This document shows positions 1 to 64,000 of a stretch of DNA of 64,000 nt, piece after piece (the stretch's first letter is position 1; the number at the start of each line of letters is the position of its first letter). Source of the DNA: Streptomyces sp. Edi2 (GTDB lineage: Bacteria > Actinomycetota > Actinomycetes > Streptomycetales > Streptomycetaceae); contig NZ_JBEJGX010000003.1 in the NCBI RefSeq assembly GCF_040253635.1, forward strand, positions 8,147,501 to 8,211,500. The letters run 5' to 3'. A program made the position numbers and the translations under genes. The notes below the pieces were generated by a model. It searched no databases. It was not told the origin of the DNA and saw nothing but the letters and a program-made list of their open reading frames with translations.

Positions 1-3000
1 CAGGCGACGTCTTCGTTTCCGGTGCCGTCCTTGGTGAAGTTGCTCAAGGAGATGCTGGGCTTGCCGGTGAAGTTGAAGACCCCCAGAGGGACCCAGGTGT
101 TCTTGCCGATGCGCTGCTGGACGACGCGGGTGGTGCTGGAGGAGGAGTCGGCCCCACCGACTTCGTAGGAAGCCTGGCGGGTATGGGCCCCGTGGTCGGG
201 GATGTGCACGTAGGCCCGCGCCCAGCCGCCGATGTTCTGGTTCAGGGTCCAGGTGCCGGTGGCCTTCATCCGCCCGGCGTTGCCTGGGTAGGACTCAGGC
301 TGGCGGGTGTGCGCGAAGTAGAAGTGGTTCTGGTACCCGGCCCCGATCTGATGGGTGTCGATCTTGGACGGGAAGGCGCCGTTCCACTCAGGGAAGGAGA
401 ACTTGAACGTGCCATGTGAGGAGATCGCACCGCAGAGTCGTGACCCGTCGCCTGCTGGGATGGCGCCCGCCGGGAGGTCGTCGATGACGAGGCTCCCCGA
501 GGGGAGGCCATGGGAACAGCGCGGCGGGTAGGCGCTGCCATCGGGCTGTTCGGGATAGGTGGTGTTGAAACGGTGGACGGCGTTACCGCATTCCGGAAAC
601 AGCCCGCCGCAGTCTTTCCACTGGGGTGCGGCTTTGTTCCACCAGCAGTGCAGCCAGTGCGGGTTGGACTTGTCGTCCCCTGTATCCAGCGTGCAGGCGC
701 CCTTTCCCGCGTCGTTGGAATCGCCTTCGCCGATCTTGCCAGGGTTACAGGCGTTGGACGTGTCGCAGAACAGGTCGACGGGTGGTTTGGAGTCGTGCCT
801 GGAGCCGTTGGTGTTCCACCAGGCGGGACGGTAGCCGGCCTGGAAGTCGCCGGGGGCGAAGAGCGCGGAGATGGGACGTGCGGCCCAGCCGATGACCTTC
901 TCCTCGTACGGCCAGTCCTGGGGGTGGGCAGCGTGGCTGTAGTCGTCCTTCGAGGGGTCTGCGGCGCTTTCCAGGAAGGGGACTCGGTTGGACTTCCACA
1001 GCGGGTTGGCCGGGTTGTTGGTCCAGCCCAGACCCCAGTGGGTTTCCTGGCCCTTGGGGTGGAAACCGGAGTTGTAGGCCCACAGCGCGAAGACCCAGTT
1101 TTCGATCCACTGGGGCTTGCCGTCGTTGAGGGTCAGGCCCGCGTCGTAGGTGTCGTTCCACTTCTCGGACAGGATCTGTGCTCCGGCCGCGATGTTGGCG
1201 GCGTAGTCCAGCGCGATGGCTTCCTGTTCGAGGGGCGTCTTGGTGGTCTGTCCCTTGTCGGGAAGACGCATGCCGTCGGTGGCCTGGGTGATGCCGTAGC
1301 CGCAGTCGGCCTTCGACCAGTCGATTTTCCACGGGTCGAGCTGGTCGCCGTCGGCGCTGTACTTGATGCCGTAGTAGTTGCCGATGAGCGAGTTGGCGGT
1401 GACGCCGGGCACGGCGTAGCGGGTGGCCTGCCACATGTTGGATTCCTGCGCGGTGATCCCGAGGAGGATCTGCGCGGGGATGTGCCAGTGGTCGTTGTTG
1501 CTGGCGTCTTCGGGGTCGAGTTTGTGGTTGGGGTCACCGGAGAGTACGAAGCCGGGGAAGAGGCCCTGGGGGCTGTAGCTTCCCATGCCGGTGTTTTTCC
1601 AGTTCGCGGAGCGGGTGATGTTCAGCTTGCCGACAACGGCCTGGTCCACAGCCCATTCGACCTGGCGGGGTGTGGGCTGGAACGCCTGCTTTTTGTAGTT
1701 GTTGCGCGGTACGGAGCACGTGCGGTCGTTTTCGACCGGGTCGGTGGGCGAGCCGGCGCCCAGGGCCTGTGCGCGTGCGGTCTGCGTGGACAGGCTGGTG
1801 GCTTTCTTGCCTGAGGGCAGTGCGGGGGAGGGCGCCTTCCCCGCACTGCCCGCGTCCTGGCGTGCAGCGTCGGGGTGGGCGTCCAAGGTGACGTTCTTCC
1901 CGCTGGCCAGGATGTGCAGTGTGGTGCGGGCGGTGCGTTCGCTCAGCGCTTCCTCGGGCCGGATCCGGCTGTCTTTGCCCTCCGCCCATGCGGTGGTGAC
2001 CGCAGCCTGGCCATGGGTGGAGATTCGGGCGCCCATGGCGATCTTGCCGGGGTTCTTGACCGTCTTCGGCAGCGCTCTCTTGGTGGTGGCCTTCCCGGTG
2101 ATGACCACCGTGCCGCTCGCTGAGGCGTCCAGGTCCCAGGCGGAGAGTTTTCCGCTGGCGAGAGTGACCGGCGTGGAACGCCCCTTGGTGATCTGCGCGG
2201 AGGTCAGATGCCGGGCGCTGCTGATGGAGTTCTTCTTGACGGTGTCGGCGGTGCGGTCGATGTAGGTGAGGCCGCCGTCCGCGTCGGTCTTGATCTGGAA
2301 TGGAGTGTTGTTGCCGACTGCCAGGGTGGTGAGCTTGCCGGCCGCGGCCTTGACGAGATCCTTGCCGTGCGCGGCGATGATGCCGTGGCTGGTGGGGATG
2401 GCGGAGACAACCTGACCCGGGTAGGTGACGGGCCGGGTGGTCTTCCCGGTGGCCGCGTCGACGGCGATCAGGCGGGTCTGCTGCTTCTTGTCGCCGTCAT
2501 GCGAGAGCTGGGAGAAAACGGCGCTGTCACCGATTCCGCAGCCGGGGGAGAAGTAGGCCAGTGTCGCCTGATAGGGCAGCTTGGTGACCTTGCCGGTGGC
2601 CAGGTTGACGACAGCGGTGAACGCGCCGCGCACCATCAGCTCGGGCTTGTTGGTGAAGGTGCGCGGGGCGTAGGCGACGGCGGCGTACTTCCCGGATCCG
2701 GTGACGCAGGCGTTACCGATCCAGGCGTCGGTGTCGAAGCCGTCCTCGGACAAGGTGGCTGCGGTCTTCCACGCGTAGCCGTCCCTGGCGTTGGCGGTCA
2801 GCAGGTGGAGGCCGGTTCCGTCACCGGAGGTGGTGAACGCGGTGTCCTTGGAGGACGTGTAATTCTTGCCGAGGATGCTGGTGCGGTCCTTGGTGTCGAT
2901 GGCGGTGGGCTTGTCGACGTCCTGGGTTTGGGGCTGCTGCCACTGAGCCGCGCCCTTGGGGGGTGGATCGGAGGCTTGCGCCTGGGGTGAGGACAGGGGT

Positions 3001-3068
3001 ATCAGTGTGGCCCCGAAGGCCAGGGCCGTGCACAGGCGCACGGCGGTCTGCCGTCTTAATCGTTTCAC
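1..3068 (-). CDS. Secreted lysozyme-like/golvesin-domain exoprotein, 3' end outside window
   Basis: Open frame of about 1,022 codons that runs off the left edge. The start is a GTG at 3068 with AAGGAG just upstream; it is followed by a basic, hydrophobic signal peptide ending near residue 35. Residues about 40-440 are a repetitive beta-rich region resembling a propeller. Residues about 520-660 look like a lysozyme-like/transglycosylase domain: ITAQESNMW with a candidate catalytic Glu at about residue 542, then GYGITQATDGM. The last visible 100 residues (GGWARAYVHIPDHG) resemble the golvesin/Xly carbohydrate-binding domain. Streptomyces proteins of this build are often encoded next to RHS/YD-repeat proteins, so the unseen left flank matters. 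A role in acting on peptidoglycan outside the cell is inferred from family; the domain calls are by eye. Confidence 0.8.
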   Translation of the reverse strand, partial: MKRLRRQTAVRLCTALAFGATLIPLSSPQAQASDPPPKGAAQWQQPQTQDVDKPTAIDTKDRTSILGKNYTSSKDTAFTTSGDGTGLHLLTANARDGYAWKTAATLSEDGFDTDAWIGNACVTGSGKYAAVAYAPRTFTNKPELMVRGAFTAVVNLATGKVTKLPYQATLAYFSPGCGIGDSAVFSQLSHDGDKKQQTRLIAVDAATGKTTRPVTYPGQVVSAIPTSHGIIAAHGKDLVKAAAGKLTTLAVGNNTPFQIKTDADGGLTYIDRTADTVKKNSISSARHLTSAQITKGRSTPVTLASGKLSAWDLDASASGTVVITGKATTKRALPKTVKNPGKIAMGARISTHGQAAVTTAWAEGKDSRIRPEEALSERTARTTLHILASGKNVTLDAHPDAARQDAGSAGKAPSPALPSGKKATSLSTQTARAQALGAGSPTDPVENDRTCSVPRNNYKKQAFQPTPRQVEWAVDQAVVGKLNITRSANWKNTGMGSYSPQGLFPGFVLSGDPNHKLDPEDASNNDHWHIPAQILLGITAQESNMWQATRYAVPGVTANSLIGNYYGIKYSADGDQLDPWKIDWSKADCGYGITQATDGMRLPDKGQTTKTPLEQEAIALDYAANIAAGAQILSEKWNDTYDAGLTLNDGKPQWIENWVFALWAYNSGFHPKGQETHWGLGWTNNPANPLWKSNRVPFLESAADPSKDDYSHAAHPQDWPYEEKVIGWAARPISALFAPGDFQAGYRPAWWNTNGSRHDSKPPVDLFCDTSNACNPGKIGEGDSNDAGKGACTLDTGDDKSNPHWLHCWWNKAAPQWKDCGGLFPECGNAVHRFNTTYPEQPDGSAYPPRCSHGLPSGSLVIDDLPAGAIPAGDGSRLCGAISSHGTFKFSFPEWNGAFPSKIDTHQIGAGYQNHFYFAHTRQPESYPGNAGRMKATGTWTLNQNIGGWARAYVHIPDHGAHTRQASYEVGGADSSSSTTRVVQQRIGKNTWVPLGVFNFTGKPSISLSNFTKDGTGNEDVA

Positions 3069-3099
3069 TGCGCTCCTTGGGATGAAGCCGGGCATGACC

Positions 3100-3136
3100 A
3101 AGCCGCACCGCCCGCATGGTGCGGGCGGTGCGGCTT
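3100..3136 (-). terminator. Strong hairpin between two minus-strand genes
   Basis: A perfect 17-bp inverted repeat with a 3-nt loop (TGG) fills the gap between the stop at 3143 and the GTG start at 3068. There is no T-run, which is common for Streptomyces terminators. It probably ends transcription of the 3143-3727 gene and insulates the exoprotein gene. Confidence 0.75.
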
Positions 3137-3142
3137 GGGTTC

Positions 3143-3727
3143 CTAGTTGCAGGCGCCGACGGTGAAGCTGCCGCGCGCAAGGTCACTGCTGGTCTTCGTC
3201 TTCTTCATGAAGAAGTAGTACTTGCCGCAGTAACCCTTGGCCTGGCGGACCGGTCCGGCGTAGGAGGCGAAATAGCCGGCGTCGGTGGCGCAGGGTGTGT
3301 CGACGTAGTTGTCGCACAGCGTGGCGCTGAGGTACATCGACTTGCCGGAGTAGTTGCCTTCGGAGTAGAGGAGGCCGCAGGTGGGGTCCTCGTAGAAGCC
3401 GTTGTTCGGGATGTCCTTGTACCAGGAGTAGGCGGTGAGTATCGGCACGCCGCCTGAATCGGTGATGCGCTGTGCCCCGCCGGAGTGGGTGTAGCCGCTG
3501 CCGCAGGCGTTGCTTCCCGCGAGGGGCTGGGCGTCGAGAGGGGTGCCGTTTTCCCGAGCGAAGAGCTTCTCGGCTTCTTCGGGGCTGTACTCGATGGTGT
3601 AGGTACCGTCGGCGTTCTTCGTGGTCTTGTTTTGTGCTGCGGAGGCCGGGCTGGCCATGGCCGCGGTGGCGGCGAGGGGCAGCAGGATGGAGAGAACTAA
3701 CTTGGTGGTGGTTCGTCGGATGCGCAT
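3143..3727 (-). CDS. Small secreted cysteine-rich protein, function unknown
   Basis: 194 residues. The start ATG has AAGGGGGA four bases upstream. Residues 1-30 are a signal peptide (MRIRRTTTK, a hydrophobic stretch, then ASPASAAQ). The mature protein carries six cysteines (contexts NACGSG, TCGLL, TLCDN, TPCAT, GYCGK and the terminal GACN), which would allow three disulfides in an extracellular protein. I recognise no family. It may be co-regulated with the larger exoprotein downstream, but the hairpin at 3100-3136 separates the two. Confidence 0.8.
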   Translation of the reverse strand: MRIRRTTTKLVLSILLPLAATAAMASPASAAQNKTTKNADGTYTIEYSPEEAEKLFARENGTPLDAQPLAGSNACGSGYTHSGGAQRITDSGGVPILTAYSWYKDIPNNGFYEDPTCGLLYSEGNYSGKSMYLSATLCDNYVDTPCATDAGYFASYAGPVRQAKGYCGKYYFFMKKTKTSSDLARGSFTVGACN

Positions 3728-3833
3728 TGATTCCCCCTTGAGGATAGCCCTCCTGACCCAGGAGCATTCGATCTGTTGTTCGTGGGTCAGATGGGTAGAG
3801 CCTTACAGACCGGGGACAGGCATGTCCTGTGAT

Positions 3834-4313
3834 TTATGGTTTTTCGGTGATGACGTTGTAAATGACCGCATGCGGAGTTTTGCCTTCCTCGACGTTGGTG
3901 CCGCCCTGGTCACGGGCCGTGTAGACGCCGGAAACGGTCTGTCCGGGTTGCACCGTGTCGGTCTTGACGTGGAGGAATGCGAGGTAGCCCCGCGGGCCGA
4001 TCAGTCGCACGTTGACCTCGTACCGCGCTGCCTTTTGACCGCAGTTGGGCACATCGACGCCGACGAGGAAGCCGTTCGTGTCTTTCTGGCGTACTGGGGC
4101 GGCGACGCGTACGCCGTCCTTCTCCGCTACGGGCGTCGGGGCCTTGGGGTTCTTCGGCGGGCAGTGCGGCGACGGTCTGGAGTCGGGTGCGGTTGTCTCA
4201 GTGGCGGTGGCGACCGGGTGCGCTTCGGGCTTGGCCGGCGGGGAGGTGCAGGCGGTCAAGGTGAGGGCGCAGGCGGTGACCGCCAGCGCTGTCTGCGATA
4301 TGGACTTCAACAA
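3834..4313 (-). CDS. Putative lipoprotein, function unknown
   Basis: About 159 residues from a TTG start at 4313 (or the adjacent TTG at 4310), chosen because AAGGA lies nine bases upstream and because the protein then begins directly with a lipoprotein signal ending in the lipobox LTAC. A Pro/Thr/Ala-rich linker follows, then a beta-rich C-terminal domain (about residues 70-155) with one cysteine-containing motif (VPNCGQKAARYEV). A longer ATG-initiated frame exists upstream but would bury the signal peptide. The globular part does not suggest a function. It would be anchored on the outer face of the membrane. Confidence 0.7.
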   Translation of the reverse strand: MLKSISQTALAVTACALTLTACTSPPAKPEAHPVATATETTAPDSRPSPHCPPKNPKAPTPVAEKDGVRVAAPVRQKDTNGFLVGVDVPNCGQKAARYEVNVRLIGPRGYLAFLHVKTDTVQPGQTVSGVYTARDQGGTNVEEGKTPHAVIYNVITEKP

Positions 4314-4449
4314 GATTCCAGGTCCTTCACTTGGTGGGCATGGCACGCGAATGGCTGGCATCGGATCCTGCCACGGCTCCACTCAAGTTGCCGACGGCTT
4401 CTGGAATCCCCCAAGGTGCGGTGCGCGTCGGGGAACCGCGCGCAGTGGC

Positions 4450-4688
4450 GGTAAGGGTTGGTAGCTGGTTCAGCACATCGGCCAGCGAACCGTCTTGTGT
4501 CGCAGATCAGTTGGAGGACGGTCTGCTGGTAGCCGCACTCGGCCAGCTCGTCCGGGGCTGTCCACGCGAGGCCGAGCTGAACGCGGCTCTCGTACGGCCC
4601 GCAGTCGAGCGGGAGTTCCACATCGGTCAATCCGTCTGGAACGTACAGGACGTGTGCGTGCTGGTGTGCATGGTGGCCCCTCGCTGGG
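4450..4688 (-). pseudogene. Coding-like remnant, family unknown
   Basis: A stretch of about 75 minus-strand codons shows the strong third-position GC bias of real genes (VPDGLTDVELPLDCG and onward to QLICDTRRFAG) but has no convincing ribosome-binding site and dissolves into non-coding sequence at both ends. I do not recognise the family. Confidence 0.35.
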
Positions 4689-4758
4689 GCGTCATCGCAT
4701 GAGCGGGCGCCGGTCACCACAGAGTGTCCTTGCTTTGCTCTCCACGCCTGTACCGCAT

Positions 4759-4848
4759 GGGCGCAACCTCGCGTGTGGGGGGAGGAGGAGGCCGCCGAGG
4801 CCAACGAGCGCATACGCCAGGGACCAACCCCGCATGCGCGGGGACCAC
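4759..4848. CRISPR. Vestigial type I-E-like CRISPR: two repeats, one spacer
   Basis: The unit at 4820-4848 is 29 bp and matches the form of Streptomyces type I-E repeats, with a CCCCGC/GCGGGG stem around an ATGC loop. A second, decayed 29-bp copy at 4759-4787 matches it at about 20 of 29 positions. The two start exactly 61 bp apart, i.e. a 29-bp repeat plus a 32-bp spacer (4788-4819), the standard I-E period. No repeat follows at the next 61-bp step and no cas gene is visible. A weaker match (about 17 of 29) lies out of phase at 4685-4713. Confidence 0.6.
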
Positions 4849-5274
4849 GACCGTGGTCCTTTCCTCGGCTTGACCCCGCAGCCGTGACGTAGTCCGAGCT
4901 TGGCGGTCGGTGGGCAATGATCGTGGCGAAGTCGTGATCCCTATGCCTTCCGAGTCGGTGGTTGAATTGATCACCAGCGTTGTCAGGTCGCAGCAGCACC
5001 TATCAGTTCGGGGTTACGGGTACGGGCCGGAGCAGCCGCCGAGGCTCCGCAACGTCGGGGGCGTACCTAAAGGTGCCCAGCTGACTCTGACGCGTTGGTC
5101 AGCTGAGAGGGCGGATGGCTTCCCCTGAGGCCCTCGCCGGCCGGGGGCATTCCGGGGACTCTTCAGGGACTTTCACGTCTGTCCCTGGGAGATTCCAGGG
5201 ACTTTCCGCCGGGTAAGCAGGGAAGGCCCTGACAGCTCTGAAAGGTACGAACGCGCTGGCCAGGGCCCACAACC
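4849..5274. other. Non-coding stretch with short dyad and direct repeats
   Basis: No convincing gene. It contains the direct repeat CAGGGACTTTC (twice, about 5164-5207) and a perfect 8-bp inverted repeat with 6-bp spacer at 5181-5202 (GTCCCTGG/CCAGGGAC). The long minus-strand frame across this interval has atypical codon usage and is spurious. Confidence 0.4.
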
Positions 5275-5331
5275 TCAGCACTCGATGATGTTCACCGCGA
5301 GCCCGCCCCGTGCCGTCTCCTTGTACTTGAC
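5275..5331 (-). pseudogene. C-terminal relic of L-serine dehydratase
   Basis: Eighteen codons encode YVKYKETARGGLAVNIIEC followed by a TGA stop, the conserved C-terminal signature of single-chain iron-sulphur L-serine ammonia-lyases (SdaA type), including the final cysteine region. The residues just upstream (SEAPR) do not match the family, so a breakpoint lies near 5332 and more than 400 residues are missing. Confidence 0.7.
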
Positions 5332-5917
5332 GTACATGCGAGGCGCCTCGGATCTGACAGGTGTCACCGAGTATTGTGCGGGTTGCCTTAACGGAGGTTG
5401 GCGGACACGAACACGAGTAATACGGACCGTCGGGTCCGGTTGAGCTCCTGGGGTGACTTTCCTGCCTCCCGGGGAGCGACTTTTGTCGGTCGGTCGCTGG
5501 CCGGGCCCGTCGAACGCCGTCCTGTGAGTGACGAGGGCGCTGGGGGTTTCGTGGGGTTAAGTGGTGTCGCTGATCCACGGGTGCGGAACGCCCAGCAAGT
5601 TCTTCGTCTGTTGGTGGTACACGCCTGACCTCGCTTCTGACCTGCGGCAAAGGGTGGAAACGTCTGGTGCGAGGCCGAGTTGGTCCGCACCTGGTCCGGA
5701 TCTCGGTGAGTGGTCCGTGGTGCTGGCGAGCGGGCCTCGCGATACCACATGGCACAGGTTGTAACCCGTGTCCTGGGGCGTCCAGCCGAATCAGGGAATC
5801 GCTCCCAAGGGCCATGTCGGAGCCCTGAGTCCGGGGGCGTCCACACAGTCTGTGAGACGCGTGTGAGAGGTGGGGACTCGCCGTCGGCTGGTGTCGATGG
5901 GGGTTCTGGTGAGGGGC
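5332..5917. other. No supportable gene
   Basis: Short frames occur on both strands, including a 76-codon plus-strand frame opening with TTG at 5398, but none has both a good ribosome-binding site and recognisable content. The interval lies between the serine dehydratase relic and a transposase fragment and is probably rearranged debris. Confidence 0.35.
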
Positions 5918-6140
5918 GCGTCCTTCCTCGCCACGGGCGGTAACACCAACGGCTGCACCCAGTTCACCGCCCTGATGGACGCGATCCGGGTCCCCCGGAC
6001 CGGCCCGGGACGGCCATGGGTCCGGCCCGCCCACGTGGTGGGCGACAAGGGCTACGGCTCCCAGGCCATCCGGACCTGGCTGCGGCGACGGGGCATCGGC
6101 CACACCATCCCGAAACGAGCCGACCAAAAGGGAGAAAGGC
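5918..6140 (+). pseudogene. Internal fragment of an IS5/IS4-type transposase
   Basis: About 74 codons read CTQFTALMDAIRVPRTGPG, then VVGDKGYGSQAIRTWLRRRG and HTIPKRADQK, matching the central DDE region (GDKGY carries the second catalytic Asp) of Streptomyces IS5-group transposases. The N-terminal third and the part after the ADQ motif are absent. The element is dead. Confidence 0.75.
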
Positions 6141-6432
6141 ATGCAGCTCCCGCCGGGCCTGGAGCACCCTTGTGCGGAGGCGGTCAGTGACCAGTGTGTG
6201 GAGGCGCGTCGTGACGGGGTCGGGTACGTCGATTCGCCCAAGCGTGAAGCTCGGGAGTCCAGGAGGGCCGGCCCGCCCGACCTCGGTACTGGATCGGCTT
6301 CGAAGGGTGGTGGCGCCCGGCCTGGGGGAGCGAAGTCGTCTGCCGCGGATTCGGCCGCGCCCAGGCTTCTGGCCATGGTCGGGTTCGGGTCTGTGTCCGG
6401 GTGCCCGGGTATGCCCGGGCCCGCGCCATGAG

Positions 6433-7175
6433 CTATTCCTCTCGGACTGGACGGAGCGCCCGGCGCACGGCTCCGCGCAGCCACTGGTGAGCCCCGTCGG
6501 CGCTGTGGCGCGGGTGCCATGTCATGCCGATCGTCAGTGGCGGCAGCGGCAGCGGGATCTCCAGCAGACGCAGTCCCAGTGCGTGCGCCGCGTCGCTGAG
6601 TGGTGAAGGGGGCTCGCCCGGCAACGCGGTCGGCACCAGGCAGACCACGTCGCCGGCTGCGGCCAGTGCCATCGCCGCCAGGTGACCGGACAGGACGGCG
6701 CTGACCCGCCGACTAAGCCCTTGCTCGGCCAAGGCCGCGTCCAGCGGGCCGGTGAGGCGTCCCCGGCGGCTGACCGCGACGTGCTCGGCCGCAGCAGCCT
6801 CGCCGCTGCCAGGGGTCCTCGAGTGAGCGGGTGCCCGGCCCTGACGCCGGCCGCCATCCGCAGCGTGACGAGCTTTTCGACCTGGGTCTCCGGGTCGACG
6901 TGGTCGATGGCCCCGATCTCCAGGTCGATCCGGCCTTCGCGCAGTGCGCGGCCCGCTTCCCACTCCTCGGCCAACACCCGCAGCGAGACGCCTGGTGCCC
7001 GGCGCCGGGCCAGTCCGAGCAGTCTCGGCGCCAGCGCGGCGCCGACCAAGTCCGCGGCCTCGGGGGAGGTGTGCAGCCGCGCGGCTGCACGGGTGACGCT
7101 CTGCTCGGTCAGCAGGGCGTTGAGGGCGACGGCGAGGTTGGCGTCGAGGTTCGGGGCTGGGCTGCTCACCGGCAC
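6433..7175 (-). pseudogene. LysR-family regulator with internal deletion and frameshift
   Basis: The frame opens with a LysR-like N-terminus (LDANLAVALNALLTEQSVTR, AAARLHTSPEA), then jumps at about 7045 straight into the effector domain (ADLVGAALAPRLLGLAR). The rest of the helix-turn-helix and the linker, about 55-60 codons, are missing in frame. Near 6805 the reading frame shifts: the true C-terminal half (EHVAVSRRGRLTGPLDAALA through the end at 6433) continues in another frame. Without an intact HTH it cannot bind DNA normally. The GTG start at 7175 lies 10 bp after the upstream gene's stop, so the two were probably cotranscribed. Confidence 0.8.
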
Positions 7176-7184
7176 AATTCCGTT

Positions 7185-7634
7185 TTAGAACTGCGCGCAG
7201 GCCAGCTCGCCTTCCTCGACCTGGCCGTCGGTCGGCGGTGCGGGAGCCCGCCGCGTCAGCCGCAGGGCCTGACCATCCACCACCGCCCATGCTCCGGGCG
7301 GGAGTTCTGCGCCCGCCGGGGTGCCGTCGACGAGCAGCAGCTTCCGGCCCTCGCCGAGATCGGCGACGGCCGGCGTCCCGGCAATCAGCTCACCATCACG
7401 GGTGAACGTGATGTGCACCGGCACGGGGGACGAGAGCCCCGTGGTGACGGCCTGCCCGGTGATCCACAACTCCTTCGGATCGCACACCGAGCCGTCCACC
7501 CGCAGCACACCGCTTCGGAAGACCAGACCCACGTCCTCGGCAGAGCCGTCCAGAGCGTAGGCCGGAACTTCGACCATTCCCCGCAGTGTCGTCTGCTCGA
7601 GAAGGTTCCGGATTTCGCCCGCACTTACTGCCAT
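7185..7634 (-). CDS. Hypothetical protein, 149 aa
   Basis: A soluble, acidic protein with an all-beta look and no signal peptide or membrane segment (MAVSAGEIRNLLEQ at the start, then alternating VHITFTRDGELIAG-type strands). Codon usage is typical of the genome. The ribosome-binding site is weak (GAAGCTCC). It sits immediately upstream of the decayed LysR gene in the same orientation. I do not recognise a family. Confidence 0.6.
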   Translation of the reverse strand: MAVSAGEIRNLLEQTTLRGMVEVPAYALDGSAEDVGLVFRSGVLRVDGSVCDPKELWITGQAVTTGLSSPVPVHITFTRDGELIAGTPAVADLGEGRKLLLVDGTPAGAELPPGAWAVVDGQALRLTRRAPAPPTDGQVEEGELACAQF

Positions 7635-8554
7635 GGAGCTTCAACCCCTCGACCGCCATAGAATGGAAAATGGCACAGGCGTTTGTCGCGGTGTCGGGGG
7701 GCACGGAACACCCGGCGCGAACCTCGGTAACTGTGGCCGAAAGCCGGTAAGCGACACAACCACGCATTCGAGACACGGCCGGAAGGTGTCCATAATTCCC
7801 GAACGGCCGGTACGAGACGGCACGTTTCGCCAATCAAGCCCGCAGGGCCACGCATCAATTTCCGTCACAGGAGGAGGGAAAGCGAAACGCATACGCACGT
7901 CTGCGCGTACCTTCACCCGGGGGCCGGTCGCACACGAGTGGGTGGCGAGCGGTTCTTGCTGGGCGTACTGCAACGTGCGTGGCTCACTCTCGTGGACTTC
8001 TTCGCGAGCCCGGGCGCCGGCCGCGTCGATCGCCGGCCCCCTCTCCCATGCGCAGCCGGGACCACGGCCGGCGGGGTATTTCTCCCTCGCCGATGCGTTA
8101 GTTGATGTCGGAGTGGGATTTTTGCAAGGAGCACCCTCAGGGATCCGTAACCTACGAAGTTGGTAGGCGCGACAGTGGATGGGCGATAAATGGCTGGCAA
8201 GATCGGGGCCGAGATCGGCACCACGGGCCACCAGACGTCGCAGATTGCGCGGGGGAAGTAGACACGGTCGACGACCGTCGACGTGCGTCATCGGCGAGGT
8301 GGGCGCACGGTGGGGGTATGGCCGAGCGTCCCCCGCAGCGCATCCGCCGTCGCCGACCGACGGCATACGGGTGACAGTTGAGGCTGATCCTATGCCTTCG
8401 CTTACGGGCCCGAGATCTCGTGGAGTTTCTGCACCGGGCTCGTCTGGATGAAAGTGTCATTTCGCTCGATGACCCGCGGCTCATTCGAATGGCTCGGCGG
8501 CGGGCCGGACGAGTGGCCCGCCTGGTCAGTAGTCGCCGCCACTGCTCCGCAGGC
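7635..8554. other. Gene-poor interval
   Basis: About 900 bp without a supportable gene. Frames on both strands are short and lack good start signals. The right end merges into a transposase fragment. A short plus-frame segment near 8460-8545 (GSFEWLGGGPDEWPAW) has plausible codon bias and might be a relic C-terminus, but I cannot assign it. Confidence 0.35.
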
Positions 8555-8663
8555 GTCGAGCATGGCATCGCCCACCTAAAGAACTGGAGGGCCCGTCCAA
8601 GCCGTCGCTGGCCTGCTGCCTCATCACCAGATCACCGACCTGGCATCGGCACGGCAAATGTGA
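8555..8663 (+). pseudogene. C-terminal fragment of IS transposase
   Basis: VEHGIAHLKNWRA is the conserved end-region motif of a Streptomyces IS5-group transposase. The expected continuation (VQAVAGLLPHHQITDLASAR, then QM and TGA at 8661) is present in a different frame, so roughly 18 codons were lost with a frameshift after NWRA. The terminal inverted repeat follows at 8694. Confidence 0.75.
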
Positions 8664-8693
8664 ACACCGAGCCCCACCGAAGTCCCGGACGTC

Positions 8694-8722
8694 TCACCGC
8701 CTACTGTGCACGAGCTCGTTAG
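8694..8722 (+). repeat. IS terminal inverted repeat, right end
   Basis: 29 bp beginning TCACCGCCTAC and ending GCACGAGCTCGTTAG. It is identical to 10364-10392 except for two adjacent bases (TG versus CA). It lies 30 bp after the transposase stop and reads outward, as a right-hand IS end should. Confidence 0.75.
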
Positions 8723-9079
8723 TCGCTGTTAGAGATGTCTATGCGTTTGGTGGTCGCGATTATGCTCGTGCCTGAAGCTCATGTTGTCCGGTAGCGCATC
8801 ACAGACGTGTGACCCCGCGTGACAGCCTGCCGGGCGGCCGCGTTTGGTTACCTGATGGCCGCGTAATGTGATGCAGGGCGGGCTGCAATACTTCGCAGTA
8901 CAATGAAAATGGTTTTGGGTTGGGCTTCGAACAGGGCCGGGGCGATCGCTACTGGCGGCCCACCAGTGCACAACTCGAGACAGCATGTCTCTGTCCTCCC
9001 CTCACCCGGCTTCTCCAGCCGTGGGGGACGCCGTGCGCCCTCGCGACGGGCGAAGCGGGCTTCGCGTGAGGAGCCTGAA
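8723..9079. other. Upstream region of the lysozyme-like gene
   Basis: About 357 bp between an IS end and the next gene. It probably carries the promoter of the 9080 gene but I see no clear motif. A longer frame extends upstream from 9080 to 8903 but has no ribosome-binding site. Confidence 0.35.
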
Positions 9080-10069
9080 ATGAACGGCAAATTTTCGAAC
9101 ATCGAAGCAAGGCATCTTGCAGCCGATGCCGACTGTCCCGGTCGCGGACTGGGACACGCGCCCGCCGCGGTCGCGGTGGTTCCGTCGGCTGGCGACTGGA
9201 CACAGGTCGGAACCGACGACCGCATGCGTTACTGCATGAGACAACTCGTCGACCGGTACGGTTTTCCGCCCGCAGGCGCCGCCGGGATCGTCGGGAACTT
9301 GTGGGCAGAGTCGGCCATTCTGCCGAATCGCATCGAGGGCAGCTCGCCGTCCACCCCGATGCGAGCGAAGAACTTCGCCGGAGTAACCACGAATTTCACA
9401 GCCGCCCAAATCATGGATCGGAAATCACCTCATCAGGGGCCCAAGCTACCCGGCGCCGGCCTCGCCCAGTGGACTTCGCCCTCTCGGCGGTCGGGGCTTT
9501 TCAGGCACGTTTACAACGGAGCTGCGCGCGGGGCGGATGTCCTGTTCAACATGGATGCCCAACTGGACTATCTCGAGCACGAATTGCGTACGAGCTACTC
9601 CGGAGTCCATCAGGTCCTTTCCAGCCAGGTGGTGTCGGTTGAGGCTGCAAGCGACGAAGTCGTTTACAACTACGAAATTCCGGGGGCCATTCTCAGCGGC
9701 CACAGCAAACTGCCACGCGCCGACGCCCGCGTGCAGACGGTCTTCAAGCAACGCCGCTCACCATCGAACAGGGCACTGACCGCCTACCAGTCAGGTGGCG
9801 GCCCCGCCGGTCCCGCCGCCTTCGAGCCGTTCCCTGGTGAGTCGTTCTTCCACACGGGACGGAAATCGCCGATCATCGCCGCAATGCACCATCGGCTCGT
9901 CGCCGAAGGCTGCAACCGGTACCAGTCGAGCGTCAACGCCGACGTATGGGGCCCGGGCGATGTGCAGTCCTACGCCGCCTGGCAGGAGAAGCTCGGCTTC
10001 GAAGGCGACGATGCCAACGGCACCCCCGGCAAGAACAGTTGGGACAAGCTGCAGGTCCCCAACGTCTGA
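9080..10069 (+). CDS. Phage-tail-lysozyme-like protein with C-terminal peptidoglycan-binding domain
   Basis: 329 residues from ATG 9080, chosen because GGAG lies about ten bases upstream. Residues about 45-190 resemble the phage tail lysozyme family: YCMRQLVDRYGF, AGIVGNLWAESAIL (candidate catalytic Glu in WAES) and GAGLAQWTSPSRR. Residues about 265-329 (MHHRLVAEGCNRY, SYAAWQEKLG, GTPGKNSWDKL) match the peptidoglycan-binding-like tail common in Streptomyces exoproteins. No obvious signal peptide is seen, so export may be through a phage-type or contractile particle, or the substrate could be internal; that is open. Fragments of one IS type flank the gene on both sides, suggesting it was carried or trapped by mobile DNA. 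Confidence 0.8.
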   Translation: MNGKFSNIEARHLAADADCPGRGLGHAPAAVAVVPSAGDWTQVGTDDRMRYCMRQLVDRYGFPPAGAAGIVGNLWAESAILPNRIEGSSPSTPMRAKNFAGVTTNFTAAQIMDRKSPHQGPKLPGAGLAQWTSPSRRSGLFRHVYNGAARGADVLFNMDAQLDYLEHELRTSYSGVHQVLSSQVVSVEAASDEVVYNYEIPGAILSGHSKLPRADARVQTVFKQRRSPSNRALTAYQSGGGPAGPAAFEPFPGESFFHTGRKSPIIAAMHHRLVAEGCNRYQSSVNADVWGPGDVQSYAAWQEKLGFEGDDANGTPGKNSWDKLQVPNV

Positions 10070-10114
10070 CCGTCCTCGCTGATGGCTTGGGAGGCACCGG
10101 GTCTCTTGCCGGAT

Positions 10115-10363
10115 GGACGAGCGTGGCCAGGAGACGGTCGACGCACACCAGCCGGTGCGTCGCACCGGCGCCCACGGCTCGCTTCCGCGGCCGGGAGGCC
10201 AGCCTGGCCTGATGCCGTCCCTGCCCCAACGGACCTACTTCGGGCAGGAGTTCAGCGATCGCATCGGCCGCCAGGCCCGTGATCCGCCGATCGCTGATGA
10301 CTGCCGCACGGTTCGCGTTCCCCACCACGCCACCATGATCGACGATCAAGAGCTCATCGTACT
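10115..10363 (-). pseudogene. N-terminal fragment of the same IS transposase type
   Basis: Codons encode ISDRRITGLAADAIAELLPE, then RHQARLASRPRKRAVGAGA and HRLVCVDRLLATLVH, the N-terminal helix-turn-helix region of Streptomyces IS5-group transposases whose C-terminus is found at 8555. It breaks off near 10115 where foreign sequence begins. Confidence 0.75.
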
Positions 10364-10392
10364 TCACCGCCTACCATGCACGAGCTCGTTAG
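10364..10392 (-). repeat. IS terminal inverted repeat, left end
   Basis: Second copy of the 29-bp terminal repeat (27 of 29 identical to 8694-8722). It lies directly upstream of the minus-strand transposase N-terminus and reads outward on the plus strand, as expected for the left end of an element on the minus strand. It also supplies the end of the neighbouring secreted-protein gene. Confidence 0.75.
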
Positions 10393-10903
10393 GTGAGGAG
10401 CCCTGCGGTCTGGCTCCCACTGCAGCCTTACACGCCCGCTCCGCGGCAGACGGGGAAGCGCATACGGCTGAGCCGGGGGCAACGCCGAAGCCGTTGCCCC
10501 GCTGCCAGCCCGTGCTGATCTTCGGGCTGCCGTGGGTGTGGTCGGCCCAGCCGTAGAAGTGCTGCCAGGTCACATCGTCGCCGTACCAGTGGTTGTAGTC
10601 CGTCTCCGCGTACGCCTGGACCGCCTTGCCGTCGCGCCTGGTGTCCCACAGGTAGAAGGCGCCGGAGACGTACGACTTGCCGCTGACCTTCTTCGTGCAC
10701 TCCATGTACTTGGCGGCGCCGCCGGTGATGTGGATCTCCTTCCAGCCGGAGCACCTGTTGGCTGCGGCCTCCACGTGCCCGGCGGACGGAGCCGACGGTG
10801 CGGCCGGCGCGGCCGGGGCGGCGGTCGCGGCCGGGGCGGCAACGAGGCCGCCCGTTAGGGCCAGTCCGGCGGCTGCGAGAGCGATGCGCTTGCCTGACGT
10901 CAC
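10364..10903 (-). CDS. Small secreted protein whose 3' end is provided by an IS
   Basis: About 179 residues from a GTG at 10903 with AAAGGGA seven bases upstream. A signal peptide (TSGKRIALAAAGLALTGG) and an Ala/Pro-rich linker lead to a domain of about 95 residues rich in aromatic residues (YMECTKKVSGKSYVSGAFYL, YNHWYGDDVTWQHFYGWADH) with at least three cysteines. The last residues, ELVHGRR, and the TGA stop at 10364-10366 lie inside the IS terminal repeat, so the native C-terminus has been replaced. Function unknown. Confidence 0.65.
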   Translation of the reverse strand: MTSGKRIALAAAGLALTGGLVAAPAATAAPAAPAAPSAPSAGHVEAAANRCSGWKEIHITGGAAKYMECTKKVSGKSYVSGAFYLWDTRRDGKAVQAYAETDYNHWYGDDVTWQHFYGWADHTHGSPKISTGWQRGNGFGVAPGSAVCASPSAAERACKAAVGARPQGSSPNELVHGRR

Positions 10904-11033
10904 GGTCAATCCCTTTCGTCGGCCGGAGGACGGTCCCCCCGTTGGGACCCCGTGGCCCGTCGGCACGAGACCACCGTGCCCGGTCGCCCCGGCCCGCCCC
11001 AGTGGTCTCGGGGCAAGTGATGTCCTCTTGGGA

Positions 11034-11074
11034 TCCCACCCTTGTGACCTGCTAAGGCGTCACCAAGGGTGGGA
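11034..11074. terminator. Imperfect hairpin
   Basis: TCCCACCCTTG-TGAC pairs with GTCACCAAGGGTGGGA across a 10-nt loop, with a single bulged base. It stands upstream of the 10903 gene and may end transcription arriving from the right. Confidence 0.5.
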
Positions 11075-11853
11075 CGGGAACGGGGACGGCTCAGCAGGCT
11101 GGTACCGCGGGAGGTTCCGATGGGGCAGAGCAGAACGTGGGACCTGACGCTGCCGGTGTGCCTGCCCGCCCGTCGCCCCGACAGGGAGCCCCGGCACCCG
11201 GTTCCGAATGGAGCGACAGATCCGGAGGGCGTAGGCCTGTCGCACGCCTGCCGCCCGGTGCACCGTGTTCACCATGGTCGCGGTCGGGCAGGGCGTTCCA
11301 CCGGGAGGAATCCGAGCCCTCGTTCGCCTCCGGACCGGCTACTGCGACAGGTAAGGAGCAGCGATCTTTGGCTTCCTCCGTTCACCTTCCGGGGTGAAGG
11401 TGAACGATCGACGGAACGAGCCCGTGGCGAAGCGCACGGCGAGGAGAACCGGTTGCTCGTGCTCGGGCGGCCTCGACCGGCCCCCGGACCGCTGCCGTTC
11501 CACAGGTGGAAGACCACCATCGGCTGCTGCGGATCCTCGCTGAGGTAGCCGAGCGCCTTTGACGCTGTTGAGGCCTCGCTCGTTGCGTTGGGCGTCGGGT
11601 ATCGCAGACGCCCGCGGCGGTGTTCACGCGGTCGGGTTTGCCGCCGTAGAGCAACGCGTGACGGCCGCCTACCGCCCGTACCCCGGAAGCCGGCCGCCGT
11701 GAACTCCTCGTTGGGGGACACCGGAGACGGTTCAGGCGCGGGATGTTCACCTCGGCCGGGGTGTAGAACGGCACTCCGTCCCGCCGGTGGCGTTCTGCAG
11801 TTACGGGACAGCCCTTGGCCAGGTGACAGTTCGGCGTGCGGGGATCGTAAAGT

Positions 11854-11894
11854 GCCGGTCGGGAAACCGTCACCGTGACGGTTTCCCGACCGGC
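11854..11894. terminator. 41-bp perfect palindrome
   Basis: Arms of 20 bp (GCCGGTCGGGAAACCGTCAC and its exact complement) meet around one base. It is a very stable cruciform or hairpin, placed downstream of the minus-strand oxidoreductase and the fragment at 11907; a bidirectional terminator is the simplest reading. Confidence 0.6.
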
Positions 11895-11906
11895 GGCAAG
11901 GCTGCG

Positions 11907-12064
11907 TCACCCGCCGGCAGCAGCGACCGCGGCGACGATTCCGGCGGCGTGGGCCTTGAGCGCCTCGTTCGCGAGCCATCGGTCGGGTCGCACGAGCGGC
12001 CACGCCTCGGCCTGCCTGAACTTCCCGCTCGTCAGCTCCGGCTGCTCCGTCCGTTCCAGGAAGC
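11907..12064 (-). pseudogene. C-terminal coding relic, family unknown
   Basis: About 52 codons with strong coding bias (EAWPLVRPDRWLANEALKAH, AAGIVAAVAAAGG, TGA) run from the stop of the oxidoreductase to 11907 without a start codon of their own. It appears to be the tail of a second gene fused or truncated against the oxidoreductase gene. Confidence 0.45.
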
Positions 12065-12982
12065 TCAGGGGCGCACGCGAATGACGGTCTTGCCCTTGCG
12101 CCGCTCGGTCGGGTTGAGCGCGGGGACGGCGTCGTCGAGGGTCGCGACGGTTCCAATGTGCGTGCGAAGGCGCCCGTCCCGCACCCGGTCGACGATCTCC
12201 ACCAGCTGACTCGGAACGGACTCGACGACGAAGTCGACCGCGAGACCGTCGACAGGGCGAGTCTCAGCAGGCCCGACCACCGACACCAGCGTCCCGCCAG
12301 GCCGGATGATGCTCGCCGAGCGCCTCTGGATGTCACCACCGATGACATCGAAGACCAGGTCGACCCCTCCGATGTCTTCGAGATCGTCGTCGTCGAGGGC
12401 GAGGAACTCGTTCGCGCCGAAGTCGAGCGCCGCCTGACGGTCCGGCCCCCGCCCGGTACCGATGACGTAGGCGCCGAACTCCCGGGCGAGCTGCGTCACC
12501 ACAGATCCGACCGCGCCAGCGGCGCCGTGTGCGAGGACGCTCTGCCCCGCCTGAAGACGACCGTGCTGGAACAGGCCTTGCCATGCGGTCAGGCCGGAGA
12601 TCGGCAGGCTCGCACCCACCGTGAAGTCGACGGCCCCGGGCAGCGGCGCGAGGTTGCGTGCCTCCACGGCCGCGTACTCGGCCAGGGTTCCATCGCGGTG
12701 CCAGTCCGTGATCCCGAACACCCGCTGGCCCAGCGAGAGTCCCGTCGTGCCGTAGCCGAGGGAGATGACCACTCCGGCGAACTCGTGGCCGATGATCGCC
12801 TGGGCGCGGTCGTGACCGGAGCGATCGACCCACGTCGAGGGCCACTCCCACTCTGCCGGGACGAAGCCCGACGCATGGACTTCAACGACGACGTCGTTGA
12901 TCGCCGGCGTCGGCTCAGGCCGCTCCGCCAGCCTGATCCCGGCCGCTTCCGCGCCCTGATCAGTCGCGACGATTGCCTTCAT
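12065..12982 (-). CDS. NADP-dependent oxidoreductase of the MDR/quinone reductase family
   Basis: 305 residues. ATG 12982 (KAIVATDQGA) is preferred over a GTG four codons earlier because GGAGAG stands at the right distance. Residues 1-120 form the GroES-like domain (GHEFAGVVISLG, GQRVFGI). Residues about 130-260 form the Rossmann domain with AHGAAGAVGSVVTQLAREFG as the nucleotide-binding loop. The structural and catalytic zinc ligands of true alcohol dehydrogenases are missing, as in quinone oxidoreductase-like members. It probably reduces an alpha,beta-unsaturated carbonyl or quinone in the cytosol; the substrate is unknown. Confidence 0.85.
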   Translation of the reverse strand: MKAIVATDQGAEAAGIRLAERPEPTPAINDVVVEVHASGFVPAEWEWPSTWVDRSGHDRAQAIIGHEFAGVVISLGYGTTGLSLGQRVFGITDWHRDGTLAEYAAVEARNLAPLPGAVDFTVGASLPISGLTAWQGLFQHGRLQAGQSVLAHGAAGAVGSVVTQLAREFGAYVIGTGRGPDRQAALDFGANEFLALDDDDLEDIGGVDLVFDVIGGDIQRRSASIIRPGGTLVSVVGPAETRPVDGLAVDFVVESVPSQLVEIVDRVRDGRLRTHIGTVATLDDAVPALNPTERRKGKTVIRVRP

Positions 12983-13089
12983 TTCTCTCTCCACATACCT
13001 CGTGCTCGCTGGCCCTGTGCTCAGGTCTGTGACTGTGTGTTTTTGTCCAGAGTAATTGTCAATTCCTATGGATCGATGGCGCCGCCCGG

Positions 13090-13215
13090 TTATGCGCTGA
13101 GGTGTTCGTGAAGCATCTGCCAGGTTCCGGCGTGGTTGACGAGCACGTTGGTGCCGCGGCCTCTTCCCCGTCGCGGCTGGCCGTCAATGGTTCCGGTCCA
13201 AGCGAATCGGTAGCG
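13090..13215 (-). pseudogene. C-terminal relic of a SnoaL/DUF4440-like protein
   Basis: 41 codons encode RYRFAWTGTIDGQP, then GRGTNVLVNHAGTW and QMLHEHLSA with a TAA stop, the final strands of the NTF2-like/DUF4440 fold. An in-frame TGA precedes the segment, so the rest of the gene is gone. Confidence 0.65.
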
Positions 13216-13470
13216 TCATACACGAGTCAACGGGCTCCCTTCGCCATGGTCGCGGCCAGCACAAACATCGGACTCATTCATCTAGGATCACCTCGTACCG
13301 TGACCGGGGAAAGACGACAGCGGTGCGCTCACGCACGGCCTGGCTCCCCTCACTCGTCACGGAACGCGCGCCGCGAGAACGGGGCGGCGCGCACTGCCTG
13401 GTGAGAACCGGTCGGCGGCGGAGCACTGGATTTCCCTCTCTCCCGCCCGCACCGGCTCCGGCATCCTTGC

Positions 13471-14706
13471 CTACCTGGCCGCGGGCTCCGCGGGCAGGTT
13501 GAAGACGTGGCCCGGCGTGACGATCTTCGTGATCTCCTCGCCGAAAAGCGTGGTGGGCTCCTGGTTGTCATGGTCGATGTCGGTGTTCAACAGGACGACG
13601 AGGGTCGCCCGTGCCGACGGCAGATAGACCACCAGGGACTCGTAGCCCGGCAGCGAACCGTTGTGCCCGATCCACCCCTGGACGCTGAAGATGCCGAGGC
13701 CATACCCGATGCCCGGGATGGGGGTCGGGGGTGTGGTGAGCCGCTGCTTCTGCAGGTCGGGACTGATCAGGTCGCCGCCGTCGGGCAGTTTGCCCGTGGC
13801 CACCGCACGCGCCCATACGCGCAGGTCCTGCAGATTGGAGATCATCGCGCCGGCCGCCCAGGCCCATGAAGGGTTCCAGTCGGCCGCGTCCTGGACGTCG
13901 CCGTTCGCGGTCTGGGTCGTGTATCCCTGCGCGTGCGGGGTCGGGAACGTGGCGTCGACCGGCAGGAGCGTGTGGTCCAGGCCGGTCGGTTCAAGGACGT
14001 CCTTCTTGATGTAGTCGTGCAGTTGCTGACCGGTGACCTTCTCGATGACGAGGCCGAGCAGGATGAGGTTGGTATTGGAGTACTCGAACTTCTTTCCCGG
14101 CGGGAACAGCACATGGTGCTGGAAGGCGTAGCCGAGCAACTCCTTCGGGGCGAACGGCTGGTGTGGGTCGTTCGTCAGCGCCTCGTAGAAGGCCTCGTCC
14201 TTGGAGTAGTTGAACAGGCCGCTGCGCATCCCAGCCAGCTCGCGCAGGGTAATCTTGCTTCCGTTGGGTACGCCTTCGACGTACTTCCCGATCGGATCGT
14301 TCAGGTTCACCTTGTGCCGGTCGACCAACTGCAGCAGCGCCGTCACGGTGAACGTCTTTGTCACGCTCCCGGTCCGCATGTACAGATCCGGCGACATGGC
14401 CTGGCCGTTGCTCGGGTCGGCGAGCCCGAAGGACCGCACATAGTTACCGTCGGGCGTCCACAGTCCCACGGTCACACCCGGGATGTTCGCCTCCCCCATG
14501 ATCCGCTGGACGACGGTGTCGAGTTGCTGCGTCACGCCAGGGGTGATGTCACGGACCTCGTCCGGGGACGCCGATGTGGAAACGGACGGCGACGGTTTCG
14601 CCGGCACGGCGGGGCCACCGCACCCGGCCACGCCCGCGATCGGCAGTGCGAACATCCCTGCCGCGGCAGCCGTCGCAGCAGCCCGGCACAAACGGGAATG
14701 CGTCAT
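13471..14706 (-). CDS. Lipoprotein serine hydrolase, class C beta-lactamase/DD-carboxypeptidase family
   Basis: 411 residues from ATG 14706, selected because GGGGAG lies seven bases upstream (an in-frame ATG at 14724 lacks one). A signal peptide ends in the lipobox VAGC. The three family motifs are present: SVTK (SxxK nucleophile), YSN (YxN) and HNG (near the C-terminus, in GWIGHNGSLPG). It would sit outside the membrane and act on D-Ala-D-Ala peptides, or as an esterase; this family cannot be assigned a substrate from sequence. It appears to be a single-gene transcription unit. Confidence 0.9.
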   Translation of the reverse strand: MTHSRLCRAAATAAAAGMFALPIAGVAGCGGPAVPAKPSPSVSTSASPDEVRDITPGVTQQLDTVVQRIMGEANIPGVTVGLWTPDGNYVRSFGLADPSNGQAMSPDLYMRTGSVTKTFTVTALLQLVDRHKVNLNDPIGKYVEGVPNGSKITLRELAGMRSGLFNYSKDEAFYEALTNDPHQPFAPKELLGYAFQHHVLFPPGKKFEYSNTNLILLGLVIEKVTGQQLHDYIKKDVLEPTGLDHTLLPVDATFPTPHAQGYTTQTANGDVQDAADWNPSWAWAAGAMISNLQDLRVWARAVATGKLPDGGDLISPDLQKQRLTTPPTPIPGIGYGLGIFSVQGWIGHNGSLPGYESLVVYLPSARATLVVLLNTDIDHDNQEPTTLFGEEITKIVTPGHVFNLPAEPAAR

Positions 14707-15051
14707 GGAGTGACTCCCCACCATGCGAGGCCACGTTCCGCAACTCCGAGCACGAGCGTGTGTTTACCCCCGTGTGAGCACGAGCGCGGGATAACGATGT
14801 GTCCGCCTACGGCGCGACTGCACAGAAGCCGCAGGTCACGGCACTGCCCTGGGACACGGGCCGCAAGGTCCTGAACCTCCAGCATAAGAGCGCCCGCGCC
14901 CTGCCGCGCGTCGGCGCCCGACGCAATCCGGTCGGCGCCGTCCGGGTGATCCCCTCAGCCTTGGGTCCTCAGCCCGGAGCCCTGGAGCCCTGTTGTCGGC
15001 CTCGCGCCTGCCGGGCGACGCCTGGCCTGTCCCGCGGGCGGACGACGGGAG
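14707..15051. other. Intergenic, nothing recognised
   Basis: About 345 bp. It probably holds the promoter of the serine hydrolase at its left end. A short plus-strand frame starting near 14799 lacks recognisable content. Confidence 0.35.
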
Positions 15052-15345
15052 TTACGACAGGGCCCGGCGCGGCGCCGCCGTGGTCGCGTGGACCACGAGT
15101 CGCGGCACGATGACGGTCTCGGGGCCCGGCGCCGCCTCCGCCTCCATCCGGGCGATGGCCCGGCCGACGGCGAGTTCCGCCAGGCGCGGGATGTCCTGTC
15201 CGACAGTGGTCAGGTCGATGGGGGCGCGGCGGGCCAGGCGGCTGTCGTCGAAGCCGGCCACGGACATCTCGTCGGGGACGGGGACACCGGCGCGCAGGAA
15301 GGCGTCGAGGACGCCCGTCGCACAGCGGTCACCCGCCTGGTTACC
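15052..15345 (-). pseudogene. C-terminal fragment of a LacI-family regulator
   Basis: About 97 codons encode the end of a LacI-type effector domain: DRCATGVLDAFLRAGVPVP, MSVAGFDDSRLARRAPIDL, TTVGQDIPRLAELAVGRAI. The DNA-binding N-terminus and most of the ligand-binding domain are missing, cut off near 15345 where the NUDIX gene region begins. Confidence 0.8.
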
Positions 15346-15396
15346 GAGGCCGGCGGAACCTGGAGCCGATACGCTCCCGGCGCCATGAAAGGCACG

Positions 15397-15873
15397 ATGA
15401 CTGACAATGCCGGGATGACCCCACCCAGAATCCGTGTCGCCGCATACGTAATCCGGGATCGCGCGGTCCCCGAATTTCTGGTGTTCGACCACACCGGCAT
15501 GCCGGAGGCCGGCACCCAAGTCCCTGCGGGAGGAGTCAAATCAGGCGAAGGACTGGAAGAAGCGGTCCTTCGAGAGGTCGCCGAGGAGACCGGTCTGCTG
15601 AGAGCCGCCGTGGTCCGGCAGATCGCCGTGGAGGACAAGCCCCATCCCGACACGGGTCAGCCACGACGAACCAGCTTCTTCTTCCTCCAGGCACCAGCAG
15701 ACACCTCCGATGCGTGGGACCACCACGTCCACGGCGACGGAGACGACGCCGGCCTCACCTTTGCCTGCCGGTTCCTCCCCCTTCCCCTGAAGCAACCACT
15801 GGCCGACGACCAAGACACATGGCTGGGCCACATCGACCCGCGCTGGACCACCGTGACCAGCGACAGTCAGTAA
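15397..15873 (+). CDS. NUDIX hydrolase
   Basis: 158 residues. ATG 15397 has GAAAGG at proper distance; an in-frame ATG at 15385 is possible. The NUDIX box is complete: GG, five residues, then E, seven residues, REVAEETGL, at about residues 45-67. The protein hydrolyses a nucleoside diphosphate linked to some moiety; the substrate is not predictable. It ends convergently against a minus-strand relic and starts against the truncated LacI fragment, so it stands alone. Confidence 0.9.
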   Translation: MTDNAGMTPPRIRVAAYVIRDRAVPEFLVFDHTGMPEAGTQVPAGGVKSGEGLEEAVLREVAEETGLLRAAVVRQIAVEDKPHPDTGQPRRTSFFFLQAPADTSDAWDHHVHGDGDDAGLTFACRFLPLPLKQPLADDQDTWLGHIDPRWTTVTSDSQ

Positions 15874-16050
15874 TCAGTAACCGGAGTCATCCACCGAATA
15901 CGCGGCACCTCAACATGCGAGCCCCCCAGCCCCAGGGGCCGACTGGCGCCGGCGAGGACCTGGGCGTCGGTGATCCGCGCAGCTAGCGCATGCGCGTGGT
16001 CGGCGGCGTGGGTGCGCAGGGCCTGGTGCAGAGCAAGGGTGTCGGCCTGG
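15868..16050 (-). pseudogene. Coding relic of unknown family
   Basis: About 60 codons with strong coding bias (DTLALHQALRTHAADHAHAL, AARITDAQVLAGASRPLG, then VTDY and TGA) lacking a start. It overlaps the stop of the NUDIX gene by a few bases and is probably the tail of a gene destroyed by the adjacent transposon. Confidence 0.4.
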
Positions 16051-16129
16051 TCCGGTCGAGGGTCTCCGCGGGGTGGGGGGATCGGCCACGGATCTCCGTG
16101 AAGTGCCCGGCGAGACGACCGGCACCCTC

Positions 16130-16302
16130 AAGGGTCTACGAACCGTTCGGAAGGTCACGCCACTGCACCCCGGTTGCACTCGGTGCAGAATCCCGTCGAT
16201 CACCTGCCGGTGGTCCCGCCACCGTCCACAACGCCGGTTACTGACCGGCAGGAACGGCCGCAGCCGTTCCCACTCGGCATCTGTCAGATCACCCCGCCCC
16301 AT
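16130..16302 (-). pseudogene. N-terminal fragment of an IS5-type transposase
   Basis: Starts MGRGDLTDAEWERLRPFLPV and RDHRQVIDGILHRVQ, the classic N-terminus of Streptomyces IS5-family transposases, then shifts frame: the expected TGVQWRDLP follows in the +1 frame and ends in a stop. The rest of the element is absent. Confidence 0.8.
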
Positions 16303-16367
16303 GTCGGCAACAACGAGCCCACCAGCCGACAGGCACGTGATCTGCGAACAGGCCCCAGCGTGCGGGC

Positions 16368-17831
16368 CTACTTCGCCGGGTTCGTCAGCTCCGTGCCGAA
16401 GCGGCCCTTCGTCGCCGGGGAACCCAGGTCACTCGGGTCGATGAGTGACGAGTCCTTGGCGCTCAGCCCGTCGGTGCCCGCGTACAGCAGGGCCGCCGCG
16501 CCGACTCCCTCGGTGCGGTTCGGGATGCCCACGGCCAGGTCCGCCTTCCCGTCACCGTTGTAATCGGCCGGCGAGACGGAGGCACCGAACTTGTCGTTGC
16601 CCTCCATGGAGCCAGGGACGCCCTCGGTGTCGAGCGAGAAGGTCTGCGCCCCCTGGTCGGTCAGCCAGTTCTCGGTGCCCTTGAGCACGTTGATGGCACC
16701 GGCGTTGTTATAGCCCCCGGGCGCCTCGGCGCCGGTGTTGCTGACCACCAGGTCGTCGTGGCCGTCGCCGTCGAAGTCGGCGAGCCGGATAGCCTCACCC
16801 TCCTGCGCCTTGCCCTTCCAGTCCACCGGCTTGTCGGAGTCGAGCCCGTCGGCGGTGCCGGGGTAGGTGCGCAGCTTCTGCTCTTGCGGACCGTCCGAGA
16901 AGCCGGTGTCCGTGACGACGTCCTCCTTCCCGTCGCCGTTGATGTCGCCTACCACGGGGCGGTACTGCGCGAACGGCAGTGGGATGTCCTTGCCCAGCGG
17001 CGTCTTCTTCAGGCCTCCGGATGAGCCGGGCAGCACGCCGAGCGTGCCCTCGTCGGAGGGCGAGTCCTGGGAGGCGACGGTGACGAGATCGGCGTAGCCG
17101 TCCCCGTTGATGTCGCCGGAGGCCAGGTGCTCGACGCTGACGCCGCCGCCGGGTGGGGTGACGCTGGTCATCTTCGGGGTCGCGGTCTCCCGCAGGTTCT
17201 TCGCGCCCTTGACGAGCTGTACCTTCGCGCCGTCGGAGATGGCGATGTCGCTGAGGCCGTCCTTGTTGTGGTCGCCCACGGCTATCTGGTCGCCGAAGTG
17301 CGCGTTGGCAGCGACCTTCGGCGCGTGGAAGGCGATGGCGTCGCCGGACAGACCGCTCTTGGAGCCGAAGACGACCGTGACGGAACCGGCCTGCGTAGTG
17401 CTGCCGATGGCCTCGTTGTTCGCAGCGACGATCAGGTCGGCGTAACCGTCCCCGTCCACGTCGCCACGCACCACGGCCGAGCCGAAGCCGTCCTTGGCCT
17501 CCGGGGTGCCGGGCACGCCCGCGCTGGCCTGCGTCAGCGTGCTGTGCCGCTTGGTGTCGACGCCACCCTTGGCGCCGTAGGTCACGCCCACGTAGCCCGC
17601 CTTGGACTTCCCGGAGACCGTGCCCTCAGGCGCTCCCACGCCGAGGTCGGCGTGGCCGTCGCCGTCGAGGTCGCCCTGGGTGATCTTGCTCCGCTTTGCA
17701 GCACTCGTGGAAGGCTGGTCCTGGCCCCGCCCGTTGCCGTCCGTCACTGCTGCCATGGCGCCGCCGGCCGCGGCCGCGACAAAGGCGGCGCCCACAGCGC
17801 CTGACACCATGCTCCTGGTTCGGTTGCGCAC
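16368..17831 (-). CDS. Secreted FG-GAP/VCBS beta-propeller protein
   Basis: 487 residues from GTG 17831, chosen for the GGAGGA four bases upstream; the protein then starts with a signal peptide (VRNRTRSMVSGAVGAAFVAA). Seven calcium-binding FG-GAP motifs follow: DLDGDGHADLGVG, DVDGDGYADLIVA, DHNKDGLSDIAIS, DINGDGYADLVTV, DINGDGKEDVV, DFDGDGHDDLVVS, DYNGDGKADLAVG. This predicts a seven-bladed integrin-alpha-like propeller outside the cell. The DHNKDG copy is the only one departing from DxDGDG. Such proteins are abundant in Streptomyces and usually of unknown function; adhesion or ligand binding is inferred. Confidence 0.9.
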   Translation of the reverse strand: MRNRTRSMVSGAVGAAFVAAAAGGAMAAVTDGNGRGQDQPSTSAAKRSKITQGDLDGDGHADLGVGAPEGTVSGKSKAGYVGVTYGAKGGVDTKRHSTLTQASAGVPGTPEAKDGFGSAVVRGDVDGDGYADLIVAANNEAIGSTTQAGSVTVVFGSKSGLSGDAIAFHAPKVAANAHFGDQIAVGDHNKDGLSDIAISDGAKVQLVKGAKNLRETATPKMTSVTPPGGGVSVEHLASGDINGDGYADLVTVASQDSPSDEGTLGVLPGSSGGLKKTPLGKDIPLPFAQYRPVVGDINGDGKEDVVTDTGFSDGPQEQKLRTYPGTADGLDSDKPVDWKGKAQEGEAIRLADFDGDGHDDLVVSNTGAEAPGGYNNAGAINVLKGTENWLTDQGAQTFSLDTEGVPGSMEGNDKFGASVSPADYNGDGKADLAVGIPNRTEGVGAAALLYAGTDGLSAKDSSLIDPSDLGSPATKGRFGTELTNPAK

Positions 17832-18044
17832 AAATCCTCCAACGGGTAACACATCGATCGCCCCTCGGGTCCGCCCCCCTGAGTTGTGAGCCCGGTGGGA
17901 TGGAAGGGGTTGTAGAGATAGACAGAAACAAAAGCGAGACGGTTGCAGAATGAACAGAAAATAACTCGGTCCAACAAATTCGCGCAGCGCACGGCAACTC
18001 CGTTCCGGGAAGCCGCACTTGGCGCCTACCATCCGCCCCTCGAT

Positions 18045-18180
18045 TCACTCCTTCATGCCGCACAGCGAGTGGTCGACCAGCGTTCCGGTGGTGCTGAATC
18101 GCCTGCCCCGGCGACCGGTCTTCGGTAGATGCGGTACGAGTCGTGCCCACTCATCGTTCGTCAGACCGCCCCGCCCCGCC
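18045..18180 (-). pseudogene. N-terminal fragment of an IS transposase
   Basis: GRGGLTNDEWARLVPHLPKT and GRRGRRFSTTGTLVDHSL match the N-terminus of IS5-family transposases, then a stop at 18045 truncates the gene before the DDE domain. Confidence 0.65.
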
Positions 18181-18297
18181 CTGCTTCGCCTCACGAACAG
18201 GACGGTGCTTGTGCCGGGTTCTGTGTCTGCGCCTGGGACCGTGTCGGTGTCTGTGTCCGACGGGCCACGGACCGTCGGACACACCCCGGTGAGGCCG

Positions 18298-18423
18298 TCA
18301 AGCGACCGGCGGCACCGCCCCCGACACCTCGGCCAGCAGGCGCTCGACCTCCGCGCCCCAGCGCGAGGCGATCACCAGCTCGCGTGCCGGGTCCACCCAC
18401 AGCAGGTGACAGTACTTCGTTGA
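18298..18423 (-). pseudogene. C-terminal relic of a serine hydrolase
   Basis: LLWVDPARELVIASRWGAEV and ERLLAEVSGAVPPVA match the last strands of class C beta-lactamase-family proteins. No catalytic motif remains. Confidence 0.55.
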
Positions 18424-19206
18424 GCGTGTTCGCACTGCCCAAGCTGGAGACCCCGCGGAAGATCTGGTTGCCAAGCCCGGGCCCTGAGGCACAGGCCGCG
18501 ATCGCCGCGATGCCCGTGCAACTGGGTCGATACCCGGACACCGATGAGGATTGGCGGCTGGGCTAGGGGCAGTTCGCCCCTGAGCAGCTGGGCGAACGTG
18601 ACATCCCTATGCCCTTGGCGGCCTCGACGATCCCGCCGAAGAATACGGAGAGCGCACCAATGCGACGGGCAGCACCATGATCGGCTGAGCCCTGCCTGCT
18701 GCACTGGATGCCGACGAGATCGCACACTTGCTGAAGTCGGTGAACGAGAAGCCGCTTGCTTGCTCAGTGCACCGAAGACGTGTGCCCGTTCCGAGGAGAT
18801 CGTGGACGTCATTTGAGGAGATGGCCCTTGCAGGGCACCGGACTCCGGTAAGTCCAAGGGCGCTACCGCGCGGAGCCGGGGCGGCCGTGCCCGCGAAGGC
18901 TTTGCACTGGAGGCGTTGTACTGGGACACAGGCACCGCCCAGCGCCAGGGATGTATGGCGAGCGCGCAGTTTCCGCCACTGTCCGGCCCCGGCCGCACAG
19001 CAGGCCGCGCAATCGCTGGTGCTCGGCCGACGGCCGCGTCGGCATTCACGGAGGGAGGGGCGCACACTGACCACAGCCTCGCCGGGAGGGCGGACGATGC
19101 CGGCGCTTCGATCGAACACCCGGAGAGGGCCATGTTCCATAACGCCCATCCCGGCTCATGGGACGCAGCCACCATGGTCGACCGCTCCTCGCGGACCGGC
19201 GGGCGT
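18424..19206. other. Decayed region without intact gene
   Basis: A plus-strand segment ending at 18566 (LPKLETPRKIWLPSPGPEAQ then PDTDEDWRLG and TAG) has good codon bias but no start and no recognised family. The remaining 600 bp holds no supportable gene. Confidence 0.35.
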
Positions 19207-20079
19207 CTAATGACCCGTGTGCTGCCCGTGCGAGGTCTCGGACTGCCCTATCCATGCGGCCAGTAGCCGAAGCGCCTCTTCGGAGCTGGAGCCTGCCTCG
19301 GCGGTGTAGACACTCAGCCGCTGGTCGGTGTCGGCGGGCAGGGTGAGGGACTCGTAATTGAGGGTGAGCGGGCCGACGATCGGGTGGCGGAAGTGTTTGC
19401 TGCCATGCGTGTGCCGATACACGTTCTGGTCGGCCCACCAGCGGCGGAAGTCCTCATCCGTGATGGAGAGTTCGCCGACGAGTTCGGCCAGCAGTGGATC
19501 GTGGGGATGGCGTCCGGCGTCGCGCCGGAGCGAGGCGACAATGTCCTGGGCGTGGGTGTCCCAGTGGGTATACAGCGAGCGGGCGGTCTCGTCGCAGAAC
19601 ATGAACCGCACCAGGTTCCGCTCGCGGTGCGGCAGCGCGTCGAAGTCGGTGAGCAGCGCACGTGCCATCTGGTTGGACGCAAGGACGTCCAGTCGTCGCC
19701 CCAGAACAAGGGCGGGGGTGTGCTCGAGGATCCGGAGCAGGTCGCGCAGCCCCGGGCGGACCGGCTGCGGACGCGTCGCCGTGCGGCGGGGCCTGCCTGC
19801 GGCGGGCTTGGCGAGCTGGAACAGATGGGTGCGTTCGACTGGATCGAGGCGTAGCGCGCGGGAGATGGCGTCCAGCACGGTCTCGGAGACGTTCAGGCGG
19901 CGTCCGCGTTCCAGGCGTACGTAGTAGTCGACGCTCACGCCCGCCAGTTGCGCGATCTCTTCGCGGCGCAGTCCTGGCACTCGCCGAGAGCCGCCGCCGT
20001 CGGACAGGCCCGCCTGGCGCGGGGTGATCCGTGCCCGCCGAGAGCGGAGGAACTCACCGAGAGCTGTGTTGCGGTCCAT
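19207..20079 (-). CDS. XRE-family regulator with MmyB-like ligand domain
   Basis: 290 residues from ATG 20079 (a GTG three codons earlier is also possible). Residues about 8-85 are a lambda-repressor-type HTH (LGEFLRSRRARITPRQAGL, GLRREEIAQLAGVSVDYYVR, LERGRRLNVSETVLDAISRA). Residues about 110-285 match the MmyB-like ligand-binding domain (LGRRLDVLASNQMARALLTD, WADQNVYRHTHGSKHFRHP). Streptomyces regulators of this type often sit beside, and control, short-chain dehydrogenase genes, as here. The 19-bp palindrome at 20124 is a plausible operator. Confidence 0.9.
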   Translation of the reverse strand: MDRNTALGEFLRSRRARITPRQAGLSDGGGSRRVPGLRREEIAQLAGVSVDYYVRLERGRRLNVSETVLDAISRALRLDPVERTHLFQLAKPAAGRPRRTATRPQPVRPGLRDLLRILEHTPALVLGRRLDVLASNQMARALLTDFDALPHRERNLVRFMFCDETARSLYTHWDTHAQDIVASLRRDAGRHPHDPLLAELVGELSITDEDFRRWWADQNVYRHTHGSKHFRHPIVGPLTLNYESLTLPADTDQRLSVYTAEAGSSSEEALRLLAAWIGQSETSHGQHTGH

Positions 20080-20123
20080 GCCGTTCACGATACGGCCCAA
20101 GAGCGGCCCGACGGCCTGCGAAA

Positions 20124-20142
20124 GGGGGACTGGCAGTCCCCC
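20124..20142. promoter_or_regulatory. 19-bp palindrome between divergent XRE and SDR genes
   Basis: GGGGGACTG and CAGTCCCCC flank one central base, a perfect dyad 45 bp upstream of the XRE start and about 140 bp upstream of the SDR start. It is a candidate binding site for the adjacent regulator. Confidence 0.45.
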
Positions 20143-20284
20143 CGTCCGGCTGTCCCCGGGGCGAAGCGGACCCCCCGGAAGCCGATCAGCAGCCGATTCC
20201 GGTGCTGAAGTGGAACGTGTCGAGACCGACCGGGGCCTGACCGCCCCGGTCGGCCTCTGTTCGTATCGCACGAAGGGAACTCCT

Positions 20285-21139
20285 GTGTCGGACACCAAGA
20301 CATTCCTGATCACCGGCGTCAGCACCGGCCTGGGCCGCGCACTCGCACGCGCCGCCTTGGCCGCGGGCCACCGGGTGGTGGGCACGGTGCGCACGCCCGC
20401 CGACGTACGGGCCTTTGAAGCGCTCGCCGGTGACGCGCACGCCCGCATCCTGGACGTGACCGACCATGACGCGGTGGACACGGTCGTGGACGAGACCGAG
20501 CGCGACCTGGGCCCGGTCGACGTACTCGTCGCCAACGCCGGGTACGGCCATGACGGTCTCTTCGAGGAGTCGTCGATGGATGACCTTCGCCGTCAGTTCG
20601 AGGTGAACGTCTACGGAACCGTGGCGGTGATCAAGGCCGTGCTGCCGCACATGCGGGAGCGCCGTTCGGGCCACATCATCGCCGTCACCTCCATGGGCGG
20701 GCTGATCACCATGCCGGGCCTCAGCTTCTATCACGGCAGCAAGTTCGCGGTGGAGGGCATCCTCGAAACGCTCGGCAAGGAGGTCGCCGATTTCGGCATC
20801 CATGTCACCGCCGTCGAGCCGGGCAGCTTCCGGACCGACTGGGCCGGCCGCTCGATGATCCGCGCACCCCGTGTGATCGCCGACTACGACGAGCTGTTCG
20901 AGCCGCTGCGCGCCCGGCGCATCCACGGCAGCGGGCGCCAGCCGGGCGACCCGGACAAGGCCGCAGCCGCGGTGCTGCGCATCGTGGCGGCCGACCGACC
21001 GCCGACGCGCCTGCTGCTCGGAACCGACGCGCTTCAGCTCGTCCAGGCCGGACGCGACGCCTTCGAGCGCGACATGCTGGCATGGGCCGAGCTGTCGGCC
21101 TCGACCGACTTCGACGACGTCAGCCGGTCCGCCTACTGA
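20285..21139 (+). CDS. Short-chain dehydrogenase/reductase
   Basis: 284 residues from GTG 20285 with GAAGGGA upstream. Classical SDR motifs are all present: TGVSTGLG (NAD(P) loop), NAG in VLVANAGYGHDG, the catalytic Ser in VTSMGG, and YHGSK (Tyr and Lys). It oxidises or reduces a hydroxyl/carbonyl group in the cytosol with NAD(P); substrate unknown. It is transcribed divergently from the XRE regulator. The stop lies only about 10 bp from the edge of an IS630 remnant, but the C-terminus looks complete. Confidence 0.9.
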   Translation: MSDTKTFLITGVSTGLGRALARAALAAGHRVVGTVRTPADVRAFEALAGDAHARILDVTDHDAVDTVVDETERDLGPVDVLVANAGYGHDGLFEESSMDDLRRQFEVNVYGTVAVIKAVLPHMRERRSGHIIAVTSMGGLITMPGLSFYHGSKFAVEGILETLGKEVADFGIHVTAVEPGSFRTDWAGRSMIRAPRVIADYDELFEPLRARRIHGSGRQPGDPDKAAAAVLRIVAADRPPTRLLLGTDALQLVQAGRDAFERDMLAWAELSASTDFDDVSRSAY

Positions 21140-21176
21140 TCTTTTCGTAAGTTCGGTGGGTGTGGTGGGTGGATGG

Positions 21177-22024
21177 TCAGGCCGGTGTGCTGGGGTAGGA
21201 CCATGGCAGGTGCTGGTTGTGGTTGATCCGGTGGATGCCTTGTTCGGTGGCGTCGGCGACGTCGGCGAGGTGGTCGTCGGCGAGGTTGGCGAGTTCGCGT
21301 TTCTTGAGCGAGGACCACAGGAGTTCCACCGGGTTCAGCTCGGGTGCGTATGCGGGTAATCGCTCGAGCGTGAGCCAGTCCTGTTCGGCGACCCAGGCTC
21401 GCATCGCCCGGCTCCAGTGGGCGGACAGCCCGTCCCAGACCAGCACCACCCGCTCCCCGCCGTAGAACGCCTTGACCTGCTCCAGAACGTCGATCAGTGC
21501 GGCGGTGTCGTAGCTGCCGGGCTTGAGGTGGAAACACAGGCGAGGACCACGATCCGGGTCGGTGGAGTGGTAGCCCAGAGCCGCGGCCATCGACGCACGT
21601 TTCCAGTTCAGCCGGTGCCGCAGGAGCGGAGTACGGCCCCGAGGTGCGTAAGTGCGGCGGATCTGGGGCAGCAGCGAGACGCCTGATTCGTCGAGGAACA
21701 CGATCCAGGCACGTGTGTTCACCGCCCCATTTTGATGCGCGGCCACTCGTGCGTGATCCAGCGGGCGATCTCGGACTCGTCCCGCTCGACCGCCCGCCGC
21801 TCAGGCCGCTGCAGACTCCATCCCAGCCGGCCGGTCAGCACACGCCACACCGACGCCCGTGACAGCGACACTCCTGTCACCCGCTCGACGACGGCGCCGA
21901 CTCGTTCCAAGGTCCACAGATCGGCCTCGAACCCATGAGCCCGGGCACCTCGCTCCAAGGCGGCCCGCACCGTCTCGACCTGGGCGTCATTCAGCTTGGG
22001 CGGGCGACCGGTGGCCGGACGCCG
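21177..22024 (-). mobile_element. IS630-family element, 5'-truncated, two-frame transposase
   Basis: An upstream frame (22024 to 21719) encodes the HTH/winged-helix part (RPPKLNDAQVETVRAALERG, GFEADLWTLERVGAVVERVT, LGWSLQRPERRAVERDESE). The DDE domain follows in another frame (about 21746 to 21177): FLDESGVSLLPQIRRTYAPR, VLVWDGLSAHWSR, APELNPVELLWSSLKKRE carry the three acidic residues. The frames overlap at an A-rich slip-like site (CAAAATGGGG, about 21723-21732), consistent with programmed frameshifting in IS630 elements or with a mutation. About 60 N-terminal codons are missing at 22024, where a truncated HxlR gene begins. Confidence 0.75.
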
Positions 22025-22049
22025 GCGTAACGCTGGAGCACCCCCTTCC

Positions 22050-22295
22050 TCCCACTTCAGCGAACTGCGGAACGAGGTTGAGGGCGTGAGTCACAAGATG
22101 CTCACCCAGAACCTGCGCATGCTGGAGCGCAACGGCCTGGTCGACCGGAAGGCGTACCCCACCGTGCCACCGCGGGTCGAGTACGCCCTTACCGAACCGG
22201 GCCGGGCCCTGCGCGCCACGGTTGACGCCATATGCGGCTGGACCCACCAGTACCTCGGTCACATCGAGGACGCGCGCCGTCATTTCGACGCCTGA
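22050..22295 (+). pseudogene. HxlR-family regulator truncated by the IS630 element
   Basis: FSELRNEVEGVSHKMLTQNL, RMLERNGLVDRKAYPTVPPR and VEYALTEPGRALRATVDAI are the core winged helix of HxlR regulators. The first 30 or so residues are replaced by IS sequence and no start codon with a ribosome-binding site remains. Confidence 0.75.
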
Positions 22296-22628
22296 CGGGT
22301 GCACAGCGCCACACTCCCGTTGCGCGCTTCCTTGATCGATCTCGAGTTGGTGGCCACCAACTTGGCCTGCGCTGCACCTGCTATCGGGCTGCTGAGCCGG
22401 CCCATGCACTGCTGCTATTTCTCGTAAACATCCACGAGCTTCAAGATCACCAACTGCTGACCACACCGGTAGGCAAACGCTGCTGCTTGAGGTGCACGAA
22501 GCCAGACTCCCCTAGGTAGCGCAGTGTGGAAGGTGGCTATATCTGGCCGGCTGATTCCAGATCGATGATTCCATCCGTGTATGTCCAGATCGGCGGCTAC
22601 CTGGACGGCGATGCGATGCCCTCTTCCC
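22296..22628. other. Intergenic, nothing recognised
   Basis: About 330 bp between two truncated regulator genes. Base composition is less GC-biased than surrounding genes and no reading frame stands out. Confidence 0.35.
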
Positions 22629-22772
22629 AGGGATCGAATCGATCAGCTCCGTATCCAGTTCGCGTTCGAGCCGGCGGAGCTGCTGACTGCCCGCGGACTG
22701 CGCGATGTGCAACCGCTCGGCGGGCCGGCCGAAGTGCAGTCCCTCCGCCACGGTGAGGACGTAGCTTGCAGC
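22629..22772 (-). pseudogene. N-terminal fragment of a LysR-family regulator
   Basis: VLTVAEGLHFGRPAERLHIA and QSAGSQQLRRLERELDTELI reproduce the LysR HTH. The usual continuation after ELFDR is missing and the frame runs into unrelated sequence. The canonical QPAVSQQ is here QSAGSQQ. Confidence 0.7.
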
Positions 22773-22944
22773 TGACGCAGCTCCATGGCCCCCGGCCCCT
22801 CTGTCCGCCGCGACCAGCATTGATCACCGTTCGCGATCGCTGTAGGCGCGGATCGCTCATTGGTCGGCGGGGGTGATCGCGGTTGGCTGGGGGCATCACG
22901 AACCGCGCGGGTCCCAAGGGCCCGAGGAGGCAGAGGGGACCGCC

Positions 22945-23172
22945 ATGCCCAGTCTGGACGTCAACGACACCACGCTCCATTACGAGGACGAGGGGACCGG
23001 CCCGGCGCTGCTGTTCCTGCACGGCTGGATACTCGCCTTTACGCCGGGCGCCGCGCTCAGTGTGATCGCCGGCGCCGGCCATATGCCACACCAGGAGCTC
23101 CCCGACCGGTTCAACGCCGCGCTGCGCGCCGCACTCGCTCGGATGGTGCAGGCTGCCCGCACCACCGCGTAA
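22945..23172 (+). pseudogene. Alpha/beta hydrolase collapsed by an in-frame deletion
   Basis: A 75-codon frame with a good start (GAGGGG before ATG 22945) begins like a hydrolase (LDVNDTTLHYEDEGTGPALL, FLHGW) and then jumps directly to the C-terminal segment containing the catalytic His (LSVIAGAGHMPHQELPDRFN). About 200 residues, including the nucleophile elbow, are lost. It can still be translated but cannot be a working enzyme. Confidence 0.7.
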
Positions 23173-23378
23173 CCCGCCCGGACGAGCCCGCCAAGACGGA
23201 GAACACCCCGCGTCCGTCACAGAGATATCCATCGGCGCCGGTCCGCCCCCTCGAACGGAAGGGTGGCCAGGTACTGCGTCACCGGGGTCCGATCGCGGTG
23301 CACATTGACGGTCCCGGGTCTGTGATCAACCCTCTGCTGCTGGAGCGGGGGCGGGGGGGGGGCAGGGCGCGGGCCGAT

Positions 23379-23570
23379 TCATGGGGACTGCGGGACGGTC
23401 GGTCCGAGGATTTCGCGCAGTGCCGCTTGCAGGGCATGGGTGCCGGAGTGGGCTTGGCGGGCTCCGAGCCGCCACTCGGCATCGATGGCGGTGACCACCC
23501 CCTCGCCGAGGGACAACTCACCTTCGGAGACGTGGATCTGATGGGCGACCAGCCCGGTTGCCCTGTCCCT
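23379..23570 (-). pseudogene. Alanyl-tRNA-synthetase-like editing-domain relic
   Basis: VAHQIHVSEGELSLGEGVVT, EWRLGARQAHSGTH and ALQAALREILGPTVPQS match the start of the AlaRS/AlaX editing domain; ARQAHSGTH carries the zinc-binding HxxxH. A stop follows shortly and the upstream catalytic part is absent. Confidence 0.6.
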
Positions 23571-23653
23571 CCCGTGATCTGTATGTGATGAACGGCCCGT
23601 AATCTGCCCTGCGTTGGGATTGAGGGGATAGGCGACCAAGGCGGGGGAAAGTC

Positions 23654-24823
23654 ATGACATACCGGCGCGCGGTGTTACCGGCACTGGCTGGAGGGCTGCT
23701 GCTCACGGCGCTTCTGTGGTGGGCGGGGGCGAGTGCGCACGCACTGCACTTGCCGGGTGCTGCCGCCATGCTCGACAGCCAGACCGCCGCCGAGCTGGAG
23801 CGCTGGCTCGCCCCCTGGTCGTACGACCCTCCGAGCTCGGCCTGGCTCGGTACCGAGGTGTCCGGCGGGGGCGGGGGAGCAGACGGGGCCGTCGGTACCA
23901 ACTACCGCGCGCTGTATTCCACCGCACTGCAGATCCGGTTCGGCGCGGTCTTCGCCTTCTTCATACCTGGGGCACTGCTCCTGGTCCGCAGGCTGCCGCC
24001 GGTGCGCGGCCGGATGCCGGCTGCGCTGCTCGCCATATGGGCCTGGGGCCTGGTAGCCGGGACCCTGGCGGTGACCGTTTCCGCACCGTGGCTGATCGGC
24101 TCGGGAGGGCGCGGGGGTTACCGTTTCCTGCCCCACCTGGCGAGCGTAATCGCCTCCGGGCGGCAGGTATTGGTGGTGACCGCGCTGGTCGCGGCGGCGG
24201 TGACTGTGGTCGCAGCGCGAGTCGCTGCCAAGGGGGCCGGTGCGTTGTCGCACGAGGTCGTCCCGGCTCGCGCCGCCCGCCTGGCAGCCTCGGTCGGAAC
24301 TGCCGTGATCGCAATCTCCCTGGTCGTCCTCTCGTACCAGCCGGTCGCCGCCGCACTTCAACAAGTCTCCCCGAGCATCGGTCTGTTCGCTGAACCCGGT
24401 GACCTTCTACGCCAGTGGCTGCTGCTCGGCGCCTGGGCGGGCCCAGGGGCCGCGCCGCTTGGTTACTGGCTCCTGTATCGCGCCGCCGATCTGCTGCTGC
24501 TCGCCGTGGTGTGGTGGGCACTGCGCCGGCTGCCGGGACTGCTCACCCGAGCCACTGTTCCCGCGATGGCGGCCGGCGCAGTGTGCGCGACCGTCTTCGG
24601 GCTGCTGGCGAGCCAGCTGCTGAGGATGGCGTTGGACGGGGTGGGCTCGGGCCTGCGCCGGGACCTGCTACATCTGGCCGCTGAGCTCGGTAATGGCGTC
24701 CCTGCCGCCCTGACCTGTGGCCTGGTGGCAGGATCCGCCGCCGCCCTGACGCTGCGGGTGGCCGCGAGCCGCGCGGAGATCGCCGATGCCGCCATCTCCC
24801 CTCAGGATTCCGGGCGGCCTTAG
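23654..24823 (+). CDS. Integral membrane protein, function unknown
   Basis: 389 residues from ATG 23654 with GGGGGAAA at proper distance. About seven to eight hydrophobic segments are visible (residues about 7-30, 95-115, 125-150, 170-190, 215-240, 255-280, 285-305, 315-335), with an extracytoplasmic loop of about 65 residues containing a Gly-rich stretch after the first. No enzymatic or transport signature is recognisable. Codon usage is typical. It has no obvious operon partner. Confidence 0.75.
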   Translation: MTYRRAVLPALAGGLLLTALLWWAGASAHALHLPGAAAMLDSQTAAELERWLAPWSYDPPSSAWLGTEVSGGGGGADGAVGTNYRALYSTALQIRFGAVFAFFIPGALLLVRRLPPVRGRMPAALLAIWAWGLVAGTLAVTVSAPWLIGSGGRGGYRFLPHLASVIASGRQVLVVTALVAAAVTVVAARVAAKGAGALSHEVVPARAARLAASVGTAVIAISLVVLSYQPVAAALQQVSPSIGLFAEPGDLLRQWLLLGAWAGPGAAPLGYWLLYRAADLLLLAVVWWALRRLPGLLTRATVPAMAAGAVCATVFGLLASQLLRMALDGVGSGLRRDLLHLAAELGNGVPAALTCGLVAGSAAALTLRVAASRAEIADAAISPQDSGRP

Positions 24824-25014
24824 CTTGTTCTTGAGGGGCCGTCCTGTGAACTCGGTGGAGCAGCGGGCGGCGTCAGGTGCGGTGCATCGCAAGGCGGAGG
24901 GTCGTCGTACTGGGCGTATTCGGCCGATCCGATCACGCGGCGAGGTGCCGCAGCGTCGTGGTGTGCCCGCCCGCCGAGGACCACGGGACCTTTCAGCGAG
25001 TGCGGAAGACGACG

Positions 25015-25995
25015 TCACGACGATGGCGGGGAGCCGTGGCACACGGGGCCCGGTTGGGGCGTGTCCTGGGCGCGGACTCGGACTAGGAAGGCGACCCAGC
25101 TGCGGTAGGGCTTCCAGCGATCGGCGATCTTGGCCAGTTGGGTGACGTCGTCGTCGGTGGTCGGGGCGCCGAGTCCGTATGCGGTGGCAATGGCTTTGTG
25201 GACGCGTGGTTCGTGGCGGGGGAAGACGTCGGGGTGTCCTGCTCCCCGGATGAGGATGAGTTCGGCGGAGAAGGGGCCGATGCCGGGCAGGGCGCGCAGT
25301 TCAGTGAGGGCGTAGTCGGCGGGCAGGGCGCGCAGGTGGGCTGCGTCGAGTCTGCCGTCGAGGGCTGCTTCGGCCAGTGCGTGCAGCCGCTCGATCTTGA
25401 TGCCGGTGAGGCCGGGCACGTGGGTGATGGCGCGCAGGGCCGCGGGGGTGGGGAATGCGTGCAGGGGCCGGCCTGCGATGTGGACGCGGTGTCCGTGCTG
25501 GTGGGCGATGCGGGCCTTGATGGTTGCTGCCTGGGTCATGCGGATGCGGTTGCCGATGATTGCCCAGGTGGCGGCTTCGTAGGGGGAGTGGAAGCACACC
25601 GGGCGCAGCCCCGGGTGGTCCGCCATGAGCCCGGCCACCACGGGGTCCCCGGCAAGACCGGGGAATCCGGTGGCGTCGACGTCGAGCGAGAGGATGCGGG
25701 CGAGTTGGGCCCGCACGGCTTGTGTGGCCGCCGCCTCCGCGGTCACTGCCTTCGCCGGGTGCGGGGTACCGGGGTGCACGGTGAATTCGGCCCGGACCGT
25801 TCCCGTGCCGCCGTCTGCCCTCACCTCCTGCCGGACGGCGGCCGCGACGACCGAGTCGCCGTCGTCGGCAGGGAAGGCCAGGCGGAGGATTCCGTCCGCC
25901 GTGTAAGGGTGGTTCGCGGGGCCGAAGCCCTCCAGGAACCGGATGCCGGAAGCAAGCGAGAAGGGCCCGGCCGGGGTGAGGGTGACGGCGGGCAC
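25015..25995 (-). CDS. AlkA-like HhH-GPD DNA glycosylase family protein
   Basis: 326 residues starting 3 bp after the stop of the upstream VOC gene, so the two are cotranscribed. The helix-hairpin-helix is clear (LRALPGIGPFSAELILI) and the order of elements matches DNA-3-methyladenine glycosylase II: N-terminal beta domain, then PYEAATWAIIGNRIRM, then HhH and DVFPRHEPRVHKAI. In AlkA the last segment carries the catalytic Asp; here HE occupies that place, so activity is uncertain or another acidic residue takes over. Base-excision repair of alkylated DNA is the family role. Control by the MarR-type regulator upstream is inferred from the operators at 26396 and 26442. Confidence 0.8.
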   Translation of the reverse strand: MPAVTLTPAGPFSLASGIRFLEGFGPANHPYTADGILRLAFPADDGDSVVAAAVRQEVRADGGTGTVRAEFTVHPGTPHPAKAVTAEAAATQAVRAQLARILSLDVDATGFPGLAGDPVVAGLMADHPGLRPVCFHSPYEAATWAIIGNRIRMTQAATIKARIAHQHGHRVHIAGRPLHAFPTPAALRAITHVPGLTGIKIERLHALAEAALDGRLDAAHLRALPADYALTELRALPGIGPFSAELILIRGAGHPDVFPRHEPRVHKAIATAYGLGAPTTDDDVTQLAKIADRWKPYRSWVAFLVRVRAQDTPQPGPVCHGSPPSS

Positions 25996-25997
25996 GG

Positions 25998-26369
25998 TCA
26001 GCCTCCGTGTGCCGTGAGGGTGTAGCCCTCGGGGCCTTCGAAGGAGAACATCGGCCCGAAGGGGCTGTCCGTGATCGGAGTGAGGATCGTGATCCCGGCA
26101 GCGGTGAGCTGGTCGTGGAGCTGGTGGGCGTCGGAGGTCTGGAACCAGAGCACCGCGCCGAGTCCGGGCCGTGCGGTGTCGGCGAGGTCGACGCCCGGGA
26201 GGAGCTCGCGGACGGCGAAGGGGGTCGGCTTGGTGTCGAAGACGACTGCGTGGGGTGGCGAGACCGCGGCCCGGCGCAGACCGAGGTGCTGCTCGCAGAA
26301 TTCCGCTGCCGCGTTCAGGTCGCGCACCTGCAGGGCGACGAAGTCGGGGCCGTCGATGGTGACAGGCAT
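25998..26369 (-). CDS. VOC-superfamily (glyoxalase/bleomycin-resistance-like) protein
   Basis: 123 residues from ATG 26369 with GAGGAG four bases upstream. One beta-alpha-beta-beta-beta pair: PDFVALQVRDLNAAAEFCEQ, LGLRRAAVSPP, then SPFGPMFSFEGPEGYTLTAH near the end. Family members bind a metal and act as lyases, dioxygenases or drug-binding proteins. It is first in a two-gene operon with the DNA glycosylase and is divergent from the MarR gene, suggesting a response to a toxic electrophile or drug; this is inference. Confidence 0.85.
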   Translation of the reverse strand: MPVTIDGPDFVALQVRDLNAAAEFCEQHLGLRRAAVSPPHAVVFDTKPTPFAVRELLPGVDLADTARPGLGAVLWFQTSDAHQLHDQLTAAGITILTPITDSPFGPMFSFEGPEGYTLTAHGG

Positions 26370-26395
26370 GGGTCTCCTCGAACTCGATGAACTCG

Positions 26396-26413
26396 ATGTC
26401 AGGACTTTGACAT
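26396..26413. promoter_or_regulatory. MarR-type operator, copy 1
   Basis: Perfect dyad ATGTCA-N6-TGACAT located 27 bp upstream of the VOC start codon. It has exactly the same arms and spacing as the copy at 26442-26459, and the divergent gene encodes a MarR regulator. Confidence 0.7.
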
Positions 26414-26441
26414 GGTCGAGGTTAGGACGGCCGGGTCGCAT

Positions 26442-26459
26442 ATGTCAAAATGCTGACAT
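26442..26459. promoter_or_regulatory. MarR-type operator, copy 2
   Basis: Second ATGTCA-N6-TGACAT dyad, 46 bp from the first. It overlaps the ATG of the MarR gene (26458), so a bound repressor would also block its own expression. Confidence 0.7.
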
Positions 26460-26919
26460 GCTGGAGAACGCGTCGGCCGAACCGCCCCACCCCACGAAAG
26501 ACGTCACTCACCACGTGGGATACCTGCTCAAACGGACGCAGGCCGCCCTCCGTGGGGCCATGGACAAGGTCCTGCGCGAGCACGGCCTGACTGTGCCGCA
26601 GTACGCCACCCTCGAACTTCTGTCCCTGCATCCCGGCATGTCCAACGCCGACCTCGCCCGCGCGACCTTCGTCACCCGGCAGTCCGGAAACGTCGTCCTG
26701 CGGGCCCTGCAGGAAGCGGGAATGATCACCCGCCCCGCCACCGCCGACCACGGCCGCGCCCGGCCCGCCCACCTCACCGCGGAGGGCAACGCGCGCCTGG
26801 CCGCCGTCCAGGCCGCCGTCTACGCCATCGAACAGCGCATGGTCGAAGCGATCCCGGCGCAGCGCCTGGCAGTGCTCCTCGCCGACCTCGAACGCATGGC
26901 GGCAGCGCTGGAGGAATGA
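26458..26919 (+). CDS. MarR-family transcriptional regulator
   Basis: 153 residues. Winged-helix core: VLREHGLTVPQYATLELLSL, HPGMSNADLARATFVTRQSG, NVVLRALQEAGMITRPA and a wing DHGRARPAHLTAEG. N- and C-terminal helices provide the dimer interface. The start ATG 26458 lies inside an operator and no ribosome-binding site precedes it, so the message may be leaderless. It is divergent from the VOC/glycosylase operon, which it probably represses until a ligand is bound. Confidence 0.88.
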   Translation: MLENASAEPPHPTKDVTHHVGYLLKRTQAALRGAMDKVLREHGLTVPQYATLELLSLHPGMSNADLARATFVTRQSGNVVLRALQEAGMITRPATADHGRARPAHLTAEGNARLAAVQAAVYAIEQRMVEAIPAQRLAVLLADLERMAAALEE

Positions 26920-27695
26920 CCCCACACCCGGGCCGGTGAACTCCGCCAGGACGCCGTGGGCAAACTGCTCGTCGAGCCTGTCGGCTTGCGATTGGCCCTC
27001 GGTGTGCCGGAGTCCTGCCGGGAGGCGTTCGGCTCCAACCGAGCCTTTCGCCTGACCAAGAGGAGCTGACGCAAGGTTCGGACGCGTCGGTAGGTGATTG
27101 CGCAGCAGGCCGAATTGAGGAACACCTCGTGGATGTTGCCCTGTCGGCGGTCGGCGATCGGTGCAGGGCGACCACCGCGCCCGTTCGTTCGGCGGCGATC
27201 TTGACGGCGAAGCCCGTCGGCGCGGTGCTCATCGCATAGCGGTGCAGGTGCTGCCAGAGCGGGTGCCGGGCGAAGAACCCGGCGAAGAACCCGGCGAAGA
27301 ACCCGGCGACGGAGCCGGCCCTCGCGATGACGAACGCGTCGCCCGCGGCCCCCACCGCGATCTTGGCCAGCCCCAACAGCAGCTCCAAGGGAAGCCCCAA
27401 CAGCAGCCCCCGCAAGCCGACACGGCCGCGCTCCCTGTCGACGCGACGAACCGCGGCAGCAGCGAGATGCAGAGGACGGCACCTTGGGATGGAGCGGGCA
27501 GGTGAGGAAGCCCGTCAGGAAGAGCTTGCGGGCATCGCATTCTGCGTCGCGGGCGCGTGATGCGTCAGGGTGCGGTGGTGCAGGTGGTGCAGGTTACGCG
27601 GGTGGGACAGGCGGTCCGATGTGGCCGAAGGCCGAGGCGATGGGAAACCGACCGACGGCCGCCCGACCGGCCCTGGGCTTGTGTCTCTCCTGCGG
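26920..27695. other. Relic-containing interval
   Basis: A plus-strand frame at about 26935-27070 (GKLLVEPVGLRLALGVPESC, then FRLTKRS and TGA) has coding bias but no start or known family. On the minus strand at about 27140-27415 a hydrophobic frame (MRGLLLGLPLELLLGLAKIA) could be the tail of a LysE-like or other membrane protein. Neither is an intact gene. Confidence 0.35.
27271..27306. repeat. 12-bp tandem triplication
   Basis: Three exact copies of CGAAGAACCCGG. On the minus strand they encode repeated AGFF units inside the hydrophobic relic. Probably slippage. Confidence 0.7.
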
Positions 27696-28544
27696 TCACG
27701 CTCCTTGCTCTGCCTGGTCTCCTCCGTTCGGGACGGCGCTGCCCGCCGCATGCATTCCGGGAAGCACGGTCACGTACGGCACGCCGGTGCGCGGGTGCTC
27801 GGTCACCTCCGCCTCGACGCGGTAGACCTCGGCCAGCAGCGCGGGCGTGAACACCTCCACCGGGCTTCCGGTCGCGACCACCCGGCCGCCGTCCATCACG
27901 CAGATCCGGTCGCAGAAGGAGGCGGCCAGGTTGAGGTCGTGCAGCGCGACGACGGCGGTGACGCCGAGCCTACGGACGAGCCGCAGCGCATCGAGCTGAT
28001 GACGCAGGTCCAGGTGGTTGGTCGGCTCGTCCAGGACCATCGTTCCCGTGCGTTGCGCGAGTGCACGGGCGATCAGGACCCGCTGCTTCTCCCCGCCGGA
28101 GAGCTGGTCGAACGGCGCGTGTGCCAGTTCACCGACGTGCAGTTCCTCCAGCGCTCGCAGGATGATGTCGCGGTCGTCCGCGTCGTCGCCCGCGAAGGCC
28201 CGCTTGTGCGGCGTGCGGCCCATGGCGACCACGTCGTACACGGTGAGTTCGAAGTCCCCGGGAGTTTCCTGGAGGACGGCCGCCAGTCGCTGCGCGAGCC
28301 GTTTGCCGGGCATCCGCCAGACGTCCGTGCCGTCCAGCAACACCCGTCCTGATGTGGGGCGCTGCGCCCGGTAGAACGTGCGCAGCAGCGTCGACTTGCC
28401 GGCCCCGTTGGGGCCCACAAGCGCCACCATCTCGCCGGGCGCCACGTGCAAGGAGGCTTGGTGGACCAGGGTTTTGCCGTTCACCACGACGGAGACCTCG
28501 TGGGCGTCGAGCGCTCCGGCCGCCGCTATCGCACTCGTCGTCAT
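27696..28544 (-). CDS. Iron-siderophore-type ABC transporter ATPase
   Basis: 282 residues from ATG 28544, which overlaps the stop of the upstream permease remnant (ATGA). Walker A GPNGAGKST, Q-loop region in VLQETPGDFELTV, signature LSGGEKQR, Walker B MVLDEPTNHLD and the switch His in ALHDLN are all intact. Length and sequence are typical of the FecE/FepC branch that powers ferric-siderophore or cobalamin import. Its cognate permease is reduced to a tail of about 31 codons, so unless it serves permeases encoded elsewhere it is an orphan. Confidence 0.9.
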   Translation of the reverse strand: MTTSAIAAAGALDAHEVSVVVNGKTLVHQASLHVAPGEMVALVGPNGAGKSTLLRTFYRAQRPTSGRVLLDGTDVWRMPGKRLAQRLAAVLQETPGDFELTVYDVVAMGRTPHKRAFAGDDADDRDIILRALEELHVGELAHAPFDQLSGGEKQRVLIARALAQRTGTMVLDEPTNHLDLRHQLDALRLVRRLGVTAVVALHDLNLAASFCDRICVMDGGRVVATGSPVEVFTPALLAEVYRVEAEVTEHPRTGVPYVTVLPGMHAAGSAVPNGGDQAEQGA

Positions 28545-28638
28545 CGGGCCGCCTTCCGCCCCGTCAGCCGCAGGAAGAACGGGCCGCCGACCAGGGCGCT
28601 GAGAATGCCGACGGGTATCTCCTCCGGACTCACTTGCG
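28541..28638 (-). pseudogene. C-terminal tail of a FecCD-type permease
   Basis: PEEIPVGILSALVGGPFFLR and LTGRKAAR with TGA at 28541 are the last transmembrane segment of siderophore ABC permeases. Everything upstream of about 28638 is replaced by sequence of another gene. Confidence 0.8.
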
Positions 28639-28806
28639 AGCGCGGGCACCCTCACCGTCCACCCCCTCGAATACCGTCGCCACAACTGCTGCCTCTACTA
28701 CCGCGTCCGGGGCTCCGGATACTGCGACGAGTGCGTGCTCCACCTCAGGGGGCACAGCTGTCCACCCCGGCCTCCCACTTGCGCCGGCGCAGCACATGGT
28801 CGCTGA
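28639..28806 (+). pseudogene. C-terminal fragment of a FhuF-like [2Fe-2S] reductase
   Basis: A plus-strand frame reads EYRRHNCCLYYRVRGSGYCD and ECVLH, i.e. the CC-x(10)-C-x2-C iron-sulphur motif at the end of FhuF-type ferric-siderophore reductases. It begins abruptly at 28639, directly against the permease tail, and its stop at 28806 lies within the convergent HEAT gene. Confidence 0.75.
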
Positions 28807-30181
28807 AGAGGTGTCGGCTTCGGTCGAGCAGTTCCCCCACCTCCGCGGCGTGGCACCGCACGTCCGCCGGCGATTGCCAGCGCTGCACGGACTGCCCGGC
28901 CCAGGTGCGCAGCTTCGCGTCCGGGTCCTCCAGCAGACCGACCGCCGTGCGGAGCGCCACGACGCCGCCATGCGCGTCGAGCAGCCGGAAGGCGCCGACG
29001 CGGACGTGCCGCGGCTGGTCGGAGCCGGTGCGTTCCAGGAGCCAGTCGGCGGGCAGTTCCTTTGCCGAGGGCAGCAGGGCGAGGGCTGTCTCGCGGACAA
29101 CACTGGCGCCGGGGTCGTCGAGGAGCGGTCGCAACTGCTTCATCTCCACGCAGTCCAGTGTCCGCAGTCCGGCCACTGCCCGCGCTCGCACGCCGGCCTT
29201 CGGGTGTGCGAGCAGCGGCCACAGCAGCCCGGCGTCCGCGCGGTTCCCGCACTCGGCCAGCCCGATGACCGCACCGGGCGGCAACTCGGGGTCGTCCACT
29301 GCCGTGCACCGCTCCCGGTACCAGGCCACCGGATCGCCTCCCTGCCGTCGTACGACATACCGGGCGCAAGCGCGCACGAGCGCGGACCGGTCGCTGAGGA
29401 ACGACTTTGCCTGTTCGGACCATCCCGCCCGCCGCAGGGCGGTGACGCCGGCCGAACGCGTACGCGGGTGGCGCGCGGAGAGCAAGGGAGGCAGCACGTC
29501 CTCGTACGCCTCCCCGTCCCTATCGCTCAGAGCCGTGAGCGCCGCTGTGGCACACAGGTCCTGGACCACGGTGTCCTCGTCCCGGGCGGCCGCGCGGGAC
29601 AGCTCAGCGGGACGGAGCAGCCGGCCCTCGACGGCCAACCGGTAGGCGAACCGCCGGACGGTGCGGTCGGGGTGAGCGAAGAGAGGAACGAGCTGTCCGT
29701 GGGATGCCCGGCGCAGGACCTGACCGAGCACATCGACGCCGAAGGCCCCTCTGCCGCGGCGGCCGACGCGGAGGATGAGCGGCGCGAGGTCGCGGGCGGA
29801 GTCCACATCAAGGGCCTCGCACAGGAGTTGGCAGGCGCGTTCGCGTACGGGGCCGACCCAGTCGGCGCAGCGGATCACGACCAGCGGCAGCAGGCCGGGG
29901 TATCGGGCCGACCGGCCGACCGCCTCCTGACGGATCCGTCCGTCGCGGTGGCAGAGAGCCAGTGCGAGCCGGGACTCGCCGAGCTGCGTCAGATCGGCGG
30001 GCAGCGGGGCACCGTGCTCCCGCTCCGGCAGGAAGTGCAGGCGGTGCCAGGCCACCTCACGCACTCCTGCATCCAGCGCGAGCCAGTCACCGGGGTCGGC
30101 GACATCAAGCGTTTCCCGAAGCGGCGCACCTCCCACGAGCCGCATCGCTGCCGCTGTCCCGCCCTTGACGCCCTCAAGCAT
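28745..30181 (-). CDS. HEAT-repeat protein
   Basis: About 478 residues from ATG 30181 (GGGGGCGGA upstream; an ATG at 30202 is an alternative). The protein is a chain of roughly 40-residue helical pairs rich in Leu, Ala and Arg (VRRFAYRLAVEGRLLRPAEL, SDRSALVRACARYVVRRQGG, HPKAGVRARAVAGLRTLDC), i.e. an alpha-solenoid for protein-protein contact. No catalytic motif. Its start faces another HEAT gene about 120 bp away. Function unknown; family members act as scaffolds. Confidence 0.8.
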   Translation of the reverse strand: MLEGVKGGTAAAMRLVGGAPLRETLDVADPGDWLALDAGVREVAWHRLHFLPEREHGAPLPADLTQLGESRLALALCHRDGRIRQEAVGRSARYPGLLPLVVIRCADWVGPVRERACQLLCEALDVDSARDLAPLILRVGRRGRGAFGVDVLGQVLRRASHGQLVPLFAHPDRTVRRFAYRLAVEGRLLRPAELSRAAARDEDTVVQDLCATAALTALSDRDGEAYEDVLPPLLSARHPRTRSAGVTALRRAGWSEQAKSFLSDRSALVRACARYVVRRQGGDPVAWYRERCTAVDDPELPPGAVIGLAECGNRADAGLLWPLLAHPKAGVRARAVAGLRTLDCVEMKQLRPLLDDPGASVVRETALALLPSAKELPADWLLERTGSDQPRHVRVGAFRLLDAHGGVVALRTAVGLLEDPDAKLRTWAGQSVQRWQSPADVRCHAAEVGELLDRSRHLFSDHVLRRRKWEAGVDSCAP

Positions 30182-30299
30182 TCCGCCCCCTCCAGTGGCC
30201 ATACCCGGGCGATCGTAGGGTGTGGGGATCGCGCAGCGGGCCGTGTTTGACCTTGACGCGGTGTCAGGGTCTTCACTGCTTGCCGAGGAGGTGGTCTCG

Positions 30300-30969
30300 A
30301 TGACGATCACGCGAGAGAACACGGATGGGAGACGAGCGCTTCAGGGGCTGGAGGACGACCGCTCGTCCGTGCGCCTGCGGGCTGCTCTGGCGGTCGGCAC
30401 GACGCCTGACCCGCGCTTCGTCGACAAGCTCATCGAGCGATGCGCGATCGAGCCCGAGTTCTTGGTCCGCGACATGCTGACCTGGGCACTCACCCGCCAC
30501 CCGGTGTCCATGACGCTCCCCGGGCTGATCCGCGAAGTCCGCTCGGAGCGTGCGCAGGCACGGAGCCAGGCGCTGCACACGCTGTCCAAGATCGGGGGCC
30601 GGCAGGCGTGGCCGGCGATCACCCGGGCGCTGTTGTCCGACGGCGACGTCGAGGTGGCGCGGAGCGCCTGGCGGGCCGCGGTCGTGCTCGTGCCGGAAGG
30701 CGAGGAGTCCGCCTTGGCCGCGGTGCTGGCGACGCAGCTCGGGCGCGGTGAGCGGGAGACCCAGCTGAGTCTCAGCCGGGCGCTGGTCGCGCTGGGTGAA
30801 GTGATTCTGCCGGCACTGCGTGCCGCGACGACGGCCCCCGGCCCGCGTGTGCGCGCACGCGCTCGCCACCGAGCGGCTGCTGCGCGACCCGGACACCGGA
30901 TTCGCGTTCGCGATCGAGGAGGCGAAGCGCGTCGTGGCCCTCGGCGGGTCCGGCCAGGCGGGAGGGTAG
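30300..30969 (+). pseudogene. HEAT-repeat gene upstream of merR-HEAT, frameshifted near its end
   Basis: ATG 30300 with GAGGAGG upstream. HEAT units are clear (VRLRAALAVGTTPDPRFVDK, FLVRDMLTWALTRHPVSMTL, RSERAQARSQALHTLSKIGG). At about 30850, within GCGCGC sequence, the frame changes: the expected continuation HALATERLLRDPDTGFAFAI, then EEAKRVVALGG and TAG at 30967, lies in the next frame. Loss of one GC dinucleotide would explain it. The rejoined product is about 223 residues and its stop is 3 bp before the MerR start, a conserved pairing in Streptomyces. Mutation or sequencing error cannot be distinguished. Confidence 0.7.
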
Positions 30970-30972
30970 GAC

Positions 30973-31977
30973 GTGTTGATCGGCGAGGTGGCACGACGGT
31001 CCGGGGTCAGTGCCCGCATGCTCCGGCACTACGAGTCGCGCGGCCTGGTGCGCCCTTCGGGGCGTACGGGCTCCGGTTATCGGGAGTACTCCGCGGAGGA
31101 CATCCGACGGATCTTCCATATCGAGAGCCTGCGGTCGCTGGGGCTGTCCCTGCGCGAGATCGGGCGCGCGCTCGACGATCCCGCCTTCACGCCCTCGGCA
31201 CTCGTCGACGACCTCATCCGTCAGACGCGCGAACGCATCGCGGCGGAAACCGAGTTGCTTACGCGGCTGCGCCGGATCGATGCGGCCGAGCCCACCGGCT
31301 GGGAGGACGTCCTCCAGGTCGTCGCGCTCCTCCAGGCACTGGGGTCGAAGAGCGCCGAGGCGCGCCAGCGCGCGGCCCTTTCCTCGGTCGACGAGGTTCC
31401 GGTGCCGGTGGAGGCCCTGGTCGAGGCGGCACTGAGCGAGACGGAGCCGAACGTCGCCGGGGCCCTGCGCTGGGCGCTGGCGCGATCCGGCGACGGCGGC
31501 CCGGCACTGCTGGCGGCGGGCCTCGGCTCACCGGTGGCCGCGGTGCGGGAACGCGCCGTTCAGTCCCTCGCCGAAATGCCCGGTGATGAGGCCACCGCGC
31601 GGCTGCGGGACGCTCTCGCGCACCCCGACGTCGTGGTCCGCGGGTATGCGGCTCTGGCGCTCGGGACACGCGGAACGGCCGATGCGGTCCCGACGCTCAT
31701 CGACATGATCGTGGAGGGAAGGAACGACACCGACGCAGCCGATGCGCTGAGCGTGCTGGCGAGCGACACCGCGACGGCGGATCAGATCGCGACCGGGCTC
31801 GTCGACCGCCTCGCCCACGACACCGCTGAAGCGCCGGCACGCGGACGGCTGGCCCAGGCACTGGCGGGCATCCCGGGGACGACAGCCGCACGTGCCCTCG
31901 TGGAGCTGTCGCATGACGAAGACCGTGCCGTTGCGCTGACCGCGGCGTACCTTCTTCAGCTACGCGACGCCCGGTGA
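30973..31977 (+). CDS. MerR-family regulator fused to HEAT repeats
   Basis: 334 residues from GTG 30973 (GGAGG eight bases upstream). Residues 1-70 are a MerR HTH (LIGEVARRSGVSARMLRHYE, SGYREYSAEDIRRIFHIESL, GLSLREIG); residues about 75-115 are the dimerising coiled coil. Residues about 150-330 form HEAT repeats (LGSPVAAVRERAVQSLAEMP, AHPDVVVRGYAALALGTRGT) instead of a small-molecule-binding domain, so its input is probably a protein or the fold senses a ligand in an unusual way. It is coupled to the preceding HEAT gene. Confidence 0.88.
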   Translation: MLIGEVARRSGVSARMLRHYESRGLVRPSGRTGSGYREYSAEDIRRIFHIESLRSLGLSLREIGRALDDPAFTPSALVDDLIRQTRERIAAETELLTRLRRIDAAEPTGWEDVLQVVALLQALGSKSAEARQRAALSSVDEVPVPVEALVEAALSETEPNVAGALRWALARSGDGGPALLAAGLGSPVAAVRERAVQSLAEMPGDEATARLRDALAHPDVVVRGYAALALGTRGTADAVPTLIDMIVEGRNDTDAADALSVLASDTATADQIATGLVDRLAHDTAEAPARGRLAQALAGIPGTTAARALVELSHDEDRAVALTAAYLLQLRDAR

Positions 31978-32035
31978 CGGACCGCTCCTGGGGTGCCGCG
32001 TACGCGGGACGCCTGACGGACATTTTCCGGGCCGG

Positions 32036-32069
32036 GGCCGCCCCCTGTCCGACGGGTCAGGGGGCGGCC
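32036..32069 (+). terminator. Terminator after the merR-HEAT gene
   Basis: Perfect 12-bp stem (GGCCGCCCCCTG/CAGGGGGCGGCC) with a 10-nt loop, 60 bp downstream of the MerR stop. No T-run. Confidence 0.7.
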
Positions 32070-32377
32070 GTCCGGGGCAGAGCGTGTGCGAGAAGGGTCT
32101 CGGCGGCGGCGCGTGCCGGCCGTAGTTCGCCGTGACGGGTCCTTTCCGCACCACGGTCTCCCGCCGAACCGGACAGCCGGCGGTGGTGCGGCAGCCGGCC
32201 GGGCCAGGGCTTTGGATCCCCCGCTCTCACCGAGCCGCTGGTTGGCTCGCCTCGTGTTCACGGTCGGCCGCACCACAACCGGGTGTCCGACGTTTCTCAC
32301 TCCTTGCGGGTGAACCGCGAGGCCATGCCCTCGTGTCGACCGAAACTGGACGATCGCGCCCGCTATTGTCCGTTATT
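32070..32377. other. Upstream region of the parA-like gene
   Basis: About 300 bp with no gene of its own. An upstream extension of the ParA frame to 32132 exists but has poor coding bias. The sequence just before 32378 is locally AT-rich (CGCTATTGTCCGTTATT) and probably contains the promoter. Confidence 0.4.
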
Positions 32378-33013
32378 GTGTCTTTGAGTTGTGCGTTTGT
32401 GAATCTTAAGCCCGGCGTCGGAAAGACGACGACTGCTGTGTGGCTGGCCCACGCGCTTCATGAGTTGGGTATCTCGCCGCTGCTGGTCGACGGTGACCCG
32501 GCCGCTTCCGCGCTGCGCTGGAGCGAGCTGGCCGGCGGCTTTCCGTTTCCGGTGATCGCCCTGCCGGTGGGGGATGTCCACCGTCGCGTGAACGACTTCC
32601 TCGGCGACCGACAGGCCGTGGTGCTCGATGCGCCGCAGCTGGAGGACCATCCCCGCATTGCCCGCAGCATCATGAGGTACGCCGGTGAGTGGATCGTGCC
32701 CGTGACCCCCGCCCCCATCGAACTGGACCGGATGGCACCCATCCATGGTGAGATGGCGGACGTGCAGTCCCTACGTGCCGAGCCGGCCCGCTCGGCGGTG
32801 CTGCTCAATCGCACCAACCGTCCCGATGCCACGCGCACCGGGCCCGATGCGGACGCTCGCGAGGCACTCACCGAGCGGGGTTTCGAGGTGCTGGACACCC
32901 AGATCGCGCGGCTCGACCTGTACGCCCAGTCCTTCGGGAACTCGGTCCAGGCCAAGGGTTCGGCGTACATGGACTTCGCGGAGGAACTGATCAAGCGTCA
33001 GGATGAGACATGA
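32378..33013 (+). CDS. ParA-like deviant Walker ATPase
   Basis: 211 residues from GTG 32378. No Shine-Dalgarno precedes it, so the transcript is probably leaderless. The P-loop [18 protein letters not shown] has the deviant Walker signature (Lys before PGVGKT). Walker A' Asp is in [14 protein letters not shown], Walker B in [11 protein letters not shown]. The length is that of small plasmid-type ParA/Soj proteins without an N-terminal HTH. It overlaps the next gene by 4 bp (ATGA). Such pairs partition plasmids or position cargo; here the neighbourhood suggests a plasmid or integrative element remnant. Confidence 0.85.
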
Positions 33014-33300
33014 GTCAGCGCAAGGAGAGCTACCGCGCGGCATTGCAGCGCGGACGGGACGTTGTCGCACCCCGGCCCACCAAAGTCACCACGCTGCAGA
33101 GCAGATACCTCCGGGTGACCGTCGAGGTCGATCCCGACCTGCGAGGCGATCTGACGCGATGGATGGGGCGGCCGGTCTCCTCGGTGGTGTTCGCCGGCGC
33201 TACCGTCCTGCATACTCTGGCCGCCACCGCCGGCTGGATCTCTCGCCCCGGAGACCGGACTCCGTCCGCCCCGCGCGAGGTTCCGGATTCGGATCACTGA
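33010..33300 (+). CDS. Small ParA-partner protein, function unknown
   Basis: 96 residues. Start ATG 33010 overlaps the ParA stop. N-terminus is basic ([20 protein letters not shown]); the middle could form a strand-helix DNA-binding unit ([36 protein letters not shown]) resembling ribbon-helix-helix proteins. A centromere-binding ParB-like or adaptor role is inferred only from position. Confidence 0.7.
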
Positions 33301-33372
33301 CCGGTCGGCTCGCATGGCCGGGGGCAGGGGGCCTTGCCCGAGGCTGCAGCTGTCCTTGCGAGGTGAACCCCT

Positions 33373-34068
33373 TCACTGCCCGTGAAGTGCCCACCTGCTG
33401 CCGTCGACGTACGCGGTTCCCGGCAGCGCGATGAGTTCGGGCTTGAAGAGTGGTGGCGAGTCCATTGCGGGTTCCCAGGTCGCCACCTTCTCGTCCTGCG
33501 GGACCTCGATCCGCCTGTCCTGGGCGAGGTCGGTGACCACCTTCAAGAGCAACCGCACACCGAGCGGGGCCAGGTGCTCGCGCCATAGGCTCTGCGGGGT
33601 CGAGCCCGGGGGTACGAACAGGTGCTCCTGGGCGGCGAGCGGGCCGGCGTCGGTGCGCTCGGTGAGGTGGTAGACGCTCCCGCCCGTCACCTTGTCACCG
33701 TCGCGGATCGTCCATCGGATCGCGTCGCGGCCGCGGTGCAACGGCAGCAGGCTGGGGTGGTAGCCGATGGTGGCGACGGCGGCCCTGGCGCGCGTGTGGC
33801 GGCCGAGGAAGGCGTGTGAGTGTGCGGCGATGATGATGTCCACCCCGTCCGGGACGTGCATCGCGCGCAGTGCGGTCGAGTCCGTCCACGGTATGTCCCT
33901 GGGGTACGCCCAGGAGCGCAGGCGGTCCCAGGACATCGCGTTGCTCTCGTCGGACTGCCCCTTGCGCAGGCGGGGGGCGGCTACGCCGACGATCTTGTGC
34001 CCTTCCTCCAGCAGGGCGTCCGCGACCTGCACCGCGAACGCACCTTGTCCTGAAATGTAGATGTTCAT
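33373..34068 (-). CDS. Formyltransferase-family protein
   Basis: About 231 residues from ATG 34068 (GGAG upstream; GTG 34071 also possible). The fold of methionyl-tRNA/GART-type formyltransferases is visible: NIYISGQGAFAVQVADALLE, YHPSLLPLHRGRDAIRWTI and GGSVYHLTERTDAGPLAAQE, the last two carrying the catalytic His and Asp. The upstream Asn of Fmt is not evident (IIIAAHSHAFLG). It lacks the C-terminal tRNA-binding domain. As the last gene of the PKS-NRPS operon it may formylate an amine of the product or substrate with formyl-tetrahydrofolate. The gap to MbtH is about 160 bp, so it could have its own promoter. Confidence 0.8.
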   Translation of the reverse strand: MNIYISGQGAFAVQVADALLEEGHKIVGVAAPRLRKGQSDESNAMSWDRLRSWAYPRDIPWTDSTALRAMHVPDGVDIIIAAHSHAFLGRHTRARAAVATIGYHPSLLPLHRGRDAIRWTIRDGDKVTGGSVYHLTERTDAGPLAAQEHLFVPPGSTPQSLWREHLAPLGVRLLLKVVTDLAQDRRIEVPQDEKVATWEPAMDSPPLFKPELIALPGTAYVDGSRWALHGQ

Positions 34069-34226
34069 CACTCGCGCTCCGTGCGGTCGCCGGTCGGGTG
34101 TCTGTTCAGTAGGGGTAAGAGCGCCGAGCCCGCGGGCAGGTGCCCCGCTTCGAGGTCATCGCCAGATCCGGACGGCGGACTCGCCGGTGAGTGCGGGTGC
34201 GGAGGACCCGGCCTTCTCCATGGTGG

Positions 34227-34424
34227 TCAGGCCGTCGGTGTTCCCACCGCCGCGGTGAAGTTCCGCTCGACGTGGTCGAGGGCACCGTCCCGGTCCGGGC
34301 AGGAGTGAACGATCCGCCAGCCCTTCGGTACCTCCAGGTACGGCCGCCACAGCGCGTACTGCCCGTCGGTGTTCGCCACCACCAGCCAGTCGGCCTCGCC
34401 GCCGACGAAGGGGTTTCCGCTCAT
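34227..34424 (-). CDS. MbtH-like protein
   Basis: 65 residues. The MbtH core is present: NPFVGGEADWLVVANTDGQY, LWRPYLEVPKGWRIVH, with the family's NxxGQYxLW and PxGW. These small chaperones bind NRPS adenylation domains and support their activity; the A-PCP protein of this operon is the obvious client. The ATG overlaps the P450 stop by one base (TGATG), so translation is coupled. Confidence 0.92.
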   Translation of the reverse strand: MSGNPFVGGEADWLVVANTDGQYALWRPYLEVPKGWRIVHSCPDRDGALDHVERNFTAAVGTPTA

Positions 34425-35656
34425 CAGTCGGCCTCTTTCAGTCCGGAGTGATCGGGCCGGAACCGCACCGGCAGGGTGGAGAAACCGGTCAGGAAGTTGG
34501 ACCGGATGCGCAGCGATTCGCCGGTCTGCTCGAATCCGGTGGTGAAGTCCCGCAGAGCCAGCAGCAGTTCGGAGATCTCGACCTTGGCCAGGTACGAGCC
34601 GACGCAGAAGTGCGGGCCGTAGCCGAAGGCCAGGTGTTTGTTGGGGGTGCGGCCGAGGTCGAACTCCCCGGGCCGCTCGAAGACCCGTTCGTCCCGGTTG
34701 CCGGAGGCGTGCCAGAGCGTGACGATCTCGCCCGGCCGCAGCCGTACGCCGTGCAGTGCGGTCTCGCGGACGACGCTGCGCCCGAAGTGCATCGTGGGGG
34801 ACGCCCAGCGCAGCACCTCGTCCACGGCGGTCTCCACGGCGACCTCACCGTGCTTGAGCCGCCGCCACTGCCCGGGCCGGCCCGCGAGCGTGTGGACACA
34901 GTCGATCATCGTGAGCCGGCTGGTCTCGTCGCCCCCGATGATCAGGCTGTAGCAGTTGAGTACGACGTCCTCGTCGGACAGGGGCACACCGTCGATGGAG
35001 CTGCCGATCAGCATGCTGATCACGTCGTCGCCCGGCGACTCGCGCCGCTCCTCGACGAGGTCCATGAAGTACATCAGGATCTCGTTGCGGGCCATCTCGG
35101 AGTCGACCTCGTCGATGTCCTCGTCGTCGGTCGACAGCGCGGTCTTGGTCAGGGAGAGAAGGAAGTCCCGGTCCGGCTCGGGCACGCCGAGCAGGTTCGA
35201 GATCGTGGTCATCGGGATCCGGCTTGCGATCTGCTCGGCGAAGTCGCAGCCGCCGGACTCGACCGCCTCGCGGATCAACTGCCGGGTGTTGACCCGCACC
35301 GTCCGTGCGACCTCGTTGAGCACCCGCGGCGAGAGCACCCGCTGAAGGATCTTGCGCAACTCGTGGTGCCGGTGCCCGTCGGTGACGGCCAGCATCCGGC
35401 CGGCACCGGCGTCACCGCCGTCCAGCAACGTGACGAGCACATTGCCGCGCTCGGACGTGAAGTTCACGTCGTCCCGGTAGGTGGCCATGATGTCGTCGTA
35501 GCGGGAGAGCACCCAGAACCCCCGGCGATCGCCGGCCGGAGGGTTCCAGTACACCGGGGCGGTGTCCCGCAGGGTGTGCCAGAACCGGTCGAGGTCGTGG
35601 TCCGCGAAGGTGTTCGGGTCGCCCAGGTCCAGGGTGTCCAGTGCCGGTGTGCTCAC
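34424..35656 (-). CDS. Cytochrome P450
   Basis: 410 residues from GTG 35656, four bases after the stop of the ketosynthase gene. I-helix GGDETSR (oxygen activation), K-helix ExxR in DEVLRW, and the haem loop FGYGPHFCVGSYLA with the proximal Cys at about residue 351. It is a soluble bacterial class I P450 needing a ferredoxin partner not encoded here. It probably hydroxylates the polyketide-peptide product or its carrier-bound intermediate. Confidence 0.93.
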   Translation of the reverse strand: MSTPALDTLDLGDPNTFADHDLDRFWHTLRDTAPVYWNPPAGDRRGFWVLSRYDDIMATYRDDVNFTSERGNVLVTLLDGGDAGAGRMLAVTDGHRHHELRKILQRVLSPRVLNEVARTVRVNTRQLIREAVESGGCDFAEQIASRIPMTTISNLLGVPEPDRDFLLSLTKTALSTDDEDIDEVDSEMARNEILMYFMDLVEERRESPGDDVISMLIGSSIDGVPLSDEDVVLNCYSLIIGGDETSRLTMIDCVHTLAGRPGQWRRLKHGEVAVETAVDEVLRWASPTMHFGRSVVRETALHGVRLRPGEIVTLWHASGNRDERVFERPGEFDLGRTPNKHLAFGYGPHFCVGSYLAKVEISELLLALRDFTTGFEQTGESLRIRSNFLTGFSTLPVRFRPDHSGLKEAD

Positions 35657-35658
35657 GG

Positions 35659-37443
35659 TCACCAGTCCGTACGCCAGAACCGGCGCGGCTGGAACGGGTA
35701 GGTGGGCAGCGGCACGCGGTGGCTGGTCTCCCCCAGGTGGAGGGAGCCGAAGTCCACCTGCTGACCGGTCACCCAGGCGGCGGCCAGCTCGGACAGCGCC
35801 TGTGCGTCCGTACCGGACTGCACGATCCCGTGGTCGTTGCGCCGGAAGGAGTCGGTGTCCACCCGCGGCGCGGCAGCGGTCTCGGTGGCCAGGCCGCGAG
35901 GGGAGTCGTCGGACAGCGCGGCGATCAGCTCCGCACGGCTGCGGACCACGGCCGCCCACCGGCGGGACATCACCTTGCGGCCCAGGTTGAGGCTGAAGCA
36001 GATGTCGTCCAGGCGCAGGTCGGGGTGGGCCTCCAGCCAGTCCTTCAACCTCGTGCGCTGGCGTGCCAGCGCTTCGTCGTCCAGGGCGGACAGGGTGGCG
36101 AGGCGCGGCCTGCCGTCGGCCTCGGGGGCGCGGTCGGCGACCGCCGGTGCCTCTTCCAGCACCAGGTGCGCGTTGTAGCCACCGCCGCCGATCGAGGTGA
36201 TGCCCGCACGGCGGATGCCGGACTCCGTCTCCCAGTCCGCCGTCTCCAGCTGCGGGACGAACGGGGTGCCGGGGAGGTCGAGGTCTTCGTTGACCTCGGT
36301 CAGGTTGATCGTCGCCGGCAGCTTCCTGTGGTGCAGGGCCATCGCGGCCTTGATCGCACCGAAGCCGCCCGACACCACACCGCCGTGGCCCACGTTGCCC
36401 TTGACCCCGCCGATCGAGGTGGTGCCGGTCTGCTTGCCGAACGCCATGCTCGCCGCGTGCACTTCGAGCTCGTCGGTCATCGGCATACCGAGACCGTTGG
36501 CCTCGTACATGGACACGGTGTCCGGGGTGACGCCGCCCACCTCCATGGCGCCTGCGATGCATGCGCTCAGCCGCTCGGGCTGGGCCAGGCCGTAGGCCAT
36601 CGCGCTGACACCGTTGTTGTTGACGGCCGAACCCTTGACCACGGCGTAGAGGTGGTCCCGGTCGGCGACGGCCTGGGCCAGCGGCTTGAGCAGCACGGTG
36701 ACGACACCGCTGGACAGCGCGGTGCCGGTGCCGTGGGCGTCGAACGGGCGGCAGTGGCCGTCCTTCGACAGGATGCGGTTCTCCTCCCACAGATGACCAC
36801 GGGGGTGGGGCAGCCGGACCATCGCGCCACCGGCGACGGCCATGTCGGTCTGGCCGAGCAGCAGTGACTGGCAGGCCAGGTGCACCGCGTAGTGGAAGCC
36901 GGCGCAGACGGCGGCCACGGTGACGGCCTCGCCGGTGAGCCCCATGTAGTACAGCGCGTTGGACGTCATGGTGTCCGGCGACCACGCCAGGCTGGCCTCG
37001 ATCGCCTCGGGGCCGACCGACACCCGGTCCGGCGGGGAGCTGTACAGCGCCGCGGTCTGCGGGTTGTTGGCGCCGTACATGCCTATCTCGGCCTTGACCC
37101 GGTCCGGGTCGTAGCCGCCGTCCTCGAGCGTTTCCCATGCGCTCTCCAGGAACAGCCGGTTCTCCGGGGTCATCGCGGCCGCCATCCGGTCGCTGATGCC
37201 GAACACCGACGGGTCGAACTTGTCGTAGGTGTCGAGGACGCCGCAGGCCCGCACGTAGAACGGGCTGTGGATCAGGGTCTCGTCGACGTGGATGTCGTCC
37301 TTGGCGAGGAACGACACGGACTCCCTGCCGTGTACGAGGTTGTCCCAGAACTGTTCCTTGGTGCGGGCGCCGGGCGCCCGCAGGGACATGCCGATGACGG
37401 CCACATCACCGGGGTCGTAGTCCTGCTCGGGGCTGTCGGTCAT
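35659..37443 (-). CDS. Free-standing ketosynthase with altered active site
   Basis: 594 residues, ATG 37443 with GGAG upstream. Residues about 12-430 are a type I ketosynthase. The nucleophile Cys180 is present (AAVCAGFHYAVHLACQSL), and the distal His353 is present (GNVGHGGVVSGG). The first catalytic His of EAHGTGT is replaced: the motif reads YEANGLGMP with Asn316. No AT, ACP or reductive domain follows; residues about 450-594 are a linker ending in the post-AT motif VPLPTYPFQPRRFW. As a domain without its own carrier, placed after A-PCP, it is a candidate for chain release or cyclisation rather than extension. Alternatively it is inactive. Confidence 0.88.
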   Translation of the reverse strand: MTDSPEQDYDPGDVAVIGMSLRAPGARTKEQFWDNLVHGRESVSFLAKDDIHVDETLIHSPFYVRACGVLDTYDKFDPSVFGISDRMAAAMTPENRLFLESAWETLEDGGYDPDRVKAEIGMYGANNPQTAALYSSPPDRVSVGPEAIEASLAWSPDTMTSNALYYMGLTGEAVTVAAVCAGFHYAVHLACQSLLLGQTDMAVAGGAMVRLPHPRGHLWEENRILSKDGHCRPFDAHGTGTALSSGVVTVLLKPLAQAVADRDHLYAVVKGSAVNNNGVSAMAYGLAQPERLSACIAGAMEVGGVTPDTVSMYEANGLGMPMTDELEVHAASMAFGKQTGTTSIGGVKGNVGHGGVVSGGFGAIKAAMALHHRKLPATINLTEVNEDLDLPGTPFVPQLETADWETESGIRRAGITSIGGGGYNAHLVLEEAPAVADRAPEADGRPRLATLSALDDEALARQRTRLKDWLEAHPDLRLDDICFSLNLGRKVMSRRWAAVVRSRAELIAALSDDSPRGLATETAAAPRVDTDSFRRNDHGIVQSGTDAQALSELAAAWVTGQQVDFGSLHLGETSHRVPLPTYPFQPRRFWRTDW

Positions 37444-37478
37444 GGAAAGGCTCCTGCTTCGGGTCGAGTGGGGGCTGC

Positions 37479-39299
37479 TCAGCTGCCGGTGGAGGCGCCG
37501 CGGCCGCGCAGCGCGGCGCGGCGGGTGTGGGCGCGGAGGCGAGCCGACTGGACCACCTCGGGGGTGGCGCCGCTGTCCTCGTCGAGCCAGCGGCCGAGGG
37601 AGGAGATGTCACGGAAGCTGAAGAGGTCGGGCACGCGGACGCGGCGGTCGAAGCGCCGGGTCATCAGCCTGGCCAGCCGGACGAGCAGCAGCGAGTCGCC
37701 GCCGAGGTCGTAGAAGGCGGCCCGGACGTCGATGCTCGCCGGTTCGAGGCCGAGCAGTTGGCCCCAGATCTCCGCCAGTGCCACCTCGGTCGGCGTGGCG
37801 GCGGCCGTCAGGGGCCCGCCGGTGTCGGCGGCCGGCGGCTCGGGAAGCGCGGTGCGGTCGAGCTTCCCGCCCGGCGCCAACGGCAGCGCGGCCAGGAACA
37901 CGACCGTGCCCGGCACCATGTAGTCGGGCAGCTGGGTGGCGAGCTTGCCGGTGATGGCGGTCTGGAGCCCGGCATCCAGCCAGACGCCGTCCCGGGGGTC
38001 GCCCTCGGGCACGACGTAGCCGGTGAGCCGGTTGCCCCGTACGACGGCGGCGGCTTCCCGGACCCCGGGGCAGCCGGTCAGCCGGGCCTCGACCTCTTCC
38101 AGCTCGATGCGGTAGCCGCGCAGCTTGACCTGGTGGTCGGTGCGACCGCCGAACCTGAGCTCGCCGTCGTCGGTGAACGTGACGACGTCGCCGGTGCGGT
38201 ACATGCGTTCACCGTCGAGGAACGGGTCCGGCACGAACCGTTCGGCCGTGGTACGAGGCCGGTTGACGTAGCCGTGGGCGAGGCCGGCGCCGCCGATGTA
38301 GAGCTCACCGGGCACGCCGGCCGGCAGCCGCTTCAGGTTCTCGTCGAGCACATAGGCACGGGCGCCGGCCGATGGCCTGCCGATCGAGGGCTCACCGGTC
38401 TGCTCCTCCGGTACCAGCCCGAAGGAGCAGAAGACGGTTCCCTCGGTGGGGCCGTAGGCATTGAAGACCCGGTCGGCGCTGGTCTCCCGGTACGTCCTGT
38501 CCACCAGCTTGCGCCGCAGGGGCTCGCCGCCGAATACGACGGTGCGCACGTTCGGTGGCAGACATCCGGCGTCGAGCAGGCCGTTCATCACCGACGGTAC
38601 GACGTTGAGGTGGGTGATCCTGTCGACGTACCGGCTCTCCGGCAGGTGGACGGCGCTCTCCACGAGCACGACGGCGCCGCCGCGGCACAACGCGGCGAAG
38701 ATCTCCATCACGGACATGTCGAAGCAGACCGAACTCGCCGCCGAGACGCCGCTCAGGTCGCAGCCTTCGAAGATGCGGTCCATCGCGGAGAGCATGGCCA
38801 CGCAGCCGCTGTGGTGGACGGCCACACCCTTCGGCCGGCCCGTGGATCCCGACGTGTAGATGAGGTACGCGGTGTCGCCGGGTACGACCGGAACGGGCTT
38901 CTCGCCGGGCTCGGTCGTCACGGTCTCGTCCAGCACGACCACGGTGGGGCCGGCCGGGCAGCCGGCCCGGGACGCGGGCGTGGTCAGCAGCAGGTGGGTC
39001 CCGCTGTCCCGGACCATGAAGGTCAGCCGCTCGGCCGGATACTGCGGGTCCAGGGGCACGTAGCAGGAGCCGGCGCGCAGTGTGGCCAGGATGCCGACCA
39101 GCAGGTCGGGTGTGCGCTCGACGCAGATGCCGACCGGCACACCGGGTCCTGCGCCGTCGGCGACGAGCCGTTCGGCCAGCAGGCGGGACCGCTCGTTCAG
39201 CTCGCCGTAGGTCAGGACGCCGGCATCGGAGTAGACGGCCGGTGCGTCGGGGTTCTTGACCGCTTGCTCGATGAACTCGGAGTGCAGGGTTTCGGTCAC
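37479..39299 (-). CDS. NRPS protein, adenylation-PCP (A-T)
   Basis: 606 residues from GTG 39299, which overlaps the stop of the upstream PKS gene (GTGA). Adenylation core: YTSGSTGRPKG, AYGPTEG, YRTGD, LPDYMVPG and GGKLDR. Carrier: FYDLGGDSLLL with the phosphopantetheine Ser at about 536. By eye, alignment to GrsA gives the specificity residues D-M-M-N-V-G-A-V-F, which I cannot match to a known amino acid. There is no condensation domain here; it is supplied by the C-terminus of the PKS protein. MbtH is encoded downstream. It loads the single amino acid of the product. Confidence 0.92.
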   Translation of the reverse strand: MTETLHSEFIEQAVKNPDAPAVYSDAGVLTYGELNERSRLLAERLVADGAGPGVPVGICVERTPDLLVGILATLRAGSCYVPLDPQYPAERLTFMVRDSGTHLLLTTPASRAGCPAGPTVVVLDETVTTEPGEKPVPVVPGDTAYLIYTSGSTGRPKGVAVHHSGCVAMLSAMDRIFEGCDLSGVSAASSVCFDMSVMEIFAALCRGGAVVLVESAVHLPESRYVDRITHLNVVPSVMNGLLDAGCLPPNVRTVVFGGEPLRRKLVDRTYRETSADRVFNAYGPTEGTVFCSFGLVPEEQTGEPSIGRPSAGARAYVLDENLKRLPAGVPGELYIGGAGLAHGYVNRPRTTAERFVPDPFLDGERMYRTGDVVTFTDDGELRFGGRTDHQVKLRGYRIELEEVEARLTGCPGVREAAAVVRGNRLTGYVVPEGDPRDGVWLDAGLQTAITGKLATQLPDYMVPGTVVFLAALPLAPGGKLDRTALPEPPAADTGGPLTAAATPTEVALAEIWGQLLGLEPASIDVRAAFYDLGGDSLLLVRLARLMTRRFDRRVRVPDLFSFRDISSLGRWLDEDSGATPEVVQSARLRAHTRRAALRGRGASTGS

Positions 39300-42200
39300 T
39301 GGTCCGTCTCCTCGGGGCAGCCGCTCGGGGCGATGTCCTGGAGCACCAGGTCGGGGTGGGCGATCGACTCGAAGAGCACAGTGCGGTAGAGCGCGAGCAG
39401 TGCCGTCACGGTCTCCCTTTCCAGGTAGCTCGGCTTGTACTGGATGTGGCCGGCCACCTCGCCGTCGATGTCGGCCATCGAGATCTCCAGGTCGAATTTG
39501 GCGAGGTGCCTGCGTACGTGAAGCGGTTCGAGCGGGAGGGCGCCATCGGGCGCGATGGTGTCGCCGATGCCGTGGAAGAGCTTGACGGACCGGGGGAACG
39601 CGTCCGAGGACAGCCAGTTCACCACCACGTCGAACCACGGGGAGCGGCCTTCCGCCCTCGGCGGCTTCAGGGCGGAAGCCAACAGGTCGAGGGGGTAGTT
39701 CATGTGCTCCAGCAGACCGAGCGAGAAGGCGTGGACCTCGCGCAGCAGGTCGCGGAAGCTGCGGTCACCGGCGGGCTTTGCGCGCACCAGCACCGTGTTC
39801 AGGTAGTAGCCGATGGCGGATTCCCAGCCGGGTTCGCCGCGTTGGGCGATGGCGGTGGCCAGCACGGAGTCCTCGACCCCGGCCGCGCGGTGGAGCGTGG
39901 CGAAGAAGCCGGCCAGCACGACGGTGCTGATCGACACACCTTCGCGTACCGCGAACTCCCTGAGCAGACGGGTCTCTTCGGCGCTCCAGCGGAAGGTGAG
40001 GTCGCGGCCTTCGTAGGTGACGCCGGGAGGCCGCTCCATGGTGGACAGGTCGAGGTGGGCGGGCGGGTCGGCCAGCTTCTCCGACCACCAGCTCAACGCC
40101 GCGTCGGCCGCCGGGCCGGCCAGCCACTGCCGCTCCCACTCGACGAACTCGGTGTAGGGGGCGGCCGGCTCTCCGGCGGCGGGGCCGACGCCCTCGTAGT
40201 ACTCCTGGAGTTCGCGGATCATCACGTCGGCCGACGCCGCGTCCGACGCGATGTGGTGCACGAGCACCAGCAGGTAGTGGTCCGCCGGACCACGCGTCAT
40301 CAGCACCACCCGCACCAGCGGCCCGTTGTCCATGTCGAGCGGCAGGTGACCGTACTCGGCCAGCTCCTCGCGGGCTTGTTCGTCGTCCCGGTCCGTGCTG
40401 TCCACCACGACGAACTCGTATTCCGGTTCGTCCAGGATGACCTGGTACGGGCTGCCGCCCGCCTCGACGAAGAGGGTGCGCAGCGCGGGGTGCCGCTCCA
40501 TCACGGCCCGCACGGCGCCCTCGAGCGCCTGCTCGTCGACCGCGGTCCGGATCCGGGCGGCCACCATGAAGTTGTAGGGCACGGCGTCCGGCGCGACCAT
40601 CTGCATGAACCACAGCGATGCCTGGCCGTGCGAGGCCGGTGCCAGTTCGAACCCGAGACCGTCGGCCCGCAGCTGGTCGAACGCCGGTGCGTCGGTGGGG
40701 TCCAGCAACCCGCGCGCGTCCAGTTCCTCCACCAGCTCCTCGGCGTCCAGCTCGGACAGATCGTCGAGGAACGTCCGGGCTGGCTCGGCCACCGGCTCCG
40801 GCGCTTGCACGACCACCGCCTGCGGCTCCGCCTTCGACGCCTTCGACGCCCGTGCCGGATGCACCTCCGCGACCGGTGCCCGGTCGCCCGCCGCGGTCTC
40901 AGCCGGCCGGCCGATGGTCTCGATGACGTGGTCGACGACCTCGGATATGGTCCGGCCGTCCAGGAACACCACCGGCGACACCCGCTGCCCGAACAGCGCT
41001 TGCAGCCTGTTGACGAGGCGGAGCGCCAGCATCGAGTCAAGACCGAAGTCGCGCAGGCTCGCGCCCTCGCCGAACTTGCTCGCCGGCACGCCCAGCGCGT
41101 CGGCGATCTCGCCGAGCACGACCTCCTCCAGCGGCCTGTTCTCCACGGTCTCGACGACGGGCTCGGCCACCACCGTCGCGACCACGGACTCGGCCACTGC
41201 TTCGGCAACCGGCGCCGGCCCGCCGCGGGGGTGCGGCGTGGTGTCCAGCCAGTAGCGCTCCTTCTGCCACTGCACGAGCGGGGTTTCCACGACCTCGACG
41301 TCGTCGGCGAACAACGAGTCGAAGGTCAAGGGGAGGCCCCTGACGTACAAGGACGCGGCGGCCCCCAGCAGACAGCGGACGTCACTTTCGTTGCGCCGCA
41401 GGGAGTTGACCGCGTGCACCTGGGCACCACGGGTCAGTGCGATCTCCTCGACCGCGCCGCGCAAGGTCTCGTGCGGGCCGATCTCGATGAAGGTGCCGAC
41501 GCCGTCCTCGACCAGCGCACCGATCGTTTCGGCGAACCGGACCTGGTTGCGCAGGTTGTGCACCCAGTAGTCGACATCGGTGACCGGGTTCACCGTGTCG
41601 GCCAGTGCCGTGGAGTGGAAGGCGAGGGTGTTCGTCAGCGGGGTGATGCCGTCGATGCGTTCGCGCAGCGGCTGGATCAGCGGGTCCATGCCGGGGCTGT
41701 GCACCGGCCTCTCGACCCGGATCCTCCGGGTCGATATCCCGGCCCGCTGGAGGTCGGCCTCCAGAGCGGCGATGGCATCGGGCGATCCGGACACCGCCGC
41801 GCTGGTGGGGCTGTTCACCACGGCGATGGCCACGTGCGCGGCGTACGGGGCGATCCTCGGCAGCAGATCCTGCTCCGGCAGGTCGACCGAGATCATGGCG
41901 CCGGCGGCCGCTTTCCGTTCGAGCAGGTGCGACCGGGCGACCACGACACGGGCGGCGTCGTCCAGAGACAGCGCGCCGGCGATATGGGCGGCCGCGACCT
42001 CGCCCAGGCTGTGCCCGACGACGGCGGTCGGCTGGATGCCGAGTTCGAGCCAGACCTTCGCCAGCGAGACCTGCAAGGCGAACAGCACGGGCTGCTGGAA
42101 GTCCATCTCCTCGAACCTGGCCCGGTCGGCCGGGGCGGCGAGCTCGTCGAGCACCGAGCAGCCGCCCGCCGCGCGCACGGCGGCGTCGCACGCGCTCATC

Positions 42201-45200
42201 CACCTACGGAAGCCGGCGTGCGAACGCATCAGCTCCCGGCCCATGCCGGCCCATTGCGTTCCGCCGCCGGAGAACACCAGCGCCACCCGCCGGTCGCTGT
42301 TGCCGGCGACCGTGCCCGTGACGACGTCGGGGTGCGGCTGACCGGCGGCGACCCTGGCGAGTCCGTCCAGGACGTCCTGGCGGTTGCGGGCGAACAGCGC
42401 TATCCGGTGGTTGTGGTGGGTACGCCTGGCCGCCAGCGTGTAGGCGAGGTCGGAAACCCGCAGGCCCGTGTCGCGCTCGACATGGTTGGACAGCTCGCGG
42501 CAGGTGTCGGTCAGCGCGTCCGCCGTACGCGCCGTGACGGGTACGAGATGCACCCGCTCGTCGCCCGCGGCATCGCCCGGGTTCGGTGTGACGTGCCGCC
42601 CGCGGTCGCCCGCGGTGAACGGGCCGGGGGTGACCGGGAGGCCGGCGGTGTACAGCACGCCGAGCGAACCGAGCAGGGTCGACGCCTCGTCGGCGCCACG
42701 ACGGAGCGAGGGCAGGGTGGTCGCCGTCAGGATCTCCGACACGGACTTGAGCAGGAGGGGATGCGGACTGAGTTCGATCACCGCGTCGATGTCGTGGTCG
42801 CGCAGGTTCGTCAGGGCGTCGACCACCCGGATCTCCTGGCGCAGGTTGTTCACCCAGTAATCCGGCCCGAGCTCGGCGCCGTCGACGAGTTCGCCGGTGA
42901 CCGTCGAGATCATCGGGATGCGCGTGGTCCGGGGCTTGATGCCGTCGAGTTCGGTCCTCAGCGGAGCGAGGACGTGGTCGACCAGCGGCGAGTGCGGTGC
43001 GTGGCCCATCCGCACCCGGTGGTTCGTGATGCCCTCGTCCGTGAGCCGCTGGACCAGGTCGTCGATCTCCTGCGGTGTGCCGGTGACCAGGGTGGAGTTC
43101 AGACCGTTGTGGCCGGAAAGGGTGAGCCCTCCGGTCAGGTGCTGCTTGACGTCGTCCGCACCGGTCATGACCACGATGCCGTCACCGCGTCCGACGGCCA
43201 GCTGCTGGAGGAGCCGGCCGTGGTGGGCGGCCAGACGGGAGGCGTCCTCGAAGTCGAGGGCGCCGGCGATGTGAGAGGCGGCGAACTCGCCGACGCTCTG
43301 TCCCACGACGACGTCCGGCTCCACCCCCAGCGAGCGCCAGGCGTCGGCCAGAGCGACCTGGAGGGAGAACAGCAGCGGCTGGAACACGTCCATGTCGTCG
43401 ATGCGGCCGTCCGGTGACAGCAGCTCGTCGACGAGCGAGAAGCCCAGCAGCTCCCGCATCCGCTTGTCGGAGCGCATCATGGACCGTCGGAACACGGGCA
43501 TACCGGCGAGCAGCTGCCTGCCCATGCCCACCCACTGCGAACCGTTGCCCGAGAACAGGAACGCCACCCGCGGCCGGTGTTCGGTGATCTCCCCGGCGCT
43601 TACCCCGGCGGCCTTCGCACCGGTGCCGAAGGCATCCAGCTGCGCCCTGAGTTCGGTCATGTCGTGAGCGGTGGCCGCGAGCCGGAACCTGCCGTCGCCG
43701 GGTGTCCGGCCGCATACCGCCCGCAGGTCGTTCTCCTCGCGCAGCGCCAGGGCCCGCTCGGCCAGCGCCTCCTGGGAGTCCTCGGCCAGCAGGAGGAGTG
43801 AGCTCTCGGGGCGCGGCAGCTCCTCGACGACGACGTGGCAGATCGCGCCGCCGAATCCGAACGAGCTGACGCCTCCTCGGCGCGCGTCGGACCGCCGCGG
43901 CCACGGCGTCAGCCGGTCCTGGACGGTGAGGTGGTACTCGTCGAACATGATCTGCGGGTTCGGAGAGGCGTAGTGCAGGCTCGGCGGCAGCACACCGTTG
44001 CGCATCGACAGCGCGAGCTTGACCAGGCCGACGATGCCCGCCGCCGCCTCCAGATGCCCGACGTTGGACTTGACGGAACCGAGCCGCAGAGGCTCCCCGC
44101 GGTCACCGCCCAGGACCGCGCCGATGGCATTGGCCTCGATCGGGTCGCCGAGGGGCGTCGCGGAGCCGTGGCACTCGATGTAGTCCACGAGGGAGGGTTT
44201 GATGCCGGCCCGCTGGTAGGCGGTGCGGAGCATCTTCTCCTGCGCCTGCGGGTTCGGCGCGGTCATGCCGTTGCTCAGACCGTCGTTGTTGGACGAGCTG
44301 CCCTTGATCACGCAGTACACCGGCAGTTCGCGCTCGAGCGCCACGCTGAGCGGGGCGAGCACGACGACACCGGCGCCCTCACCGCGGACATAGCCGTTGG
44401 CCCGGGCGTCGAACGACTTGCAGCGGCCGTCCGGAGCGAGCGCGCCCATCTGGTCCATGGCGGTGTAGTAGTCGGAGACGAAGCTCAGGTTCACGCCCCC
44501 TGCCAGCACCAGCTCGCTCTCGCCCATCCAGATCGACTGGCATCCCACATGCACCGAGACCAGCGATCCGGCGCAGGCGGCGTCGATGGCCATGCTCGGG
44601 CCCTGCAGGCCCAGGAGGTAGGAGACGCGGTTGGCGATGATGCCGTCGTGCATGCCGGTCGCGGTGTGCGGGGTGATCTGGCTGTCGGGACCGCGATAGT
44701 GCGCCAGAGCGGCATAGTCGCCCCAGCAGGAGGCCATGAACACGCCGGTGTCGCTGCCGACGAGACTGTGCGGCGCGACCCCCGCGTCCTCCAGCGCCTC
44801 CCAGGCCAGCTCCAGAATCAGGCGCTGCTGCGGGTCCATCTGGACGGCTTCGCGGGGTGAGATACCGAAGAACAGCGGATCGAACTGGTCGATGCCGTCG
44901 ATGAACCCGCCCCACCGCACCGCATCGTTCAGGAGGTCGCGTCGCGCGGCCGGTACCGGGCCGACGGCGTCGCGGCCCTCGGACAGCAGCTGCCAGAACG
45001 AGGACGGGTCCGGTCCGCCGGGGAACCTGCAGCCGATGCCCACGATCGCGATGGGTTCATGCGATGCCGTACGGCGATCTTTGCCCGGGGCTGTTGTGGT
45101 CTCCGCGGCTCGTGGACCCTGGACGAGCGCACGGGACAGTTCGTCCAGGGTCGGGTACTGCCACATCCAGGTGACCGGAACTTTCCAGCCGAGGAATTCG

Positions 45201-45367
45201 GATAACGAGGTGGCAAGAGTCGTCAACTTCATTGAGTCCAGCCCGAACTGGTGCATCGGCGCCCAGCGATCCACCATGTCCTGGGACATGTCCAACAGCT
45301 CAGCAACGCGAGAGAGCAGAAACTCTGATATGGCATGCACATCTCGTGCTGCGCGCTCTTGGGGCAT
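39296..45367 (-). CDS. Hybrid PKS-NRPS, ACP-KS-AT-AT-ACP-C
   Basis: 2,023 residues, ATG 45367 with GAGGAG upstream. Domains: ACP1 about 10-85 (FGLDSM, Ser45); KS 103-520 with Cys265 (DAACAGS), His401 (ECHGSATPLGD) and His439 (SNVGHLEAAAG), all canonical; AT1 about 600-900 (GQSVGE, Ser692; His793); AT2 about 1028-1325 (GHSLGE, Ser1121; His1224); ACP2 (FGLDSM, Ser1446); condensation domain about 1575-2010 (HHIASDA, His1706). AT2 keeps the Arg that binds the extender carboxylate (VVVARSHLL, Arg1146); AT1 has His717 there (AAHHGRLL). So AT1 may choose a monocarboxylic starter for ACP1 and AT2 a malonyl-type extender. There is no KR, DH, ER or TE. Confidence 0.93.
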   Translation of the reverse strand: MPQERAARDVHAISEFLLSRVAELLDMSQDMVDRWAPMHQFGLDSMKLTTLATSLSEFLGWKVPVTWMWQYPTLDELSRALVQGPRAAETTTAPGKDRRTASHEPIAIVGIGCRFPGGPDPSSFWQLLSEGRDAVGPVPAARRDLLNDAVRWGGFIDGIDQFDPLFFGISPREAVQMDPQQRLILELAWEALEDAGVAPHSLVGSDTGVFMASCWGDYAALAHYRGPDSQITPHTATGMHDGIIANRVSYLLGLQGPSMAIDAACAGSLVSVHVGCQSIWMGESELVLAGGVNLSFVSDYYTAMDQMGALAPDGRCKSFDARANGYVRGEGAGVVVLAPLSVALERELPVYCVIKGSSSNNDGLSNGMTAPNPQAQEKMLRTAYQRAGIKPSLVDYIECHGSATPLGDPIEANAIGAVLGGDRGEPLRLGSVKSNVGHLEAAAGIVGLVKLALSMRNGVLPPSLHYASPNPQIMFDEYHLTVQDRLTPWPRRSDARRGGVSSFGFGGAICHVVVEELPRPESSLLLLAEDSQEALAERALALREENDLRAVCGRTPGDGRFRLAATAHDMTELRAQLDAFGTGAKAAGVSAGEITEHRPRVAFLFSGNGSQWVGMGRQLLAGMPVFRRSMMRSDKRMRELLGFSLVDELLSPDGRIDDMDVFQPLLFSLQVALADAWRSLGVEPDVVVGQSVGEFAASHIAGALDFEDASRLAAHHGRLLQQLAVGRGDGIVVMTGADDVKQHLTGGLTLSGHNGLNSTLVTGTPQEIDDLVQRLTDEGITNHRVRMGHAPHSPLVDHVLAPLRTELDGIKPRTTRIPMISTVTGELVDGAELGPDYWVNNLRQEIRVVDALTNLRDHDIDAVIELSPHPLLLKSVSEILTATTLPSLRRGADEASTLLGSLGVLYTAGLPVTPGPFTAGDRGRHVTPNPGDAAGDERVHLVPVTARTADALTDTCRELSNHVERDTGLRVSDLAYTLAARRTHHNHRIALFARNRQDVLDGLARVAAGQPHPDVVTGTVAGNSDRRVALVFSGGGTQWAGMGRELMRSHAGFRRWMSACDAAVRAAGGCSVLDELAAPADRARFEEMDFQQPVLFALQVSLAKVWLELGIQPTAVVGHSLGEVAAAHIAGALSLDDAARVVVARSHLLERKAAAGAMISVDLPEQDLLPRIAPYAAHVAIAVVNSPTSAAVSGSPDAIAALEADLQRAGISTRRIRVERPVHSPGMDPLIQPLRERIDGITPLTNTLAFHSTALADTVNPVTDVDYWVHNLRNQVRFAETIGALVEDGVGTFIEIGPHETLRGAVEEIALTRGAQVHAVNSLRRNESDVRCLLGAAASLYVRGLPLTFDSLFADDVEVVETPLVQWQKERYWLDTTPHPRGGPAPVAEAVAESVVATVVAEPVVETVENRPLEEVVLGEIADALGVPASKFGEGASLRDFGLDSMLALRLVNRLQALFGQRVSPVVFLDGRTISEVVDHVIETIGRPAETAAGDRAPVAEVHPARASKASKAEPQAVVVQAPEPVAEPARTFLDDLSELDAEELVEELDARGLLDPTDAPAFDQLRADGLGFELAPASHGQASLWFMQMVAPDAVPYNFMVAARIRTAVDEQALEGAVRAVMERHPALRTLFVEAGGSPYQVILDEPEYEFVVVDSTDRDDEQAREELAEYGHLPLDMDNGPLVRVVLMTRGPADHYLLVLVHHIASDAASADVMIRELQEYYEGVGPAAGEPAAPYTEFVEWERQWLAGPAADAALSWWSEKLADPPAHLDLSTMERPPGVTYEGRDLTFRWSAEETRLLREFAVREGVSISTVVLAGFFATLHRAAGVEDSVLATAIAQRGEPGWESAIGYYLNTVLVRAKPAGDRSFRDLLREVHAFSLGLLEHMNYPLDLLASALKPPRAEGRSPWFDVVVNWLSSDAFPRSVKLFHGIGDTIAPDGALPLEPLHVRRHLAKFDLEISMADIDGEVAGHIQYKPSYLERETVTALLALYRTVLFESIAHPDLVLQDIAPSGCPEETDQ

Positions 45368-46703
45368 TTCGGCTCCTCAACAGGGCGGATGGAATGGACT
45401 CGACTGGGCTGGGCTGGACTGGGCCGGCGAAATTTTGCGGCTTGCGGCCGGATGATTAACGGGCTCAGGAACTCCGTCCGCAAGGTAAGGGCAGAGGGCA
45501 GCGGTATTGAGGTGGTGGGGCGCAGGTGTGGCCGTGCGGGGTGAACATGGCCGGGGCCGGCACTTCTCGAGATGGTGTGCCAGTGCTCAGGCGGCCGGCC
45601 ATGGACATGGGCAGGGTCAGGGCTCATGGGCTCAACGGCTCATGTCGCGGAAGCTTCGCTTCGACGTGCGGGCCGAGTGCCGCAGTGGGGCCACACCTGA
45701 GGAATCCCCGTCAAGGACAAGGGGATCCGTGTCCTGTTGGGCAGACTGTCCCATCCCGGACTGGATGGCATGGCTGCAGAAAGACTGGTACCTGCACCGC
45801 GCCCCGACCCCCCGCTAAGTCGTTTTGACTGAATCAGACCGCGATCTGATTCAGGATCACTGCCCGGCATTCCAGCCGCCGGCGTGCATCGTCCATTTTC
45901 TGGTCAATTCGATCGGCGACTGCATTGCCTTCGGGGACGCGCACGCGGAACTCTCCATCTGCGCAACCACTGCCGACCAGCGTCAAGATCCATTTCCAGG
46001 TAAAGGTGATGTGGGCTGACGGGGCCGCATTACGAGGTGCTCGTCGGCCCGACGAACTTCAGAGTGCCACCCTGTGAATGGTGAAACAAGTGTGACGTGT
46101 GTGCCAGAAGGTGCACTGGCGTGATTTAACCCCCGAGTGACTGGTTTGCCCTCTTCTCGCGATCGCCGCGGGGTGGTTCGGACGGCATGGGTAACAGGGG
46201 GCATCCTGGTCCAACACGGGGCGATCTCGACACGGCTCGGCCCGTATCGGGGTGCAGGAAGGCGTCCGGTTCGGACGTGCACTGCCTGCCGTCCCCATGC
46301 CTCGGCCGGCGGGAGGCGGCATGACCTGCCAGGGATGTTCCGGTGGTGGCATACGGGCAGGGTCGGGCTGGACAGGGGACGAGCGGCACTGCAAGCTGCT
46401 CGGCATGAAAATCATGAAACCTGAACCGACGCTGACTGACACTCACCTTCTGGTGGTGGGCACCAGACGGAGGGAACGCGCCACCACACGACAGCCGCGT
46501 GCGGCCGACGCCGGCGACACGTTATCCAGGCATTCCCCACCCACCCCACACCGCCCGGTGGCCGCACGCCCCGGCACTCCGGTGACGGCGGTGATTGCGG
46601 GTGCGGGTGCGGGTGCGATTGCGGGTGAAGTGTTCGCCCCATTACGGCTCGGCTACCACCTCGTGGTCGACATAGCCGGCGGCGGATTCCGGGGGAGGCC
46701 CGC
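45368..46703. other. Long divergent intergenic region between PKS operon and exporter
   Basis: About 1.3 kb with no gene I can support. It contains a pentamer-like CTGGG repeat at about 45401-45425, a dyad at 45830-45853, and a 151-codon plus frame (46252-46707) that overlaps the exporter start by 4 bp but has low-complexity content and no good start. It probably holds the promoters of the PKS operon and the exporter. Confidence 0.4.
45830..45853. promoter_or_regulatory. 24-bp AT-rich dyad
   Basis: TGAATCAGA and TCTGATTCA, perfect 9-bp arms with a 6-bp spacer, in an otherwise GC-rich region upstream of the PKS operon. It is a candidate operator; the regulator is not encoded in the cluster. 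Confidence 0.45.
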
Positions 46704-48080
46704 ATGACCACTACTGAGGTGATGTCACGGCAGCGGCCGGGCCTGGCGCTTGGGGTGCTGGCCGGGGCGCTCGCACTGGACGTGAGTGGTCTCGGGGTGC
46801 TCAATGCCGCCCTGCCGTCCGTCGGAGCACATTTCGACCTGGACGAGGCCACGCTCCAGTGGGTCATGATTGCTTACGCCGTCACGTTCGCCGGCTTCCT
46901 GCTGGTGGGCGGCCGCCTGGCCGATGTCTTCGGCCGACGGCGGGTGTTCGAGTGCGGTGTCGCCCTGTTCACGGTGGCAGCGTTGGCCGGTGCCGTGGCC
47001 CCGGAAACCGGGGTTCTGCTCGGTGCCCGGGCGGTCCAGGGCATCGGCGCTGCCCTGTCGGGTCCGGCCGCACTGGCCCTGCTGACCGAGGTGTTTCCGG
47101 CCGGTCCGGCGCGCAACCGAGCCCTCAGTGTGTACGCCGCGGTCGGCGCGGCGAGCTTCAGCGGCGGGGTGCTGCTGGGCGGTGTACTGACCCAGTTCTT
47201 CGGCTGGCGGTCGGTGCTGTGGTTCTCGGTGATATTGGGCCTGGCCGTGCTGGCCGCGACGCGCGCCGGACTGCCCGGTGGTGTCGGGCGCGGCGGCCGG
47301 CTCGACCTGCCCGGTGCGATCTCGGGCACTCTCGGCCTCACCCTGCTGGTCGTCGGCGCGAGCAGTACGGGCACGTTGGCATGGAGCGCACTGTGCGTCG
47401 CAGTGGCCTTCCTGATGTTCTTCGTCGTGCACGAGCACCGCACCGCCGACCCCGTGCTTCCTCTCGGCCTCTTCCGGGTCGCATCGGTACGGGCCGCGAG
47501 CCTGGCGGCGTTCCTGCAGTACATGGGCTCGGTCGGGATGCTGTTCTTCGCGCCCCTGTATCTACAGGAGATGCTGAAGTACTCTCCGCTCCAGTCCGGT
47601 CTCGCACTGGTACCGATGTCGGCGAGCGTCTTCCTCACCGCCAACTTCGTCACCGGACGCCTGCTGGCCACGTACACGCCGCGAACGCTGATGGTCGTCG
47701 GACTCGTTCTGATCGGCGGAGGTACAGCGCTCTGGATGACCACACCGCACGAAGGCAACTATCTGCTGCATGTGCTGCCCGGCCTGGTGATCAGCGGCAT
47801 CGGCCAGGGCCTGAACTTCCCCTCGATGACGTCCTCCGCGCTCACCGGCGTCGAGCCGGACCGGCACGCGGTCGCCGGCGCGGTGAATGTCGTGGCACAG
47901 CAGATCGGCGCCAGCGTCGGAGTGGCGGTCATGGTCCTGGTCGCAGCGACCAGCAGCGACCAGCTCACCGGCTACCACCTCGCCTACCTCGCAGCCGGCA
48001 TCGCCTGTGTGCTCGGAGCGGCATTCATCGCAATGGGCCGGCATGACAAGCAGGGCCTGAAGAGCCCTCATACGGAATAA
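46704..48080 (+). CDS. MFS multidrug exporter, DHA2/EmrB-QacA family
   Basis: 458 residues from ATG 46704. About 14 hydrophobic segments, with the motif A loop GGRLADVFGRRRVFE between segments 2 and 3 and a motif C-like glycine-rich segment 5 (AVGAASFSGGVLLGGVL). This is the drug:proton antiporter layout. Being divergent from the PKS-NRPS operon, it is the likely export and self-resistance gene for the product. A short plus frame overlaps its start but is doubtful. Confidence 0.92.
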   Translation: MTTTEVMSRQRPGLALGVLAGALALDVSGLGVLNAALPSVGAHFDLDEATLQWVMIAYAVTFAGFLLVGGRLADVFGRRRVFECGVALFTVAALAGAVAPETGVLLGARAVQGIGAALSGPAALALLTEVFPAGPARNRALSVYAAVGAASFSGGVLLGGVLTQFFGWRSVLWFSVILGLAVLAATRAGLPGGVGRGGRLDLPGAISGTLGLTLLVVGASSTGTLAWSALCVAVAFLMFFVVHEHRTADPVLPLGLFRVASVRAASLAAFLQYMGSVGMLFFAPLYLQEMLKYSPLQSGLALVPMSASVFLTANFVTGRLLATYTPRTLMVVGLVLIGGGTALWMTTPHEGNYLLHVLPGLVISGIGQGLNFPSMTSSALTGVEPDRHAVAGAVNVVAQQIGASVGVAVMVLVAATSSDQLTGYHLAYLAAGIACVLGAAFIAMGRHDKQGLKSPHTE

Positions 48081-48262
48081 AAGTTCCCTCTCCGGGCGGT
48101 ATCAGGTGACGCGGAGTAGTGCCGTGCACGTGGAACCGTGGCTGGTCGTCGAGGAGGAGTGGCAATGGCGTGCGCTGCCCGGCGGGGGAGCGGCCGGGCG
48201 GGGCATCAACAACCAGCAACGCCATAAGAAACGACGTCTATGGCCGGGAACGGGCGGATCTC

Positions 48263-48676
48263 TCAGGCCGCGTTCCGCTCCGGTGGTCGGATATAGGTCA
48301 GGGTGTGGTGGGATACGAGCTTTCCGGCGGTGTCGGTCGTGTCAGCGGTGCCGTAGACGATCAGGCGACCGGGTCGGACGATCGTCGACTCGCAGACCAG
48401 ATCGGTGCGCGCCGGGCCGAGGAAGCTCGTCGTCATCTGCTGGGTGACGGACGGATCGTCCTCGCCGAACAGCGACATGATCGCGATCCAGCAGGTCACA
48501 TCGGCGAGCGTCATCGCGCACCCGCCCTGGAGGACTCCGCCTGGGCGGAAGAGCTCCGGGCGCCGGCGTAACGAGAGCTTTGCCTGCCCCTTTCCGACGG
48601 CTTCCACCTTGAATCCCCACCAGGGTCCGAAGGGGCTTTTATCGAGGACGGCTTGCGCTGCTGCGACATCCATCAT
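48263..48676 (-). CDS. PaaI-type hotdog thioesterase
   Basis: 137 residues starting at the ATG-ATG pair 48676/48673 (AGG upstream). Hotdog fold features: PELFRPGGVLQGGCAMTLAD, the helix with the family's G-G-x-x-x-x-L-A-D, then MTTSFLGPARTDLVCEST. It hydrolyses an acyl-CoA or acyl-ACP thioester. It is not in an obvious operon. Since the PKS cluster lacks a thioesterase, a proofreading role is conceivable but the gene lies beyond the exporter and is more probably unrelated. Confidence 0.85.
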   Translation of the reverse strand: MMDVAAAQAVLDKSPFGPWWGFKVEAVGKGQAKLSLRRRPELFRPGGVLQGGCAMTLADVTCWIAIMSLFGEDDPSVTQQMTTSFLGPARTDLVCESTIVRPGRLIVYGTADTTDTAGKLVSHHTLTYIRPPERNAA

Positions 48677-48907
48677 CGACCTAACATAGCAACGTTGCGT
48701 ATCCCGGCGATGTGAAGAAGTCGGCCTACGGGATTCCAGATCCATGAACCCGGCGACCTTGGCCCGTAAAGCGTGCTGTATTCCACCTACTGCTCCTTCA
48801 CCGACGAGCAGAAGGCCCCGGCATCGGCCACCGCGACGGGGAATGCCTCACCGCTCGCGCCAGTGCGGGGAGCGGTGTGCGTGGATCGTTGTCTCTTGAG
48901 GGGCGGG

Positions 48908-50545
48908 TCAGGGGGCCGTCCGCGCCCCCGGGCGATTTGTCGTTGCCATGAGGGAGAGGGTGAAGGGGTGTTCCGGCTTGGTGAGGAGCTGTGGGGACGG
49001 GCCCTGTTCGACTACTTTTCCGGCGTCGAGGACGGCGATGTGGTGGGCCAGGGCCGCGGTGTGCAGGTCGTGGGTGATCAGGATGAGGGAGAGGTCTTCG
49101 CGGGTGCCGAGAAGGGTCGTGAGGGTGTCGAGGATGCTGCGGCGGGTGACCGTGTCCAGGCCGGAGGTGATCTCGTCGCAGATGAGGACGCGGGGGTGGG
49201 CGAGCAGGGCGCGGGCGAGGGCGGCGCGCTGGAGTTCACCGCCGGACAGCTGACCGGGGCGTCGACCGGTGAGCTGTTCGGGGAGGCCGAGGCCGGTGAG
49301 CGCGGCCAGGGCCTCGGCCCGTGCGGTGTGGTGGTCGGTGGTGCGCAGACGTATGGCGGTGCGCGCGACCTGGTCGAGGACGCTGCGGTGTTCGTCGAAG
49401 GCGGCGCGCGCGTCCTGGAAGACGTACTGCACGGCCGCCAGCTGTGCTCGGCTGCGGTGGCGCAGGCTGCGCGGCAAGGGGACGCCGTCGAGAAGCATCT
49501 CTCCGTCGTGCGCCCGGTGCAGGCCGGCCAGGCAGCGCGCAAGAGTGGTCTTGCCGCTGCCGGAGCGGCCGACGACGGCCAGGCATTCGCCCGGACGGAG
49601 GTTGAGCTCGGGGGCCTGCAGGACCACGGTCGTGCCGCGTGTGCCGTTGCCGTGGCGGGCGGTGAGGTCGCGTACGCGCAGGACGGCCTCTCGCGGAGCG
49701 TTCTTCGCCGGAGCAGCGATCTCTGCTGGGGTGGGGTAGTCGTCGAACGAGGGCTGGTCGGCCAGTAGTTGGCGGGTCCACTCGTGCCGGGGAGCGAGCC
49801 ACAGGCGCTCTGCCGGGCCCGACTCCACGACCCGGCCCGCTCGCATGACGATCACCTCGTCGGCGAGGGCACGTACGACGTCCAGGTCGTGGCTGAGGAG
49901 GACCACGGCGATGCCTTGTGCCGCCACCGTCGTGAGCTGTTCCACGATGCGGTGCTTGGTCAGGGCGTCCTGGCCGGTGGTGGGCTCGTCGGCGACGATG
50001 ACGCGTGCGCCGAGCAGGAGCGCCTGGGCGAGGACGACGCGTTGCTGCTGGCCGCCGGAGAGCTGGTGGGGGTAGCGTCGCAACAGGGGCTCGGTGTCCG
50101 CGAGTTGGGCATCGACGAGGGCCTGCAGGATGCGTTCGCGGGCCGCTGCTCGGCGTTCGGCACGGGGGAGGTGGCGTACCTGTGTACGGGCGATGTCGGT
50201 CAGGAGGGCGGCGATCCGGCGGGCGGGGTTGAGGACGGCCGCCGGGTGCTGCGGGATGTAGCCGGCCAGGCCGTCGGCGGCCAGGCGGATGTCGCCGGTC
50301 ACCCGGGCGCTCGACGGGTACTCGCCGAGCAGGGCGAGGCCGGTGGTGGTCTTGCCGCTGCCGGAGGCGCCCACCAGGGCGGTGACCTTGCCGGGCAGGG
50401 CGCGCAGGCTCACTCCCTCGACGATCGCCCTCCCGCCGACCACGACGCACAGGTCGCGGACCTCGGCCACGGGATCGGCGGCGCCGGTATGCGGGGATGC
50501 GCCGGGCGTGCCGGTCCGGTCCGTCATCTCATTCTCGTGGTTCAC
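48908..50545 (-). CDS. Fused double ATPase of an oligopeptide/nickel-type ABC importer
   Basis: 545 residues holding two complete ATPase domains (DppD-DppF-like). Domain 1: GASGSGKTTTG, LSGGQQQR, VIVADEPTTGQD, LLSHDLD. Domain 2: GRSGSGKTTLA, LSGGELQR, VLICDEITSGLD, LITHDLH. GTG at 50545 or ATG at 50527 could be the start; neither has a strong ribosome-binding site. Last gene of the predicted metallophore operon; it powers the two permeases encoded immediately upstream. Confidence 0.92.
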   Translation of the reverse strand: MNHENEMTDRTGTPGASPHTGAADPVAEVRDLCVVVGGRAIVEGVSLRALPGKVTALVGASGSGKTTTGLALLGEYPSSARVTGDIRLAADGLAGYIPQHPAAVLNPARRIAALLTDIARTQVRHLPRAERRAAARERILQALVDAQLADTEPLLRRYPHQLSGGQQQRVVLAQALLLGARVIVADEPTTGQDALTKHRIVEQLTTVAAQGIAVVLLSHDLDVVRALADEVIVMRAGRVVESGPAERLWLAPRHEWTRQLLADQPSFDDYPTPAEIAAPAKNAPREAVLRVRDLTARHGNGTRGTTVVLQAPELNLRPGECLAVVGRSGSGKTTLARCLAGLHRAHDGEMLLDGVPLPRSLRHRSRAQLAAVQYVFQDARAAFDEHRSVLDQVARTAIRLRTTDHHTARAEALAALTGLGLPEQLTGRRPGQLSGGELQRAALARALLAHPRVLICDEITSGLDTVTRRSILDTLTTLLGTREDLSLILITHDLHTAALAHHIAVLDAGKVVEQGPSPQLLTKPEHPFTLSLMATTNRPGARTAP

Positions 50546-50585
50546 GGACGTACGTCACTCTCTGCTCGGCTGCGCGGGAACCTGG

Positions 50586-51524
50586 TCATCGTGTTTCGGT
50601 GCGTGGTGCGTGGTGCGTGGTGCGTGGTGCCCGGTGCTCGGTGGCTCGCGTCGGGTGCCCCGGGCCCTGTTGCCCCGGGCCCCGGACCCTCGTCCCCCGG
50701 TCTCTGGCGCCCTTGCCCCCAGCCCTGATACGTGTGCCACCGTCACCCAGCGCGGCGTCGACGAGCAGGTTGGTGCCCATCGTCAGGGTCACGATCAGCA
50801 GCGCGGGGACGAGCACGGCCCATGGCTGGACGAACAGGCCGACGCGGTTGCGGTCGATCATGACTGCCCAGTCGGGGGCGTCCGGCGCGACGCCGACGCC
50901 GAGGAACGCTGCGGTGGCGACGAGGTACAGCACACCCGTCAGCCGGGTTCCGGCGTCGGCGGCCAGCGTGCGCAGCATGGCGCGGCCGACGTAGCCGACG
51001 GCTGTGCGCCACCATGTCTCGCCCTGCATACGTAGCGCTTCCACCGCGGGCCTGGCCGCGGCTTCCGCGGCGGCGGCACGCACCATCCGGGCCGCATCGG
51101 GCACGTTGACCAGCGCAACCAGCAGGGCGAGGCCGACCGGGCCGGGAGTGAACACGGAGGCCACCAGCAGGATCAGCAGCAGCGACGGCACGGCGAGCAG
51201 CACGTCCAGCGGCCGCATCAGGATCTCTTCCAGCCAGCGGCGGTGGGTGAGCGCGCCGAGGAGGCCGACCGGGAGAGCGACCAGGTAGGTCAGGGCAGTG
51301 GCGCCGAGGGCGGTCAGCACGACCGGACGGCCCCCGTGCAACACCTGCTGCCACACGTCCCGGCCCACGAAGTCGGTGCCCAGCCAGTGCCCATGGCCGA
51401 AGGTGAAGGACGTGGCCCGTGGGCCCGGGTCGCCCGCGGCCAACGGGCCCAGGAGGGCCAGCACGAGGGGTACGGCGATGACGGCCGCACCGAGAGCGAA
51501 GCGGCCCGTGCGCGAGGGCTTCAC
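50586..51524 (-). CDS. ABC importer permease, DppC/NikC-like
   Basis: 312 residues from GTG 51524, overlapping the previous stop (GTGA). The DppC N-terminus (GHWLGTDFVGRDVWQQVLHG) and about six membrane helices with the coupling loop EALRMQGETWWRTAVGYVG are present. The functional part ends near residue 262 (LLVDAALGDGG). The remaining 50 residues are Arg/Thr/His/Gly-rich low complexity, produced partly by a 7-bp tandem repeat at 50599-50630, and look like a recent extension. Confidence 0.9.
   Translation of the reverse strand: MKPSRTGRFALGAAVIAVPLVLALLGPLAAGDPGPRATSFTFGHGHWLGTDFVGRDVWQQVLHGGRPVVLTALGATALTYLVALPVGLLGALTHRRWLEEILMRPLDVLLAVPSLLLILLVASVFTPGPVGLALLVALVNVPDAARMVRAAAAEAAARPAVEALRMQGETWWRTAVGYVGRAMLRTLAADAGTRLTGVLYLVATAAFLGVGVAPDAPDWAVMIDRNRVGLFVQPWAVLVPALLIVTLTMGTNLLVDAALGDGGTRIRAGGKGARDRGTRVRGPGQQGPGHPTRATEHRAPRTTHHAPRTETR
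50599..50630. repeat. GTGCGTG tandem repeat
   Basis: Four consecutive exact 7-bp units and a partial fifth in the 3' end of the permease gene; on the minus strand they encode repeated His-Ala-Pro-Arg/Thr-Thr-type residues of the C-terminal tail. Confidence 0.7.
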
Positions 51525-52474
51525 GCGACCACCCCCGCCCGCGGCGCCAGCCGGTGGGCGACCAGATCGGCACCGAGGTTCAGCACGACGGTCAGGACGC
51601 CGAACAGCACGGCCAGTCCCTGCACGACGGGCACATCGCACTCGGCGACGGCATTGAGCAGGACAGTGCCCAGGCCAGGAATCGCGTAGAGGGCTTCGAC
51701 GACGATCACACCGCACAGCAGCCAGTCGAGGGTGCGCGCGAGCTGCTGCGCGGCAGCGGGAAGGGCGCCCGGCAAGGCATGGGTGAGGTGGAGGCGTGCC
51801 CCGGAGATGCCGTAGCGGCGGGCCTGCGCCACGTACGGGGAGGCGAGCGCGTCGATCATGCCGGCGCGCACCAGCCGGGCCAGCGAGCAGACAGGGCGGG
51901 AGAGCAGGACCAGCACGGGCAGGACCAGGGCGGCGGGATGGGCGAGCAGATCCGTGCCGTAGCCGACGGCGGTCGGCGGCAGCCAGCCCAGCCGGAGCGC
52001 CAGGACGGTCACCAGCAGCACTCCGAGAGCGAACTCCGGTACCGCGTACACGGCGAGGGTCACGGAGCTGACCAGCCGGTCGATCAGCCCTCCCGCGTGG
52101 CGGGCGGCCAGCATGCCGAGGCCGAAGCCGATCGGGACGAGCAGCGCCATGGTGAGTGCGGCCAGCAGCAGGGTGGGGCCGAAGCCGCCGGTGACGTACG
52201 AGCTCACCGGGCGTCCGGAGGTGAGCGAGGTTCCGAGGTCGCCGTGGAGCAGGCCGGTCACCCAGTCGGCCAGACGCTCGGGGGCGGCCCGGTCGAGGTG
52301 CATCGCTTCCCGGATGGCCTCGATGTGGGCGGGGTCCGGCTGGTCCCCGGCCAGCGCCACGGCGGCGTCGCCCGGCAGTGCCTCGGTGAACGCGAAGACC
52401 AACACCACCACGGCCACGGTCTGTGCGACGCCGAGGAGCAGCCGCCGGACGGCGAAGGAGCGCAGTCCGCTCAC
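51521..52474 (-). CDS. ABC importer permease, DppB/NikB-like
   Basis: 317 residues. GTG 52474 is preferred because it overlaps the stop of the binding-protein gene by 4 bp (GTGA); a GTG three codons earlier is possible. Six hydrophobic segments, N-terminal RRLLLGVAQTVAVVVLVFAF, the family loop LPGDAAVALAG, and the cytoplasmic coupling motif near YVAQARRYGISGARLHLTHA. Pairs with the DppC-like protein to form the membrane channel. Confidence 0.9.
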   Translation of the reverse strand: MSGLRSFAVRRLLLGVAQTVAVVVLVFAFTEALPGDAAVALAGDQPDPAHIEAIREAMHLDRAAPERLADWVTGLLHGDLGTSLTSGRPVSSYVTGGFGPTLLLAALTMALLVPIGFGLGMLAARHAGGLIDRLVSSVTLAVYAVPEFALGVLLVTVLALRLGWLPPTAVGYGTDLLAHPAALVLPVLVLLSRPVCSLARLVRAGMIDALASPYVAQARRYGISGARLHLTHALPGALPAAAQQLARTLDWLLCGVIVVEALYAIPGLGTVLLNAVAECDVPVVQGLAVLFGVLTVVLNLGADLVAHRLAPRAGVVA

Positions 52475-54042
52475 GCGAGCCACACCTTGTCGAATCGGGC
52501 CCAGTCAAGGGTGTTGGCGGGTGCTTTCGCCTCAACTCCCTTCACTTTGGGGGAAGTTCCTAGGATCCAGTCCGCGAAGCCCCAGATGAGGAAGCCGCCT
52601 TCGGCGTACAGACGGCGTTGCATGCGCGCGTACACGGCGGCCCGTTCGGTCTTGTCACGCGTGGACTGTGCGTGTTGGTAGAGCGCGTCGAAGTCCTTGT
52701 GCTTCCACCGGGTGGCGTTGGTGGCGGAGTCGGTGAGGAGGCGTTGGGAGATGTGGGCGTCGAGGGGCATGGCGCCGGAGCGGTAGCAGCACAGGGTGCC
52801 GTTGTCGAGGGTGTCGCCCCAGTAGGTGTCCTTGCTGCCCGTCTTCACGTCGATGGTGACGCCCGCCTTCGCGGCCTGGTCGCGGAAGATGCCGGCGGCC
52901 TCCGTGAACCCGGCGGCCACGGCCGAGGTGTCCAGGGTGACCTTCAGTTTCCCGGCGCCGGCCTGCTGGAGCAGGGCACGGGCCCTGTCGAGGTCCTGGT
53001 GGCGCTGCGGGAGGCCGTCGGCGTAGTACTCGTAGCCCTTGCCGAACAGGTCGTTGCCGATCTCCCCGGCGCCGGACAGGGCGCCGTCGACGAGTTCCTT
53101 GCGGTCGGCGATGAGGAAGAACGCCTGGCGCACCCGCTTGTCGTCGAAGGGCGGCCGGTCGGTCTTCATGCAGAACGCCTGCATGGCGCTGTTGCGGAGC
53201 CGGACGATCTCGATCTGTCCCTTGCCCTCGTGGGCACGGGCGGTGGTGGGGTTCAGCTCGTGGGCGTACTCGACCTGGCCGCCGAGGAGTGCGTTGACGC
53301 GGGCGGACTCCTCGTTGGCGATGACGAATTCGAGCTCGTCGAGGTGGGGGGCGCCGTCCCAGTAGTCGTCGTAGCGGCGGAAGACGGCCGAGCGGCCGGG
53401 CGCGAAGGACACGAACCGGAAGGGTCCGGAGCCGACCGGCTTGTTGTCGAAGTCGGTGGCGTGCTCGGGCACGATGTACGCCCCGAAGGCCGCCAGGACG
53501 TTGGGGAATTCGGCGGTCGGCCGCCTGAGCACGAACTCGATGCTCCGCCGGCCGGTGGCACGGCTGGCGTCGAGGTCGATGGGCTCCAGGGACGCCTTGG
53601 CGCGGAACGCCTTCTTCGGGTCGGCGATGCGCCGGTAGCTGTAGAGGACGTCCTGGGCGGTGATCGGCTTGCCGTTGTGGAAGGTGGCCTTGCGCAGGGT
53701 GACCTGCCAGCGGTCCAGGGTCTTGTTCGGCTCCCACTTCTCGGCGAGGCGGGGCCGGGCGGACAGGTCGGCGCCGTAGTCGGCGAGCTTGTCGAAGAGC
53801 GCCTTGGCGCGGGCGGCGTCGGCGAACAGGTTGGCCAGGTGCGGGTCGAGGGTCTCGCTTGCGCCACCGCCCGCGAAGGCGGCGCGCAACCGCCCGCCGC
53901 GCCGGGGCGTGCCACCCGTGTCGTCCCGGCCCTTGTCGCCGGGGCCGCCGCAGCCGGTCAGGGCCAGTGCGCCCAGCGTGGCCGCTCCGGTGGCGGCGAG
54001 GAAGCCACGGCGGCGCAGGCCGGGGAAGCGTTCGTCGTGCAT
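52471..54042 (-). CDS. Extracytoplasmic substrate-binding protein, SBP family 5
   Basis: 523 residues. N-terminus has twin arginines followed by a hydrophobic stretch and a lipobox (RRRGFLAATGAATLGALA, LTGC), so it is a membrane-anchored lipoprotein, possibly Tat-exported. Family-5 features: LAEKWEPNKTLDRWQVTLRK, FHNGKPITAQDVLYSYRRI, KPVGSGPFRFVSF, RVRQAFFLIADRKELVDG. This family binds peptides, nickel complexes and opine-type metallophores (NikA, CntA). In this operon a metal-metallophore complex is the likely ligand; that is inference. Confidence 0.9.
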   Translation of the reverse strand: MHDERFPGLRRRGFLAATGAATLGALALTGCGGPGDKGRDDTGGTPRRGGRLRAAFAGGGASETLDPHLANLFADAARAKALFDKLADYGADLSARPRLAEKWEPNKTLDRWQVTLRKATFHNGKPITAQDVLYSYRRIADPKKAFRAKASLEPIDLDASRATGRRSIEFVLRRPTAEFPNVLAAFGAYIVPEHATDFDNKPVGSGPFRFVSFAPGRSAVFRRYDDYWDGAPHLDELEFVIANEESARVNALLGGQVEYAHELNPTTARAHEGKGQIEIVRLRNSAMQAFCMKTDRPPFDDKRVRQAFFLIADRKELVDGALSGAGEIGNDLFGKGYEYYADGLPQRHQDLDRARALLQQAGAGKLKVTLDTSAVAAGFTEAAGIFRDQAAKAGVTIDVKTGSKDTYWGDTLDNGTLCCYRSGAMPLDAHISQRLLTDSATNATRWKHKDFDALYQHAQSTRDKTERAAVYARMQRRLYAEGGFLIWGFADWILGTSPKVKGVEAKAPANTLDWARFDKVWLA

Positions 54043-54076
54043 GAAGGTGTCCTTGAGGTGTGGTGGGGAGGCGGGG

Positions 54077-54892
54077 TCAGCGGGGGGCGACGAGTCGCGC
54101 GACGAGGTGCAGGCGGTCGGCGTCGGCCGTCCGGCCCGGCAGTCGCCCCTCGCTCCAGGCGGGTTCGGTGCGCGGTCCGGGGCCGTCGTGCAGTTCGAGG
54201 ACCTCGAAGCCGTGCGCGGCGAGTACCTGCCGCATCTCCTGGGGGAACAGCAGCCGCCAGGCGGAGCGCTGCTCGCATGCCGTTGATCCGTCGTCGGCGG
54301 TCCAGGTGCGCGTACGGCGCAGGAGCTGGGCCGTGCGGTCCACGGTGAGGGTGGTGGTCGAGCGGTACGCGGTGCCCTGCCAGGTGAACCGGCTGACGGT
54401 GGGCGCGTCGAGCAGGTCGGTACGGCCCAGGAAGTACGCGCCGTTGCGCATCTCCGCGACCAGCAGGCCGCCGGGGACCAGCGCGCGGCGGCAGGAGGAC
54501 AGGAACCCGTCCACCTGGTCGTTGGTGTGGCAGTACAGGAGGGCGCTGTCCAGGCAGACCACCGCGTCGAACCCGTCCCGGCCGACGTCGAATCGGTGCA
54601 GGTCGGCGTGGACGTACTCCGGCCCGGCGTGGTGCGTACGGGCGTAGGCGAGCATCGTCTCCGACAGGTCGGCTCCGGTCACCTTGCGGCCGGCGCCGTG
54701 CAGATGGGCGGCGTCGCGGCCGGTGCCGCAGCCCATGTCGAGGAGGCGCGGACCGGCGCCGTGCCGCCGCAGGCAGTCCTCCGTCCAGCGTCCGGCGAGC
54801 CGGCCGGGGTCGGGGAAGCGGGCCTCGTAGAGCTCGGGGTTGTCGGTGAGCAGGTTGCGGGCGGCGTCCGTCGTGGCCGTCGTGGAGGTCAT
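54077..54892 (-). CDS. Class I SAM-dependent methyltransferase
   Basis: 271 residues. SAM-binding motif LLDMGCGTGRDAAHL at about residues 50-64, acidic loop VTGADLSETML, motif III VVCLDSALLYCHTND and post-motif GGLLVAEMRNGAYF. The substrate is probably a small molecule. It lies between the exporter and the importer genes of the operon, in which it may N- or O-methylate the metallophore or an intermediate. Confidence 0.88.
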   Translation of the reverse strand: MTSTTATTDAARNLLTDNPELYEARFPDPGRLAGRWTEDCLRRHGAGPRLLDMGCGTGRDAAHLHGAGRKVTGADLSETMLAYARTHHAGPEYVHADLHRFDVGRDGFDAVVCLDSALLYCHTNDQVDGFLSSCRRALVPGGLLVAEMRNGAYFLGRTDLLDAPTVSRFTWQGTAYRSTTTLTVDRTAQLLRRTRTWTADDGSTACEQRSAWRLLFPQEMRQVLAAHGFEVLELHDGPGPRTEPAWSEGRLPGRTADADRLHLVARLVAPR

Positions 54893-54905
54893 ATCGGTTC
54901 CTTCC

Positions 54906-56165
54906 TCAGGCCGTCGCCGCTGCCGCGGGTTTCTGCGGTGTCGGTTTGTGCGGCGCCGGCAGCGAGCCGTGCCGCCGCAGCCAGACCACGCCCAGGGCGG
55001 AGGCGAGTCCGAACAGTGAGCAGCACACCCAGGGCAGCCAGCCGGCGTCGTCCCGTGCTCCGGTGTCCATGGCCCAGCCGACGACCGTGTTGCCGACGGC
55101 GGCGGCGATGCCCGAGACGACGTAGAAGATCCCGAAGTACGTGCCGGTCAGCTCGGGCCGGCCGAAGCCGGGGATCAGCTCCATCACGAAGGGCTGGGCG
55201 ACCATCACGCCGAGGTAGAGCAGGAGGGCACCGAGCAGGACGGGCACGGCGTCGGGCCAACCGGGGGAGCCGGTGTCCGCCACCAGGGCCGGCGGCAGGA
55301 ACGCCAGGCCCATCAGGGAGAGGCCGACGATGATCCAGCGGGCCCGGCTGCCACGGGAGGTGAGTGCACGGGTGATGCGCAGTTGGAGGGCGAGGTTGGA
55401 CACGGTGCCGACGAGGAAGACGAGGCCCGCCGCGCCGTCCCAGCCGGTCGCGCGTCGCGCCCCGTCGGGCAGCAGCAGGTACAGCTGGTTCTGCAGGGTG
55501 AACATGCCGACCATGGCGAGGGCGAAGGCCAGGAAGGCCCGGTTGCCCAGGACTTCCCGCCAGTCCGCCAGCACGGTGCCCTCACTCGGCTTGACCTGCC
55601 GGGCGGGGAGGACCAGGGCCTGGGCGACCGTGAGGGCCGCGAAGATCCCGGCCGCGGTCAGCGCGGACGTACGGAAGTCCACCAGGAGCAGCGCGCTGCC
55701 CAGCAGCGGCCCGATCAGCGCGCCGGTCGTGGCGAACATGTTGAACAGGGCGAACGCCTCGGCCTTGCGGGCGTCGGCCTCCTGGGCGAGGTAGGCGCGC
55801 ACAGCCGGGTTGAACAGTGCCCCGGCAAGGCCGCTGAGTACCGAAGCGGCGAGGAGCAGGGGCAGGCCGTCGCCGAGGGCGAACAGCGCGAACCCGACGG
55901 TGCGCAGCGCACAGCCGGCGATGATCACGCCCCGCGCGCCGAGCCGGTCGGAGGCGGAGCCGCCGATGAGGAAAAGGCCCTGCTGACTGAGGTTGCGTAC
56001 GCCGAGGACAACTCCGACGACGGCCGCCGAGAGGCCCAGGTTCTCGTCGAGATGGGTGGCGAGGTAGGGGATGAGGAGGTAGAAGCCGGTGTTGACGCCG
56101 AGCTGGTTGACCAGCAGGAGCTGGACCGCGAGCGGGAAGCGGCGCATCTCATGCCACGTCTTCAC
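54906..56165 (-). CDS. MFS transporter, probable metallophore exporter
   Basis: 419 residues from GTG 56165, chosen for GGAGG six bases upstream; it overlaps the epimerase gene by 17 bp. Twelve hydrophobic segments with the motif A-like loop GGSASDRLGARGVI after segment 2. The position between biosynthetic genes and import genes matches the exporter in Cnt-type and EDDS-type metallophore loci, and that role is inferred. Confidence 0.88.
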   Translation of the reverse strand: MKTWHEMRRFPLAVQLLLVNQLGVNTGFYLLIPYLATHLDENLGLSAAVVGVVLGVRNLSQQGLFLIGGSASDRLGARGVIIAGCALRTVGFALFALGDGLPLLLAASVLSGLAGALFNPAVRAYLAQEADARKAEAFALFNMFATTGALIGPLLGSALLLVDFRTSALTAAGIFAALTVAQALVLPARQVKPSEGTVLADWREVLGNRAFLAFALAMVGMFTLQNQLYLLLPDGARRATGWDGAAGLVFLVGTVSNLALQLRITRALTSRGSRARWIIVGLSLMGLAFLPPALVADTGSPGWPDAVPVLLGALLLYLGVMVAQPFVMELIPGFGRPELTGTYFGIFYVVSGIAAAVGNTVVGWAMDTGARDDAGWLPWVCCSLFGLASALGVVWLRRHGSLPAPHKPTPQKPAAAATA

Positions 56166-57213
56166 GGCCCACCTCCCGCAGCTCCACGCCCAGCCCGGGC
56201 AGGGCACCGGCGCGTACGCAGCCGTCCTGGCCCCCGATCCCGGTCCACGGGTCGTGCGCGAGCAGCAGATGTCCGTCGAGGTCGGCCCAGCGGGCGCGGT
56301 CGGCGAGGTGCACGGCGGGCGCCAAGCCGAGACTGCTGGCGGTCAGGCAGCCGAGCATCAGCTCGGTGCCGCTGCCGTCGATCAACTCGGCGATCCGCAG
56401 CGCCGCGTGGACGCCACCGCACTTGGCGAGCTTGACGTTGATGCCCTGGACCCGTCCGGCCAGCCGCTGGGCGTCGTCGAAGCCGACGGCGTCCTCGTCG
56501 GCGATGACCGGCAGGGGCGACTTCTCGGCAAGGGCGCCCAGCGCGTCGGGGTCACCCGGAGCAAGCGGCTGTTCCACGGCTTCGACGCCCAGGTCCGCGA
56601 ACCGTGGCAGCAGGGCCGTGGCCTGTGCCGTGCTCCAGGCGCCGTTCGGATCGAGCAGCAGCCGCGTCCCGGGCGCCGCGTCGCGGATGACGCGGACGCG
56701 CTCCACATCGTCCTCGGGATCGGGTGTGCCCGCCTTGACCTTGATCACCTCGAAGCCGCTCGCGGCGAGGCACCGGGCCTGTGCGGCGGCGCGCAGGGGC
56801 GAGGTGATGCCGATGGTCCGGGCCGTGGCGGCAACCGGAGCTACGTGCGTACCGAGGAGCCGGTGCACGGGACGGTCCGCCCGCTTGCCGACCAGGTCGA
56901 GCAGCGCGGCGTCCACGGTGGCGGTCACGGCCGGGGGAGTGTCCGGCGGCCCGGCCAACTCGCCCGTCCGCAGGGCCTCCAGGGCGCTCTCGGGATCGGG
57001 AAAGCGGGCGAGATCCGTGCCGACGGCGAAGAAGCGTTGCCGGAGCGTTGCGGCGTCGAGCCCGTAGTAGACGCTCGTCACCGCCTCTCCGTGGCCGCGC
57101 AGACCGTCGTGTTCGACGGTGAGCCACACGGCCTCACGGGCGGACAGGGTGGCGCGGGAGATGCGCAGCGGCTCGGTGAGTTCGAGGCGTACGGTGCGCA
57201 AGCCGGACTTCAT
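56149..57213 (-). CDS. Enolase-superfamily epimerase/racemase
   Basis: 354 residues from ATG 57213 (AAAGGA upstream). All catalytic residues of the MLE/dipeptide-epimerase group are present: Lys158 and Lys160 (VIKVKAG), metal ligands Asp188 (LLLDPNGAW), Glu214 (VEQPL) and Asp239 (VIADEDAV), and the second base Lys264 (KLAKCGG). It abstracts the alpha-proton of an amino-acid or dipeptide carboxylate, epimerising it, with Mg2+. In context it may set the stereochemistry of an amino-acid-derived ligand made by the ATP-grasp and PLP enzymes. The start overlaps the preceding stop (ATGA). Confidence 0.88.
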   Translation of the reverse strand: MKSGLRTVRLELTEPLRISRATLSAREAVWLTVEHDGLRGHGEAVTSVYYGLDAATLRQRFFAVGTDLARFPDPESALEALRTGELAGPPDTPPAVTATVDAALLDLVGKRADRPVHRLLGTHVAPVAATARTIGITSPLRAAAQARCLAASGFEVIKVKAGTPDPEDDVERVRVIRDAAPGTRLLLDPNGAWSTAQATALLPRFADLGVEAVEQPLAPGDPDALGALAEKSPLPVIADEDAVGFDDAQRLAGRVQGINVKLAKCGGVHAALRIAELIDGSGTELMLGCLTASSLGLAPAVHLADRARWADLDGHLLLAHDPWTGIGGQDGCVRAGALPGLGVELREVGREDVA

Positions 57214-58304
57214 GGATTCCTTTCCGAAGGGGGTGTGGCCGCCCGGAGCGGGTCGGCGATGCGCGTGCACCGCGCCCAGCCGACGGCCTCGGCCGCGCCG
57301 GGGTGCGGGATCTCGACGGGCCGGACGGCCGCGGTGGACGGGGCCAGGCCGTGCGCGGCGGTGAAGTCGTCGTCGAAGACCGTGCCGAGGTAGCGGTGCG
57401 GTCCGTCGGGAAAGACGGTCGCGACCACCGCGCCCGGGTGCACACGGGAGGCCCATGCGGCGACGCGTGCCACTGCCCCCGTGCTCCAGCCGCCGCTGAC
57501 GAAGCTGCCGCGGGCCAGGCGGCGGCAGCTGTCCACCGCCTCGGCGGGGCCGACCCAGTGGACTTCGTCGAAGGTGTCGTAGGCGACGTTGCGCGGGTGG
57601 ATGCTGCTGCCCAGTCCGCGCATCAGCCTCGGGCGGGCCGGCTGGCCGAAGATCGTCGACCCGGTGGCGTCGACGCCGATCAGCCGCAGGGCGGGCCAGT
57701 GCCGGCGCAGCGGGGCGATGATCCCGGCGCTGTGTCCGCCGGTACCGACGCTGCACACCAGGACGTCGGCGTGGTCCAGCTGCACGGCGAGTTCGGCGGC
57801 GAGGGAGGCGTATCCGGTGTTGTTGTCGGGGTTGTTGTACTGGTCGGGCCAGTAGGCGCCGGGCAGCACCGCGAGCAGTTCCCGCAGCCGGGCGAGCCGG
57901 GCCGCCTGCCAGCCGCCTTCCGGAGCGGGCCGGTCCACGAGTTCCAGGCGCACCCCGTGGGCACGCAGCAACTGCCGCATGGAGGGCTCCAATTCACTGT
58001 CGCCGACCAGCACGACGGGGTGGCCGAGGGCCTGTCCGGCGAAGGCCAGCCCGATGCCGAGCGTGCCGGACGTGGACTCCACCACCGGGGCGCCGGGCCG
58101 CAGTTCACCGCGCTCGCGGGCGCCCAGCAGCATGGACACCGCGGCCCGCGCCTTCATACCGCCCGCGCCGAGCCCTTCGAGCTTGGCCCAGAAACCGGGG
58201 TGCGGGCCCGCCAGCTCGGTGGTGATGCGCACCAGCGGAGTGCGGCCGAGCAGGGTCAGCAGCTCCGGGCGGGCGACGGCCGGCCCGGCGTCTGTCACGG
58301 TCAC
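57210..58304 (-). CDS. PLP-dependent cysteine-synthase-like enzyme
   Basis: 364 residues from GTG 58304 (GGAGGT upstream, overlapping the previous stop). Fold-type II PLP enzyme: LLGRTPLVRITTELAG, Schiff-base Lys51 in GAGGMKARAAV, substrate loop ESTSGTLGIGLA, phosphate-binding SVGTGGHSAGI. Family members replace the beta-substituent of serine or cysteine derivatives; SbnA uses O-phosphoserine and glutamate on the way to 2,3-diaminopropionate. A similar C-N bond formation for a metal ligand is plausible here. The usual NPGGSxK is altered to GAGGMK, suggesting an unusual substrate. Confidence 0.88.
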   Translation of the reverse strand: MTVTDAGPAVARPELLTLLGRTPLVRITTELAGPHPGFWAKLEGLGAGGMKARAAVSMLLGARERGELRPGAPVVESTSGTLGIGLAFAGQALGHPVVLVGDSELEPSMRQLLRAHGVRLELVDRPAPEGGWQAARLARLRELLAVLPGAYWPDQYNNPDNNTGYASLAAELAVQLDHADVLVCSVGTGGHSAGIIAPLRRHWPALRLIGVDATGSTIFGQPARPRLMRGLGSSIHPRNVAYDTFDEVHWVGPAEAVDSCRRLARGSFVSGGWSTGAVARVAAWASRVHPGAVVATVFPDGPHRYLGTVFDDDFTAAHGLAPSTAAVRPVEIPHPGAAEAVGWARCTRIADPLRAATPPSERNP

Positions 58305-59149
58305 GGGGTACCTCCGGGACGGTCCGCGCGGTAGCGGTGGACGGTGCCGGGGCCGCCGTCCAGCCAGAAGAACGGGTAGGGCTCCGCGCACACCGCGCTC
58401 ACCCCGTGGCCGAGGAAGCGCGGCAGGATCGCGCTACCGGTCTGGGCGAACATCACCAGCTGCTTGCCGTGCCGCAGCGCGTGCTCCCGCAGCGGCTCGA
58501 AGGTCCCGTTGCCCAGCGTCATCCCGGACACCAGCAGCGCGTCGCACCGCCCGGCCGCGCCGAGCGCGTCGGTGACGACCGGTTCGCCCCACTCCGTCGT
58601 CCCGCCCTTGAGGTCGCACGGCACATAACTGAATCCCCGCGAACGCAGCGCTTCCAGAAGGGAGTTGACGACGCCGACCACGAGCACGACCGCACCCGGT
58701 GGCAGGTCGACGAGCTCGACGACGGCCCCGGCCCGAGCCCGGGACTTCTCCAGTGACGTCCCGGCCGGCAACGGCACCGGCCAGGCTCCGTGGTCCGGAG
58801 TGTGCGGGGCGGTGTGCATCAGATAGGCATCGAGTGCCGCGACCCGTACCGGCGGCAGCGGATGCTCCAGCAGCCGCGCCACGTCGGCGCCCACACACTC
58901 CTCGACCGCGTCGTCGGACAGCGCACCGGGCTCGACCGCGCACGAGCCGACGGCCCCACCCAGCCGCAGACTGAGCACTTCGTTGCGGTACCCGGTGCCG
59001 CGCCCGGCGTGCCGTACGGCCTGCCGCGTGGTGAAGGCCACCTCGATCCGCTGACCGGCGGGATCCCGGCCCAGCTCGCCGGCCAGGGTGCGCCGTATGA
59101 GCTCGTCGTACGTCGTCCCGCGGACGGACGCCGCGGCGGCGGAGGTCAT
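58301..59149 (-). CDS. DUF364/DUF4213-type Rossmann protein (putative heavy-metal chelation family)
   Basis: 282 residues, ATG 59149 overlapping the ATP-grasp stop. N-terminal alpha/beta domain (about 1-125: YDELIRRTLAGELGRDPAGQ, LSLRLGGAVGSCAVEPGALS) and a C-terminal Rossmann-like domain (about 135-275: AVVLVVGVVNSLLEALRSRG, DALLVSGMTLGNGTFEPLRE, MFAQTGSAILPRFLGHGVSA). The family was proposed to act in metal chelation and is often encoded beside metal or siderophore ABC importers. Its biochemical role is not established; here it may be a biosynthetic enzyme or metal handler. Confidence 0.82.
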   Translation of the reverse strand: MTSAAAASVRGTTYDELIRRTLAGELGRDPAGQRIEVAFTTRQAVRHAGRGTGYRNEVLSLRLGGAVGSCAVEPGALSDDAVEECVGADVARLLEHPLPPVRVAALDAYLMHTAPHTPDHGAWPVPLPAGTSLEKSRARAGAVVELVDLPPGAVVLVVGVVNSLLEALRSRGFSYVPCDLKGGTTEWGEPVVTDALGAAGRCDALLVSGMTLGNGTFEPLREHALRHGKQLVMFAQTGSAILPRFLGHGVSAVCAEPYPFFWLDGGPGTVHRYRADRPGGTP

Positions 59150-60402
59150 CGGATCACCAGCCCGGACCGCAGTTCGGCGAGCAGGTCCTCGACCCGGTCG
59201 CGGGCGCCGGTGCCCTCCGGGGCGCCCGCCATGACGTGCCCCAGGTACGCGTTGTTGCTGCCCGCCGCCTTGACCTGACGGCCGGGCTCGGCGAGCTGGA
59301 CCTCCAGCACGTCCGGTGCGTCCCGTAGCGGGCCGGCCTCCAGGGATACGAGGGTGCCGGCGGTGTGCGGTACGAGGAAGCCGATGGCGGCGCTGCGCAC
59401 CCCGGTGTCGGTACGCCGGAGGTCGGGGGCGCGGCCCAGCGCGACGTCCACGAAGGCCGCGGCCAGATCGATACCCATCACGTGGCGGATGAGCTCGGTG
59501 ATCCGGTTCCCCGCGGGGCGCGGATTGACCTCGACCACGCGCGGGCCGCCGGAGGTCAGCTTGATCTCGGTGTGCGCCACGACCCCGTCGGTCAGGCCGA
59601 GCGCCGTGAGTGCCGCCAGCGCGGTCCGCTCGGCGGCCTCCGCGTCCGCGGCGGACAGCGCCGCGGGGAACATGTGGCCGGTCTCGATGAAGGCCGGCGC
59701 CCCGCCGATGCTCTTGTCGGTCACACCGACCACATGGACCGCGCCCGCGTGCGAGACGGTCTCGACGCTCACCTCGGGGCCGTCCAGCATCTCCTCCAGC
59801 AGCACCACGGGCGCCCGCCGCTGCCCGCGTGCATTGACCGGAAAGTCGGCCAAGTCGCGTACCACAGAGGCAAGTTGGGATTCATCATCCACTCGTCGTA
59901 CATACATGCCCGCGCACAGGTCGATGGGTTTGACGACCAGCGGATAGCCGATCTCCCGCGCGGCGCCCGCGAGGTCGGCCCACTCCTCGTGGACGGCGAA
60001 GCGCGGACCGGGCAGCCCGGCGTCGGCGAGGACGCGGCGGGTGGCGTCCTTGCGGCAGGCGTTCTCGACAGCCTCGGGGCTCGGGCCGGGCAGGCCCAGG
60101 TGGCCGGCGATCCGCGCCACGGCCGGCAGGTAGTAGTCGCAGGACGTGACCACGCCGTCGAACCCCAGGGCCGCGTGCAGCCGCTCCACCAGGGGAATCA
60201 GCGTCGCGGTGTCGTTGGTGTCCGCGGTGATCACATGGCGGGCGGCGAGGAGCGGGTGCGCCGTGCCCTCGGGGGCGGAGCGCAGGTAGTGGTGCAGGTC
60301 ACGGGTGAGGAAGGTGAACTCGTGCCCGCTCTCCCTGATCGCCCGTGGCAGCAGCCTGCTCATCGATCCGACCCAGCTCTCGACCACCAGTAGATGAGCC
60401 AC
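59146..60402 (-). CDS. ATP-grasp ligase, first gene of the metallophore operon
   Basis: 418 residues from GTG 60402 (GGGAAGGGAA upstream). ATP-grasp core: AGLPGPRFAVHEEWADLAGA, YPLVVKPIDLCAGMYVRRV (ATP-binding Lys), VVLLEEMLDGPEVSVETVSH (adenine/metal Glu), EIKLTSGGPRVVEVNPRPAGN (metal-binding Glu and Asn). It belongs to the carbamoyl-phosphate-synthase-like L-amino-acid ligases that join a carboxylate to an amine through an acyl phosphate. It probably makes the amide bond of the ligand. The Zur-like dyad lies 90 bp upstream. Confidence 0.9.
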   Translation of the reverse strand: MAHLLVVESWVGSMSRLLPRAIRESGHEFTFLTRDLHHYLRSAPEGTAHPLLAARHVITADTNDTATLIPLVERLHAALGFDGVVTSCDYYLPAVARIAGHLGLPGPSPEAVENACRKDATRRVLADAGLPGPRFAVHEEWADLAGAAREIGYPLVVKPIDLCAGMYVRRVDDESQLASVVRDLADFPVNARGQRRAPVVLLEEMLDGPEVSVETVSHAGAVHVVGVTDKSIGGAPAFIETGHMFPAALSAADAEAAERTALAALTALGLTDGVVAHTEIKLTSGGPRVVEVNPRPAGNRITELIRHVMGIDLAAAFVDVALGRAPDLRRTDTGVRSAAIGFLVPHTAGTLVSLEAGPLRDAPDVLEVQLAEPGRQVKAAGSNNAYLGHVMAGAPEGTGARDRVEDLLAELRSGLVIR

Positions 60403-60491
60403 AACTTCCCTTCCCAGGCTGATGTGCAGGTATCGGGGCAGCCCGACGGCGCCCCTCTGGGGGCGGACGGTGTTGCCAGGAGAGACGATAT

Positions 60492-60506
60492 CGATAATCA
60501 TTTTCA
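60492..60506. promoter_or_regulatory. Zur-type Fur-family operator in the divergent promoter
   Basis: CGATAATCATTTTCA, a 7-1-7 dyad that matches TGAAAATCATTTTCA, the Streptomyces Zur consensus as I know it, at 13 of 15 positions. It lies 90 bp upstream of the ATP-grasp start and 36 bp upstream of the secreted peptidase start. It differs from the DmdR/IdeR iron box (TTAGGTTAGGCTAACCTAA-like), so zinc rather than iron control is favoured. It is conspicuously AT-rich against its surroundings. Confidence 0.7.
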
Positions 60507-60541
60507 TTGTCATGTTCGATGCACCTCGCTGGAGACACCCC

Positions 60542-62035
60542 GTGATTCCTCCCGCACGCCGCACGGCCCACCTGTGCGCGCTGGCAGCCCTCGTCCTCAC
60601 CCCGCTCCCCGCCGTACCAGCCCAGGCAGCGGCACCCCCGGCCGCACTCCGCTTCGGCGCCTGTCCCGACTCCGTTCCCGCTCCGCCGGCGCCGGAGCAC
60701 GTCGAGTGCGCCCGGCTGAGCGTGCCGCTGGACTGGGACCGGCCCCAGGGACAGCACATCGAACTGTCCCTCTCCCGGGTGCGCGCCTCGGGCACCCCTG
60801 CCGAACGGCGCGGTGCCCTGCTGGTCAACCCCGGCGGCCCGGGCGGCTCCGGGCTGCCGTACGCGGTCACGAAGCGGGCCAAACTCCCGGCGGGCGTGCG
60901 GCGTTCGTACGACGTCATCGGCTTTGACCCGCGCGGCGTCGGACGGAGCGCTCCCGCCGACTGCGGCACCATGGGCGGCCTCTTCGCCGCCCCGGGCGCG
61001 GACCCCGTACCGGTCGCCCCCGCCACCGAGCGGACGTACCTGACCTCGCTCCGGAACATGGCCGACGACTGCGCAGCGGGCGCGAAGCACGCGCTGCCGT
61101 ACCTCTCCACGGAACAGACCGTGCGGGACATGGACGCGATACGCGTCGCGCTCGGCGAGCGGAAGACGAACTTCCTCGGCGTCTCCTACGGCACCTATCT
61201 CGGCGCCGCCTATGCGGCACGCTTCCCGCACCGCACCGGGCGCATGGTCCTCGACAGCGTGGTCGGGCCTTGGGACTGGTACGACTTCGACGTCGTGCAG
61301 AGCCGCGCGCTCCTGCGGCAGCGGGACCGGTTCTTCGCCTGGGCCGCCGATCACCACGAGCACTTCCGGCTGGGCGGCGACGCGCACCGGACCCGCCGGG
61401 CCTACCTGCGCGTGCGCGAAGAGCTCGCCGCCCGCCCGGTGAACGGCTTCGGCCCCGCGGAGTTCGACCGCGCCGTCTACCGTGCGCTGGGCCGCACGGA
61501 ACGCTGGTCCGGCCTCGCCGACGGACTGCGCGCGTATCTGGACGACGGCGTCGTCGACGGCCTCCGGCCCGACAGCGCCTTCGACGGCCCGGACTCACGC
61601 AACTACGAGGCCGCCAACCGCATCGTCAAGTGCGCCGACGGCCCCGCCCCCGCACCGCGGCGGATCATCGCGGACCTCCGCCACACCCGCAGTCTCGACC
61701 CCCAGCCGGTACTGACCGGCATGGAAGCCTCCACCTGCGCCTACTGGCAGCACCACCCCGCCCGCCGCACCCCGCTCGGCAGCCGCGACGCGCCACCGGC
61801 CTTGCTGGTGGCCTCGGCCCACGACCCCGTCACCCCCATCGAGGGAGCACACCAGCTGCAGCGCCTGCTCCCCGGCTCGCGCCTGCTGACCCTCGACAAC
61901 GACTTCTCCCACGGCGTGTTCGCCAGCCGCGGCAACGCCTGCGTGGACCACGCCGCGGCGGCGTATCTCGTCGGCGGCAGGACGCCGGAGGCGGACGTGC
62001 GCTGCGAAGGCCCCGGGCTGCCGGCGGTGTCCTGA
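60542..62035 (+). CDS. Secreted alpha/beta-hydrolase peptidase, tripeptidyl-aminopeptidase-like
   Basis: About 497 residues from GTG 60542, chosen because GGAG lies seven bases upstream (an ATG at 60512 lacks one). A signal peptide ends near AQAAAPP. The oxyanion region is LLVNPGGPGGSG; nucleophile GVSYGTYLG; Asp in ASAHDPVTPIEGA and His in DNDFSHGVF within the TAP-like C-terminal domain. Streptomyces relatives (SlpD/SlpE, TAP) release short peptides from protein N-termini outside the cell. Its promoter shares the Zur-type operator with the metallophore operon, so it may be zinc-regulated too. Confidence 0.88.
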   Translation: MIPPARRTAHLCALAALVLTPLPAVPAQAAAPPAALRFGACPDSVPAPPAPEHVECARLSVPLDWDRPQGQHIELSLSRVRASGTPAERRGALLVNPGGPGGSGLPYAVTKRAKLPAGVRRSYDVIGFDPRGVGRSAPADCGTMGGLFAAPGADPVPVAPATERTYLTSLRNMADDCAAGAKHALPYLSTEQTVRDMDAIRVALGERKTNFLGVSYGTYLGAAYAARFPHRTGRMVLDSVVGPWDWYDFDVVQSRALLRQRDRFFAWAADHHEHFRLGGDAHRTRRAYLRVREELAARPVNGFGPAEFDRAVYRALGRTERWSGLADGLRAYLDDGVVDGLRPDSAFDGPDSRNYEAANRIVKCADGPAPAPRRIIADLRHTRSLDPQPVLTGMEASTCAYWQHHPARRTPLGSRDAPPALLVASAHDPVTPIEGAHQLQRLLPGSRLLTLDNDFSHGVFASRGNACVDHAAAAYLVGGRTPEADVRCEGPGLPAVS

Positions 62036-62345
62036 CGGTTCAAGGGCGGGCGGGGCATTCTGATCGCCGACCGAGGCCGGCGGGCTGCGGCCTGGGGACT
62101 TCGAAGTGCACCGCGTCGACGCCAGGCCCGTGCTCGCCGGTGGTGCGGGCGCCGAAGATCTCCTTGGTCATGCTCCGCCCGGAGGCTTTGGCGCCTTCTG
62201 CCCTGACGTGGCGTGCAGGGAGATCAGGTAGGTGCTGCCGTGGACGTGGCCGTAGCTGTAGCCGGGAGTGGTGGCGGCGAAGCCGGAGGCGATGCGCACC
62301 ATGGCGCGCGCCGGCCGATGTCCACGGTGTGGTCGCCGGTCGCTG
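62036..62345. other. Intergenic with possible relic
   Basis: About 310 bp. On the minus strand a short coding-like run (PGYSYGHVHGSTYLISLHA) faintly resembles the C-terminal part of penicillin-acylase-family proteins, with a stop soon after; the assignment is weak. Confidence 0.25.
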
Positions 62346-63041
62346 TCACAAGCTCAGCACGAGGTCGCGGACGGCGGCCGGCTGGGACAGGAACGGGTGG
62401 TGGCCGGCGTCCAGTTCCACGACGCTGCCGGCCCGGCGGGCGAACTCGCGTTGGAGCTCGGCGGGGGTGCCGCGGTCCTGTGCGCAGACGAGGTACGTCG
62501 CGGCCACGTGCTGCCAGGCCGCGGACTGCACCGGCTGCTCGAGGACCGTCAGGCTCTGCCGGGCCGTCTTGTCCATGGCCTGTCGCTGGATCTCCGGACC
62601 GCAGTCTTGGAGGAATGTCTCGGCCAGGGCGTCCGGCCGGACGGTGAACGTGCCACCCTCGGGATCGATGTCGAGGAACGGGGCGGGCTCCTGGCCGCCG
62701 AACGAGGAGAGGCTCTGCCCGGCCTCGGGCAGGTAGCTGGACACGAGCAACAGATGGCGCACAGCCTCGACGCCTGCCGCTGCCTCTGCGGTGACGATGC
62801 CGCCGTAGCTGTGGGCGACCACGACGGTCGGCTCGTCGCTCGCCGTCAGCACCCCGCGGACCGCGGCGACGTCCTCCGCCAGCCCCGGGCCTTGCGCGCT
62901 TGTCGGCTCACCCGTCTCGCCGCAACTCGGCAGGGCGGGCGCCTCGCAGGCGACGTTCCGCTCGGCCAGCAGCTCAGCGGTGTGGTGCCACCACCACGAT
63001 CCGTCCTTGACGCATGCCCCATGCACGAAAACGACTCTCAT
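62346..63041 (-). CDS. Alpha/beta-hydrolase, EstC/salicylate-esterase-like
   Basis: 231 residues. HG oxyanion motif VVFVHGACVKDGSWWWH, nucleophile elbow VVAHSYGGIV, Asp in CAQDRGTP and His in DAGHHPFLSQPAAV: the complete triad of small soluble esterases. No signal peptide, so cytosolic. Substrate unknown. It is a single gene on the right flank. Confidence 0.9.
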   Translation of the reverse strand: MRVVFVHGACVKDGSWWWHHTAELLAERNVACEAPALPSCGETGEPTSAQGPGLAEDVAAVRGVLTASDEPTVVVAHSYGGIVTAEAAAGVEAVRHLLLVSSYLPEAGQSLSSFGGQEPAPFLDIDPEGGTFTVRPDALAETFLQDCGPEIQRQAMDKTARQSLTVLEQPVQSAAWQHVAATYLVCAQDRGTPAELQREFARRAGSVVELDAGHHPFLSQPAAVRDLVLSL

Positions 63042-63149
63042 GACGACCTCCTGGTCCGGATCCGATCAGCTACCGAGGACCCTAGATGTTCCGGTCGTCG
63101 GCCGCCTCGGACCGTCGCTCGCACTTCCGCCCCGTCAGCGATTTCGTAA

Positions 63150-63470
63150 GGACGCCGTGTTGATCGTCGACGGCGCCCTCCTTTCTGGTGCGAAGGCCGC
63201 CGTCGGCCGGGCCGCGGTCATCGCGGACGGCGGTTACCGGGGCACCAGCCTGCTCATCCCGCACACTGCCGTGAATGCGGCCAGACCGCACTGCCGGCTC
63301 GGAAGGAGGCGCACAACACCTCTCACCGCAAGGGTTCGGGCCCGTGTCGAGTACGTCTTGGCGCGGATGTAGGCCTGGAAGACCCTTCGCGCTTGCCGTC
63401 TGAAGGCGACGGCGTTCACGCGCCATGCTCGGCATGACCCGGCTGTACCACCTCGCCCTCACGGGATATC
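63150..63470 (+). pseudogene. Decayed IS5-type transposase
   Basis: Segments ADGGYRGTSLLIPH, TARVRARVEYVLARM and, in other frames, AWKTLRACRLK and TRHARHDPAVPP match the C-terminal half of IS5-family transposases (RVRARVEHALARMKTWKILR). Stops and frameshifts interrupt it and the N-terminal half is missing. Confidence 0.7.
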
Positions 63471-63546
63471 TCCCGTCCCATACCGGGCCAGAGAGGTCCA
63501 AGGGAGGAGGCTCCCCCAGCTCCCACCCCTCCGGCTCGGAGAATGC

Positions 63547-63975
63547 TCAGTCGATACAGAACTCGTTGCCCTCGATGTCCAGCATCGGGATGCACGAATC
63601 ATCGCCGTCATACAGCGTTTGCACGTGTACCGCGCCGAGCGGGATCAGCCGTGCGCATTCGGCCTCAAGTGCGGCCAGTCGCTCCGGCCCGACGAGTCCG
63701 GTGCCGACCCGCACATCAAGATGCACCCGGTTCTTGGCTCTCTTCCCTTCGGGGACGCGCTGGAAATACAGTCGCGGGCCCACACCAGAGGGATCACTGC
63801 AGGCGAACCATGAATCCCGCTGCTCAGGTGGCTGCGCGCACTTGAATTCGTCCCAGGTGGCAAACCCCTCCGGTGGCGGCGGCACGACGTACCCCAACAC
63901 CTCGCACCAGAAACGAGCGAGGCGCTCAGGTTCTGCGCAGTCGAAGGTGACTTGGAACTTCTTGATCGCTGGCAT
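63547..63975 (-). CDS. VOC-family glyoxalase-like protein
   Basis: 142 residues. FQVTFDCAEPERLARFWCEV, LGYVVPPPPEGFATWDEFKC, then RVHLDVRVG and LDIEGNEFCID: the glyoxalase-like fold with the conserved His-x-Asp and terminal Glu. Function and substrate unknown. The start lies close to the window edge and has a weak ribosome-binding site. Confidence 0.85.
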   Translation of the reverse strand: MPAIKKFQVTFDCAEPERLARFWCEVLGYVVPPPPEGFATWDEFKCAQPPEQRDSWFACSDPSGVGPRLYFQRVPEGKRAKNRVHLDVRVGTGLVGPERLAALEAECARLIPLGAVHVQTLYDGDDSCIPMLDIEGNEFCID

Positions 63976-64000
63976 CGGCGCAACATACCAGGGGAATTCT

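Follow-up and report, generated by a model that had tools for sequence, protein, structure and literature searches.

To our knowledge, few zincophores have been described. In Cnt operons, which serve staphylopine and pseudopaline, the genes for making the ligand, exporting it through an MFS protein, and importing it through a nickel/opine-type ABC system lie together under metal control, and their products (e.g., pseudopaline) are broad-metal ligands under zinc control. Staphyloferrin B (Sbn) is instead under iron control. L-Amino-acid ligases and dipeptide epimerases are familiar enzymes, but we know of no metallophore pathway that uses both. For Streptomyces coelicolor, the zincophore named in the literature found is coelibactin. 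It is described as a Zur-repressed streptomycete cluster (PMC5472717) with a nonribosomally made product (PMC3430247), and EDDS is described as repressed through Zur and zinc (PMC9252823).

We analyzed a 64,000-nucleotide stretch of the Streptomyces sp. Edi2 genome (here called the window) that carries ten minus-strand genes at positions 48908 to 60402 (Table 1). A preliminary description had assigned these genes to families, and Pfam and NCBIfam agreed on all ten. It had also said that most genes overlap by 4 bp, which is just true: five of the nine junctions overlap by exactly 4 bp, one overlaps by 17 bp, and three are gaps of 13, 34, and 40 bp. Its upper boundary for the operon, 60506, is disfavored, as that position falls inside the regulatory box; the ATP-grasp gene most likely starts at the GTG at 60402.

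Table 1. Features of the operon and its upstream region (window positions)
Feature	Position	Strand	Basis
ATP-grasp L-amino-acid ligase, LAL_C2 domain, HTEIKL and VEVNPRPAGN motifs	59146..60402	-	Pfam/NCBIfam, solved relatives, motifs
DUF364 protein	58301..59149	-	Pfam (26.5 bits), AlphaFold model, structure matches
SbnA/cysteine-synthase-like PLP enzyme	57210..58304	-	Pfam/NCBIfam, solved relative, motif
Enolase-superfamily dipeptide epimerase (by residues: KxK, metal ligands, KLAK, DLDG)	56149..57213	-	Pfam/NCBIfam, solved relatives, motifs
MFS transporter, likely exporter	54906..56165	-	Pfam/NCBIfam
SAM-dependent methyltransferase, probably N-methyltransferase	54077..54892	-	Pfam/NCBIfam, solved relatives
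Family-5 solute-binding lipoprotein (nickel/peptide/opine type)	52471..54042	-	Pfam/NCBIfam
ABC permease 1 (NikB/DppB type)	51521..52474	-	Pfam/NCBIfam
ABC permease 2 (NikC/DppC type)	50586..51524	-	Pfam/NCBIfam
Fused double ABC ATPase (NikDE type)	48908..50545	-	Pfam/NCBIfam
Zur-type element TGACAATGAAAATGATTATCGATA, 24 bp, two overlapping 15-bp dyads 6 bp apart	60489..60512	-	Consensus and matrix scan
Promoter-like site ATGACA-17-TATCGT, mostly under the 24-bp element	60485..60513	-	Consensus scan only

Like the Cnt systems, the operon joins synthesis genes, a likely MFS exporter, and an importer with a family-5 solute-binding protein (SBP). The staphylopine parallel drawn earlier stands for this transporter layout only. 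As also anticipated, Pfam and NCBIfam searches of the ten genes found no nicotianamine synthase (NAS), opine dehydrogenase, or NRPS adenylation or condensation domain, nor any NIS (IucA/IucC) synthetase. The operon thus differs from Cnt loci in lacking a NAS-like enzyme and an opine dehydrogenase and in having an epimerase of the enolase superfamily, whereas CntK belongs to another family. The best solved relative of its PLP enzyme is SbnA (5d87; 142.5 bits), but the staphyloferrin B genes SbnB and IucA/IucC-type synthetase are missing, and a Zur box is present. With coelibactin, the operon shares putative Zur control in a streptomycete but not the NRPS.

The ten genes are one conserved, tightly packed unit. 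Of 80 named loci, 72 have the complete set with its order unchanged, and seven of the other eight stop at a contig edge. The order was likewise complete in all 20 loci fetched from the 69 genomes that carry this operon (group A) and in two genomes outside Streptomyces. By a tally of DUF364 matches, those 69 group A genomes came from 295 sampled Streptomyces genomes, 55 of which carry a sister architecture (group B); two genomes have both.

Next, we focused on regulation. The S. coelicolor Zur-box consensus, as given in PMC5472717, is tGaNNatSatNNtCa, with 11 informative positions. The Zur-type dyad noted earlier was confirmed. Its sequence, TGAAAATGATTATCG, lies at -104, agrees with the consensus at 10 of these 11 positions, and is part of the 24-bp element, which is positioned 87 to 110 bp ahead of the ATP-grasp start. 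Gene set and box co-occur, as the 24-bp box was found in all 79 named loci with upstream sequence, at 19 to 24 of 24 identities. The best of 1,600 shuffled upstream sequences reached 15 of 24, so the element is not a product of chance. Against the published consensus, 2 of 46 upstream sequences scored below 9/11 (both from genome G173, one with a variant box), and locus L218 has the full operon yet no box better than 8/11.

A matrix built from the boxes of the named loci was then run on the genome that contains the window, over approximately 91 kb. The operon scored 53 bits, and the matrix also picked promoters of zinc-free ribosomal paralogues and CobW 7 to 10 kb from the operon (L32/CobW, 24 bits; L33/L28, 14 bits) and, more weakly, znuA (11 and 8 bits). 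The third-ranked match, at window position 8898 (19 bits), scored above the L33/L28 and znuA sites and has no recognized zinc gene adjoining it. Because the box is conserved and the matrix matches the ribosomal-paralogue/CobW and znuA promoters, Zur control of the operon holds at the sequence level, and the conserved sequence ahead of the cluster is likely a zinc starvation switch. The paralogue set itself (S18, L33, L28, S14, CobW, and L32) is located 5.5 to 10 kb upstream of the operon. This neighborhood is not conserved among the named loci: S18, L28, L33, S14, and L32 were present in none of the 80, and CobW was present in two.

The biosynthetic enzymes have intact catalytic motifs; the counts given here cover copies with 85% length or more. 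The ATP-grasp enzyme is a direct relative of L-amino-acid ligases (BL00235 and BacD; solved relative 3vot, 110.9 bits), and its HTE and EVNPRPAGN motifs were kept in 79 of 79 copies. The PLP lysine of the SbnA-like enzyme was present in all 78 copies; its match to TIGR03945 (240 bits) is under the 350-bit cutoff. Direct relatives of the epimerase are dipeptide epimerases of the YcjG type (3iji, 151.9 bits; 3jva, 131.8 bits). In all 75 copies, KxK, the D/E/D metal ligands, and DLDG were conserved, and the two KLAK lysines were found in 75 and 72 of them. We take KxK and the second Lys to be the acid/base pair and DxD to bind the alpha-ammonium group in dipeptide epimerases. All of these residues are present together with the metal ligands, as expected of a dipeptide epimerase. 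Glycine and aminosugar N-methyltransferases were the best solved relatives of the methyltransferase. The DUF364 protein meets the Pfam gathering score; its AlphaFold model (pLDDT 91.8) has the DUF364 fold, with two DUF364 structures (3l5o and 3npg) as its closest solved matches. Pfam labels the family "putative heavy-metal chelation."

The earlier proposal of a ligand joined by an ATP-grasp amide bond can be refined: the L-amino-acid-ligase residues and the dipeptide epimerase residues suggest a more specifically dipeptide-like ligand. Its core claim of a Zur-controlled cluster that makes, exports, and imports a small amino-acid-derived ligand is likewise supported by sequence. What we observed directly is which genes are present, that they are collinear across species, that the box is conserved, and that the motifs are intact; from these, we predict, with somewhat better than even confidence, that the operon makes, exports, and reimports a dipeptide-like zincophore under zinc starvation. 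When zinc is replete, Zur-Zn would occupy the box, which overlaps the promoter, and thereby block transcription. Under starvation, the SbnA-like enzyme would take O-phospho- or O-acetylserine as its activated serine and add an amino acid nucleophile, forming an aminopolycarboxylic amino acid of the diaminopropionate type. The DUF364 protein, a regular partner of SbnA-like enzymes, would probably act next, although its chemistry is a guess. The genome contains three SbnB genes elsewhere; these could provide free diaminopropionate, in which case the final building block might differ from the SbnA product. The ATP-grasp ligase would form an amide bond to a second amino acid, the epimerase would invert one alpha-carbon to yield a D-residue, and the methyltransferase would likely N-methylate the ligand. 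The MFS protein would export it, and the binding lipoprotein, two permeases, and double ATPase would reimport the zinc complex. Literature searches found no description of such a route.

Group B places the sister DUF364 group in clusters other than the ten-gene operon. In all 30 group B loci, DUF364 was adjoined by an SbnA-like enzyme and an MFS gene. Importer genes were present in 26 (two of the remaining four are cut by a contig end) and are of the siderophore type (FecCD/Peripla_BP_2). Of the 30 loci, 24 had one or more Zur sites scoring 10/11 or higher, and six had none. In the 17 group B loci from the genus, there were 18 Zur sites (four of them inside called reading frames) versus a mean of 0.3 and a maximum of 4 with 40 permuted palindromes. 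It is close to an even call whether the operon represents a new metallophore class, i.e., an NRPS-independent, ligase-built, D-residue-containing dipeptide zincophore in one of two interchangeable Zur-controlled SbnA-DUF364 architectures, with DUF364 as a metallophore biosynthesis family and an unrecognized zincophore in about four in ten Streptomyces species. If so, zinc scavenging by small amino acid ligands would be common across Streptomyces, DUF364 would gain a testable pathway role, and an SbnA-like enzyme, DUF364, MFS, and a Zur box would make a cluster-finding rule. The ligands might also belong among the natural zinc chelators that are being sought to counter metallo-beta-lactamases.

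The main cargo of the metallophore could instead be a metal other than zinc (nickel, cobalt, or copper) or a range of metals, as with staphylopine. The best NCBIfam models of the importer are nickel/opine types (Opp5A_nikA, Opp2B, Opp2C, and NikD, followed by CntF and CntD, with the Cnt models under their cutoffs), and Cnt systems provide the precedent of broad-metal ligands under zinc control. Importers of the NikA/Dpp type transport nickel, peptides, and opines as well, which leaves regulation as the sole basis for assigning the metal. However, znuA and the zinc-free ribosomal paralogues of this genome have boxes that match the one here, and Zur sites accompany both architectures, which makes this reading unlikely.

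A Zur-controlled dipeptide toxin or antibiotic (dapdiamide- or bacilysin-like), aimed at zinc-starved competitors and with the ABC system for self-uptake or immunity, seems less likely still. Antibiotic pathways do use ATP-grasp dipeptide ligases (BacD) and SbnA-like enzymes (CmnB, and one in the dapdiamide pathway), and an MFS transporter would fit. Nevertheless, importer genes were kept in the same 72 of 80 named loci, with seven of the other eight cut by contig ends, and group B couples the SbnA/DUF364 core to siderophore-type importers.

Salvage under zinc starvation, i.e., uptake and remodeling of environmental dipeptides or aminopolycarboxylates with no biosynthesis, is very improbable. 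In its favor, murein peptide use is the best-known setting of both dipeptide epimerases and Dpp-type importers, and the racemase DgcA is the top NCBIfam match for the epimerase (214.5 bits, under the 400-bit cutoff). The ligase, SbnA-type synthase, methyltransferase, and MFS protein would make little sense in salvage, though, and Pfam detected neither a peptidase nor an amidase in the operon.

The operon resembles EDDS/EDHA (aes-type) clusters in its SbnA-like enzyme (36% identical to that of the EDHA-type cluster L187) and in having no NRPS among the genes seen; it shares its importer family with the Streptomyces scabiei EDHA-type cluster (37% SBP identity). Genes confined to the L187 side of this comparison encode a MATE transporter, an enzyme resembling arginine beta-hydroxylase, an OCD/SbnB-type enzyme, and a LysA-type decarboxylase, whereas the ligase, DUF364, dipeptide epimerase, methyltransferase, MFS, and Zur box belong to the operon; L187 has no Zur site above 9/11. 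The EDDS parallel proposed earlier is closer in kind than the staphylopine one: it holds for the SbnA-like enzyme and, in the S. scabiei EDHA-type cluster, extends to the importer family. It fails on the OCD/SbnB-type gene and the LysA-type decarboxylase gene, a comparison taken from L187, since Pfam and NCBIfam found neither among the ten genes. Despite these likenesses and the Zur control of EDDS, it is the least probable alternative that the product is EDDS/EDHA or a close aminopolycarboxylic acid analogue, given the missing genes and the complete operons carried by S. scabiei 87.22 and the EDHA reference strain MA5143a (PMC10702961). The two loci are well separated in S. scabiei, with the operon at 9.1 Mb and the EDHA-type cluster at 0.6 Mb.

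The preliminary description's ten-gene minus-strand operon, in a genome of 9.8 Mb assigned to Streptomyces by its nearest named proteins and loci, was confirmed by family assignments from Pfam and NCBIfam; all NCBIfam matches listed scored below the curated cut-off, and the DUF364 protein had none. Its statement that most genes overlap by 4 bp holds for five of the nine junctions and fails for the remaining four. The ATP-grasp gene, previously placed at 60506, most likely starts at a GTG at 60402. As had been claimed, the ten genes include no nicotianamine-synthase-like enzyme, opine dehydrogenase or NRPS by Pfam and NCBIfam. They include no IucA/IucC gene either. The reading of the operon as a predicted Zur-controlled metallophore system is supported at the sequence level, and we found no description of its biosynthetic gene set in the literature searched.

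Coordinates of the operon and related features (plain numbers, window positions; G000, the window's genome; L numbers, fetched loci)
Feature	Position	Strand	Basis or remark
Operon, ten genes	60402 to 48908	minus	
Gene 1, ATP-grasp with L-amino-acid-ligase C-terminal domain		minus	Pfam + NCBIfam
Gene 2, DUF364		minus	Pfam
Gene 3, SbnA/cysteine-synthase-like PLP enzyme		minus	Pfam + NCBIfam
Gene 4, enolase-superfamily dipeptide epimerase		minus	Pfam + NCBIfam
Gene 5, MFS transporter		minus	Pfam + NCBIfam
Gene 6, class I methyltransferase		minus	Pfam + NCBIfam
Gene 7, family-5 binding lipoprotein		minus	Pfam + NCBIfam
Genes 8 and 9, NikB/C-type permeases		minus	Pfam + NCBIfam
Gene 10, fused NikDE-type ATPase		minus	Pfam + NCBIfam
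TAP-like alpha/beta hydrolase	60512-62035	plus	divergent
Third-ranked box-matrix site	8898-8921	plus	19 bits
Ribosomal paralogue cluster (L081)	G000:C3:8213370-8217900		S18, CobW-like, L33, L28, S14, CobW, L32; Zur-like boxes
SbnB-family genes elsewhere in the genome (three)	G000:C3:7397369, 369663, 9020679		above curated cut-off
Decayed operon copy	L154 12938-13600		MFS and every later gene gone past the epimerase
Group-B cluster	L214 10993-14800		
SbnA-like + MFS pair, S. scabiei	L188 9283-12041		at ~10.0 Mb
SbnA-like + MFS pair	L191 7979-10734		

A search of the genus found a DUF364 relative in 123 of 295 sampled genomes: 69 carried the window type (group A, 67-100% identity) and 55 a sister type (group B, 38-44%), with both in two genomes and a weak match alone in one. 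All 20 loci fetched from the 69 group-A genomes had the complete set in unchanged order. The named loci were the best 80 of 286 matches, all titled Streptomyces except one, "Actinobacteria bacterium OV320". The operon was complete and collinear in 72 of them; seven of the other eight reach a contig edge, and one (L154) has lost the genes that follow the epimerase. In phylum and class samples, DUF364 matches occurred in 9 of 396 genomes, or in 30 of 394 with a group-B query; two of the latter (L218 and L219) hold the full ten-gene set outside the genus, the epimerase match of L218 being split into two pieces. The ten genes are one unit.

The expected Zur-type dyad lies at -104, where the sequence matches the published S. 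coelicolor Zur consensus tGaNNatSatNNtCa (PMC5472717) at 10 of 11 positions. The match falls within a 24-bp element of two dyads spaced 6 bp, beneath which a consensus scan places a pair of promoter-like hexamers. Co-occurrence of gene set and box had been suggested as a check, and the element was kept in 79/79 loci with upstream sequence among the best 80 of 286 matches (19-24 of 24 identities; maximum of 15 in shuffled upstreams). The published consensus scored at least 9/11 in 44 of 46 upstreams (the sets overlap); the two lower ones both come from one genome (G173), with a variant box in one. The operon thus looks to be under Zur control. Since the divergent hydrolase gene may begin exactly at the element, the box could also act on it.

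The 79 boxes, of which 28 are distinct, were made into a matrix and used to scan ~91 kb of the genome that holds the window, with overlapping registers set aside. The operon ranked first (53 bits), followed by the promoter ahead of paired L32 and CobW genes (24 bits), a site in the window with no recognised zinc gene adjoining, the L33/L28 promoter (14 bits) and, lower, the znuA sites (11 and 8 bits; znuA identified in locus L082 by PF01297, 251 bits). The third site stands where a reading frame begins whose product, by eye, resembles a cell-wall hydrolase. The S18, L33, L28, S14, CobW and L32 paralogues are found shortly past the window's right end, at 5.5-10 kb upstream of the operon; S18, L33, S14 and L32 have no cysteines and L28 has one. 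This neighbourhood is not conserved: within the best 80 of 286 matches, none of the five ribosomal paralogues was found, and CobW occurred in two loci (L104 and L106).

The closest solved structures to the ATP-grasp enzyme are the L-amino-acid ligase BL00235 and then BacD, and to the epimerase 3iji and the dipeptide epimerase 3jva. Catalytic motifs are conserved in the ligase (H, T and E of HTEIKL, and EVNPRPAGN; 79/79) and the epimerase (KxK, D/E/D and DLDG residues in 75/75 copies; KLAK lysines in 75 and 72). Because they share an operon, ligase and epimerase point to a dipeptide containing a D-residue as the predicted product. The PLP enzyme, closest among solved structures to SbnA and with its PLP lysine conserved in 78/78, points to a diaminopropionate-type unit; its VGT, where one SbnA entry has VST, may hint at a different nucleophile. 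The methyltransferase, whose nearest solved structures are glycine and aminosugar N-methyltransferases, points to N-methylation. The DUF364 model (pLDDT 91.8) matches both solved DUF364 structures, each of unknown function.

The S. scabiei EDHA cluster is described as spanning 11 kb (scab_5231-5311; PMC8914351); from its ~0.6 Mb position and gene contents, we took locus L187 to be this cluster. It encodes a family-5 SBP/ABC importer, arginine-beta-hydroxylase-like, OCD/SbnB-type, LysA-type decarboxylase and SbnA-like proteins and a MATE transporter. No Zur site above 9/11 was detected in it, and the iron-box-like sites there score 14 and 13 of 19, barely above a background of 11-13. We rejected the operon as an EDHA-type cluster: unlike L187, it lacks OCD and decarboxylase genes, and S. 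scabiei has both loci, at 0.6 versus 9.1 Mb. The EDHA reference strain MA5143a (PMC10702961) carries the present operon as well. Two-gene SbnA-like/MFS pairs in L188 and L191, with SbnA-like proteins 56-57% identical to the window's, have neither DUF364 nor a clear Zur box.

For group B we sampled 30 loci (L027-L040, L044-L046, L205-L217). The genus search supplied 17 of them, out of its 55 and with three weak loci excluded, and other genera supplied 13; we found no description of these clusters in the literature searched. By tblastn, a divergent SbnA-like enzyme and an MFS gene adjoin DUF364 in 30/30. Importer genes occur in 26, mostly of the FecCD/Peripla_BP_2 type; L030, L031 and L036 have the family-5 SBP set. 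Further genes at these loci encode a GHMP kinase (24 loci), which may make O-phosphoserine, a HemK-like methyltransferase (18 loci) and a PhyH dioxygenase (3 loci). At least one Zur site of at least 10/11 lies somewhere in 24 of the 30 loci. The 17 genus loci (331,517 bases) hold 10 perfect sites and 18 of at least 10/11; with 40 permuted palindromes the corresponding averages were 0 and 0.3 (at most 4). Of the 18 sites, four lie within called reading frames, three of these in overlong starts before the homologous part. The pairing of DUF364 with an SbnA-like enzyme, close to Zur sites, thus recurs in two distinct clusters. Only two genomes have both groups, where 12.9 would be expected (p 3e-5, by a statistic that ignores kinship); this would be consistent with the two clusters being alternative answers to the same need. 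The group-B cluster in L214 adjoins S18, L28, S14 and CobW-like genes, the one such case among 52 further loci and the second of a DUF364 cluster beside zinc-free-type ribosomal paralogues; another of the 52, L050, holds CobW fragments.
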